A stretch of 35,069 nt of DNA from positions 1 through 35,069 of the forward strand of contig JAVZCK010000020.1 of the NCBI GenBank assembly GCA_038874435.1, given 5' to 3'. Origin of the DNA: Thermoplasmata archaeon. GTDB lineage: Archaea; Thermoplasmatota; Thermoplasmata; Lutacidiplasmatales; SKW197. This document shows positions 1 through 35,069 of the stretch, in pieces. The notes beneath the pieces are model-generated. The model was not told the DNA's origin and made no database searches. It saw only the letters and a list, made by a program, of their open reading frames with translations. Position 1 is the first letter of the stretch. Each line of letters opens with the position of its first letter. The translations under genes and the position numbers were made by a program.

Positions 1-165
1 GGTGAGACTTCAATTGGGAATATGGATGCATGGAGACATTACTTAGAAAAGAGAGGGTGTCCCATCTTGCTCCAAATGGGACACACCGCGAATGCTTCCT
101 TTCTACCCAAGGAGGTTTTTATATGCCACTCCCAAATAAAGATTTGTAATGGCTATTCTTTATGA
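1..165 (+). CDS. possible 3' end of an unrecognised upstream gene (partial)
   Basis: Frame 1 is open from the first base of the window to a TGA at 163-165. It encodes about 54 residues of mixed composition (W, C, H, M and G all present), including the stretches NMDAWRHYLEKRG and LLQMGHTANASFLPKEV, which read like real protein rather than a shadow frame. I do not recognise the family. The frame runs past the first possible start of the downstream giant gene (149) and overlaps it by 17 nt. It also runs through a 9-bp inverted repeat at 57-84, which could argue against coding. The gene start lies outside the window. Confidence 0.35.
   Translation, partial: GETSIGNMDAWRHYLEKRGCPILLQMGHTANASFLPKEVFICHSQIKICNGYSL
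57..84 (+). repeat. perfect 9-bp inverted repeat (stem-loop)
   Basis: GTGTCCCAT at 57-65 is exactly complementary to ATGGGACAC at 76-84, with a 10-nt loop. It lies just ahead of the promoter region of the giant gene. It could be an RNA hairpin near the end of the upstream transcript, an operator, or chance within a coding frame. No T-run follows, so it is not called a terminator. Confidence 0.4.
116..124 (+). promoter_or_regulatory. TATA box for a leaderless start at 149
   Basis: TTTTTATAT lies 25-33 nt upstream of the ATG at 149, the archaeal TATA-to-start spacing for a leaderless transcript. A second TATA-like element, ATTATAAAA at 195-203, sits before the alternative ATG at 245, which also has purine-rich GGAGAAGG at 226-233. 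The two candidate promoters match two candidate starts. Confidence 0.4.
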
Positions 166-3100
166 CCCTTTAATTGGATTCCATTCCACCCCAAATTATA
201 AAAACAAGTATGCATTAGGAAGCGGGGAGAAGGATGTGATTCGCATGGACGAACTTAACGCCAGGATTGAAAGGTTCAACAAAATTTTGGAGAAATACAG
301 AGAGATTGGATTTAAAGTGGGAAGTTTTAATCCGAATGCACAGAGCCATGTACCGCTCCAGGAAAGATATGAGAATTTTGAGAAAATCATGAAGGACAAT
401 TTAAAGGCAATGATCGTGCACGAACTTGTAGAATTTGAGAGACAGTTAGACAACATAAAAAGGATGGGAATCAACATAACCCCAGATATTAGGATTGCTC
501 AGGAACTAGATAAAATTTGTGAAACAGGTGAAGTTCTTTCAGAGGATGTAGCTGCAAAAACAGGTTTACTTAGAAATGAAATAAAGAAAGTTGACGAGGA
601 AATTCATCATGAGACAGATAAATTGATAGAAAAACTCAAAACAATAGAGAAAGACCTCGAAATTCTACCTGATGGTACCAAGCAGGAATTGCTGCCTCAG
701 ATTAGAAGAGCATATGAAAGATTTGAAGCCAAGAGATATTACGAGGTATGGTTCAACGCAAGGAAGGTTATAGCAGAGTATGAAGGCAAGATGTTTGGTG
801 GGATTCTGGCACAGCTCAATTATCTCACCTCCAGAGTAAATTCTTTGAAGAGCATAGGTGCAGATGTGCGAGAGGCGGAATCCCTTCTAATCCTAGCAAA
901 GGCACAGTTCGAGGGCAGGGAGATTGACAAAGCCCAGCAAACAATTGAAAAATGCACAGCAGTCCTTGACAAGAAGGAAAATGAAAGCATAGGACAGAAC
1001 ATAGAGAATTTCGAGAGATTTCTTGCTAGAGCAATGGAAGTAATATACATCGAACCATCAGTATCTGAAAGGCTAGCTTTACTGAAAGAGGAGGCAAGAA
1101 AAGGAAACTATGAGTTTGCAGCCAATGGATTGAAAAAAGAAATTGCAGAGCTAGAGCATGCTCTCAATATCACGATAACGAATTTGAACAATGCATGGGA
1201 AAGGGATAGAAATGCAGCTGAATTCTATGGAATTCAGGTAAATTTGCAAGAATGGAAGATTCTTCAAAACATGCTCAATGTGGATAAAATTGATGGAATA
1301 AAACAGATACGGGAATTTTTGCTTAAGCTTGAAAAAGAAATAGAGAAAAAGCGATTTGAAGCCCAGAAAACTACTGCACTCACTGTCTCCCAGCCACCTC
1401 CAACACCAATCCCTTCTCCACAAGCTGTTCCTCAAGCTACTCCATTACCTACTCCAACTGTCTCTTCACAACCCTCTCAAACTCCACCAGTTCAAGCTGT
1501 GCCCGAGGCAAGGGTAGAAATCCTTCCTCCTGTAAAACCAGTGGAAGCTGCAGGAGAAACGCAGCCCGCACAAATAGTTTCACCTCAACCGCAGGTTAGC
1601 CAGGACATGAAGACAAGAATTGACAATTTCAATCTAATTCTCGCAAAGTACATGGAATCAGGAGTAAAGCTTCGACTCTTTGATCCCACAGCGCCAAGCA
1701 AAGTTCCAATCCAGGAGAGGTTTGAGAATTATGAAAAACTCATGCAAAACAACTTGAAAGCATTTTTGACACACACCCTTATTGACTATGAAAGAAACAT
1801 AGACAACGCAAAGAAAATAAATCTAGTTGTGGAGGAAAACCCCGCACTTGCCGCTGAAATTGAAAGGGCAGTGGAAACGGATGGGGTTCTTTCAATGACT
1901 ATCGCAGAGAAAGCAAGCACTCTGATGGAACTCACTAGAAAAGCCCAGAACAGGATAGAGAGAGTTGCAAGAACTGCAATGGAGGATATAGACAAAATTG
2001 AGAAGATTCTCTCAGAATTGCCACTAGAAAGGGAATACATAAATGCCCAGATTAGCAAGGCAAGAGAAAGGTTTGAGGGCAAAAGATATTACGAGGCATA
2101 CCTATATGCAACAAAGGTTCTAAAGGAGATAGAGGGAAAAACATTTGGACTTTTGATTCCTAGAATTGAAAGGGCAGGAAAATACATATCTGAGCTCACT
2201 ACTCTGGGAATGAATATCTCAGATGCAGCAGAACTTCTGAGAAATGCAAAGGAAAAATATGATGCTAGAGATTTTGTAAGAGCGAGCGAATTAATGGATG
2301 CATGCGAGAAAGAGATTCACAAGATAATTACAGCTAACATTAGTGCAAGCGTGGAAAAATTTGAGAATTATGCGAAGGAACTTGACAAAATAATGAAACT
2401 TGATGTGGATATATGGCTCAAAATTGAGATGATGAAGAAAGCCGTAAATGTTGGGAACACAGACGAGGCGAGGGAACTCCTAAACATGGAAATGGAGAAA
2501 CTAGAAGGAAAGGTTTCAGCATTTGTAAATACATTGATGCAATCTCTTCGCAATACAATGGAATGTGCTTCTCTTGCTGGGAAGAAAATTGAAGATGAGG
2601 CGCTAGAGGGTCTGAGAAAAGGGATTGAGCAGAACAGGGTCGAAGGAATAAGAACTACAATAGATTTCTTAAATAAATTGCAAGCAGAACTTCGGAAAAT
2701 GATGGCCGACAAGCTCGAAGAAGTGGAACACCTGATGAATGAAGTGTATGATACAGAAAAGAAGACGAAGTTTATGGAAAGCCTGAGGGTGTTAGTTGAG
2801 AAAGCGAAAACAGTTGCATTCATATCTGAGCAGTTTTCTGAATGGCATGGGGAATATGGAAAACTGCAGGCAGAGGTGAAGCAGGAAATTGAGCAGGAAA
2901 TTCTACCAAAACTTGAAGAATTGAGAAAAGACCTGAAGGTGCTGGTAAATTCCAATTTCAAAGTGGATACAGCTGGTAAACTTCTGAAAGAACTATCCGT
3001 GCTGATTTCCGAGAAAAAACTTGAGGAAGCAGGGAAATTCTATGAAGCTAGAAAAGAGGAGATTGCAGCACTCATCAATGACTTTATAAGTGAGCAGCTT

Positions 3101-5890
3101 CAGCCGATCTACCAAAAAATCACAGAAGTTGAAATATACAGAATAAATCTGGAGGCAGAGAAGGAAGAGGTGAGAAATCTTGCAACTTCCTGGAAAATTG
3201 GTCATCTAGAAGAACTGAATCAGAAGATAGACGAGCTGAAGAAAAACTATTCTGAAAAACTTAACGGCATAATCAAACAAAAGATCGAAAAGGCAAAGGA
3301 AAACATCAGTTTGCTCTACGAGTTTGAATTTGGTGGGAAGCCAGATATTTATGAAGAGTACATCAAGAACGCTGAGACCTGTTTAGGTAAGGGCGAAAGA
3401 GGTGATGCTCTCAGAAACTTGATGAATGTCGGCGAGGTTTATGGGCGAATCAGAGCAAGGATTTTAGCTGGCACTGAGGAACTTCGTGCAAAGGCAGTAA
3501 CGCTAACTGAACTGGGTGTAATGATACCTGAGATTCCAGACATTATTCTCAAAATCAACGAAGAAATTGATGCAGAAAACTTCCACCAGGCAAGTAAAAT
3601 TCTGAAAGAACATTTAACAAAATTCGAAACAATGCTGCAGGAAAAGATTGCCTTGGACATAAAGAGTATTGAAGAAGCAATAGGTGAATTAAAGAAATTT
3701 GGGTATGTGAGTGAAACCTTAAGCATTGCGTATGACATGGCAAGGAATTTGAGTGCTGAAAAAAAGTACAAAGAAGCAAAGGTCTTTATTGTTCGCTGCC
3801 GTACATTGATTTCCCAAGAAAGCATGAAGGTCTTTGAAAAGGAATATTCTGAGGTTACCCAGATGCTTAAAGCTGCCTCTTCAAGAGGGATAGATACGAT
3901 TGCACCTAATGCCTATCTCAACAATTTTCGGAGAGAAATTGGGAGCTTGCACTTCCATCAGGCAAGATGGTTCATAGAAACAGCAAAAAGAATGCTAGAT
4001 GAAGAGATAAAGAAGGTTGCAAAAGCAGAGCTGCAGGGCTTCTCCGATGTGATAAATCTCTACTCCCCAATTTTTGGCAAGGAGTTCTTTACGAATCTTC
4101 AGAAAAAGCTCGGCGTAATACTTGAACTCTATCAGACAGGGAAGTATTTGGAGTGTATTGACAAGGCAAAAATGACAAAGGAGGAGATTAACCTTACATT
4201 ATCAGAAAGAATAAGAAAGGAGCTTGAAACTCTCAGAACCTGGATAGAAAAATTTGAGAGATACGGAATTGATTTTGATACAGTGAAGTCCACCATGGCA
4301 GAGTGCAATGCATATCTGGACTCTGAGAAAATCCAGGAGGCACTTTCCAAGTTGAAGGACGCAAAGAACAACATTGTCCAGATACTTACAGAATTTTTGA
4401 GAGCAAGATGCGAAGATGTAGAGGACTTAATGCACACTTCTGAAAAAATGGGTGGAAACACTGCAAAATATAAGGACTCTATAAATAATGCTAGACATTT
4501 GATAGACGAACAGGAGTTTATAAATGCAGTTAACATCATTGATGCAGTTGGAAAGGATGTGGCCTCCCAGCTCCACTCTCTGGTTTACCGAAAAATCCTT
4601 GACATTAACGCAGGAATTGCTGCACTCACAGAAAGTGGAGTTGTAATAGATGAGGAAGTAAAGAGACACAGAGATGCTAGTTCTACTGCCCTTGCCTCTG
4701 GTCAGTATTTTGAGGCAATGCACGAAGCAGAACTTGCAAGAGGTTTCCTTGCTAAAAATATAAAAACATATGTGTCTGAGAAACTGAAGGAGACCACGAA
4801 TCTTCTTGAAACAGGCAAGGTCACTGGCTGCGAAATGAAAGAGACCACAGCGCTGCTTTCCGAAATGGAGAATGCAATTACAACAATTGACATTACGAAG
4901 GTAAGTGTACTCCTCAGGCAATTAGAGACCGTACCAAAGAATGAACTCGAAACGCATCTAAATAAACTCATAGCTGAAACCACTGAGATTGCAGCTGTGC
5001 TTAAAGAGCATGGTGCACCGCACGAAAGTGCAAAGGAAATTATCCAGCATGCAACCAATCAATTAATCTGGAAGAACTATGCAGAGGCATACTATTCAAT
5101 TCAGAGGATAAGACCATTGCTCATAGGGGAGTTGAGAGAAAAGGTAAAGCAGGAACTTGAGAAATATGAGAAAATTGCCCAGACACTTGACAAGATTGGT
5201 ATATCATCTGAAGAGATTATGGAAAGAGTTGCCAAAGGCAAGAATGCAGTTAAGGACGCAACAGTGAATGAACTAATCACAACATTGAACGAGATCAGGA
5301 AAATGGTAGAGGAGATTAATATCAAAAATGCAGAGGTATTGAAAAAAGATACAGAACGGCTCATAGCGATAATTCAGATTGAGCTTGCAAAATGGGATAA
5401 ACTTGGCCTGGAAACAGGTGAGTTTTACGCAATGGTTAGGAAGCTTGGAGAGTTGTTCAATGCACATAACTATCTTGAAGCGAGTGCACTCGCGCAGACA
5501 CTGGATGATGGGTTTACAAAAGCAATGGAATATCGCGTTAGAGAGGTCATGGAAAATGTGAAGCAAAAACTTGCGTTAGCCAAAAAACTGGGTGTGCAGT
5601 CAGAGTACAATGTGGAACCCCTTCTCAGTTTTGCTGGTTTCCACTCGAAAGATAAAATGGAGGATGTGTGTGTTCGCCTCCTTGAAATCGAAAAAATGCT
5701 AGATGTGGAAAACCTGGTAAAGGTAAAGGCACTTTATGAAGAAACAGATAGAATTGTGCGTTCAGACCCATCTGCTCCTCAGGGATATCTAATTGCACTA
5801 GAACGTGCTAGAACGATGATAAATACGGGTAAATATCTGGAGGCGTATGTCCTCATAGAACGCTGCCGTAACCTGATTACACAGTCATAA
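149..5890 (+). CDS. giant all-helical repeat protein, unknown function
   Basis: 1913 residues, very rich in E, K, L, A and I, with no signal peptide, membrane segment, P-loop or enzyme motif that I can see. Residues about 36-405 and 487-860 are a tandem duplication: ERFNKILEKY is matched by DNFNLILAKY and VPLQERYENFEKIM by VPIQERFENYEKLM. They are joined by a Pro/Gln/Thr-rich linker at about 410-485. A short helical-hairpin motif (A-x(5-7)-[GKN]-x-[YF]-x-E/Q-A, then often I-x(2)-C/A-R-x-L) recurs about every 60-65 residues, near 188, 250, 313, 638, 699, 760, 948, 1075, 1135, 1196, 1260, 1320, 1385, 1445, 1508, 1633, 1762 and 1886. This suggests a long TPR-like or spectrin-like rod, possibly a scaffold (inference). 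The start is uncertain: ATG 149 gives the longest form, but ATG 245 has its own TATA and a purine-rich RBS and begins just before the duplicated block. Automatic annotation may call it SMC-like, but it has no ATPase head. Confidence 0.85.
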   Translation: MAILYDPLIGFHSTPNYKNKYALGSGEKDVIRMDELNARIERFNKILEKYREIGFKVGSFNPNAQSHVPLQERYENFEKIMKDNLKAMIVHELVEFERQLDNIKRMGINITPDIRIAQELDKICETGEVLSEDVAAKTGLLRNEIKKVDEEIHHETDKLIEKLKTIEKDLEILPDGTKQELLPQIRRAYERFEAKRYYEVWFNARKVIAEYEGKMFGGILAQLNYLTSRVNSLKSIGADVREAESLLILAKAQFEGREIDKAQQTIEKCTAVLDKKENESIGQNIENFERFLARAMEVIYIEPSVSERLALLKEEARKGNYEFAANGLKKEIAELEHALNITITNLNNAWERDRNAAEFYGIQVNLQEWKILQNMLNVDKIDGIKQIREFLLKLEKEIEKKRFEAQKTTALTVSQPPPTPIPSPQAVPQATPLPTPTVSSQPSQTPPVQAVPEARVEILPPVKPVEAAGETQPAQIVSPQPQVSQDMKTRIDNFNLILAKYMESGVKLRLFDPTAPSKVPIQERFENYEKLMQNNLKAFLTHTLIDYERNIDNAKKINLVVEENPALAAEIERAVETDGVLSMTIAEKASTLMELTRKAQNRIERVARTAMEDIDKIEKILSELPLEREYINAQISKARERFEGKRYYEAYLYATKVLKEIEGKTFGLLIPRIERAGKYISELTTLGMNISDAAELLRNAKEKYDARDFVRASELMDACEKEIHKIITANISASVEKFENYAKELDKIMKLDVDIWLKIEMMKKAVNVGNTDEARELLNMEMEKLEGKVSAFVNTLMQSLRNTMECASLAGKKIEDEALEGLRKGIEQNRVEGIRTTIDFLNKLQAELRKMMADKLEEVEHLMNEVYDTEKKTKFMESLRVLVEKAKTVAFISEQFSEWHGEYGKLQAEVKQEIEQEILPKLEELRKDLKVLVNSNFKVDTAGKLLKELSVLISEKKLEEAGKFYEARKEEIAALINDFISEQLQPIYQKITEVEIYRINLEAEKEEVRNLATSWKIGHLEELNQKIDELKKNYSEKLNGIIKQKIEKAKENISLLYEFEFGGKPDIYEEYIKNAETCLGKGERGDALRNLMNVGEVYGRIRARILAGTEELRAKAVTLTELGVMIPEIPDIILKINEEIDAENFHQASKILKEHLTKFETMLQEKIALDIKSIEEAIGELKKFGYVSETLSIAYDMARNLSAEKKYKEAKVFIVRCRTLISQESMKVFEKEYSEVTQMLKAASSRGIDTIAPNAYLNNFRREIGSLHFHQARWFIETAKRMLDEEIKKVAKAELQGFSDVINLYSPIFGKEFFTNLQKKLGVILELYQTGKYLECIDKAKMTKEEINLTLSERIRKELETLRTWIEKFERYGIDFDTVKSTMAECNAYLDSEKIQEALSKLKDAKNNIVQILTEFLRARCEDVEDLMHTSEKMGGNTAKYKDSINNARHLIDEQEFINAVNIIDAVGKDVASQLHSLVYRKILDINAGIAALTESGVVIDEEVKRHRDASSTALASGQYFEAMHEAELARGFLAKNIKTYVSEKLKETTNLLETGKVTGCEMKETTALLSEMENAITTIDITKVSVLLRQLETVPKNELETHLNKLIAETTEIAAVLKEHGAPHESAKEIIQHATNQLIWKNYAEAYYSIQRIRPLLIGELREKVKQELEKYEKIAQTLDKIGISSEEIMERVAKGKNAVKDATVNELITTLNEIRKMVEEINIKNAEVLKKDTERLIAIIQIELAKWDKLGLETGEFYAMVRKLGELFNAHNYLEASALAQTLDDGFTKAMEYRVREVMENVKQKLALAKKLGVQSEYNVEPLLSFAGFHSKDKMEDVCVRLLEIEKMLDVENLVKVKALYEETDRIVRSDPSAPQGYLIALERARTMINTGKYLEAYVLIERCRNLITQS

Positions 5891-5930
5891 GGGCTCGTGG
5901 GGTAGTCTGGATTATCCTTCAGGCCTTCGG

Positions 5931-6147
5931 AGGCATCCTTTTCAGGAGTTTACGCTCCCGAAAAGCATGCATGGAAAAACCCTTTTGTTCGCTAACGCTC
6001 GCAAAAGCGTTCACGGAAAAAAGGGTCGGTTTGGGGATGCTGAAAGCATCCCCTTAATGCGGGTACCGTAGGGTGCATACCCCGACCGTAAGGGTGCCAA
6101 CCCTCGGGGGTTACCGTAAGGGGGTGAAACCCCCTCGCTTGGAGGAA
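5931..6147 (+). other. large structured intron in tRNA-Arg at position 37/38
   Basis: The intron interrupts the anticodon loop after G37, the canonical archaeal site. The splice region shows part of a bulge-helix-bulge: loop bases CTTC (5925-5928) can pair with GAGG (6142-6145), leaving three-base bulges GG^A and AA^A around the cuts. The inner intron helix next to it is not obvious. At about 217 nt it is long for a non-coding archaeal tRNA intron. It has no ORF of useful length and no visible homing endonuclease. It is packed with hairpins: TTTTC-A-GGAG/CTCC-C-GAAAA (5939-5964), AACGCT/AGCGTT (5994-6011) nested in ACCCTTTT/AAAAGGGT (5979-6026), GGGGATGCT-GAA-AGCATCCCC (6033-6053), then three related hairpin units (6065-6137). 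GGTCGG (6024-6029) can also pair with CCGACC (6082-6087). Confidence 0.8.
6065..6137 (+). repeat. three tandem degenerate hairpin units inside the tRNA intron
   Basis: Three units share the plan ACCGTA(A)-G-run-T-loop-A-C-run-(T)CG: 6065-6084, 6085-6106 (directly abutting) and 6113-6137. Each has its own G-run/C-run stem: GGGT/ACCC with loop GCAT, AGGGT/ACCCT with loop GCCA, and AGGGGGT/ACCCCCT with a GAA loop. The flanking ACCGTA is retained while stem length and loop change, and the stem arms change together. Confidence 0.75.
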
Positions 6148-6194
6148 AGCCTGAGACCCGGGTTCGAATCCCGGCGAGCCCGCAAAACACTTAA

Positions 6195-6203
6195 TTTAAT
6201 AAA
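6195..6203 (+). promoter_or_regulatory. TATA box of alaS
   Basis: TTTAATAAA lies 24-32 nt upstream of the alaS ATG at 6227 and just downstream of the tRNA 3' end. The spacing fits a leaderless alaS transcript, and no Shine-Dalgarno sequence precedes that ATG. Confidence 0.6.
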
Positions 6204-6226
6204 CCCTAATTGTATAGGCAAAAACC

Positions 6227-8887
6227 ATGGACACTGAAGAGTATAACTTAGAGTTCTTTCGCACACATGGTTTCAAAAGAAATAAGTGCAAGTTTTGTGG
6301 GGCATACTTTTGGTCGTTAGCTGAAGCTGACCATTGTTTTGAGGCACCTTGTGTTGAATACACCTTTCTAGACAAATCACCGTTCACCAAGAAATTGAAC
6401 CTGAGTGAGATGCGAGAACTATACCAGAGTTATTTTGAACGTAATGGGCACACGAGAATTCGTAGATATCCAGTTGTAGCAAGATGGAGAGATGATGTCT
6501 TCTTTACCCAGGCCTCAATTTATGATTTCCAACCATGGGTGATAAATCGCACAATTGAGCCACCGGCAAATCCTCTTGTAGTTGCCCAGCCCTGTGTCCG
6601 CTTCAACGACATAGACAATGTGGGAAAAACTGGAAGACATTTCACACTCTTTGAGATGCTGGGGCATCATGCCTTTAATACAAAAGAAAAATTTGTTTAT
6701 TTCAAGGACAGAACTGTGGAGCTGTGTCATAATCTGCTTACAAAGGAATTGGGCGTAAATCAAGAAGAAATCAGTTATAAGGAGGAAGCATGGGAAGGAG
6801 GTGGAAACCGTGGGCCTTCCCTTTCAGTGGGTGTTGCAGGCTTAGAACTTGCGACCCTTGTGTTCATGATGTATGCAAAAGATGGAGAGAGCTGGAAAAA
6901 GATGGAGATGGAGGTTGTGGATACTGGGTATGGCCTTGAGCGTTATACCTGGATGTCTCAGGCAACGCCAAGTGCTTACGATGCAGTATTCCATCTTGTA
7001 CCTCAACATCTTGTTCAAGTTTTAGGTGTGAATATTGAGCCAAATGTTATGAAGGAGTACAGCAGGATTGCTGGTTTAATGGATATAGAGAGTGCTAGGG
7101 ATTTGAGAATGCTACGAGAAAAGGTGGCTGAGAGATTGGGGATGGATGTGGAAACTCTGGAAAGGCAAGTTGCACCTTTTGAGCACATCTACACATTGGC
7201 AGACCACACAAGAAACATTGCATTTCTGATAAGTGATAATGTGATTCCTTCAAACATGCGGGAGGGCTATTTCCTTAGAATGCTTATTCGCAGGTGCCTT
7301 AGAGCTTTGAGAACTCTTGCTATTGAAATTCCACTAGCAGAACTTGTGGCTCTCCAGATAAAGGAGTTTGCACCTGATTTCCCAGAACTGCGAGAGATGG
7401 AAGACGAAATTCTTAAAATCGTGGAAATCGAGGCAAAGAGGTATGCTGAAACAGTGTCTAAAGGAAAAGAAGTTGTGGAGAAATTTGAGAAACAAAAGAA
7501 AAAGTTGGGATTTGAGGAACTTGCAGAACTTTATGAATCACATGGCCTTAACCCAGAGCTTGTGAAGGAGTTTGCAAAGGTATCCGTTGAAATTCCTGAT
7601 GACTTCTATGCACGGCTTGCTGCACGACATTCAAATGTTGAGGAGCAAAAGGCAGAAATGAAATTGCCAGAACATCTACCTGAAACCAGTGTTCTCTTCT
7701 ACAATGCACCCAAAATGCAGGAATTCAATGCAAGAATTCTCTATGTTGGAAAGGATTTTGTTGTGTTAGACCAAACCTATTTTTACCCTGAAGGTGGTGG
7801 GCAAGAATATGACATCGGTTGGATAAATGATGTGCCTGTGGTAAATGTGCAGAAAGCTGGTAAAAGTGTGCTTCATTTTGTGAAGGCTATTGAGGGTTTC
7901 AAGATTGGGATGGAGGTAAAATGCAGAATTGATTGGGAGCGTAGGATGCAACTGGCAATTCACCATACTGCAACCCACATAATCAATGGCGCAGCTAGAA
8001 GAGTCCTTGGTAAGCATGTCTGGCAAAGTGGTGCTCACAAGAGCGTTGAGCTGTCGCGACTTGACATAACCCATTATGCAAATCTTACGAGAGAAGAAGT
8101 GCGGAAAATTGAGAGAATTGCAAACGAGGTCGTGCTTTCAAATCTGAAAGTTAATTCAATGTTCATGGAGAGAAGCCAGGCAGAGCGAAAATATGGTTTC
8201 AGGTTGTATCAAGGTGGCGTTGTTCCTGGGAAGGAAATTAGAATCGTTGAAATCCCAGATTTTGATGTTGAAGCATGTGGTGGTGCACATTGCGAGTCCA
8301 CAGGTGAAGTAGGACTGATTAAAATTTTGCGCACCAGAAGAATCCAGGATGGAGTTGTAAGAATTGAGTTTGTTGCTGGGCTCAGAGCTTACCAGGTATT
8401 TGCGGAGATGGAAGAAATGGTGGGTAACATGGCTGGAATGCTCAAAACTACTACTGAAAATCTTTCTCAGGTGTTTACAAAATTCTACGAGGAGACAAAC
8501 CAGCTTAAGAAGGAACTTGAACGGGTAAAGCGGGAGAGGATTGAGGAGTTGCTGAAGCGACTTGATGCTGGAGCTAAACAAATTGGAAATGTGAAGTTAA
8601 TCGGGTATTTCGAAGGCATGGATGTCCAACAGCTCCTTGAAATGGCGAGAAAGCTAACTGAAAAGGAGAATGTAATAGCATTTTTAACTACGAAAGGGGA
8701 GCGGGCTAACTTCGTACTGGCAACCAGTAAGAACCTTACCTTGAATTGTGGAGAAATTGTCAAAAAACTCTCAGGAATTGGCGTTGCTGGTGGCGGTAAA
8801 TCTACTATTGCACAGGGTACTTTGCCATGGAAGAACTCTGATGCAGTGCTTATGGAAATTGAGCGGATTATAGGAGGGAGAAATTGA
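6227..8887 (+). CDS. alaS: alanyl-tRNA synthetase (archaeal type)
   Basis: Charges tRNA-Ala with alanine and hydrolyses mischarged Ser- and Gly-tRNA in the cytoplasm. At 886 residues it has the usual archaeal AlaRS length. An N-terminal cysteine cluster (CKFCG, then HC, residues about 23-42) is typical of archaeal AlaRS. The class II catalytic core follows, with [18 protein letters not shown] near 127. The editing domain carries HHTATH near 578 and CGGAHC near 684, which supply the zinc-binding residues. A helical stretch and a glycine-rich C-Ala domain end the protein. It is followed without a gap by the dCMP deaminase gene, whose TTG start overlaps the alaS stop. Confidence 0.97.
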
Positions 8888-9327
8888 GGCCTGGGTACGA
8901 TGAATATTTCATGAAAATTGCGAAAATTGTGGCAGAGCGAAGCACATGCAAACGCAGAGCCGTGGGTGCTGTGGTAGTGAAGGAGGGAAGAATTTTAGCC
9001 ACTGGCTACAACGGAGCGCCCAAAGGGCTGAAGCATTGTGAAGAGGTTGGATGCCTTCGTGAGCAAATGAAAATTCCACCTGGCGAGAGACATGAGCTCT
9101 GTAGGGGTGTCCATGCAGAGCAGAATGCAGTAATCCAGGCAGCGGTTTTTGGAGTGAGCATAAAAGAGGGTATTATTTACACCACGCATTTTCCCTGCAG
9201 TGTCTGTGTAAAAATTCTGATAAATGCGGAGATAAAGGAAATTGTGTATATGGAGGGTTATCCAGATGAGCTGGCAAAGAAGCTTCTTGAGGAAAGCAAA
9301 ATAAAGGTAAGGGAGTATCATGGTTGA
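8884..9327 (+). CDS. dCMP deaminase family protein
   Basis: 147-residue zinc-dependent cytidine/deoxycytidylate deaminase, probably converting dCMP to dUMP for dTTP synthesis. The zinc motifs are HAEQNAV (His and catalytic Glu, about residues 77-83) and PCSVC (about 102-106). A further Cys/His cluster at about residues 53-74 (C near CEEVGC and CREQ or CRGV) is typical of the ComEB/dCMP deaminase group. The start is TTG at 8884, within a TTGA overlap with the alaS stop, with GGAGGG at 8873-8878 as a well-placed RBS. This implies translational coupling. The alternative ATGs lie too far into the domain. Confidence 0.9.
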
Positions 9328-9802
9328 ATTGAGGCACAGACAGAGAGTGAGAGAGAAAGAGGCAAAACGACTGAGTGCAGAGGTTAGTGCATATCTGGGC
9401 TGTGAGGTTAGTTTCCATTCTTTTCCACTGGATGTGGCAGAGTTTGGGGAGTTAAAGGTCCTGCTGCATGCCCAGAGAGCAGTCGGGCTTTTTGTAAATG
9501 GGGTGGCCTTTCCTTCTTTACGGGCTCTACAGGAGTTAAAGCCAGAAAAAAAATTTGTTGAGGTTGACAGTGGAGCAGTAACGTTTCTAGTGAATGGCGC
9601 AGATGTGATGAAGCCAGGAATAGCAGCTTGTGATAGCGGGATTCGTGAGGGCGATGTTGTGTGGGTCAGGGAAGCAGCCCATAAGAAGGCGATTGTTGTC
9701 GGCATTGCTCTGGAGGATGGGGAGAAACTCGGAAACAGGGAAAAGGGCAAGGGTGTGAAAACTGTGCACTGGGTAGGAGATAAGCTCTGGGAGATGTGGT
9801 GA
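9320..9802 (+). CDS. PUA domain protein (archaeal Tma20/MCT-1-like)
   Basis: 160 residues. The basic N-terminal region (residues 1-70) is followed by a PUA RNA-binding domain (about 78-152): [19 protein letters not shown], then PGI, then EGDVVWV. Length and order match the archaeal relatives of eukaryotic MCT-1/Tma20, which act at the ribosome in translation. That role is inferred here. The ATG overlaps the end of the deaminase gene by 8 nt. It sits between alaS and a DUF429 gene in one operon. Confidence 0.8.
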
Positions 9803-10452
9803 GGGTTTTGGAAACTGTAGCAATAGGAATTGACCTGGCATGGACAAGGAAAAATCCAAGTGCTCTGGCAGTGGTTTCTGATGAACTTGTGCTCATCGAC
9901 TGGGTTCTCTGTTATGAAGATTATGAAATTATAGAGTTTGTGGAAAGGCATAATGCTGAAAATATAATTGTATGCATTGATGCCCCACTTATTTTTCCAG
10001 AGGAAATTACGTCGTTCAGAAAATGCGATGCAATGTTAAGAAAGAGAGGAACAAGAATTTTGCCAGTGCAACAGGCATTTTTTATGAAAAGGTTCGGGTG
10101 CTTGAGAGGCAAAGAAATTGTGAAAATGCTGGAGGAGAAGGGATTTCTGCTTTCGATTCAAAGCCAGCAAAGGCAGATAATTGAAGTTTATCCCCATGCC
10201 ACTTGGAGGAGAATGCTTAGAAAAGTGCCGAAATACAAGAATGTATCTCAGGCAAAAAAGAGGGAAGCCATTGGTTTGCTTTCCCAGTCCTTGGTAAAGG
10301 CAGGGCTGTCAAAAATTGAGGTAATGGATTTGAGAGGCAGTTATGCTGGTGATTTACTGGATGCCACAGTATGTGCTCTTGTTGGAATCTGGCATTCGCA
10401 GGGAAAGACAGAGGTAGTTGGGGATGAGAAAGAGGGTTTCATCGTTTACTGA
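9796..10452 (+). CDS. DUF429 family protein (predicted RNase H-like nuclease)
   Basis: 218 residues. The N-terminal GIDLAW motif, the central CIDAPL motif and the C-terminal DLLDATVCALVG motif, each with an acidic residue, are the hallmarks of DUF429, a family predicted to have an RNase H/actin-like fold. The activity is unproven. The start is GTG at 9796 or 9799; the second gives a GTGA overlap with the PUA gene stop, and GGGAGA at 9789-9794 lies close. This is the last gene of the alaS operon. A T6 run at about 10486-10492, inside the tail of the convergent gene, could end transcription. Confidence 0.8.
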   Translation: MVRVLETVAIGIDLAWTRKNPSALAVVSDELVLIDWVLCYEDYEIIEFVERHNAENIIVCIDAPLIFPEEITSFRKCDAMLRKRGTRILPVQQAFFMKRFGCLRGKEIVKMLEEKGFLLSIQSQQRQIIEVYPHATWRRMLRKVPKYKNVSQAKKREAIGLLSQSLVKAGLSKIEVMDLRGSYAGDLLDATVCALVGIWHSQGKTEVVGDEKEGFIVY

Positions 10453-10463
10453 AACTGGTTTTG

Positions 10464-12317
10464 CTAGTGTTCGATGTTTGAATCTAGATTTTTTAGAATT
10501 TCTTGTATTTCTTCGGCTTTGGTTTTTAGGGCTTTCCTGTTACTGTAAAATTTCAAAGCGTCTTCCAGAATTGCTTTTGCCTCATTTTTTCTTCCGAACT
10601 TGATAAACATTTCAGCCATGTCACAGTAAACCTCTATAGCAGAATCCTCAGCGCCTGCACTTCGATAGAGTTGAATGGCTTCATTGTACGCATCCTCTGC
10701 CTCCTCAATTTTCCCATTTAACCCAAGAATTTCAGCTCTAGCAGAGATGACCTCTGCTTTCTCGTCCCAGAAATCCGTCTCTTCAACAACTTTCATAGCC
10801 TCTTCAATGTAACGGTACGCATTCTCGAAATCTCCTTTTTCTGCATGAATAACACCAATTCTGGCAAGCACAGATGAATACATCCTCTTTTCACCGGTCT
10901 CTTTACAAAGTTCTATTGCAGTCAAGTAGCATTCCATTGCTTTTTCTTCCTGTCCTATTTCATTGTACTCATTTCCCAACCCAGTGAGGGCATAGATTTC
11001 ATAGTACTTATTCCCAGTTCTCCTAGAAATTTCAAGGTCATTCTTAGCATATTCTATTGCCTTTTCATGCTCTCCCATATTAGACCATACACCTGCTAGG
11101 TTATTGTAGGCAGTTGACACACCAGATAAATCACCAATTCCCTCCCAAATTTTTTTTGCAGTTGTGTAGCATTCAACTGCCTTTTCCCAGTCCCCAAGAT
11201 AAAGATACACAATCCCCATATTATTGTAAGTTCCAGCAATGTCCTTTTTGAGATTATGTTTTTTTCTGATTTCAAGGGCTTTTCCAAAGTATTCCAGGGC
11301 TTTGTCTAGTTCGCCAGCAAACCACATACCAGTGCCAGCCCTATGGTATGCAGTCGCAATTGCAATTTCATCCTGTGTGTGCTTCGCACATTCGAGAGCC
11401 TGAAGATAATAGGCAAGCGCTTTTCCAAATTCTCCTGTTTTTTCAAAACAATGACCAATTGCACCAAGCAATTCAGCACGGTGTACATAATTTTCCTCAG
11501 GGATCTGTTTCAGTAGAGATGTCAAAAGCTCAAACGCTTTTTTGAATTCGCCAATAGAAAGGTAGGAATACGCTAGCATTACACAAATCTCCGTGTTTCT
11601 TATCGTATCATTCTCGTTCTCAAGTACCTTCTCGTATGCTACAATTGCCTCCCTAAAATCGGAAGTAATGTATTTACAGTGGCCCATCACGAGGTAAAGT
11701 CCTTTTGTGATTTTTTGTCTGTCTTCTCCATCTGGAAGTTTTTCCATGATGTTAGCCAGTTCATTAGCAAAAAACATCGCATCCTCAATCACATAATTTC
11801 TGAGGGCATTTTCAGCCGCAAGAAGCAAGAATGGCGCTGCTTTTTCATATTCCCCTGCAAGTAAATAATGCTCTCCGATAACTCCTGCAAATCTTTCATT
11901 TTCTCTATGCAGTTCTACTAGTGCATCTCCAGCCATCTTATGAATTTCTTTCCTTCTGGGGAGAATAATCTCAGAGTAAACTGTCTCTCTCAGTAGATTC
12001 TGTGTAAATGAATAGGATTCCTCTGTTTCCTCTTTGAGATAACCTGTATTTATAAGTGTCTCTAAGACATCTAGAAGTTCCTCTTCTTCCATCCTTACTA
12101 CTTTGGTCAAAACAGCATATTCAAAGGTGTTGCCTAGTACTGCACAACTTCTCAGTACTTTTATCTCTCGGTCGCTTAGATTCTTTAACCTATAGTTTAT
12201 AAGATTTTTGACCCCTTCTGGTCCTGGCAAATTCTCTGCATACTTTGGATTTTCAAGTTCAGTTTGTGATGCTTGTTTTAGAAGTCTACACCTCCTCAAC
12301 GAAAAAAGGATTACCAC
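10464..12317 (-). CDS. TPR region of a frame-split STAND-like ATPase
   Basis: 617-residue frame. After about 150 residues of helical, winged-helix-like sequence it carries about ten tetratricopeptide repeats at 40-residue spacing (MalT/LGN-like), for example AYHRAGTGMWFAGELDKALEY and TYNNMGIVYLYLGDWEKAVEC. In families of this type such repeats bind protein or ligand signals. The only upstream start is a GTG at 12317 with no convincing RBS, and it lies 32 nt inside the preceding ATPase frame. From CRLLKQ onward the sequence continues what the ATPase frame should have encoded after FFVEEV. I therefore read the two as one gene (10464-12996, about 840 residues) broken by a +1-type shift near 12286-12297, by mutation, sequence error or programmed shifting. 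Its 3' end faces the DUF429 gene 11 nt away. Confidence 0.75.
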   Translation of the reverse strand: MVILFSLRRCRLLKQASQTELENPKYAENLPGPEGVKNLINYRLKNLSDREIKVLRSCAVLGNTFEYAVLTKVVRMEEEELLDVLETLINTGYLKEETEESYSFTQNLLRETVYSEIILPRRKEIHKMAGDALVELHRENERFAGVIGEHYLLAGEYEKAAPFLLLAAENALRNYVIEDAMFFANELANIMEKLPDGEDRQKITKGLYLVMGHCKYITSDFREAIVAYEKVLENENDTIRNTEICVMLAYSYLSIGEFKKAFELLTSLLKQIPEENYVHRAELLGAIGHCFEKTGEFGKALAYYLQALECAKHTQDEIAIATAYHRAGTGMWFAGELDKALEYFGKALEIRKKHNLKKDIAGTYNNMGIVYLYLGDWEKAVECYTTAKKIWEGIGDLSGVSTAYNNLAGVWSNMGEHEKAIEYAKNDLEISRRTGNKYYEIYALTGLGNEYNEIGQEEKAMECYLTAIELCKETGEKRMYSSVLARIGVIHAEKGDFENAYRYIEEAMKVVEETDFWDEKAEVISARAEILGLNGKIEEAEDAYNEAIQLYRSAGAEDSAIEVYCDMAEMFIKFGRKNEAKAILEDALKFYSNRKALKTKAEEIQEILKNLDSNIEH

Positions 12318-12996
12318 CTGTTTTTTTATAAATTGTGTCTAGGACCTTTTTATGAATCTTCCATGTAGCCAGAAGTTCGCATACAATTTTAGCTGTCTGG
12401 GAAGAAGTGAGTTTCTCGAGAGTAATTGTTCTAATGTTCCTCTCAATATTCAGATTTCGCAGAAACTGAGTAAAATTGTTCTCAACTGTAGTATATTCAC
12501 TTCCATAGGCACATACCACAACCATTCTTAACTTTGCCAGATTTCTGGAGAGATAATGAAGAAAGTTGAGAGTACCTGTATCCGCCCACTGTATATCATC
12601 TACCATGAAAACACAAGTTTGGCCTGCTGCAATTTCCTCAAATCTTCGTAAAAACCTCTCCAGAACCATTGTCTTAGCCCTAGCTAAGGATTCTGCCGCT
12701 TTTTCTTCGCTATGGGAAAAACTAAGGCCGATTGGGAGTGGTTCCAGAGAAGTTTGGGTAGATTTCTGAAGCGCATGTTCTACTGGAGAATATGGAGCAT
12801 CGCCAAGATTACATCTAGCTTGCAATACAAGTGCACCATGCTGGATGGAAAGGGTTGCAAATTCTTGGAGCAAGTGGGTCTTACCAATGCCTGTTTCTCC
12901 AGTAATTAGAAAAAACTTCCCTCTACCAAAACCTGCATCATTTAATGCTGTGGTTAATGTTTCCATTTCTTTTTCTCGTCCTACAAACACTGCCAT
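12286..12996 (-). CDS. AAA_16/STAND-like ATPase domain (N-terminal half of the split gene)
   Basis: 236 residues. It starts FVGREKEME, the usual opening of this ATPase group. The Walker A motif GETGIGKT is near residue 33 and Walker B, CVFMVDDIQWAD, is near 130. It ends GGNPFFVEEV followed by a UAG; relatives continue from this conserved motif into an R-L-L helix, which here lies in the other frame. There is no N-terminal effector or DNA-binding domain, so any output must come from partners or from the C-terminal part. The ATG at 12996 has no strong upstream RBS. It lies 68 nt downstream of the sugar nucleotidyltransferase gene and could share its transcript. Confidence 0.75.
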   Translation of the reverse strand: MAVFVGREKEMETLTTALNDAGFGRGKFFLITGETGIGKTHLLQEFATLSIQHGALVLQARCNLGDAPYSPVEHALQKSTQTSLEPLPIGLSFSHSEEKAAESLARAKTMVLERFLRRFEEIAAGQTCVFMVDDIQWADTGTLNFLHYLSRNLAKLRMVVVCAYGSEYTTVENNFTQFLRNLNIERNIRTITLEKLTSSQTAKIVCELLATWKIHKKVLDTIYKKTGGNPFFVEEV

Positions 12997-13064
12997 CAGC
13001 CATGCAAACAGAATGGATTAGAAAAAGTTTTTTCCTGCGAAATTAGCATCGGAAAATAAGCTCT

Positions 13065-14111
13065 TTAATATATCCCAGCAATCATTGCGCCCTTCAACAC
13101 CGAGTTCTTCTTTATTATCACATTCTCACCGATTATTGAATCCTCCACAACGGCGTTTTCTTCAACCACGCATTTATCTGAAAGAATTGAGTTTTTAATC
13201 TTGCTGCCTTTGCCTATGCGTACACCATGTAAAATCAAAGCCCCTTCGAGGGTGCAGTTCTCCTCAACATTGACACCATCATAAACACAGGCATTCTCCA
13301 CTCTGCATCCACTCATAATCTTAGTACCAGTATCAATATAAACTGGATTTTGCAGGTACACATTCTCCCCGAGGAACGCATTCTCAGAAATAAATTGGCC
13401 CCCAAACTTCTTTTCTGTCATAATTAAATTAGCTTTAAGCAAGTCCAATGGTCTTCCAACATCTAGCCAGGTTCCCGAAATAACCTTCCCATACATCCTG
13501 TAACCCTTTTCTAACAGTATTGGAAACAAATTTTTTGAAAAATCAAATGGTTTGTCGTCTGGCACATATTTGAGCACGTCCTTTTTCAGCACATAAATCC
13601 CAGCATTTATTAGATTGGAAAATACCTGCTCTGGCTTTGGCTTCTCGAGAAAGCGAATAATTCTGCCTTCTTCGTTGAGTCCCACGATTCCAAATTCAGA
13701 GGGATTCTCTACTCTTGTCAATGCCATCGTTACATCTGCTTTTTTCTCAGCATGGTAGGCATAGATCTCTGATAAATTTACATCAGCTAGTACATCCCCA
13801 CTAGCCACGATTACATTCTCTTCAAGATAGGGTAGTACTTTTTTCACAGCTCCAGCAGTACCTGCGGGTACATCTTCAAAAGAATAGAGAATGCTTGCAT
13901 TGTGCTTTGCTCCGGAGCCAATTGTTTTTATAAGTTTATCGGAGAGATAGCCAGTAGTAATTATAATTTCTTTAAAACCAGCACTCACTAGGGAATTAAG
14001 CACATAATCTACGCACCATTTTCCAGCCACTGGCATCAACGGCTTCGGGCGTTTTTCTGTCAAAGGTCTTAATCTTGTTCCCTCACCACCTGCTAGTATC
14101 ACTGCCTTCAC
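13065..14111 (-). CDS. sugar-1-phosphate nucleotidyltransferase with left-handed beta-helix
   Basis: 348 residues. It couples a sugar-1-phosphate to an NTP to make an NDP-sugar for glycan synthesis; the sugar and base cannot be read from sequence (GDP-mannose, dTDP-glucose or UDP-sugar types are all possible). The N-terminal catalytic domain has the signature LAGGEGTRLRPLTEKRPKP, then VPAGTAGAV, ASGDVLADV and FLEKPKP, and ends near 235 with GTWLDVGRP. The C-terminal third (about 245-345) is a hexapeptide left-handed beta-helix, as in bifunctional archaeal enzymes, but it stops at AGIY without a recognisable acetyltransferase extension. It starts 9 nt after the coiled-coil gene, in an operon with larB. 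Confidence 0.88.
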   Translation of the reverse strand: MKAVILAGGEGTRLRPLTEKRPKPLMPVAGKWCVDYVLNSLVSAGFKEIIITTGYLSDKLIKTIGSGAKHNASILYSFEDVPAGTAGAVKKVLPYLEENVIVASGDVLADVNLSEIYAYHAEKKADVTMALTRVENPSEFGIVGLNEEGRIIRFLEKPKPEQVFSNLINAGIYVLKKDVLKYVPDDKPFDFSKNLFPILLEKGYRMYGKVISGTWLDVGRPLDLLKANLIMTEKKFGGQFISENAFLGENVYLQNPVYIDTGTKIMSGCRVENACVYDGVNVEENCTLEGALILHGVRIGKGSKIKNSILSDKCVVEENAVVEDSIIGENVIIKKNSVLKGAMIAGIY

Positions 14112-14120
14112 AGAAATCCC

Positions 14121-15026
14121 TCACGAGGGCCCCATATTTATTTTACCTTTCTTCAGCAGTTCCTCAACACTCTTGTCAGCGAACTCATCATAAACCTTCT
14201 CGTCCATTAAAAGCTTCTTCACCTGTTGGTTATGCTCCTCAATCACTTTCTCTGCTTCTTTTTCTTCCATTCTTAACTCCTTTCTCGTCGTTATTATCTT
14301 CTCCCTCATCTCCTTCGCCTTTAAGTGACATTCTGTGGCTTTACTTTTCAAGTCCATGAATTCTTCATGTTTTTTGTTTGCCTCTGCAATTACATGCGAA
14401 ACCTCATCCACAATGCTCTTTATTCTTTCATTGTATTCCTTCACCTGAGCACTCAAAGTTACGACCTCAGTATGTTCTTTGTTTGCCTCATCAAACAGGT
14501 TTTTTATTGTTTCATCAAGTGTCTTCACATCCTTAATCAGGCCATCTTGCTCACTTAGTAATGCCTTCAACTTCGCAAGTTCAGCTGTCTTTGCCTTAAT
14601 CTGTGCAATTACCTCTCTCTCTTCCTCAAGCGTAAGTTGTGTGGTTTGCTGCTTCTTATCAAGGGCAGCAAGCTCTTCCTCAAGAGTTTTTACTTCTTCT
14701 CCAAGTGTTGGCCTTATTCTGTCCCGTTTCTCTCTTTTCATTGTCACAAGCGCCTTCGCTTTTGCGTTCAGTTCATCCCGTTTTTTTCTATGTAAAGATA
14801 ATTTATCAGCCACTTCGCGTTTTTCTTTCTTCAGATTTTCAATCTGCAGCATCAGCTCTTTCTTCTTCTGGTTCAGCGCGTCCCTTTCAGATTTAACCCT
14901 CTCTGCCTCTGCATTTAATGCATCTCTTTTCTCTATCAATGCCTGGTATTTTTTCTCTGCAGCATACATTTCCTTTCTGACAGCAGCTTTGCGTTTTTCT
15001 TCCTCGCTCATGAACTCTTCCGACAT
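14121..15026 (-). CDS. COG1340-type coiled-coil protein
   Basis: 301 residues, almost entirely heptad-like E/K/L coiled coil, with no transmembrane segment and a short non-coil C-terminus ending in GKINMGPS. Length, composition and the closing pattern (VYDEFADKSVEELLKKGKI) fit COG1340, an archaeal coiled-coil family of unknown function, sometimes mis-annotated as phosphoserine phosphatase. The first 19 nt overlap the end of larB. The alternative ATG at residue 6 would shorten the overlap. Confidence 0.75.
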   Translation of the reverse strand: MSEEFMSEEEKRKAAVRKEMYAAEKKYQALIEKRDALNAEAERVKSERDALNQKKKELMLQIENLKKEKREVADKLSLHRKKRDELNAKAKALVTMKREKRDRIRPTLGEEVKTLEEELAALDKKQQTTQLTLEEEREVIAQIKAKTAELAKLKALLSEQDGLIKDVKTLDETIKNLFDEANKEHTEVVTLSAQVKEYNERIKSIVDEVSHVIAEANKKHEEFMDLKSKATECHLKAKEMREKIITTRKELRMEEKEAEKVIEEHNQQVKKLLMDEKVYDEFADKSVEELLKKGKINMGPS

Positions 15027-15769
15027 TTCCTCGCCTCGCTGATCTGTTTAACAATAAGGTATGAGATAACTGCAGCTGTAAATCCAGCATCAATGTTCAC
15101 TACACAAACTGGGGTGCAGGACTGAAGCATTGTGGAAAGGGCTGCCTCCCCACTGCCTGCATGCCCATAACCAATAGACACAGGAACTCCGATCACAATC
15201 TTGTTTACAAGGGCAGCCACAAGCGTTGGCAATGTGCCTTCTCTACCAGCTACCACAATGTAACAATCCACATCTCTCATTTTTTCTAGTACTTTAATGA
15301 TTCTGTGTGGCCCAGCGACACCCACATCATAGGCCATTTTTGTTTTACAACCCAGAACCTCAAGGATTGCTTTTGCTTCCTCTGCTACTCTTAGGTCGCC
15401 AGTACCACCAGTGATTATTCCAACTGTACCTTCAATCTCAATTTCGGGTTTAAATTTACCAGCATAAAACACCCTACCCTTCTCATAATACGCCCCACCT
15501 ATTTCTTTTCCCAACCTCTCGGCAAACTTCGAAGAGCATCTAGACACAATTGCATAACCTAGAACTTCCACATTCTTTTTGACAATTTCTGCAAGTATTT
15601 CCTCATCTTTGGTATCTCCAAGAATCACTTCTGGAATGCCTGTGCGTTCCTTCCTGAACAAATCATAATTTACATACTCTCCAATAGACAGGACTTTCTG
15701 GGTGAGCAATTTTTCCGCATCCTCTATGGAAATTTTTCCGTTTTTCAGCTCCTCAAGAATCTTACGCAT
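15008..15769 (-). CDS. larB: LarB, nickel-pincer nucleotide biosynthesis carboxylase
   Basis: 253 residues. LarB carboxylates nicotinic acid adenine dinucleotide, the first step to the nickel-pincer cofactor of lactate racemase-type enzymes. The PurE/AIR-carboxylase-like domain occupies about 120-245: GIITGGTGDLRVAEEA, DVGVAGPHRI, VVAGREGTLPTLVAALV and PVSIGYG. The N-terminal helical domain begins ILEELKNGKISIEDAEKLL, typical of the family. TATA-like TTTTTAAG (minus strand, 15797-15804) lies about 31 nt upstream of the ATG, indicating a leaderless start. No larC, larE or larA homologue lies in this window. Confidence 0.9.
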   Translation of the reverse strand: MRKILEELKNGKISIEDAEKLLTQKVLSIGEYVNYDLFRKERTGIPEVILGDTKDEEILAEIVKKNVEVLGYAIVSRCSSKFAERLGKEIGGAYYEKGRVFYAGKFKPEIEIEGTVGIITGGTGDLRVAEEAKAILEVLGCKTKMAYDVGVAGPHRIIKVLEKMRDVDCYIVVAGREGTLPTLVAALVNKIVIGVPVSIGYGHAGSGEAALSTMLQSCTPVCVVNIDAGFTAAVISYLIVKQISEARKCRKSS

Positions 15770-15796
15770 ATACAGGAACAGGATAATACAGAGTGC

Positions 15797-15804
15797 TTAA
15801 AAAC
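15797..15804 (-). promoter_or_regulatory. TATA-like element upstream of larB
   Basis: On the minus strand TTTTTAAG lies 28-35 nt before the larB ATG at 15769, in the 159-nt gap (15770-15928) after the surface-protein gene. That gap is A/T-rich and holds nothing else I can name. Confidence 0.4.
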
Positions 15805-15928
15805 TTTCTCATCTGCGTTGTGGAGATATCCAATGAAATTGATATCGAAACAAAACCTACAGAGAGTACATACCCAATATCAAGTTTGACATCCAAAAAA
15901 AGATAAGAAATTAAAAAGCGAAAAATGT

Positions 15929-18685
15929 TCAGTGTTTTTTCTTCTCTTTCCTCTCCTTGCCCAGTCGTAGCGCATAGAAACTTAACATCCCTGTAAGCAT
16001 CGCCCATACGAGGGTACTTTCAGGCACAGGTGCTGCCTCCGGAGACGCATCTTCCACTCCTGCACCACCATCTATTGGATATCCTGGTGTAGAGTCGTCC
16101 CAGTTGCTCCAGAAGTTATCAACGATTGTGTTTCCGTTTGTGGGTGGATTTTCATCGTACATCTGTGGAGTTCCAGAGACTCCTTTAGTCTGTTTGTTGT
16201 TCCAGAAGTTATTACAGGATATCACATTGTCAATAGAGCCAAAAGTGATGTTTATGGCATAGTCAGTATTGTTTGCAAAATTGTTGTAGGTTATTTCGTT
16301 CTGTTGAGAATTATTGATAAGTTTAATTCCAAATCGTGCATTTTCTGATATGTTATTGTTATAGATTTTATATGCAGAGGTACTGTCCATAAGCATACCC
16401 GTATAACTGCTCTGAATGTAACTACTAGAAATATTCCCGTTTGCTGTGTTATACAGAATTATTGCTGCCCCTTCTGTCGTAGTAGCATTGTAAAGCAAAG
16501 AATCAACTAAAACCCAGTATGATGTTGTATTTGCCACATAAACACAGTATTCTCCACCTGCAGCATCAATTTCCCAGCCAGAAATTACAAATGGCCTACT
16601 ACTTGTTCCATCCCCTGAGATAACACCGTTAGCAAGGGTGAAATCCGTATCACTTTCAATTCTTATTGCATCTCTTATCTTTCTGTTGCTAATTGGATAA
16701 AAATCAGCAGCCCCACCAGATCCATCTATTGGGTACGCAGCAGATGTGCCCCAGTTCCTTCTATCCCAGTTACTCCAATAGTTTCCCTCTAGAGATAGGT
16801 TCCATTTATTGCCAGTAACGGCGTCATATGCCTGACAACTTCCACTAACTCCTCGACTTGCTCCTCGATTTCCAATAAAGTGGTTGTGATGGATCGTGTT
16901 ACCTGTCGTACCGCTGTCTGTTAGATACACGCCATAGTTTGTATTATTACAAATTCGATTATAACTTATCAGATTATTCTTACTGTTTGTTTTTAGAAAA
17001 GTGCCATAGTTATTCTGAGATATGTTGTTGTTAGTCATTTGATTATTCATAGATGAGGACATATAAATTCCATATGAACCTCCTTGTAAGATTATGTTAT
17101 TGGTTATTGTGTTACTGTTTGACGACGTGAGATAGATATTTGCAAATGAATTGGCTGTAATCGTATTTTGAGATATTGAATTATTGGCAGAAAATGAGAA
17201 ATATATCCCATATGAATTCTCAGATAATTTGTTTAGTGTTATAGTGTTGTATACGCTTTCGCTTGAGTAAACTCCTGTGGTAGTTCCTGTTACATTGTTA
17301 TCTATTACCTGAGTGTATTGTGCATACATTAGAGCTATCCCGTACGTTGTACTCATTACAACATTATCTTCAACAGTGATCTGAAAGGAATTCTCTACAC
17401 TCACACCATAATAAGCGTTGTTCCAAAGTGTATTGCCACTGATGATATTAGAGAAAGAGCCAGAATATGCGTATATCCCATATCTGCAATTTGTGCAAAT
17501 GTTATTTTGGATTCTTCCATTTGTAACATTTGAAATTGCAATTCCTGCACCATACGGGTCTGTAATGTTCAGAGTAGCATTTGTCAGGTAGCAATATTGA
17601 ATTACGAAATATACATCTGTATTTGACACCCATATACAGTACGAGCCTCCATATCCATTTATATCGTAGTTTTCGATAACGTAGGGGTTTCTTGTTGTTC
17701 CATCGCCAGGCCAACCATTTTGCTGCGCCTGATTTGCAAAATCTGCGTTGCCGTTTATGTAAATCGGTGCATGTGGTGTGCCTTTTGCTTCCGTTCCAGC
17801 ACTTGTAGCCCGCAGTTGTCCCACACCACTCAGATACAAACTGAATATTGAGAATTTGGCATTCTCGCACCGCAACGCATTGTCCAGTTTGCACTCCATA
17901 TTCTGCCAGTCAATCATGTAGAAGTAAACTGCGTAGTCCTCGCCGATGCCAAGCAAGCTCTTGCCCGCCAATGTCTCCACCTGCTTTCCATTTGTTGCTG
18001 CAGCCACACTTTCTCCAATCACCCATGTCCACTCCTGCTGCACCACACCAGCAAAACTCAAAACACGGCTTGCCTCAATTTTTCCATTCTTGCCCAGAAT
18101 TTCTATGGCCTTCTCTGCACCCACTGCGAAATTCGGAGAGGGTTTGAAGCCAGTTGCTGCGTTATTGTCCGTGTCCACAAACACATAGGCCACATCCCTG
18201 CCATTTGCGTTTGGTATTGCCGTTTCCCTATGGTTTGCCACATACACTGGATTATCCGAGGGGGCTTCAACAATGTATCTGCCATCGCCAGCGAGCAGAT
18301 TACCATACACCTTCGCATAAAACGCCACATTCTTGCCCGTTTCTGCAGTTGCATACTCAGCAATGTCAATGTTCTCTGGCACGCTCACATCTCTTGCCTT
18401 CGTGGTCTTTTCAACGCCTTGCCAGTCCTCAAAACTGCCATCTATTTTGATGGCACCAGCATTGCTGCTTTGCCATGTGAGAAACGCAACAACACTTAGC
18501 ACAAGCATTGCAAGCACAAAAACAGCCAGAACTTTGCCATGATTTGGTTTTTCCTTCAATTTTCTTCCAGCCCTATATCCGTTTCCGTTGGTGAATCCAT
18601 TTGTCAACCCGTTTGTAAAACCACGGGTGTTGTCTCTGCCATTCCTCAATCCTATACTTTTTGTAGTTTTACTTTTCAATTCCAA
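15929..18685 (-). CDS. surface right-handed beta-helix protein with TNG repeats and CTERM-like anchor
   Basis: About 918 residues from the TTG at 18685. I prefer this start because TATA (18716-18726) and GGTGAG (18694-18689) precede it; the same frame is open to ATG 18787, which lies upstream of the TATA. Domains in order: a basic N-terminus with FTNGLTNGFTNGNG; one membrane segment (VLAVFVLAMLVLSVVAFL, about 45-62); a CBM9/DOMON-like beta domain beginning IDGSFEDW; then two NosD-like beta-helix blocks rich in N, S, Y and G (NNNIS, GIYFS and similar PbH1 turns). Each block is capped by a GNYWSNW or DNFWSNW motif and a Y-P-I-D-G segment. The C-terminus is APVPEST, a hydrophobic stretch, then KERKEKKKH, a tripartite sorting-signal layout. 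It is probably cell-surface and sugar-binding (inference). NosD proteins often pair with NosF/NosY ABC genes; a pair of that type lies at 24066-25833, but not adjacent. Confidence 0.85.
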   Translation of the reverse strand: MELKSKTTKSIGLRNGRDNTRGFTNGLTNGFTNGNGYRAGRKLKEKPNHGKVLAVFVLAMLVLSVVAFLTWQSSNAGAIKIDGSFEDWQGVEKTTKARDVSVPENIDIAEYATAETGKNVAFYAKVYGNLLAGDGRYIVEAPSDNPVYVANHRETAIPNANGRDVAYVFVDTDNNAATGFKPSPNFAVGAEKAIEILGKNGKIEASRVLSFAGVVQQEWTWVIGESVAAATNGKQVETLAGKSLLGIGEDYAVYFYMIDWQNMECKLDNALRCENAKFSIFSLYLSGVGQLRATSAGTEAKGTPHAPIYINGNADFANQAQQNGWPGDGTTRNPYVIENYDINGYGGSYCIWVSNTDVYFVIQYCYLTNATLNITDPYGAGIAISNVTNGRIQNNICTNCRYGIYAYSGSFSNIISGNTLWNNAYYGVSVENSFQITVEDNVVMSTTYGIALMYAQYTQVIDNNVTGTTTGVYSSESVYNTITLNKLSENSYGIYFSFSANNSISQNTITANSFANIYLTSSNSNTITNNIILQGGSYGIYMSSSMNNQMTNNNISQNNYGTFLKTNSKNNLISYNRICNNTNYGVYLTDSGTTGNTIHHNHFIGNRGASRGVSGSCQAYDAVTGNKWNLSLEGNYWSNWDRRNWGTSAAYPIDGSGGAADFYPISNRKIRDAIRIESDTDFTLANGVISGDGTSSRPFVISGWEIDAAGGEYCVYVANTTSYWVLVDSLLYNATTTEGAAIILYNTANGNISSSYIQSSYTGMLMDSTSAYKIYNNNISENARFGIKLINNSQQNEITYNNFANNTDYAINITFGSIDNVISCNNFWNNKQTKGVSGTPQMYDENPPTNGNTIVDNFWSNWDDSTPGYPIDGGAGVEDASPEAAPVPESTLVWAMLTGMLSFYALRLGKERKEKKKH

Positions 18686-18715
18686 TGTCTCACCGAATAC
18701 AGTAAAATAAGTTCT

Positions 18716-18726
18716 GATATATAAAC
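18716..18726 (-). promoter_or_regulatory. TATA box of the beta-helix surface protein
   Basis: On the minus strand GTTTATATATC is a strong archaeal TATA. Transcription should begin near 18695, downstream of the ATG at 18787, which is why the shorter TTG start is preferred. The region 18686-18835 holds the divergent promoters of this gene and of the aminotransferase. Confidence 0.6.
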
Positions 18727-18835
18727 TTTTAAGGTTAGCAATCACTAAATAAAATAAGAATGACAGGATTTTGCTATATGTACACATTTGAGAAATCTAT
18801 ATCTATACCGACAGTTTGGGGACATTGGTGATTGT

Positions 18836-19906
18836 ATGATACCACAGGCAAAGCCAGCAATTGGCGAGGAAGAAATCAACGCAGTGAGGGAAGTTTTGTT
18901 GAGCGGGAATCTTGCACAGGGTAAACTCGTTAAACAACTGGAGGAGGAATTTGCAAGATACATGGGAGTAAAGCATGCGATTGCTGTTGCAAATGGCACC
19001 TGTGCCCTGGAAATTGCACTTATGAGTGCAGGAATAAAGAAAGGTGAGGAAGTTATCACCACACCGTTTACATTTGTGGCTACTACAAACGCAATCTGCA
19101 TGATGGGGGCAAAGCCAGTTTATGCAGACATTGAACTTGATACTTTTAACATCTCACCTGCCTCAATAAGGAACCTCATCACAAAGAAAACAAGGGCGAT
19201 ACTGCCTGTGCATCTATATGGACTTCCAGCTAACATGGATGAAATAATGAAAATTGCATCAGAACACAACCTTCTTGTGGTTGAAGATGCCTGTCAGGCC
19301 CATGGAGCTACTGTGAATGGAAAATTTGTGGGAGGAATTGGACACATAGGTGCTTTTAGTTTCTATCCCACAAAAAACATGACTACTGGTGAGGGAGGAA
19401 TGATAACCACAAACAATGATGAGATGGCTGAAAAGGCAAGAATTCTCAGAAATCAGGGTCAGATTGCAAGGTATGAGTATTCAATGCTTGGTTACAATTA
19501 CAGGATGACTGACATTGGTGCGGCCATAGGGCTATGCCAGCTGAAAAAACTAACAGAGTTTAACAGAAGGCGGAAGGAGATTGCAAAGATGTACGATGAA
19601 AATCTAGCTGATGTTGTAAAACCACCTTTCGTGCCAGATGGATATGGCCATGTTTACCATCAATACACAATTCAGACAGAGAGAAGGGATGAACTGCGGG
19701 AGTATCTCACGAAAGCTGAAATTGGCACTGGAATTTACTACCCAAAGCTACTTTATGAATACCCACACCTCAGCAAATACCGAAAAAAATGCCAGAATGC
19801 AGAAAAAGTGAAAAACACATGCCTCTCGCTCCCCATCTTCCCACTGCTCTCAGATGCAGAGGTGCAGACAGTTGTGAATACAATTCGGAGATTCTATGGA
19901 AGGTAG
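18836..19906 (+). CDS. DegT/DnrJ/EryC1/StrS family sugar aminotransferase
   Basis: About 356 residues from ATG 18836. PLP-dependent transaminase acting on a keto-sugar nucleotide, making amino-sugars for surface glycans; the exact substrate is unknown. Visible motifs: SGNLAQGKLVKQLEEEFA, VANGTCALEIAL, VEDACQAHGA (PLP-binding Asp), the Schiff-base lysine in FYPTKNMTTGEGGM, and GYNYRMTDIGAAIG. The start MIPQAKPAIGEEEI matches the family, and the 16 upstream residues in the open frame look non-coding. CTATATCTAT near 18797-18806 may be the TATA. The end overlaps rsmA by 11 nt. Confidence 0.9.
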   Translation: MIPQAKPAIGEEEINAVREVLLSGNLAQGKLVKQLEEEFARYMGVKHAIAVANGTCALEIALMSAGIKKGEEVITTPFTFVATTNAICMMGAKPVYADIELDTFNISPASIRNLITKKTRAILPVHLYGLPANMDEIMKIASEHNLLVVEDACQAHGATVNGKFVGGIGHIGAFSFYPTKNMTTGEGGMITTNNDEMAEKARILRNQGQIARYEYSMLGYNYRMTDIGAAIGLCQLKKLTEFNRRRKEIAKMYDENLADVVKPPFVPDGYGHVYHQYTIQTERRDELREYLTKAEIGTGIYYPKLLYEYPHLSKYRKKCQNAEKVKNTCLSLPIFPLLSDAEVQTVVNTIRRFYGR

Positions 19907-20693
19907 GGTCAGAGCAAAGAAGGCATTGTCCCAGCATTTTTTGAAGGATAAAAGGGTGCTGGAGAGAATAGTTGGGTATGCAGACCTGAATAAAAAGGAC
20001 ATCGTATTAGAGATAGGTGCAGGTACTGGTTTGCTCACCCAGGCAATCTGCGAAACAGGTGCAGAAGTTATTGCAGTGGAAAAAGACCAATCGCTTGTGA
20101 CCGCCTATCTTAAACCCTTAGAAAAAAATTACGGTAACCTGAAAGTGATAGAGGGAGATGCATTGAAGGTTGAGTTGCCAGCATTTACGAAAATTGTTTC
20201 AAATCTCCCCTACAGAATTTCTTCAGAAATCACATTCAAGATTCTCGAGTACAAATTCCAAAGGGGCGTGTTAATGTATCAGCGAGAATTTGCGGAGCGG
20301 ATGTGTGCTGTGGCTGGTGAGCCAAGTTACGGGCGACTATCCGTTAATGTTTACTGTAAGGCGGATTGCGAAATTCTGGAAATTGTGCCCAGAGGTGCAT
20401 TTTACCCTGTACCGAAGGTAGAGTCAGCCATTGTTCAGTTGACTCCGAGAAACAAGCCACCATTCAAGATTGCAAACACTGAAATTTTCGCACGCCTTGT
20501 GGATGTGGCTTTCCAGCACCGAAGAAAAAAAATTGGCACAATTCTTGCCAAGCACTGGAAAAATGAAGATGAGGTGCTGATTGAATTTTTAAGAGCAAAA
20601 AACTACTATAACAAAAGACCAGAAGAACTTTCTCCAGAGGACTTTGGGGAGATTGCGAATTGGATTGCAGGGAGGAGAGAGAAGAAGAAATAG
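19896..20693 (+). CDS. rsmA: 16S rRNA N6,N6-dimethyladenosine transferase RsmA/Dim1
   Basis: 265 residues. Dimethylates two adjacent adenosines near the 3' end of 16S rRNA during small-subunit maturation. It opens KKALSQHFLKD, the family signature. SAM-binding motif I is LEIGAGTG (about 40-47), the acidic ribose-binding residue is in AVEKD, and the catalytic motif is SNLPYRISS (about 105-113), followed by the C-terminal helical domain. The ATG lies 11 nt inside the end of the aminotransferase gene, so the two are likely co-translated. It converges with the GMP synthase gene 5 nt away. Confidence 0.95.
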   Translation: MEGRVRAKKALSQHFLKDKRVLERIVGYADLNKKDIVLEIGAGTGLLTQAICETGAEVIAVEKDQSLVTAYLKPLEKNYGNLKVIEGDALKVELPAFTKIVSNLPYRISSEITFKILEYKFQRGVLMYQREFAERMCAVAGEPSYGRLSVNVYCKADCEILEIVPRGAFYPVPKVESAIVQLTPRNKPPFKIANTEIFARLVDVAFQHRRKKIGTILAKHWKNEDEVLIEFLRAKNYYNKRPEELSPEDFGEIANWIAGRREKKK

Positions 20694-20698
20694 GTGAA

Positions 20699-21265
20699 TT
20701 ACCGCTTGCACACCTTCATAAAATTTCTGAAAATTTGCTCGCCGTACTGTGTGTGCTCAACCTCAGGGTGAAACTGGACGCCGAATATGGGTCTCTCCCT
20801 GTGTTTCATCGCCTCTACCTTGCAATTCTCAGAGTGGGCGACAATCTCCAGGACTTCGGGTACCACTTGCACCTCATCATTGTGCGACTCCCAGGCGATA
20901 AATTTCTCAGGAATGCCATCAAAAAGTTCTGAGTGTTTATCAACTGTGACTTCAACCTTTCCGTAGGCAGGCACTTTCGCTGGCCCTGCACTTCCACCAA
21001 AGTGAATTGCGATGTACTGGTGTCCCACACAAATTCCCAGAATTGGAATTGACAGTTTCTGGAGATAATCTCCCACATTTCCAAGCTTCTGCATCTCACT
21101 TCCAATTCTCGGTGCACCACCAGAGAGCACTAGACCATCTGCATCTGCAATCTTCTCTGTCTCTGTAGTGTTTGGTACAATTTTGGTGTCTGCACCAATG
21201 TATTTCAGCACCCTCCATTCTCTGTGGGTCCACTGACCTCCATTGTCTATCACATAAATTTTCAT
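20699..21265 (-). CDS. guaAA: GMP synthase glutaminase subunit A
   Basis: 188 residues, a class I glutamine amidotransferase that supplies ammonia to the separate synthetase subunit for XMP to GMP; the split enzyme is usual in archaea. The nucleophile is the Cys in GICVGHQ (about residue 78), and the His and Glu of the triad are in GVQFHPEVEHT (about 166-170). It opens KIYVIDNGGQWTHR, typical of archaeal GuaAA. The synthetase subunit is not in this window. The start overlaps the stop of the upstream membrane protein by 4 nt (ATGA). Confidence 0.95.
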   Translation of the reverse strand: MKIYVIDNGGQWTHREWRVLKYIGADTKIVPNTTETEKIADADGLVLSGGAPRIGSEMQKLGNVGDYLQKLSIPILGICVGHQYIAIHFGGSAGPAKVPAYGKVEVTVDKHSELFDGIPEKFIAWESHNDEVQVVPEVLEIVAHSENCKVEAMKHRERPIFGVQFHPEVEHTQYGEQIFRNFMKVCKR

Positions 21266-21603
21266 TTTTTCAAGCCCTCCTTGAGTTCCTGGAGTTCCTT
21301 CTCAATTTTTTCAGTTCTAGCTGAAATTTTATGGACTTCATCAGCCACCTTTAAAATCTCCTCCTCATAAGGTGTGAACCCTCTAGATGTGAACACTCTG
21401 TATGCTATGAAAACACCCACAAAAAGTGCACCAACCACTGCAAGAATTGCAATCATTGTGATGCCGAAGACAAAGCCCCATGGATTGTTTATTATACGAT
21501 CAAGCCGCACGATGCCTGCAAGTTGCCCTATCTCAAGTATAATCAGAAATATCATCAGGCCGAGCCATATCAATGTCAATCTGTTGATTTTCATTTTTAC
21601 CAC
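21262..21603 (-). CDS. small two-TM membrane protein with coiled-coil tail
   Basis: 113 residues. Two hydrophobic segments (about 9-31 and 42-68) are followed by a charged helical tail (about 78-113: ISARTEKIEKELQELKEGL) likely to be cytoplasmic and coiled. I do not recognise the family. It lies between another membrane protein and guaAA, with overlaps at both ends (7 nt and 4 nt), so all three are probably made from one message. Confidence 0.7.
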   Translation of the reverse strand: MVKMKINRLTLIWLGLMIFLIILEIGQLAGIVRLDRIINNPWGFVFGITMIAILAVVGALFVGVFIAYRVFTSRGFTPYEEEILKVADEVHKISARTEKIEKELQELKEGLKK

Positions 21604-22070
21604 CGTCTCTCCATTGCCAGAGGAAAAGGAAATTCTTCTGAACGCATTTCCTGACTTGTGCCATCTCTCGTTCGCTCTATGGTTATGGTGTCAATGGTCT
21701 CTTTAAATGCAAGACGAATTATAATTTCTCCATCATAAATTGCATTAGCATCCAGCATTACTGTAACATTTAGTTTGAAAGCGAGCCAGGTAGTGTTGAC
21801 AAGGCCCGCACAGGTGTTGTTGAACACAGTTTCTACGGTCTCATTTGTGGTGAGGTTTGTCAGGTTCATATAGATTGACTTAAAGCGGACATTTGTTGCA
21901 ATGCTGTAAACATACACCCGAAACTCTTTTGAGGTGTTCAGATAATCAATCACCATGGAAGGATTTTCGTAGAAGATTACTGGTGGTTCTGGTGTAAAAA
22001 AGAAAGGTGTGAACACTACTACAGATAGCATGAGGAGCAAACTTCCAGCCATCAGTACATTTTGATGCAT
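21597..22070 (-). CDS. membrane-anchored extracellular protein, unknown
   Basis: 157 residues. An N-terminal hydrophobic segment (about 8-26) is an uncleaved anchor or signal. The remaining 130 residues look beta-rich and carry several N-x-T/S sequons (NLT, NTT, NVT), as expected for an exported domain. No family recognised. It is the first gene of the guaAA operon; GATTTTAAG on the minus strand (22096-22104) sits about 30 nt upstream of the ATG. Confidence 0.7.
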   Translation of the reverse strand: MHQNVLMAGSLLLMLSVVVFTPFFFTPEPPVIFYENPSMVIDYLNTSKEFRVYVYSIATNVRFKSIYMNLTNLTTNETVETVFNNTCAGLVNTTWLAFKLNVTVMLDANAIYDGEIIIRLAFKETIDTITIERTRDGTSQEMRSEEFPFPLAMERRW

Positions 22071-22095
22071 TCAAGGGGATATTGGGGGAGAGGTA

Positions 22096-22104
22096 CTTAA
22101 AATC
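22096..22104 (-). promoter_or_regulatory. TATA-like element for the guaAA operon
   Basis: On the minus strand GATTTTAAG lies 26-34 nt before the ATG at 22070. It shares the 93-nt divergent intergenic region with the promoter of the FKBP gene. Confidence 0.4.
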
Positions 22105-22124
22105 TACGGATGGCTTTGCGTTAA

Positions 22125-22133
22125 ATTTATATC
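22125..22133 (+). promoter_or_regulatory. TATA box of the FKBP gene
   Basis: ATTTATATC lies 31-39 nt upstream of the ATG at 22164, giving a leader of roughly 8-10 nt, with GGTG at 22155-22158 as a weak RBS. Confidence 0.5.
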
Positions 22134-22163
22134 TTTCAGCACTATGGCACGCTTGGTGCGTCC

Positions 22164-23036
22164 ATGCAAACAAAATGGTATGCTGTAATTGCGGTTGTAC
22201 TGTTGGTTGCTGCAGCCGCAGGTGGCTACTACTGGTACACCACGCAACAGAAAACTGAGGAAAAGAAAGAAGTTTATGTGGAGCCAGAAGACAAAGTAGC
22301 GGTGGATTACATAGGCAGGTTTGTGGATTTGAGCGTTTTCGACACCTCCATGTACTCTGTGGCAATAGACAATGTGAGTTATCCCAAATCCCCTGCCTTC
22401 AACATGCGAGAGCCAAGTGCGTATGTGCCTCTAAAAGTGAAAGTAGGCACTTCCACAGAAGGAGAATACATTACCGTGATTGAGGGATTCAGGGAGGCAT
22501 TAATTGGAATGAAGGTAGGAGACACAAGGACTGCAATTATTCCCCCTGAAAAGGGCTACGGGTTCAAGGATGCATCACTCGTGGTTGAAAAGCCATTGAT
22601 TGAAACCATTCCCGTGAGATATGAATGGAATGAGTCAAAGTTTACTGACTACTACGGTAAATCGCCAATGGATGGTCTCGTTATAAAAGACCCGAAGTGG
22701 GGCTGGAATGTGACGGTGTTTGCTGCCTATGAAAACAAAGTAGTGTTCCACTTCACGCCAAATGTAGGCGAAATCGTTAGTCCATTTGGCTGGGAGATTA
22801 AGGTGTTGAGCATAGACAGTACAGCAAACAATGGCAATGGAGAAATAAAAATCCAGCATCTGATAAAGCCCTCGCAGGTAAACAGAATTCATGCAAAGGA
22901 CTTCCAATACAGGGATTTCTACCTCATCGGACTTAACCCTGAAAAAGGCACCTTCACAATTGACTACAACGAACAGGTTAGAGGGAACACGCTGATATTT
23001 ACTATCACAGTGCTGAACATCACGAAGAATGCATGA
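22164..23036 (+). CDS. membrane-anchored FKBP-type peptidyl-prolyl isomerase
   Basis: 290 residues. An N-terminal membrane anchor (about 6-26, with Ala/Val/Leu repeats and GGYYWY) leads into an FKBP domain of the SlyD-like archaeal type: DKVAVDYIGRF, VFDTS, VIEGFREALIGMKVGDT, then IPPEKGYG (about residues 45-140). The flap holds an inserted domain and a long C-terminal region (about 150-290) of beta character. Probably assists folding of exported proteins outside the membrane (inference from anchor plus domain). Its TGA overlaps the ATG of the E1-like gene by 4 nt (ATGA), so the pair is translationally coupled. Confidence 0.88.
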   Translation: MQTKWYAVIAVVLLVAAAAGGYYWYTTQQKTEEKKEVYVEPEDKVAVDYIGRFVDLSVFDTSMYSVAIDNVSYPKSPAFNMREPSAYVPLKVKVGTSTEGEYITVIEGFREALIGMKVGDTRTAIIPPEKGYGFKDASLVVEKPLIETIPVRYEWNESKFTDYYGKSPMDGLVIKDPKWGWNVTVFAAYENKVVFHFTPNVGEIVSPFGWEIKVLSIDSTANNGNGEIKIQHLIKPSQVNRIHAKDFQYRDFYLIGLNPEKGTFTIDYNEQVRGNTLIFTITVLNITKNA

Positions 23037-24034
23037 ACCAAAATGAAAGATATGCAAGGCACATAATTCTTAGGGAGATTGGAAAGGAAGGGCAGGAGAA
23101 GCTTAGCAAGGTATCCGTTGCAGTTGTTGGTGCAGGTGCGCTTGGCAATGCGTGTGCGAATCTGCTGGCAAGAGCAGGTTTTGGAAAAATAAGAATCATA
23201 GACAGGGATTTGGTTGAGACCACAAATCTCCAGCGTCAGATTCTCTACACTGAGAAGGATGTAGGCAAGGCAAAGGCAGAGGTGCTTGCCAAACATCTCA
23301 TGAGAATTAACAGTGAAATCAAAGTAGAGGGAGTTGTCGGCGATTTCAATTCCAGCAATGGAGAGAGTTTACTTGAGGGGATGGATGTAGTCATGGATTG
23401 CACGGATAATCTCGCCACTCGATTTTTGCTCAACGACATCTGTGTCAAGCACAGCATCCCTTGGATTTATGCAGGAGTGCTTGGAACATCTGGTATGACC
23501 TACAATGTGGTTCCAGGTGGTCCCTGCTTCCGCTGCATTTTTCCAGCAATGCCCAGGACACCTTTACCAACCTGCGAAACTGCAGGAATTTTAAACACTG
23601 TGCCTGTGTTATTTGGTTGTATCCAGGTAACTGAAGCCATGAAGATTGTGCTTGATAAAGAACAAAGGAAAACTCTTGCGTTTGTTGACCTCTGGAATTT
23701 TGAAATTCAGGAAATTGAGGTGAGCCAGAATCCTGAATGTAAAACATGCAAAAAGCATGAGTTTGAGTTTCTGGATAACAAGTCCGAACAGATCGTGCGG
23801 CTCTGTGGCTCCAGTTCCGTGTATTTTCTACCAGGGCAGAAAAAGAGAATGAACATGAGAGAGATGAAGGAGAAGCTGGAGAAGGTGGGGGAGGTGAAGC
23901 AGGTTGGCAGAATTCTCAAGGTAAAGGTGGAGGGCTGGGCAATCACACTGTTCCCAGATGGTGGTGCTATTATAAATGGTACGGACTCAATTGAGGTTGC
24001 GAAAAGTGTTTATGCAAAGTATATTGGTATGTGA
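23033..24034 (+). CDS. ThiF/MoeB/HesA family E1-like adenylyltransferase
   Basis: 333 residues. Activates the C-terminal glycine of a ubiquitin-fold sulfur carrier (MoaD, ThiS or SAMP type) by adenylation; the partner cannot be told from sequence. Family motifs: the opening RYARHIILREIG, the nucleotide-binding VVGAGALGN (about 29-37), the D and R residues in DRDLVETTNLQRQ, and MDCTDN. The Zn-binding pairs are CFRC (about 164) and CKTC (about 237). The candidate catalytic Cys is in PTCETAGILNTVP. A C-terminal extra domain (about 255-333), mixed alpha/beta and ending GGAIINGTD, is not part of the minimal MoeB fold. No MoaD/ThiS gene lies in this window. Confidence 0.9.
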   Translation: MNQNERYARHIILREIGKEGQEKLSKVSVAVVGAGALGNACANLLARAGFGKIRIIDRDLVETTNLQRQILYTEKDVGKAKAEVLAKHLMRINSEIKVEGVVGDFNSSNGESLLEGMDVVMDCTDNLATRFLLNDICVKHSIPWIYAGVLGTSGMTYNVVPGGPCFRCIFPAMPRTPLPTCETAGILNTVPVLFGCIQVTEAMKIVLDKEQRKTLAFVDLWNFEIQEIEVSQNPECKTCKKHEFEFLDNKSEQIVRLCGSSSVYFLPGQKKRMNMREMKEKLEKVGEVKQVGRILKVKVEGWAITLFPDGGAIINGTDSIEVAKSVYAKYIGM

Positions 24035-24065
24035 TCAGTTTTAAGATTACACACTCTAACCAATC

Positions 24066-24896
24066 TTACACATCTCTTTTATTAAATTGCCATATGCCAA
24101 TAACTAGTGGTAGAACAGTCCATATAATCTGGGCAAGCAGAACTGCAGGCAGTGACATGTATGCCGGCGGTTCCAGGGCATGGCCAAATGCCTTTTTTAC
24201 ATCAAATGCGCGCAGCACTCCTGTCTGTGTCAAATCAGCAGGACTCAAAAACATGCTGTACCACATCCATGCAGGAACCTCGCCTTGGCCCGTGGCTAAA
24301 GCCATGAAATCTCCACCTGTAGCAAGGAATACGCCAAAAACTACAGTGCCGTAGATTGAGGACCAGAAAAAAATGAGAATGCCTAAGCCAAGCGAAGTAC
24401 TTCGCCTGCTGCATAGCGTCGAAAAGAAGACAGCTAAGCTAAGATAAACTAAGCCAAGCATTATTGTCAGCAGAATGAAAAGAAGGTAACTCCCAATTTT
24501 GGTTGCACCCGCTGCAGCAACAATTAAAACACCTGCAATGCCAAAACCAGCAACAGTTGCAACGACAATTACCATACTCAGACCTGCAAACTTCCCCAAC
24601 AAAACCTCTGTTCTGGTTATTGGATAAGAGAGGAGAAGCGGAAGCGATCCATTCTCCACTTCTCCTGAAATCGTCGCATAGCCGAGCATTATTGAAATTA
24701 TTGGCACAAGGATTACTGCAATGCCCAGAAGCACAGTTACCGTCTCCTCTATTCCACCAATAGAACCCTTACCGCCAAATACTGAGGCAACCATGGTTAG
24801 CACAACGAAAATCAGGATCATTGCGATAATCCACTTGTTACGGAAATTGTCCACAAATTCTTTCTTCGCAACCACATAAATTTTCTGCAGATTCAT
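24066..24896 (-). CDS. ABC-2 type transporter permease (NosY-like)
   Basis: 276 residues with about six membrane segments. The amphipathic N-terminus KIYVVAKKEFVDNFRNKW and the SGEVENGSLPLLLSYPITR loop are typical of ABC-2/NosY-type permeases, which form the membrane pore with the adjacent ATPase. The substrate is unknown. Its ATG lies 59 nt inside the ATPase gene, a long overlap, so it is probably translated by coupling. It is the last gene of the long minus-strand operon starting at S6e. Confidence 0.88.
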   Translation of the reverse strand: MNLQKIYVVAKKEFVDNFRNKWIIAMILIFVVLTMVASVFGGKGSIGGIEETVTVLLGIAVILVPIISIMLGYATISGEVENGSLPLLLSYPITRTEVLLGKFAGLSMVIVVATVAGFGIAGVLIVAAAGATKIGSYLLFILLTIMLGLVYLSLAVFFSTLCSRRSTSLGLGILIFFWSSIYGTVVFGVFLATGGDFMALATGQGEVPAWMWYSMFLSPADLTQTGVLRAFDVKKAFGHALEPPAYMSLPAVLLAQIIWTVLPLVIGIWQFNKRDV

Positions 24897-25833
24897 TTTT
24901 TCCCTCCGCTCTCGCTAGCAATAAATCGAAGCTCTCTTCCAAAGAAGGCTCACTTGTCCTGAAATCTAGAATCCTTAGCCCTTTTTCTTCAAGTGTCTTC
25001 ATAACCGTAGCCCTGGAGGAATAATCACAGAGCACGGTAAGCCATTCATCACTTGCGGTTGCCTCTACTCCTTCCATTCCTTTTAGTTCATCTGGAATAT
25101 TACCTCTCAGCCCCTCAATCCGAATCTCAAGCTTTGGCTTCAAATTGAGTTCTTTATGCAATTCTAGTACTGTGCCCTCAAAAACCAGTTTTCCCCTGTG
25201 AATGATACCCACTCTATCACAGATGTCCTCGACTTCTGCGAGAATGTGCGATGAGAAAATTATTGTAGCTCCAGCCTTATTAAGAGTTTTGAGCTTATCC
25301 TTGAAATATTTTCGCCATCTTGCATCAAGACCGCTCATCGGCTCGTCTAAGACATAGAGTGAAGGATTCCCAAGCATTGTCTGAGCAATCCCTACAAGCT
25401 GGATCATCCCCTTTGAGAAGCTCCCAACTCTCCTTTTCGCTGCTTCCTGAAGCCCTATTTCCTTCAAGATTTGTTTGATCTCTTTTTTGTCCACATTTTT
25501 TAGTTCAGCGAAGAACTCAAGGGTCTGGATAGCATTGAGATTGTCATAAAATGAAACTTTCTCTGGCAGAAATCCGATGTTTCTTCTTGTCTCTGCGTCC
25601 AATTTCTTTCCCTCAACGAACACTTCTCCTGCAGTTGGTTTGGCAAGCCCCATGATTATTTTCAAAGTGGTTGTCTTTCCAGCACCATTAGGCCCTAGAA
25701 AGCCATAAATCTCACCTTTTTTCACTTTCATGTTCAAGCCATGGACAGCCACTACCTCCTTATACTTCTTTGTTAGATTTTTTACTTCAATTGCCGGAAC
25801 ATCATGTGAATTTTTTGGTGGCAACTCTCTCAC
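24838..25833 (-). CDS. ABC transporter ATP-binding protein (NosF-like)
   Basis: 331 residues. Walker A is GPNGAGKTT (about 48-56), the signature is SFSKGMIQ (a variant of LSGGQ), Walker B is LYVLDEPMSGLD, and the switch His is in SSHIL. The C-terminal region (about 235-310) is the regulatory domain found in many ABC-2 exporters. The last 20 residues are encoded in the zone that also encodes the permease start in another frame. The GTG start at 25833 overlaps the nep1 TGA by 4 nt. Confidence 0.92.
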   Translation of the reverse strand: MRELPPKNSHDVPAIEVKNLTKKYKEVVAVHGLNMKVKKGEIYGFLGPNGAGKTTTLKIIMGLAKPTAGEVFVEGKKLDAETRRNIGFLPEKVSFYDNLNAIQTLEFFAELKNVDKKEIKQILKEIGLQEAAKRRVGSFSKGMIQLVGIAQTMLGNPSLYVLDEPMSGLDARWRKYFKDKLKTLNKAGATIIFSSHILAEVEDICDRVGIIHRGKLVFEGTVLELHKELNLKPKLEIRIEGLRGNIPDELKGMEGVEATASDEWLTVLCDYSSRATVMKTLEEKGLRILDFRTSEPSLEESFDLLLARAEGKNESAENLCGCEERICGQFP

Positions 25834-26504
25834 CTTCTTGTTGCATTCTCATAATTTACCAAGATTTCAGAAAGTACGGTCCAAACCGTAAGAGTATGGT
25901 CTGAGATTGAAACAACATCATCTGCATTGGCATACACATTGCTCAGAAAATCACCTTCTGGAAAGCCACCAATAACGCAAAGTAAGTTATTTTGCTTAAA
26001 CTCTGTAAAGTATTTATCCAAAGATACAGGCTTTCCTGTTGGTGAAAACACAATAGTTCTATCATGTGGGATGTAGTTAAGACATTTTTCGAAGGAATAC
26101 TCAGACATCAATTTTAGGAGTGGCATTTCTTTGCTTGGTACAACTCCATTGTTAAAAAGTGATTCCATGAGCCCTACAAACCTTGGATAGTTTTTGGGGA
26201 GACGAGTGAGAGGATCAACTAAAATTAACTCATTGTTTCTTGTGTGTACATAAACCCTCAATTCGCCCCTCATATTTAGAATTGAATCAAGGGCTAAAAG
26301 CAGGAAGAAATGCACAATATCTGGCCTTCCTCTCCTATCTCCCATTTCTATCTCTTTCATCGCAGTGTGATGTAAATTCGTGTCCAGTAAAACTCTCGTG
26401 GTTTTTTTACCTCTCTTCTTCGCATTTACAACCACTGACGGATGGGACGCAATAGATTCAGGCACAAGCTCAAGCTCTGCATCGGCAAGAAGCACATGGA
26501 GCAT
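25830..26504 (-). CDS. nep1: Nep1/Emg1, 16S rRNA pseudouridine N1-methyltransferase
   Basis: 224 residues. A SPOUT-class, SAM-dependent enzyme that methylates N1 of a pseudouridine in small-subunit rRNA and takes part in subunit assembly. Signatures: LLDTNLHHTAM (about 60), then RRGRPDIVHFFLLLALDS (about 78-95), and the knot region CVIGGFPEGDF with SISDHTLTVWTV near the C-terminus. Its ATG shares one base with the TAA of the FAD gene (TAATG) and its stop overlaps the ABC ATPase start, placing it mid-operon with translation genes. Confidence 0.95.
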   Translation of the reverse strand: MLHVLLADAELELVPESIASHPSVVVNAKKRGKKTTRVLLDTNLHHTAMKEIEMGDRRGRPDIVHFFLLLALDSILNMRGELRVYVHTRNNELILVDPLTRLPKNYPRFVGLMESLFNNGVVPSKEMPLLKLMSEYSFEKCLNYIPHDRTIVFSPTGKPVSLDKYFTEFKQNNLLCVIGGFPEGDFLSNVYANADDVVSISDHTLTVWTVLSEILVNYENATRR

Positions 26505-27880
26505 TATATCCTCCCTGCCACTCCTCTGCCTGCAATTATGCCAGTAGCGGCAGCACCTACTATTCCTCTTGAGAGCCCTACGCCATCTCCGCAGGCGAAT
26601 AGATTTGTAATTGAGGTTTCTAGATTTTCATTCACATCTAAAATCATAGCATAAAACTTAATTTCAGGTGCATAGAGAAGCGTAGAATCTGTAGCCACAC
26701 CTGGTATAATCTGGTTTAACTTCTCAAGTCCTTCAAGGATGTTCTGGACTATTCTTGAGGGCAAAGCCATTGAAATATCCCCTGGTGTTACATCAGATAG
26801 TGTACCTTTCAGAGGATTTTTCGCTAATCTTGGGAATGTAGAGCGTCTTCCAGCCATCAAGTCACCCAATCGCTGCACAATTGGTTTTCCACCGCCAATT
26901 GTGGTTGCAAGTTCAGCGATTGAACGACCATAGGCAGTAGTGTTCTCTAGAGGTTCTGTCAACTCAACTCTAACCAAAAATGCAAAATTTGTGTTCTCAG
27001 AATTTCTTGTTTTCATTGAATGCCCATTAACACCGATGAATTCTCCATAATTTTCCTTTACCACAAATCCTCTGTGGTTAGTGCAGAATGTCCGCACAAA
27101 ATCGTCATATCTGTTTGTGAATATGTGAAATTTCGGGTCTCTGTTGATTTTTATCACTGGTTCCATCACAATTGCAGGTACCTCCACGCGCACACCAATG
27201 TCAATTGGTCCGTGTCTCGCCTTTATCTTATGCCTCTCGATAAGTTCTTGCATCCAGCCCATACCAACACGGCCTGGTGCAATTACAACTGCGTTTGCCT
27301 CAACTACTTTTCCATCACCTAAAATCACACCATTGCATCTTTCGTTATCAACCAAAATGTCCTCAACCCTTGTTCTTGTGAGAATTTTGAGCCCCTGAGC
27401 AAGTAACTCCTCACACATCCCAGCAATTACAGATGGTGCGTGATCACTCCCAATATGTCTCTGTGGTATAGGGATAAATCTTGCTCCCACTGCAGCGGCC
27501 CTTCTTGCTAACGAATCAGCATTTTCTTCATCTGGATGATAAAGTGTAGAGTTAGGCGCATGCTTAGCAAAGAACTCATCCACCTCTTTTACGAGTGCCC
27601 ATGCCTTCTCTTCATTTCCACAAAGGGCAGTAATATCACCACCAATATCTGGCCTGAGGTTTAAAATTCCGTCAGAAAATGTGCCAGCACCACCAACGCC
27701 AGCCATTATATTACATGGAGTGCACCTCAGACATTCAGATCCAAGTTCCATTGGGCATGCTCTATTTTCCACTTCCATACCTTCATCAATCACAAGCACT
27801 TGCTTTCCCTCCTTTAGAATCTCCCTTGCAGCGAAAATTCCTGCAGGACCCGCACCTACAACCACTGCATCGTATTTCAT
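26504..27880 (-). CDS. FAD-dependent dehydrogenase (COG2509 type)
   Basis: 458 residues. The N-terminal Rossmann motif VVGAGPAGIFAAREIL (about 6-21) binds FAD. A cysteine-rich stretch (CPMELGSECLRCTPCNIM, about 42-59) and a glycine-rich GVGGAGTFSDG follow. The C-terminal FAD motif is LFACGDGVGLSRGIVGAAATG. This pattern fits the COG2509 group of flavoproteins related to HI0933/GidA-like enzymes, of unknown substrate. It sits between aIF2 gamma and nep1 in a translation-gene operon, which may hint at a redox or modification role there (inference). Confidence 0.85.
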   Translation of the reverse strand: MKYDAVVVGAGPAGIFAAREILKEGKQVLVIDEGMEVENRACPMELGSECLRCTPCNIMAGVGGAGTFSDGILNLRPDIGGDITALCGNEEKAWALVKEVDEFFAKHAPNSTLYHPDEENADSLARRAAAVGARFIPIPQRHIGSDHAPSVIAGMCEELLAQGLKILTRTRVEDILVDNERCNGVILGDGKVVEANAVVIAPGRVGMGWMQELIERHKIKARHGPIDIGVRVEVPAIVMEPVIKINRDPKFHIFTNRYDDFVRTFCTNHRGFVVKENYGEFIGVNGHSMKTRNSENTNFAFLVRVELTEPLENTTAYGRSIAELATTIGGGKPIVQRLGDLMAGRRSTFPRLAKNPLKGTLSDVTPGDISMALPSRIVQNILEGLEKLNQIIPGVATDSTLLYAPEIKFYAMILDVNENLETSITNLFACGDGVGLSRGIVGAAATGIIAGRGVAGRI

Positions 27881-27886
27881 GATGCC

Positions 27887-29119
27887 TCACTTAATGATTC
27901 CATAACCAATCAAGCGCCAGGTGGTGCCCACTTTCCTGCTCACAGCCACTCGATCACCTGCTTCACAACACACAGGCACTTTCAGATTTGCTTCTACGAT
28001 ATCCTCTCTCGTGCTTGTAATCAGTGCGCTAGTTTTCGCAGTGCCAATGTTCAGCATAAGCGTTTCAGAGGTCTTCAACTTCTCAACCTTAAGTTCTGAG
28101 GCCGTGCCTACAACTCGTTCAAGCAGATGTACTTCCATGAGCAACTTCTGCTTCATCTCTGGGAGTGTGCCTGGTTTTCCAAGTACTTTGCCAGAAAGCG
28201 AATCAGAACGCGTCAAAGCAGGGTCAAGCATTGTCCCTACTGCTATCAACCCTCCAGGCTTTGCTTCGTTTAGCGGAAGGTCTCCAGCGTAGAGAGAACA
28301 CACTTTAGATACAATGTTGTTGTAAACCTTTTGGTTTCCAACGATTTCGAGGTTACCTGGTGCAATCTCAACTTCATCTCCAATAGAAAGTTTTCCCTGC
28401 AGAATTGTACCTCCTACTACACCACCTACTAGTTTGTCGGGTGGTGTGCCAGGCATATTCACATCAAATGAGCGTGCCACATACATTCTAGCCGGCTTTG
28501 TGCCATCAAATTTGGGTGTAGGAATATACTTTTGAATTGCATAAATAAGGGCTTCTAGATTTATTCCATGATGTGCAGACACAGGAATTATTGGGGCATT
28601 CTCTGCAAATGAGCCCTTCAGGAAATTTTTGATTTCGTTATAACTTTCTTTTGCTCTCTCTTTACTTACTAGGTCTATTTTTGTCTGAGCAACAACAACA
28701 TTTTTAACATTTGCAATTTGCAGCGCAATGAGATGCTCCTTTGTTTGTGGCTGTGGGCACTTCTCATCAGCTGAGATTATAAGCAATGCTCCATCCATTA
28801 TTGCTGCACCTGAAAGCACAGTCGCCATCAAACTTTCATGCCCAGGTGCATCTACAAATGAAACTGCACGCAAAAACTTTGTTTGACCATTGCATCTCGG
28901 ACAGGTTGGAGAGTTTGTATAACCATCAAGTCCACTACAATTTGGACATTGGTAAAATTCAGTATCCGCATAACCTAGCCGGATTGTAATTCCTCTCTTT
29001 CTCTCCTCTGAGAGTCGGTCTGTGCGTTCCTTTGTAAGTGCATAGGTAAGAGTGGTTTTGCCATGGTCTACATGACCCACAATTCCTACATTTAGTTCTG
29101 GCTGTACATGAACTTTCAT
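27887..29119 (-). CDS. eif2g: translation initiation factor aIF2 subunit gamma
   Basis: 410 residues. The GTPase core of aIF2, which delivers initiator tRNA to the small subunit. G1 is GHVDHGKT (about 15-22), G2 is in RGITIRLGY, G3 is DAPGHE, G4 is TKID and G5 is SAHHG. The zinc-ribbon insert has CPNC and CPRC (about 59-77). Domains II and III follow, ending WRLIGYGIIK. It lies 10 nt downstream of S6e, a gene order seen widely in archaea. Confidence 0.97.
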   Translation of the reverse strand: MKVHVQPELNVGIVGHVDHGKTTLTYALTKERTDRLSEERKRGITIRLGYADTEFYQCPNCSGLDGYTNSPTCPRCNGQTKFLRAVSFVDAPGHESLMATVLSGAAIMDGALLIISADEKCPQPQTKEHLIALQIANVKNVVVAQTKIDLVSKERAKESYNEIKNFLKGSFAENAPIIPVSAHHGINLEALIYAIQKYIPTPKFDGTKPARMYVARSFDVNMPGTPPDKLVGGVVGGTILQGKLSIGDEVEIAPGNLEIVGNQKVYNNIVSKVCSLYAGDLPLNEAKPGGLIAVGTMLDPALTRSDSLSGKVLGKPGTLPEMKQKLLMEVHLLERVVGTASELKVEKLKTSETLMLNIGTAKTSALITSTREDIVEANLKVPVCCEAGDRVAVSRKVGTTWRLIGYGIIK

Positions 29120-29129
29120 CTAATATACC

Positions 29130-29561
29130 TCACTTCTTGGGTTTGTCTTCCTTCTTTTCTTTTTCTGCCTCATACCTTTTCTTTGCCTCTTCCAATAAAT
29201 TTTCGACAGGATGTGGACCTTTAGCTATAATCTTGAGATTTATTTGCGCTGTTTCTGGTGAGATTGTGTTTCCTCTCACAGACACCTTTTTCCTGAGTCC
29301 CTTCTTTTTGGGATGAAAACCTGTGCTTTCGCTCAACAGCACCTTGTATCTTTTTCCACCTGCAATGTCTTTCCGCATCGGGAAGCCAGCATTGTCCGAA
29401 CCACCAGTGATTACAAGTTTGTATCCTGGAAGTCCAATAAATAGGCCATCCACTTCATCGCCAATCTTCTTTCCAATGAGCGAATTTGCGTAATTTCCCC
29501 AGACAGGGAATGTATAGGTTTTTCCTTCAGATGTGGCTACATTGGCTTTGAATTCCACCAT
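29130..29561 (-). CDS. rps6e: 30S ribosomal protein S6e
   Basis: About 143 residues from ATG 29561. It opens VEFKANVATSEGKTYT and has the family core GGSDNAGFPMRKD, GFHPKKKGLRKKVSVRGNTI and a lysine-rich tail. I chose ATG 29561 rather than the in-frame ATG 29591 because the TATA box at 29591-29601 would put transcription start downstream of 29591, and because GGTG precedes 29561 at RBS distance. Ten extra N-terminal residues would also be unusual for the family. First gene of the run S6e, aIF2 gamma, FAD protein, nep1, ABC pair. Confidence 0.95.
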   Translation of the reverse strand: MVEFKANVATSEGKTYTFPVWGNYANSLIGKKIGDEVDGLFIGLPGYKLVITGGSDNAGFPMRKDIAGGKRYKVLLSESTGFHPKKKGLRKKVSVRGNTISPETAQINLKIIAKGPHPVENLLEEAKKRYEAEKEKKEDKPKK

Positions 29562-29590
29562 GTTTTTCACCTTGTGAGATTGAAAACGCA

Positions 29591-29601
29591 TTTATATTTA
29601 A
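29591..29601 (-). promoter_or_regulatory. TATA box of the S6e/aIF2 gamma operon
   Basis: On the minus strand TTAAATATAAA lies 30-40 nt before the preferred S6e ATG at 29561. It decides the S6e start, since the longer frame's ATG overlaps the TATA box itself. Confidence 0.6.
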
Positions 29602-29646
29602 CCCTTTTCTTAGTCATGCTGTGCCTTGGTGTCTCCATAAACATGT

Positions 29647-31095
29647 TCAAATTCCATATTTTTTCAGCAATTTCTCATAAAGTTTGAATTCCTCGCTCAT
29701 GGCAAACTCAGATATTTTCTCCTCAGGGAGATTACCAAGGAGTTCATCTAGCGTTTTAAGCACCCTTGCAATTTCCTCTTCACTTAGCTCTACCTCTTTC
29801 TCGAACTCTGGGATTATTGATAGCACACCTGCTGCAACTGCGAGTCCGAATTTCCTCTTAGAATAGAAGAAGGTATCGGAGCGTTCCATATGAATCCGCT
29901 TACCGGCCAAAAGTATGTTACCATCAAAAAAGCAAGCAAATGCATCTACCCTTTCTCTCCCAATGACTTCCAAATTTCCAAAGCTTAGAATTGAATAACC
30001 TTTTCGCTTAGCCCTTGCGATAACCGTGGCCAGAAAATTGCAAATTTCCTCTGTGCTGTAAATCTGGGTGCTTGTGGTTAGACAATCAAGTATTAGAACC
30101 CCCTTACCATCAAACCTCCTAAGAGCCCAGTCAATTGCCACACTTAGATAAACAATATCTCTGGAAACAACGATCTCTTTTTCTCTGTCCTCTGCTCCAG
30201 TAATTTTCTTTGTAGTGGATGAGAACCAATCCACAAATACAAAATTTTTCGCATCTAGAAGCTCAAGCTTTTTCTTGGTCTTCAAAGTCTCTGTAAACTC
30301 TTTTAATGTGGTCTCCCCAGCAACAAAAATACAGGGTTTTCCTGAAAAAATGGAATCGCTTACAGCTTGTTCAATCAGATATTGTTTAAGATGGGTATCA
30401 CTGCAGAACAGGAGGGCATAATTCTCACTTACACCAGTAGGGAATAACAACTCAGAACCTGGAAGCCAGAATAGGTTCTTTCCACCAGACCAAGAAACAT
30501 TGCATCTTTCTATGCCACTGGGTGTGCGAAGCACAACATCACTCTCTCTCACCCCGTAGTGCAATTCCACATCATCATCCGGTCTTTTCAAACTTGTGAT
30601 TGTAAGTTTTCCATTGGCCATGTTGAGAAAATAATCAAAACTGTGCTTTATTGCGCCAACTACTTCTTCAAAAATTTCTGGCTTCTCTATGAGCACAAGA
30701 AGGGCAATACCTTTCTCTTCACAATAGGCACAGATATTTTCCAGCAGGGCAGTCGCAGTTTCCTTCTCATAAAGAAGAAGCACTGGTGTAAGGTGAAAGA
30801 AAAGCTTTTCAATCCCATCAATCTTTTTTAGAGTTGCAAAAAATTGGACAGGGTCAGATGGCATTATCAAAGTATCCTGTTTTTCTGCGGGAAGGCCAAC
30901 ACGGTCAGAATACCAGTCAATCATTTTATATCCAGAGAGCTCAAGAGGTTTTGTCAACACACAGTGTCCGTTATCTACTAGAAAATGTTGAATCAGAAAG
31001 AGAACATCATGGAAGTCCTCCGTTACGAGCAGAATTCTTTTTCTCCTCCCTGCTTCAATCGCATTATCAACTGCAGAAATCTGGAAAATTCCCAT
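29647..31095 (-). CDS. tandem P-loop-less KaiC/RecA-like protein
   Basis: 482 residues, soluble, no close family name recognised. It appears to hold two copies of a KaiC/RecA-like fold. Copy 1 (about 18-180) has RILLVTEDFHDVLFLIQHFL, then KMIDWYSDRVG, a helix/strand pair ending IALLVLIEKPE, and SFDYFLNMANGKL. Copy 2 (about 222-400) has YALLFCSDTHLKQYLIEQ, FVFVDWFSSTTKKI, KGYSILSFGNLEV and RVDAFACFFDGNIL. Neither copy has a Walker A motif at the expected place. The D-W-[YF]-S strand aligns with ILIMDLGAM of the adjacent KaiC ATPase. The C-terminal 80 residues are helical and acidic. It starts 5 nt after the KaiC gene, so it is probably a regulatory or structural partner of that ATPase (inference). 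Confidence 0.75.
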   Translation of the reverse strand: MGIFQISAVDNAIEAGRRKRILLVTEDFHDVLFLIQHFLVDNGHCVLTKPLELSGYKMIDWYSDRVGLPAEKQDTLIMPSDPVQFFATLKKIDGIEKLFFHLTPVLLLYEKETATALLENICAYCEEKGIALLVLIEKPEIFEEVVGAIKHSFDYFLNMANGKLTITSLKRPDDDVELHYGVRESDVVLRTPSGIERCNVSWSGGKNLFWLPGSELLFPTGVSENYALLFCSDTHLKQYLIEQAVSDSIFSGKPCIFVAGETTLKEFTETLKTKKKLELLDAKNFVFVDWFSSTTKKITGAEDREKEIVVSRDIVYLSVAIDWALRRFDGKGVLILDCLTTSTQIYSTEEICNFLATVIARAKRKGYSILSFGNLEVIGRERVDAFACFFDGNILLAGKRIHMERSDTFFYSKRKFGLAVAAGVLSIIPEFEKEVELSEEEIARVLKTLDELLGNLPEEKISEFAMSEEFKLYEKLLKKYGI

Positions 31096-31100
31096 ACTGA

Positions 31101-31817
31101 TCAGAATATCTTTGTATCTGCTTGAATCACAATCCCCTCTGGCGTTATCACAATTGGATGCTTTGTCGTATCATGCTTTGCAAATCTCATCTTTCTTACC
31201 ATTATTGTGCGCCTCAGTTCCCCTTTCACATCTTCTAGCCCTAGCACAACAAAGGAATCGCAGACAAATTGCTCAATTCCATAACGAGTGAGCGAGTTAG
31301 TTCCATCAGGCGATTCGGAAATGAGAAGAGAGGTCATATCCATCTCTTTCAGTTCTGTAGCAAAAACAAAAAGTTCCCGTCTTAACTCCTCAATATTCGA
31401 ATAATAAAGTCCTAGAGCAGTAATTGAATCGACAACGCATCGCTTTGCATTTGTAAGCTTCTGGATGTTTTTTATCACTTTAGCAACGGAAGAGAAATTT
31501 ACCATACCTTTTTCAATCTCCTTTGATATTGCTTCTTTCCGCATAGCACCTAAATCCATTATGAGGATATTGTTGTTTTTCTGATGTTCTAAAAGGTTAA
31601 ATTTGTAGTTATTCATCGCCCGCTCTATATTCGCTCTGCTTTCCTCTAAAGTGATGTAAATGCCTTTTTCCCCATTTTTCACACCACCCAGCAAAAACTG
31701 CATTCCAAAAAGGGTCTTAGCACTTCCTGCTGGACCACAAATAAGATTCACAGTTCTCGCAGGAATTCCACCCCCTAGCATCTCGTCTAGTCCTGGTATT
31801 CCACTTTTGATTATCAA
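31101..31817 (-). CDS. KaiC-family RecA-like ATPase
   Basis: 238 residues, a single KaiC domain. It opens SGIPGLDEMLGGGIP, then Walker A GPAGSAKT (about 28-35), the catalytic acidic pair in ITLEES (about 55-60), and Walker B CVVDSIT (about 127). The last 50 residues carry the conserved basic strand (LRRTIMVRKMRFAKHD) ending GIVIQADTKIF. The family uses ATP to drive oligomer-based signalling or, for ArlH, archaellum assembly; no archaellum genes are nearby. The TTG start at 31817 follows the SD-like GGTGGTGA. It is the third gene of a four-gene operon. Confidence 0.88.
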   Translation of the reverse strand: MIIKSGIPGLDEMLGGGIPARTVNLICGPAGSAKTLFGMQFLLGGVKNGEKGIYITLEESRANIERAMNNYKFNLLEHQKNNNILIMDLGAMRKEAISKEIEKGMVNFSSVAKVIKNIQKLTNAKRCVVDSITALGLYYSNIEELRRELFVFATELKEMDMTSLLISESPDGTNSLTRYGIEQFVCDSFVVLGLEDVKGELRRTIMVRKMRFAKHDTTKHPIVITPEGIVIQADTKIF

Positions 31818-31821
31818 ATTC

Positions 31822-32070
31822 TCACCACCTTAACTCCTCTTTCTCTTTAGAAAGCGTTGAAATTTTCTGGATTATTTCATTGCTCTTTTTGCCTGCAAAA
31901 TAAGGAAGAACCTCATTTAATCGCTGGATAAGTAAGGGTAGCTCTTCCGGACGGATGCTCTCTGGATTTATTCCGGCATCCTGGCATTGTTTAGTATATA
32001 TGAAAATACTCATGTTACCAACTGGGCTCTCCTGCATTGTTCTTACTATCTTCATCCCAAGAGAATTCAC
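31822..32070 (-). CDS. small helical protein, second gene of the KaiC operon
   Basis: 82 residues from GTG 32070. I chose this start because AAGGAGGTGA lies 4 nt upstream, an ideal Shine-Dalgarno, and because GTG overlaps the TGA of the upstream gene (GTGA). The frame also opens at GTG 32100, inside the upstream gene and without an RBS. The sequence is predicted helical with a conserved-looking core, IRPEELPLLIQRLNEVLPYFAGK, starting near residue 38. No family recognised. It ends 4 nt before the KaiC gene, suggesting equal expression and a possible complex. Confidence 0.75.
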   Translation of the reverse strand: MNSLGMKIVRTMQESPVGNMSIFIYTKQCQDAGINPESIRPEELPLLIQRLNEVLPYFAGKKSNEIIQKISTLSKEKEELRW

Positions 32071-32369
32071 TGGCTCACCTCCTTCACTAAATTGTAGCAC
32101 TCTTCTAGAAAATCCCTGTCATTACCGATCTCAGCAAGCACTGTGTTAGTAAGTAGGTTATATGTCATTTCTTCACCTAGTGCTACATATATCTTTGCGA
32201 CTGTATTCTTAATCGAGTTTTTCACATCTTGTTTGTTAAAATCATTTTCCGAAACTCTTATGACATCGGCGACCATTCCTGGTCCCAGCGATTTTTCAAG
32301 TATCTTAATCATGTGTGCATGAATCTTCTCCCATTTTCCAGTATTTTCTTCACAATATATGTTATCCAT
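32067..32369 (-). CDS. small helical protein, first gene of the KaiC operon
   Basis: 100 residues, helical, no membrane segment, family not recognised. Core features are IHAHMIKILEKSLGPGMVADVI and IYVALGEEMTYNLLTNTVLAEIG. The ATG at 32369 has AGAGGG 5 nt upstream as RBS, and ATTTAAAATA (minus strand, 32403-32412) as TATA. Its TGA overlaps the GTG of the next gene. It is divergent from the ABC exporter at 32453, so the two operons share a control region of about 80 nt. Confidence 0.75.
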   Translation of the reverse strand: MDNIYCEENTGKWEKIHAHMIKILEKSLGPGMVADVIRVSENDFNKQDVKNSIKNTVAKIYVALGEEMTYNLLTNTVLAEIGNDRDFLEECYNLVKEVSQ

Positions 32370-32402
32370 TTTTTCCCTCTGAACAAAGTTAACATTTTTG
32401 CC

Positions 32403-32412
32403 TATTTTAAAT
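32403..32412 (-). promoter_or_regulatory. TATA box of the KaiC operon
   Basis: On the minus strand ATTTAAAATA lies 34-43 nt before the ATG at 32369, giving a leader of about 14 nt that contains AGAGGG (32380-32375) as Shine-Dalgarno. Confidence 0.5.
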
Positions 32413-32424
32413 TTTGGGTAAGAA

Positions 32425-32433
32425 TTTTATATC
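32425..32433 (+). promoter_or_regulatory. TATA box of the second ABC exporter operon
   Basis: TTTTATATC centred about 24 nt upstream of ATG 32453 predicts a leaderless transcript. This makes 32453 the start, because the earlier in-frame start at 32414 would lie upstream of the TATA. Confidence 0.55.
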
Positions 32434-32452
32434 ACTCCATTTATCGCAAGAT

Positions 32453-33367
32453 ATGGACACAATAATTGAAGTTAGAAATTTAGTGAAAAACTATGGAAAA
32501 TTCAGAGCAGTGGATTCCATTTCATTTGAGGTCAACCAGGGGGAGATTTTTACGCTTGTTGGCCCGAATGGAGCTGGCAAGACCACGACTGTGGAAATTC
32601 TGGAATGTTTGAGAAAACCCACATCCGGGAAAGTGCAAATTCTTGGCTATGATATTACGAAGGATGAGGAGAAGATAAAGAAAAGGATTGGTGTGGTACC
32701 GCAGGAATTCAATGCATTTGAGCGTTTAACTGTGCTGGAGAATGTGAAGTTAATTGCAGACATTTATGGGAGAAAAGGAGAATTAAGGAGTTATCTCGAG
32801 ATGCTGGATTTGTGGGATGTAAAGGATAAAAAATTCAAAGCGTTATCTGGAGGAATGAAGAGGCGCGTGGGTATCTGTATGGCTGCAGTGAGCGAACCAG
32901 AAATTCTTTTCCTTGATGAGCCCACTACAGGGCTTGACCCAGAAGCAAGGCGTGAGACCTGGGGTGTGATAAGGAAATTGAAGGCAACTGGAAAAACTGT
33001 CTTTCTCACAACGCATTACATGGAAGAGGCGGAAAAACTGAGTGATAGAGTGGCTGTGATTGTGAAAGGAAAAATTGTAGCGATGGGAGTGGTGAAGGAA
33101 ATGGTAGAAAAGCATGGTGGAGGTTACAGGGTGTTTACGAAGGTTGCCAGTAAAGAGGTAGAGGAAATTTTTAAGAAATACACAGATAGCATTACAAAAG
33201 TAGATAGTGGCTTCTGTGGAAAATTTTCTGGGAAGAAAGAGGCAGCGAAGGCATCCCTTGAACTCTACTCAAAGGACATTGAAGCGGAGATTATTGAACC
33301 AGGAATGGAAGAGGTATTTCTCTCACTTGTCGGAAGAAAAATCAATGAGAGGGGTGAGTTTGAATGA
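32453..33367 (+). CDS. ABC transporter ATP-binding protein (DrrA-like)
   Basis: About 304 residues from ATG 32453. Walker A is GPNGAGKTT (about 37-45), the Q-loop is in VVPQEF, the signature is LSGGMKRRVGI, Walker B is ILFLDEPTTGLDPEARR, and the switch is TTHYMEEAE. The C-terminal region, ending EEVFLSLVG, is the accessory domain of DrrA/CcmA-type exporters. The stop overlaps the permease ATG (ATGA). The substrate is unknown; relatives export drugs, lipids or polysaccharides. Confidence 0.94.
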   Translation: MDTIIEVRNLVKNYGKFRAVDSISFEVNQGEIFTLVGPNGAGKTTTVEILECLRKPTSGKVQILGYDITKDEEKIKKRIGVVPQEFNAFERLTVLENVKLIADIYGRKGELRSYLEMLDLWDVKDKKFKALSGGMKRRVGICMAAVSEPEILFLDEPTTGLDPEARRETWGVIRKLKATGKTVFLTTHYMEEAEKLSDRVAVIVKGKIVAMGVVKEMVEKHGGGYRVFTKVASKEVEEIFKKYTDSITKVDSGFCGKFSGKKEAAKASLELYSKDIEAEIIEPGMEEVFLSLVGRKINERGEFE

Positions 33368-34620
33368 GGAATGTCTGGGTTGTTTTCAAGACATTGTTGA
33401 AGGACTGGCTTCGCTCACCAACTGGTGTGTTCTTTTCGTTTCTCTTCCCTGTTCTTTTACTCGTGATTTTCGGAACTCTTTTCGGAGGCACTGAGACCAC
33501 AAAATACAACCTTTACATTCAAAATTTAGATGTGGACGAGAATGGGAATCAAACAAACCTTTCTTCAGCATTCATTGAAGCAATAAAGTCCACAGAATGC
33601 TTTGAAATAAAACCGTTGGACAAAGATGTTAACATTTCTGCCTTCGTGAAGGAACAGCAGACGATTGAAAGTCTGCGATTTCTTGTAATTCCAAAGGGTT
33701 TTGAGGAAAAAGCAATCAACAAGACCGTGGTTGTGAGAATGGGCATAATTGTGGATACGCTTGCCTATGTGCTCAATAACTATAGCCAGTATATGAATGA
33801 AAGCGATGTGGCAAACATAACAATGGGAAAGGAAATGCTGAGTGCTTATCTTAACCAGACAAATGTAACAAGCCCGGAAGTTTTGCTTATTGCGGATGAA
33901 CATGCCCAGTCAACACAGATTGTGAAAGGAATCATTTACAGTGTAGTTCATGGCTTCAATAATAAATTAACAGGTGCTTCTGATATTCTCATACCTAAAT
34001 CGGAGGACCTGCAGCAACGACGCTGGAGGGCTGCTGATTATTACTTGCCTGGTTACATTGCTGCTTTCATCATGACTAACGGAATAATTGGAATGACCAC
34101 AACAGTCACAGAATACAAGCGAAATGGAATAGTGAAACGACTGAGTGCTACACCTCTCAGCAAAAGGGACTGGATTCTCGGGTGCATTCTGCAGCAGACC
34201 TTCCTTGGCTTCGCACTGACAATATTGATGATTGGTTTTAGTTGGGCAATCTTTGGAGTTAGAGCAGTCCCAGATTTGTATGCTGTCTCTTTAATCTTCA
34301 TTGGATGTGTGCTCTTTTCCAGTATCGGAATGACCCTTGGGGGCTTTGTGAAGGATATTGAGGCGGCAGCCGGCATCGGAAACGCAATTGGCTTCCCGCT
34401 GATGTTTCTCTCCGGTGCTTTCTGGCCCGTTGAAATTATGCCCTCCTACATGCAAACAATTGCAAAGGGTTCGCCAGTTTACTACTTCCATCAGGGCTTG
34501 CGAGAAATCATGATTTACAATGAGCCAGCCAATGCAACACTCTCCTTCATTGTGCTCACAGTTCTGGCAGTAATCTTCACCATACTTGCAATAAAGATAA
34601 CGAGATGGAAGGATTTGTAA
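33364..34620 (+). CDS. ABC-2 type transporter permease (YhgE/DrrB-like)
   Basis: 418 residues. One membrane segment near the N-terminus (FFSFLFPVLLLVIFGTLFGG, about 19-38) is followed by a large extracellular domain (about 40-215) with N-x-T/S sequons. Five membrane segments follow at about 230-415, including the conserved LSATPLSKRDWILG loop and GFPLMFLSGAFWPVE. This layout fits the ABC2_membrane_3 permeases that work with DrrA-type ATPases. It is coupled to the ATPase gene by a 4-nt overlap. Confidence 0.92.
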   Translation: MRNVWVVFKTLLKDWLRSPTGVFFSFLFPVLLLVIFGTLFGGTETTKYNLYIQNLDVDENGNQTNLSSAFIEAIKSTECFEIKPLDKDVNISAFVKEQQTIESLRFLVIPKGFEEKAINKTVVVRMGIIVDTLAYVLNNYSQYMNESDVANITMGKEMLSAYLNQTNVTSPEVLLIADEHAQSTQIVKGIIYSVVHGFNNKLTGASDILIPKSEDLQQRRWRAADYYLPGYIAAFIMTNGIIGMTTTVTEYKRNGIVKRLSATPLSKRDWILGCILQQTFLGFALTILMIGFSWAIFGVRAVPDLYAVSLIFIGCVLFSSIGMTLGGFVKDIEAAAGIGNAIGFPLMFLSGAFWPVEIMPSYMQTIAKGSPVYYFHQGLREIMIYNEPANATLSFIVLTVLAVIFTILAIKITRWKDL

Positions 34621-34621
34621 G

Positions 34622-34855
34622 ATGATAAAATTGGATTTTTCCAATGTTGTCTGGAGAAATGCCAAAACATTAGAGCTAGCGACAGTGACAGCCTTTTTCA
34701 TAGTTTATTTTGGAGTTTTGGGATGGTTGTATATGCGACCTGTCGTATACTCTGGTCGTATCCTATTTCTTATAGTTACATTGATTATTTCCCTCCTTGG
34801 TTTTTTCTACTGTGTGAGCGGTATTTTGAAATATCCATTCTCAAAAGCTAGATAA
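34622..34855 (+). CDS. small two-TM membrane protein downstream of the ABC exporter
   Basis: 77 residues. The N-terminus is short and cytoplasmic-looking (IKLDFSNVVWRNAKTLE), followed by two hydrophobic segments (about 19-37 and 42-66) and a basic tail ending SKAR. No family recognised. It starts one base after the permease TAA, so it is probably an accessory subunit or regulator of the exporter (inference). Confidence 0.65.
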   Translation: MIKLDFSNVVWRNAKTLELATVTAFFIVYFGVLGWLYMRPVVYSGRILFLIVTLIISLLGFFYCVSGILKYPFSKAR

Positions 34856-35069
34856 CTCTGCAACATTGGTGGGTTGCTTTCTACGCTTCTATGGATAGAT
34901 CCGATAATTATTTTCCCCCTTTATTATAGACATTTGTGATTCCCCACTAACTTCCCAAAGATTGTGTAATAGGCATTATGAGACTTTGAGAGCTCAGAAG
35001 TAAATTCGTCTTGCCAGTATGCAATTTTCCATGAGCGCACCGAAAGTTTTATTAATCCCTTTGATATTA
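34856..35069 (+). other. terminal intergenic region with a possible promoter or gene start
   Basis: No convincing gene in 34856-35030. Near the end, AGTTTTATTAA at 35045-35055 resembles a BRE/TATA element for a gene beyond the window. Alternatively, ATG 35031 opens a frame (MSAPKVLLIPLIL) to the window edge that could be the start of a signal peptide. The sequence cannot decide between them. Confidence 0.3.

Follow-up and report, generated by a model that had tools for sequence, protein, structure and literature searches.

Introns of five tRNA genes in a Thermoplasmata archaeon consist of a dispersed hairpin repeat

The window analyzed here, a stretch of 35,069 nucleotides from the genome of a Thermoplasmata archaeon (G000, 95% complete), encodes a tRNA-Arg(UCG) split between positions 37 and 38. 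The 5' exon (positions 1 to 37) lies at 5891 to 5930 and the 3' exon, which runs from A38 to the discriminator G73 and does not encode CCA, at 6148 to 6182, both on the forward strand. The intron between them, also forward, occupies 5931 to 6147 (217 nt), and a BHB scan placed its cut sites at GG^A (5930|5931) and AA^A (6147|6148). The spliced exons form a 75-nt molecule that ARAGORN called as tRNA-Arg(TCG), and the same program found no tRNA in the unspliced window. A clean split with an insert of about 217 nt had been described by the first-pass annotation, and its coordinates proved exact; it had also taken the insert to encode no endonuclease, and indeed no ORF of 80 aa or more, and hence no candidate homing endonuclease, was found inside. 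Upstream, a 1913-aa ORF (149 to 5890) with a repetitive, helical-looking product ends in a stop codon that abuts the first base of the tRNA gene.

The intron is made of hairpin modules, which were delimited on the forward strand mostly by comparison with the other copies of the repeat described below. Module A, present as the variant CCTTTTCAGGAGTTTACGCTCCCGAAAAG of a consensus form CCTTTTCAGG...CCGAAAAG, lies at 5937 to 5965 and was also recognized from the folds of its variants. Module A2 (CCCTTTTGTTCGCTAACGCTCGCAAAAG, 5980 to 6007; general form CCCTTTTGCTCG...GCAAAAG), supported by repeat matches as well, is related to the hairpin of a 23S rRNA intron. Module C (6033 to 6053; form GGGGATGCTGAAAGCATCCCC) is the 9-bp stem with a GAA loop already picked out by eye, which recurs in most copies of the genome and covaries among them. 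It is followed by two modules of type E (form GGTTACCGTAAGGGG...CCCCTCG), ACCGTAAGGGTGCCAACCCTCGG at 6085 to 6107 and GGTTACCGTAAGGGGGTGAAACCCCCTCG at 6109 to 6137, the latter providing the motif behind our collection scans. The dense folding noticed earlier exceeds chance, both for the intron (z = -4.7) and for the complete pre-tRNA (z = -6.3), with none of 200 shuffles as good in either case. The long-range GGTCGG/CCGACC helix fared less well: it can be read in the letters, but no predicted fold contains it and most other copies lack CCGACC, which leaves it unsupported.

When the genome was searched with the window insert, many more matches were obtained, at about 70-97% identity. A census by sequence searches with the insert and two further queries placed the repeat at 21 loci in G000. 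It occupies five tRNA introns and an intron in the 23S rRNA, directly abuts the 3' end of a tRNA gene in three cases, and is intergenic in about twelve. At least 10 loci were found in Thermoplasmata archaeon SKW197 (G001), the only known genus-mate, both genomes being draft assemblies. The tRNA genes adjoined at their 3' ends (tRNA-Cys, Leu-UAA, and Leu-UAG) are the same three in the two genomes. Of the first guesses about the insert, a host for hairpin elements thus came nearest, to which we can add that the insert is assembled from copies of a hairpin repeat that is dispersed in the genome and also found in four other tRNAs, a point that had been overlooked. Module order and number vary between copies. 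The core motif was restricted to G000 and G001 among 389 genomes of the phylum, and among 84,980 species it occurred in SKW197, besides a single Verrucomicrobiales match that we attribute to chance; these scans used exact patterns, which diverged relatives could escape. A viral origin was considered, and two exact patterns gave no match in viral contigs. Likewise, Rfam searches of 16 loci, meant to reveal copies inside further RNA genes of known type, returned only the 23S rRNA and an unrelated tRNA. When an empty site was sought for one intergenic copy (C16:40577), its flanks proved to fall at the ends of two contigs in G001. Three intergenic copies come after the ends of a protein gene that is itself multi-copy, these ends being near-identical, and gene duplication thus probably accounts for part of their spread.

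Short palindromic units found in many copies between genes (12 of the 21 loci) and in both orientations relative to the neighboring protein genes are what is expected of REP- or MITE-like repeats. A non-autonomous element of this kind, with a transposase acting in trans, may have landed in short BHB introns that already existed, where it would be harmless since it is cut out. The tandem and nested copies, the intergenic spread, and modules that are palindromic on both strands agree with this account, which we consider quite possible, if somewhat short of an even chance. It is weakened by a search of the 95%-complete genome with PF01797, which found no Y1 (IS200/IS605) transposase and thus no REP/RAYT pairing. 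Moreover, no target-site duplication or constant 3' end of the repeat was identified, and the identical insertion sites in five tRNAs would require five pre-existing introns.

These five sites are shared by the two genomes, in which the repeat always interrupts the same tRNAs at 37/38. In G000, the introns measure 217 nt in Arg-UCG, 384 in Gln-CUG, 190 in Gln-UUG, 457 in Glu-UUC, and 425 in Glu-CUC; the corresponding lengths in G001 are 186, 184, 204, 175, and 207 nt. Once spliced, all 10 host tRNAs were read as normal tRNAs by ARAGORN. Since no other Gln, Glu, or Arg-UCG tRNA was seen among the 44 tRNA matches of the 95%-complete G000, including the second intact tRNA-Arg(UCG) that the first-pass annotation had named as grounds for refutation, splicing of the five host tRNAs is probably essential for the life of the cell. 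The same observations make it very improbable that we are looking at dead, interrupted tRNA genes or at assembly artifacts. Draft genomes and repeats that break contigs could produce such artifacts, but all five sites, with their exons intact, occur in two separate genomes and no replacement tRNA copies were seen. Among relatives of the order, tRNA-Glu is intronless, and in several the two tRNA-Arg exons directly adjoin each other; as judged from these gene comparisons, the lineage of G000 and G001 has most likely acquired the introns.

Other tRNA genes of these genomes are interrupted as well. The intron of tRNA-Gly(CCC) (G000 C5:36539) is a plain hairpin starting with GGAACC, GGAACCTTTCTTAGAAAGAAAGGTTC, and was enlarged by internal duplication in G001 (C55). 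Introns in the T arm were found in tRNA-Ala(CGC) (C23:32132), tRNA-Arg(CCG) (C31:7126), and tRNA-Lys(UUU) (C17:334), all common to the sister genome; those of tRNA-Ala(CGC) and tRNA-Lys(UUU) have good BHB motifs, and the latter gene also bears an insert in the D arm. Downstream of tRNA-Arg(CCG), there are repeated partial copies of the tRNA 3' end (TCCCGACGGGCCCGTTATATTCTGTTTTGCCCGTC), as integration events leave. A CRISPR array was noted at C13:21588 (repeat GTTCCAGTCCCCTTTTCATCGGGTTTTGAC).

A splice motif is present at every host tRNA site, ranging from canonical through near-canonical to relaxed. The best one, in Glu-UUC of G001, is fully canonical (CTTT-CG^A-GGAACCC ... GGGTTCC-AGAG-AA^A) and has a 7-bp intron-side helix, which shortens to 2-4 bp in Gln-UUG, Gln-CUG, and Glu-CUC of G000. 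The tRNA-Arg(UCG) of the window has no intron-side helix in the canonical register. Its central 4-bp helix, formed by CUUC (5925 to 5928, positions 32-35) and GAGG (6142 to 6145, followed by the AA^A bulge), was recovered by the BHB scan and the fold, both strands being forward. This agrees, as regards the CUUC/GAGG helix and the 3-nt bulge on the 3' side, with the partly visible BHB reported before. At the 5' site, the best cloverleaf fold has no 3-nt bulge and the helix runs through a G.G mismatch (CUUC-G-GAG with CUU-G-GAGG). The cloverleaf containing the CUUC/GAGG helix lies only 0.6 kcal/mol above the free optimum (-142.3 versus -142.9). Read by eye, the orthologue in G001 takes this form too, its letters changed in a compensating way (CUUC-G-GAGG with CCUC-G-GAAG), and motif and fold support the earlier suggestion of a relaxed BHB substrate for both genes. 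In total, the 5' site is relaxed in 3 of the 10 host tRNAs. The EndA of this genome is encoded by one 352-aa ORF with two PF01974 domains, collinear with the homodimeric enzyme of A. fulgidus, as expected of a splicing endonuclease. Endonucleases of the alpha2 type have been reported to require a canonical BHB (PMC4033280; PMC12397907). There is therefore a conflict between the relaxed splice motifs and a genome whose sole detected EndA is of this supposedly strict type.

The repeat apparently still moves or undergoes conversion within each genome. For 30 of the 31 copies of G000 and G001, the best match was a paralogue in the same genome and not the orthologous site. The Glu-UUC intron of G000, for instance, is 93% identical over 236 nt to an intergenic copy, while its match to the orthologue covers only 78 nt (88%). 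Because copies match best within their own genome, against flanking DNA that is mostly about 74-83% identical between the two species, these comparisons indicate that intron and intergenic copies either exchange sequence or were inserted anew once the species had diverged. Compared between the species, tRNA-Cys and tRNA-Leu(UAA) have traded their downstream flanks, with the switch falling exactly at the repeat, which looks like a trace of recombination.

Strong folding and compensatory changes would also be expected if the introns were functional RNAs (guides, regulators, or stable circles) kept for their structure. In hairpin C, 96.7% of the pairs are kept and nine cells are double-changed versus 3.7 in shuffles, and the inner stem of hairpin A varies in a compensating manner. 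Nevertheless, in most copies, that of the window among them, folding of the reverse strand is at least as strong, which fits a palindromic DNA element, so folding by itself does not show an RNA function. Both orientations are found among the intergenic copies, orthologous introns differ widely in the modules they contain, there is no Rfam match, and the window intron has neither a C-box-like motif nor a C/D box pair. A functional RNA, one of the first guesses for this insert, is accordingly improbable and finds little support here.

A different origin is suggested by the ends of the copies and by the rRNA. Most tRNA copies open with (A)GGAACCC or GGAAACC right at the splice junction, and the first letters of the intergenic and tRNA-3' copies are nearly the same. 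Inverted-repeat ends of the form GGAACCC...GGGTTCC, which a MITE would carry constantly, were confined to some of the tRNA introns. In the 23S rRNA gene of G000 (C8:29500-32000, about 1124-1200 of that piece), a 47-nt insert corresponds to a minimal repeat module, a single hairpin with, by inspection, a canonical BHB (GUUC-AC^A, GAAC-AU^A). The 23S gene of G001 has the exact empty site, its exons being contiguous as GTTCACATCGACC. Either the intron was gained in G000 or it was lost in G001, and the intact empty sequence of G001 favors a gain. The family may accordingly have begun as a short tRNA intron hairpin like that of tRNA-Gly(CCC), which then reached other tRNAs, 23S rRNA, and intergenic DNA in the form of excised introns or of intron DNA. 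Such an origin would account for the shared beginnings of the copies, including those of the tRNA-Gly(CCC) introns, which grew by duplication in G001, and for the perfect BHB of the minimal 23S hairpin facing an empty sister site. We hold it as possible, if tentative, since no reverse transcriptase was found in the genome and the intergenic copies are without the 3' splice part. In line with the latter, BHB-like motifs were no commoner around intergenic copies than with shuffled flanks when spliceable copies were looked for. In its most explicit form, a BHB-spliced hairpin element would insert into anticodon loops, 23S rRNA, tRNA 3' ends, and intergenic DNA without a homing endonuclease; we regard such a spreading archaeal intron as doubtful, and it would be the archaeal counterpart of eukaryotic introner elements.

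What we favor, with a probability of about 0.8, is that BHB introns removed by EndA were colonized by, or founded, a dispersed palindromic repeat. On this view, the window insert is a tRNA intron of the archaeal kind, placed at the canonical 37/38 site, which should be excised by the tRNA splicing endonuclease, with the exons presumably joined by the archaeal ligase. Its body consists of copies of a lineage-specific, modular, palindromic repeat rather than of private intron sequence. Copies in one genome would exchange or re-spread sequence, which would lengthen and renew the tRNA introns, and all that selection preserves would be the ends complementary to the exons, which make up the splice motif. 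We infer that the repeat is mobile, and these data suggest that tRNA introns of archaea can be spreading repeats themselves or grow out of them. The origin and spread of archaeal tRNA introns are an open question, to which the present case adds a direct tie between intron sequence and a family of dispersed repeats. Both the recent difference between sister species in the 23S intron and the apparently ongoing exchange between introns and intergenic copies bear on how introns spread, in a cell whose Glu and Gln tRNAs, apparently the only ones it has, would rely on splicing.

Our literature search, with subscription journals mostly outside its reach, found no report of tRNA introns built from a dispersed intergenic repeat, and novelty is not claimed as proven. 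The introns resemble the EndA-spliced archaeal BHB introns at 37/38 in their position, exon structure, central helix and 3' bulge, and in interrupting single, essential-looking host genes. They differ in length, the five host introns spanning 175-457 nt versus 11-129 nt for published archaeal tRNA introns (PMC4090602). Unlike in known BHB introns, the body is made of dispersed repeats and the 5' site is relaxed in part of the hosts despite an alpha2-like EndA. In Thermoproteales, large-scale intron transposition has been inferred, with the mechanism unknown (PMC4090602; PMC4033280). As in our case, genomes are known in which different tRNAs carry similar introns. Here, however, the sequence is also intergenic, adjacent to tRNA 3' ends, and in 23S rRNA, and the introns are hairpin arrays in a member of the Thermoplasmatota with an alpha2-like enzyme. 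In Caldiarchaeum, a mobile element has been tied to tRNA disruption (PMC3293823). The two cases share the link between tRNA introns and repeated, recombining DNA at tRNA genes, whereas here there are no integrase gene and no tRNA fragments, but many loci and palindromic modules. Finally, short palindromic modules that are intergenic, multi-copy, and clustered recall the REP/MITE-like repeats of bacteria and archaea, from which the present family is set apart by the lack of a detected Y1 transposase and by its occupation of introns in tRNA and rRNA genes.

Follow-up and report, generated by a model that had tools for sequence, protein, structure and literature searches.

The genes A100, B82, KaiC and pseudo-KaiC, which follow one another in this order on one strand of a 35,069-nucleotide stretch of Thermoplasmata DNA (the window), form a conserved cassette that is probably a genuine signalling device. 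It is rather likely that this device is an archaeal KaiC-hub signal relay. This reading is favoured because of the conserved gene order, the single clade formed by the cassette KaiC proteins, fusions of A100 to helix-turn-helix (HTH) domains, pseudo-KaiC proteins carrying membrane helices, and the company that B82 relatives keep with receptors.

Organization of the cassette

All four reading frames of the module proposed in the initial annotation were recovered in the given order and place, on the minus strand (Table 1). The start of B82 lies on the stop of A100 in a 4-nt overlap (GTGA), and gaps of 4 and 5 nt separate B82 from KaiC and KaiC from pseudo-KaiC, respectively, as had been read from the DNA before. 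Shine-Dalgarno-like sequences precede A100 (GAGGG), B82 (GGAGGTGA) and KaiC (GGTGGTGA). No clear ribosome-binding site is present upstream of pseudo-KaiC, whose start lies 5 nt past the KaiC stop; the ribosome-binding sites ascribed to the module are thus seen for the first three genes but not for the last.

Table 1. Features of the KaiC cassette in the window.
Feature	Coordinates	Strand	Description and basis
A100	32067..32369	-	100 aa, first operon gene, all-helical, five predicted helices
B82	31822..32070	-	82 aa, helical, GTG start, probable STAC-type adaptor
KaiC ATPase	31101..31817	-	238 aa, single domain, TTG start; PF06745, alignment, tree
Walker A (P-loop) of KaiC, GPAGSAKT	31713..31736	-	alignment
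Pseudo-KaiC protein	29647..31095	-	482 aa, without Walker A, without predicted membrane helix
Pseudo-KaiC residues 1-205	30481..31095	-	may be a degenerate KaiC-like domain (marginal similarity)
Pseudo-KaiC domain, residues about 206-427	29815..30480	-	hhalign; weak DUF7504 match; orthologues
Pseudo-KaiC C-terminal tail, about 45 residues	29650..29784	-	candidate docking element

Two further features of the window were recorded. A STAND-type ATPase and TPR protein (10464-12996, minus strand) is split into two overlapping frames of 236 and 617 aa. In genome G087 its closest relative occupies one uninterrupted frame (848 aa), and the window copy therefore has either a frameshift or an error of assembly; 41 matches to the TPR part were counted in G087. 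A 1913-aa protein with apparent repeated helical or coiled-coil segments is encoded at 149-5890 on the plus strand.

Conservation across the Thermoplasmata

In a class-wide search of 400 whole Thermoplasmata genomes, B82-type sequences were found in 42 and A100 in 19. When A100 copies at contig ends or not resolved were left out, 18 with readable neighbours remained, and KaiC was the next or next-but-one gene after A100 in all of these except L113 and L116. The linkage spans eight family-level lineages (f1, f4, f7, f12, f13, f17, f18 and f24). In 14 of the 16 linked copies B82 lies between A100 and KaiC, and it is missing from the cassettes L111 and L112. A pseudo-KaiC gene follows KaiC at every locus with a readable downstream gene except L061; the pseudo-KaiC of L062, at a contig end, was judged by eye, and that of L064 is split in two frames. 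The absence of pseudo-KaiC downstream in L061 and of B82 in L111 and L112 indicates that not every part is essential. Overlaps of 1-4 nt between genes recur among the cassette copies. Reading frames, gene order and spacing are all preserved from family to family, and the arrangement is therefore more than a product of chance.

The initial annotation had made its case depend on the small proteins being conserved beside KaiC and not belonging to known unrelated families. The first point is borne out by the linkage of both A100 and B82 to KaiC, and for the second, neither A100 nor B82 matched any family in Pfam or NCBIfam. A scan of all members of the A100 and B82 families gave scattered matches to unrelated families, none of them common to more than three members.

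The nearest public relative, the MAG SKW197, carries these four genes as well, with a B82 that is 77% identical, and it was the sole match when contigs were searched with B82 alone. Outside the Thermoplasmata, 341 sampled genomes of the phylum yielded no A100; B82-type sequences are rare outside the class, and one example adjoins MCP and CheW genes. The cassette of the nearest relative, like that of family f24, is situated near a cluster readable as S12-S7-EF-2, which suggests that the cassette has long been at this location.

A separate observation concerns the gene after pseudo-KaiC, which in f13 and f24 is Nnr-like (NAD(P)H-hydrate repair, by reading) and sometimes overlaps pseudo-KaiC (L063, L064, L065, L066, L067, L069 and L070). 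It is absent from the window and from the nearest relative of the window.

The small helical proteins B82 and A100

B82 is confidently predicted to be a helical bundle (pLDDT 92), in which DSSP assigns three helices, the last of them very long. Its best fold match in the PDB was Af1502 (Foldseek E 1.5, probability 0.75, TM 0.52/0.60), a match that is not significant alone. The profile of the broader B82 family also placed Af1502 first among 177,635 PDB sequences, with an E-value of 0.13 that is likewise not significant alone. Af1502 of Archaeoglobus is a small stand-alone helical protein translationally coupled to the receptor Af1503 (Korycinski, Hartmann and Lupas; PMC4834066; PDB 5A1Q), and in the divergent STAC family an LGPx(x)A motif is located between helices 1 and 2 (PMC4834066). 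STAC membership was assessed by a length of 60-90 residues, a four-helix bundle, and genomic coupling with SLC5, two-component proteins or receptors that lack an effector. The window B82 has VGNMS at the place of the motif; among its homologues, those on C18 and in L120 show the GPxA part. In the host genome and genus, B82 homologues are translationally coupled behind an effector-less dCache receptor, whose HAMP-like end was judged by eye and was not reported by Pfam. Because fold and profile searches agree on Af1502, and because the coupling of the homologues to dCache receptors mirrors the Af1503-Af1502 pair, B82 is probably a STAC-type adaptor as far as the predicted structure and the profiles indicate.

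B82 relatives also adjoin a STAND-type ATPase, occur N-terminal to TPR proteins, and are found beside MCP and CheW. A broader reading would make STAC-type domains a general archaeal adaptor that links HAMP or chemotaxis receptors and STAND ATPases to KaiC rings, with pseudo-KaiC proteins as the receptor subunits of a KaiC transmembrane relay paralleling two-component signalling; this generalization is offered tentatively and is on the doubtful side. In family f15 (L045, L047, L050 and L084), a B82-type protein adjoins a cysteine-rich radical-SAM-like protein, Taw1-like by eye, on the opposite strand.

For A100, the structure model (pLDDT 94) has five helices. Fold and profile searches against the PDB returned nothing meaningful for it, and A100 is a helical domain without known relative. 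In L061 and L112, a winged helix (weak Pfam HTH matches) precedes A100 in a fusion protein encoded upstream of KaiC. A hidden A100 domain was not detected in the HTH proteins that precede KaiC on contigs C9 and C6 of the host. Of the two small proteins that had been called unrecognised, both are helical and fall outside the Pfam and NCBIfam families, but B82 can now probably be placed with the STAC domains.

A different family membership, compatible with the relay, would be that B82 and A100 are both archaeal 'Death domain-like' adaptors. Their size, helicity and company would fit, and one B82 relative weakly matches NitrOD2 (E 0.14), a domain that has been assigned to the 'Death domain-like' family (PMC5847659). 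However, this match was confined to one of 21 B82-family members and is not significant, and it was rejected as evidence for membership. Fold searches produced no convincing death-fold match, and hhalign did not align the profiles of A100 and B82 convincingly with each other. The assignment is thus rather unlikely, and the placement of B82 with the STAC domains is preferred.

The pseudo-KaiC protein and its relatives

Walker A is absent from all 11 pseudo-KaiC proteins. In the window protein, only the region from about residue 206 to 390-427 is clearly KaiC-like, and a weak DUF7504 match is present. The comparison with the KaiC family by hhalign gave an E-value of 1.7e-5, and residues 201-482 matched the orthologues with an E-value of 2.7e-25. 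Residues 1-205 resemble the pseudo-KaiC domains of the orthologues only marginally (E 0.0018, probability 15%). In the orthologues of 741-876 aa, the N-terminal domain is followed by two domains of the KaiC/DUF7504 type (E 3e-23 and 2e-26 in L060), in most cases by a coiled coil, and by the C-terminal tail; the window pseudo-KaiC corresponds to a shortened form of them. The proposal of two KaiC folds without P-loops therefore stands for the missing P-loop and for the second domain, whereas the first domain is only marginal.

The C-terminal tail of pseudo-KaiC recurs in a zinc-ribbon coiled-coil protein, the gene of which lies at another place in the host genome (C3:117435-118321) and also in L127, L128 and L129. 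The sharing was seen in the host and three other genomes, that is, in all where the tail was read, and the tail is a candidate docking element. The gene of the zinc-ribbon coiled-coil protein adjoins another coiled-coil gene, the product of which begins MGLRDKAK.

Related clusters in the host combine pseudo-KaiC with other domains. On C9 and C6, an HTH-type protein (a winged helix by Pfam on C9, assigned by eye on C6) is followed by KaiC and then by a pseudo-KaiC protein of 1228-1446 aa. These pseudo-KaiC proteins have a membrane helix, borderline on C9 in the hydropathy scan, and a long, probably extracytoplasmic part. In L112, HTH-A100 is followed by KaiC and then by a pseudo-KaiC whose membrane helix precedes a large, probably extracytoplasmic part. 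Separately, frames of 3781 and 2193 aa on C1 (near 170585) and C7 (near 57379) begin with pseudo-KaiC domains followed by a membrane helix, and the C7 frame also has beta-helix-like repeats. Judged by their domain order, these giant proteins are candidate KaiC-linked receptors.

The shared tail could also be taken as a sign of a remodelling or scaffolding machine driven by ATP, in which the coiled-coil scaffold and the tail are central, and the Nnr-like gene that follows or overlaps pseudo-KaiC in f13 and f24 would hint at metabolite repair. Yet the HTH-A100 fusions, the pseudo-KaiC paralogues with membrane helices, and the receptor, STAND, TPR and CheW company of the B82 relatives all favour signalling, and the Nnr-like gene is missing from the window and its nearest relative. 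A remodelling machine is thus considered unlikely, and a signal relay remains the preferred reading.

The KaiC ATPase

The KaiC protein matches PF06745 over residues 3-235 with an E-value of 8.6e-64 and 215.5 bits (curated cut-off 26.6). Its P-loop, GPAGSAKT, carries alanine in place of the second glycine of the consensus GxxxxGK[ST]. This alanine (GPAGSAK[ST]) is found in 13 of 14 aligned cassette KaiC proteins, with the canonical glycine in L061, and the catalytic glutamate pair (LEE) is intact in all 14. Host KaiC proteins on C3 and C6, which are among the nearest paralogues, also carry the alanine, indicating a trait of a wider group rather than decay of the window copy. On the sequence evidence, the alanine might weaken ATP hydrolysis. 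The intact single-domain ATPase of the initial annotation is thus supported by the strong domain match and the glutamate pair, but is qualified by the alanine in the P-loop. The host genome has 36 PF06745 matches, and in a tree the 16 cassette KaiC proteins form one clade against 20 other host KaiC sequences, with moderate support (87/78).

An ArlH-like role of the KaiC as ATPase of an archaellum or type IV pilus, with pilus accessory proteins as its partners, is very unlikely. ArlH is indeed the KaiC homologue of the archaellum. Some archaeal KaiC genes are also located in pilus loci together with a helical DEATH-like partner (PMC4858521). The host, however, has a separate ArlH on C8 beside archaellins that scores 224 bits on the ArlH equivalog model (cut-off 215), whereas the cassette KaiC reaches only 56.7 bits, and seven other cassette-bearing genomes are without an ArlH over the cut-off. 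None of the loci read showed a recognisable pilus gene next to the cassette, and neither archaellum nor chemotaxis genes adjoin the window cassette, in line with what had been noted earlier. A KaiABC-like oscillator, in which the small helical proteins would replace KaiA and KaiB, is also very unlikely: KaiC is present and small helical partners have been suggested as KaiB replacements in some archaea (PMC4858521), but no KaiB match was found in the host genome, the single-domain KaiC scores 117 bits against the 546-bit cut-off of the NCBIfam clock-protein model, and the HTH fusions and membrane-spanning partners indicate a receptor relay.

A proposed KaiC-hub relay

In this relay, the single-domain KaiC would assemble into a ring that depends on ATP and serves as the switch. 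The P-loop-less pseudo-KaiC would dock on the ring as a regulatory or receptor partner and bring the input, and its C-terminal tail may provide a link to a coiled-coil scaffold. B82, as a STAC-type protein, would couple the KaiC ring to upstream receptors. A100 would form the output side; when fused to a winged helix it may be a transcription regulator controlled by KaiC, and as a stand-alone protein it could pass on the state of KaiC via protein-protein contact. We infer the formation of the ring, every physical contact, the direction in which the signal flows and the process that is targeted. The window cassette itself encodes an active-type KaiC together with an inactivated KaiC homologue. 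The linked input and output domains are present in homologous clusters (HTH-A100 in L061 and L112; membrane pseudo-KaiC in C6, C9 and L112) and not in the window copy, where A100 has no DNA-binding domain and pseudo-KaiC no membrane helix, and the assignment of input and output is therefore extrapolated from the relatives.

KaiC-like ATPases of unknown function are numerous in archaea, and the compact cassette offers defined partners for expression and testing. Should the contacts prove real, the hub model put forward for KaiC signalling could be tested directly in vitro. The cassette also links two known but unexplained elements, the inactivated KaiC homologues and the STAC-type domains.

Comparison with known systems

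With ArlH, the cassette KaiC has the single KaiC-type domain in common, and it differs by its low score on the ArlH model and by the separate ArlH of the host. With the cyanobacterial KaiABC system it shares the KaiC fold; in contrast, it has one KaiC domain instead of two, other partners, and a host without KaiB. The resemblance to the STAC protein Af1502 lies in the fold and profile matches of B82 and in the host-genus homologues that follow effector-less receptors, whereas the B82 gene of the window has A100 and KaiC as its neighbours, with no receptor gene in front of it, and its product deviates at the motif.

A literature search found no account of the four-gene cassette, the A100 family or the STAC link; the 2017 paper discussed next was itself outside that search. 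KaiC-like ATPases have been proposed as archaeal signalling hubs, together with inactivated KaiC homologues and 'Death domain-like' domains, by Makarova, Galperin and Koonin (2017, mBio 8:e01959-17; via PMC5847659; related, PMC4858521). With the hubs as described via PMC5847659, the cassette shares the KaiC-like ATPase, inactivated homologues, DNA-binding outputs, small helical adaptors and KaiC expansion within one genome, and it differs from this description in its four-gene order, the A100 family and the STAC-like adaptor. Of the undescribed signalling or assembly system that had been suggested at the outset, the conserved signalling-type cassette is upheld, whereas assembly is unsupported and the hub idea dates from 2017. 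The cassette is a new version of this already proposed idea.
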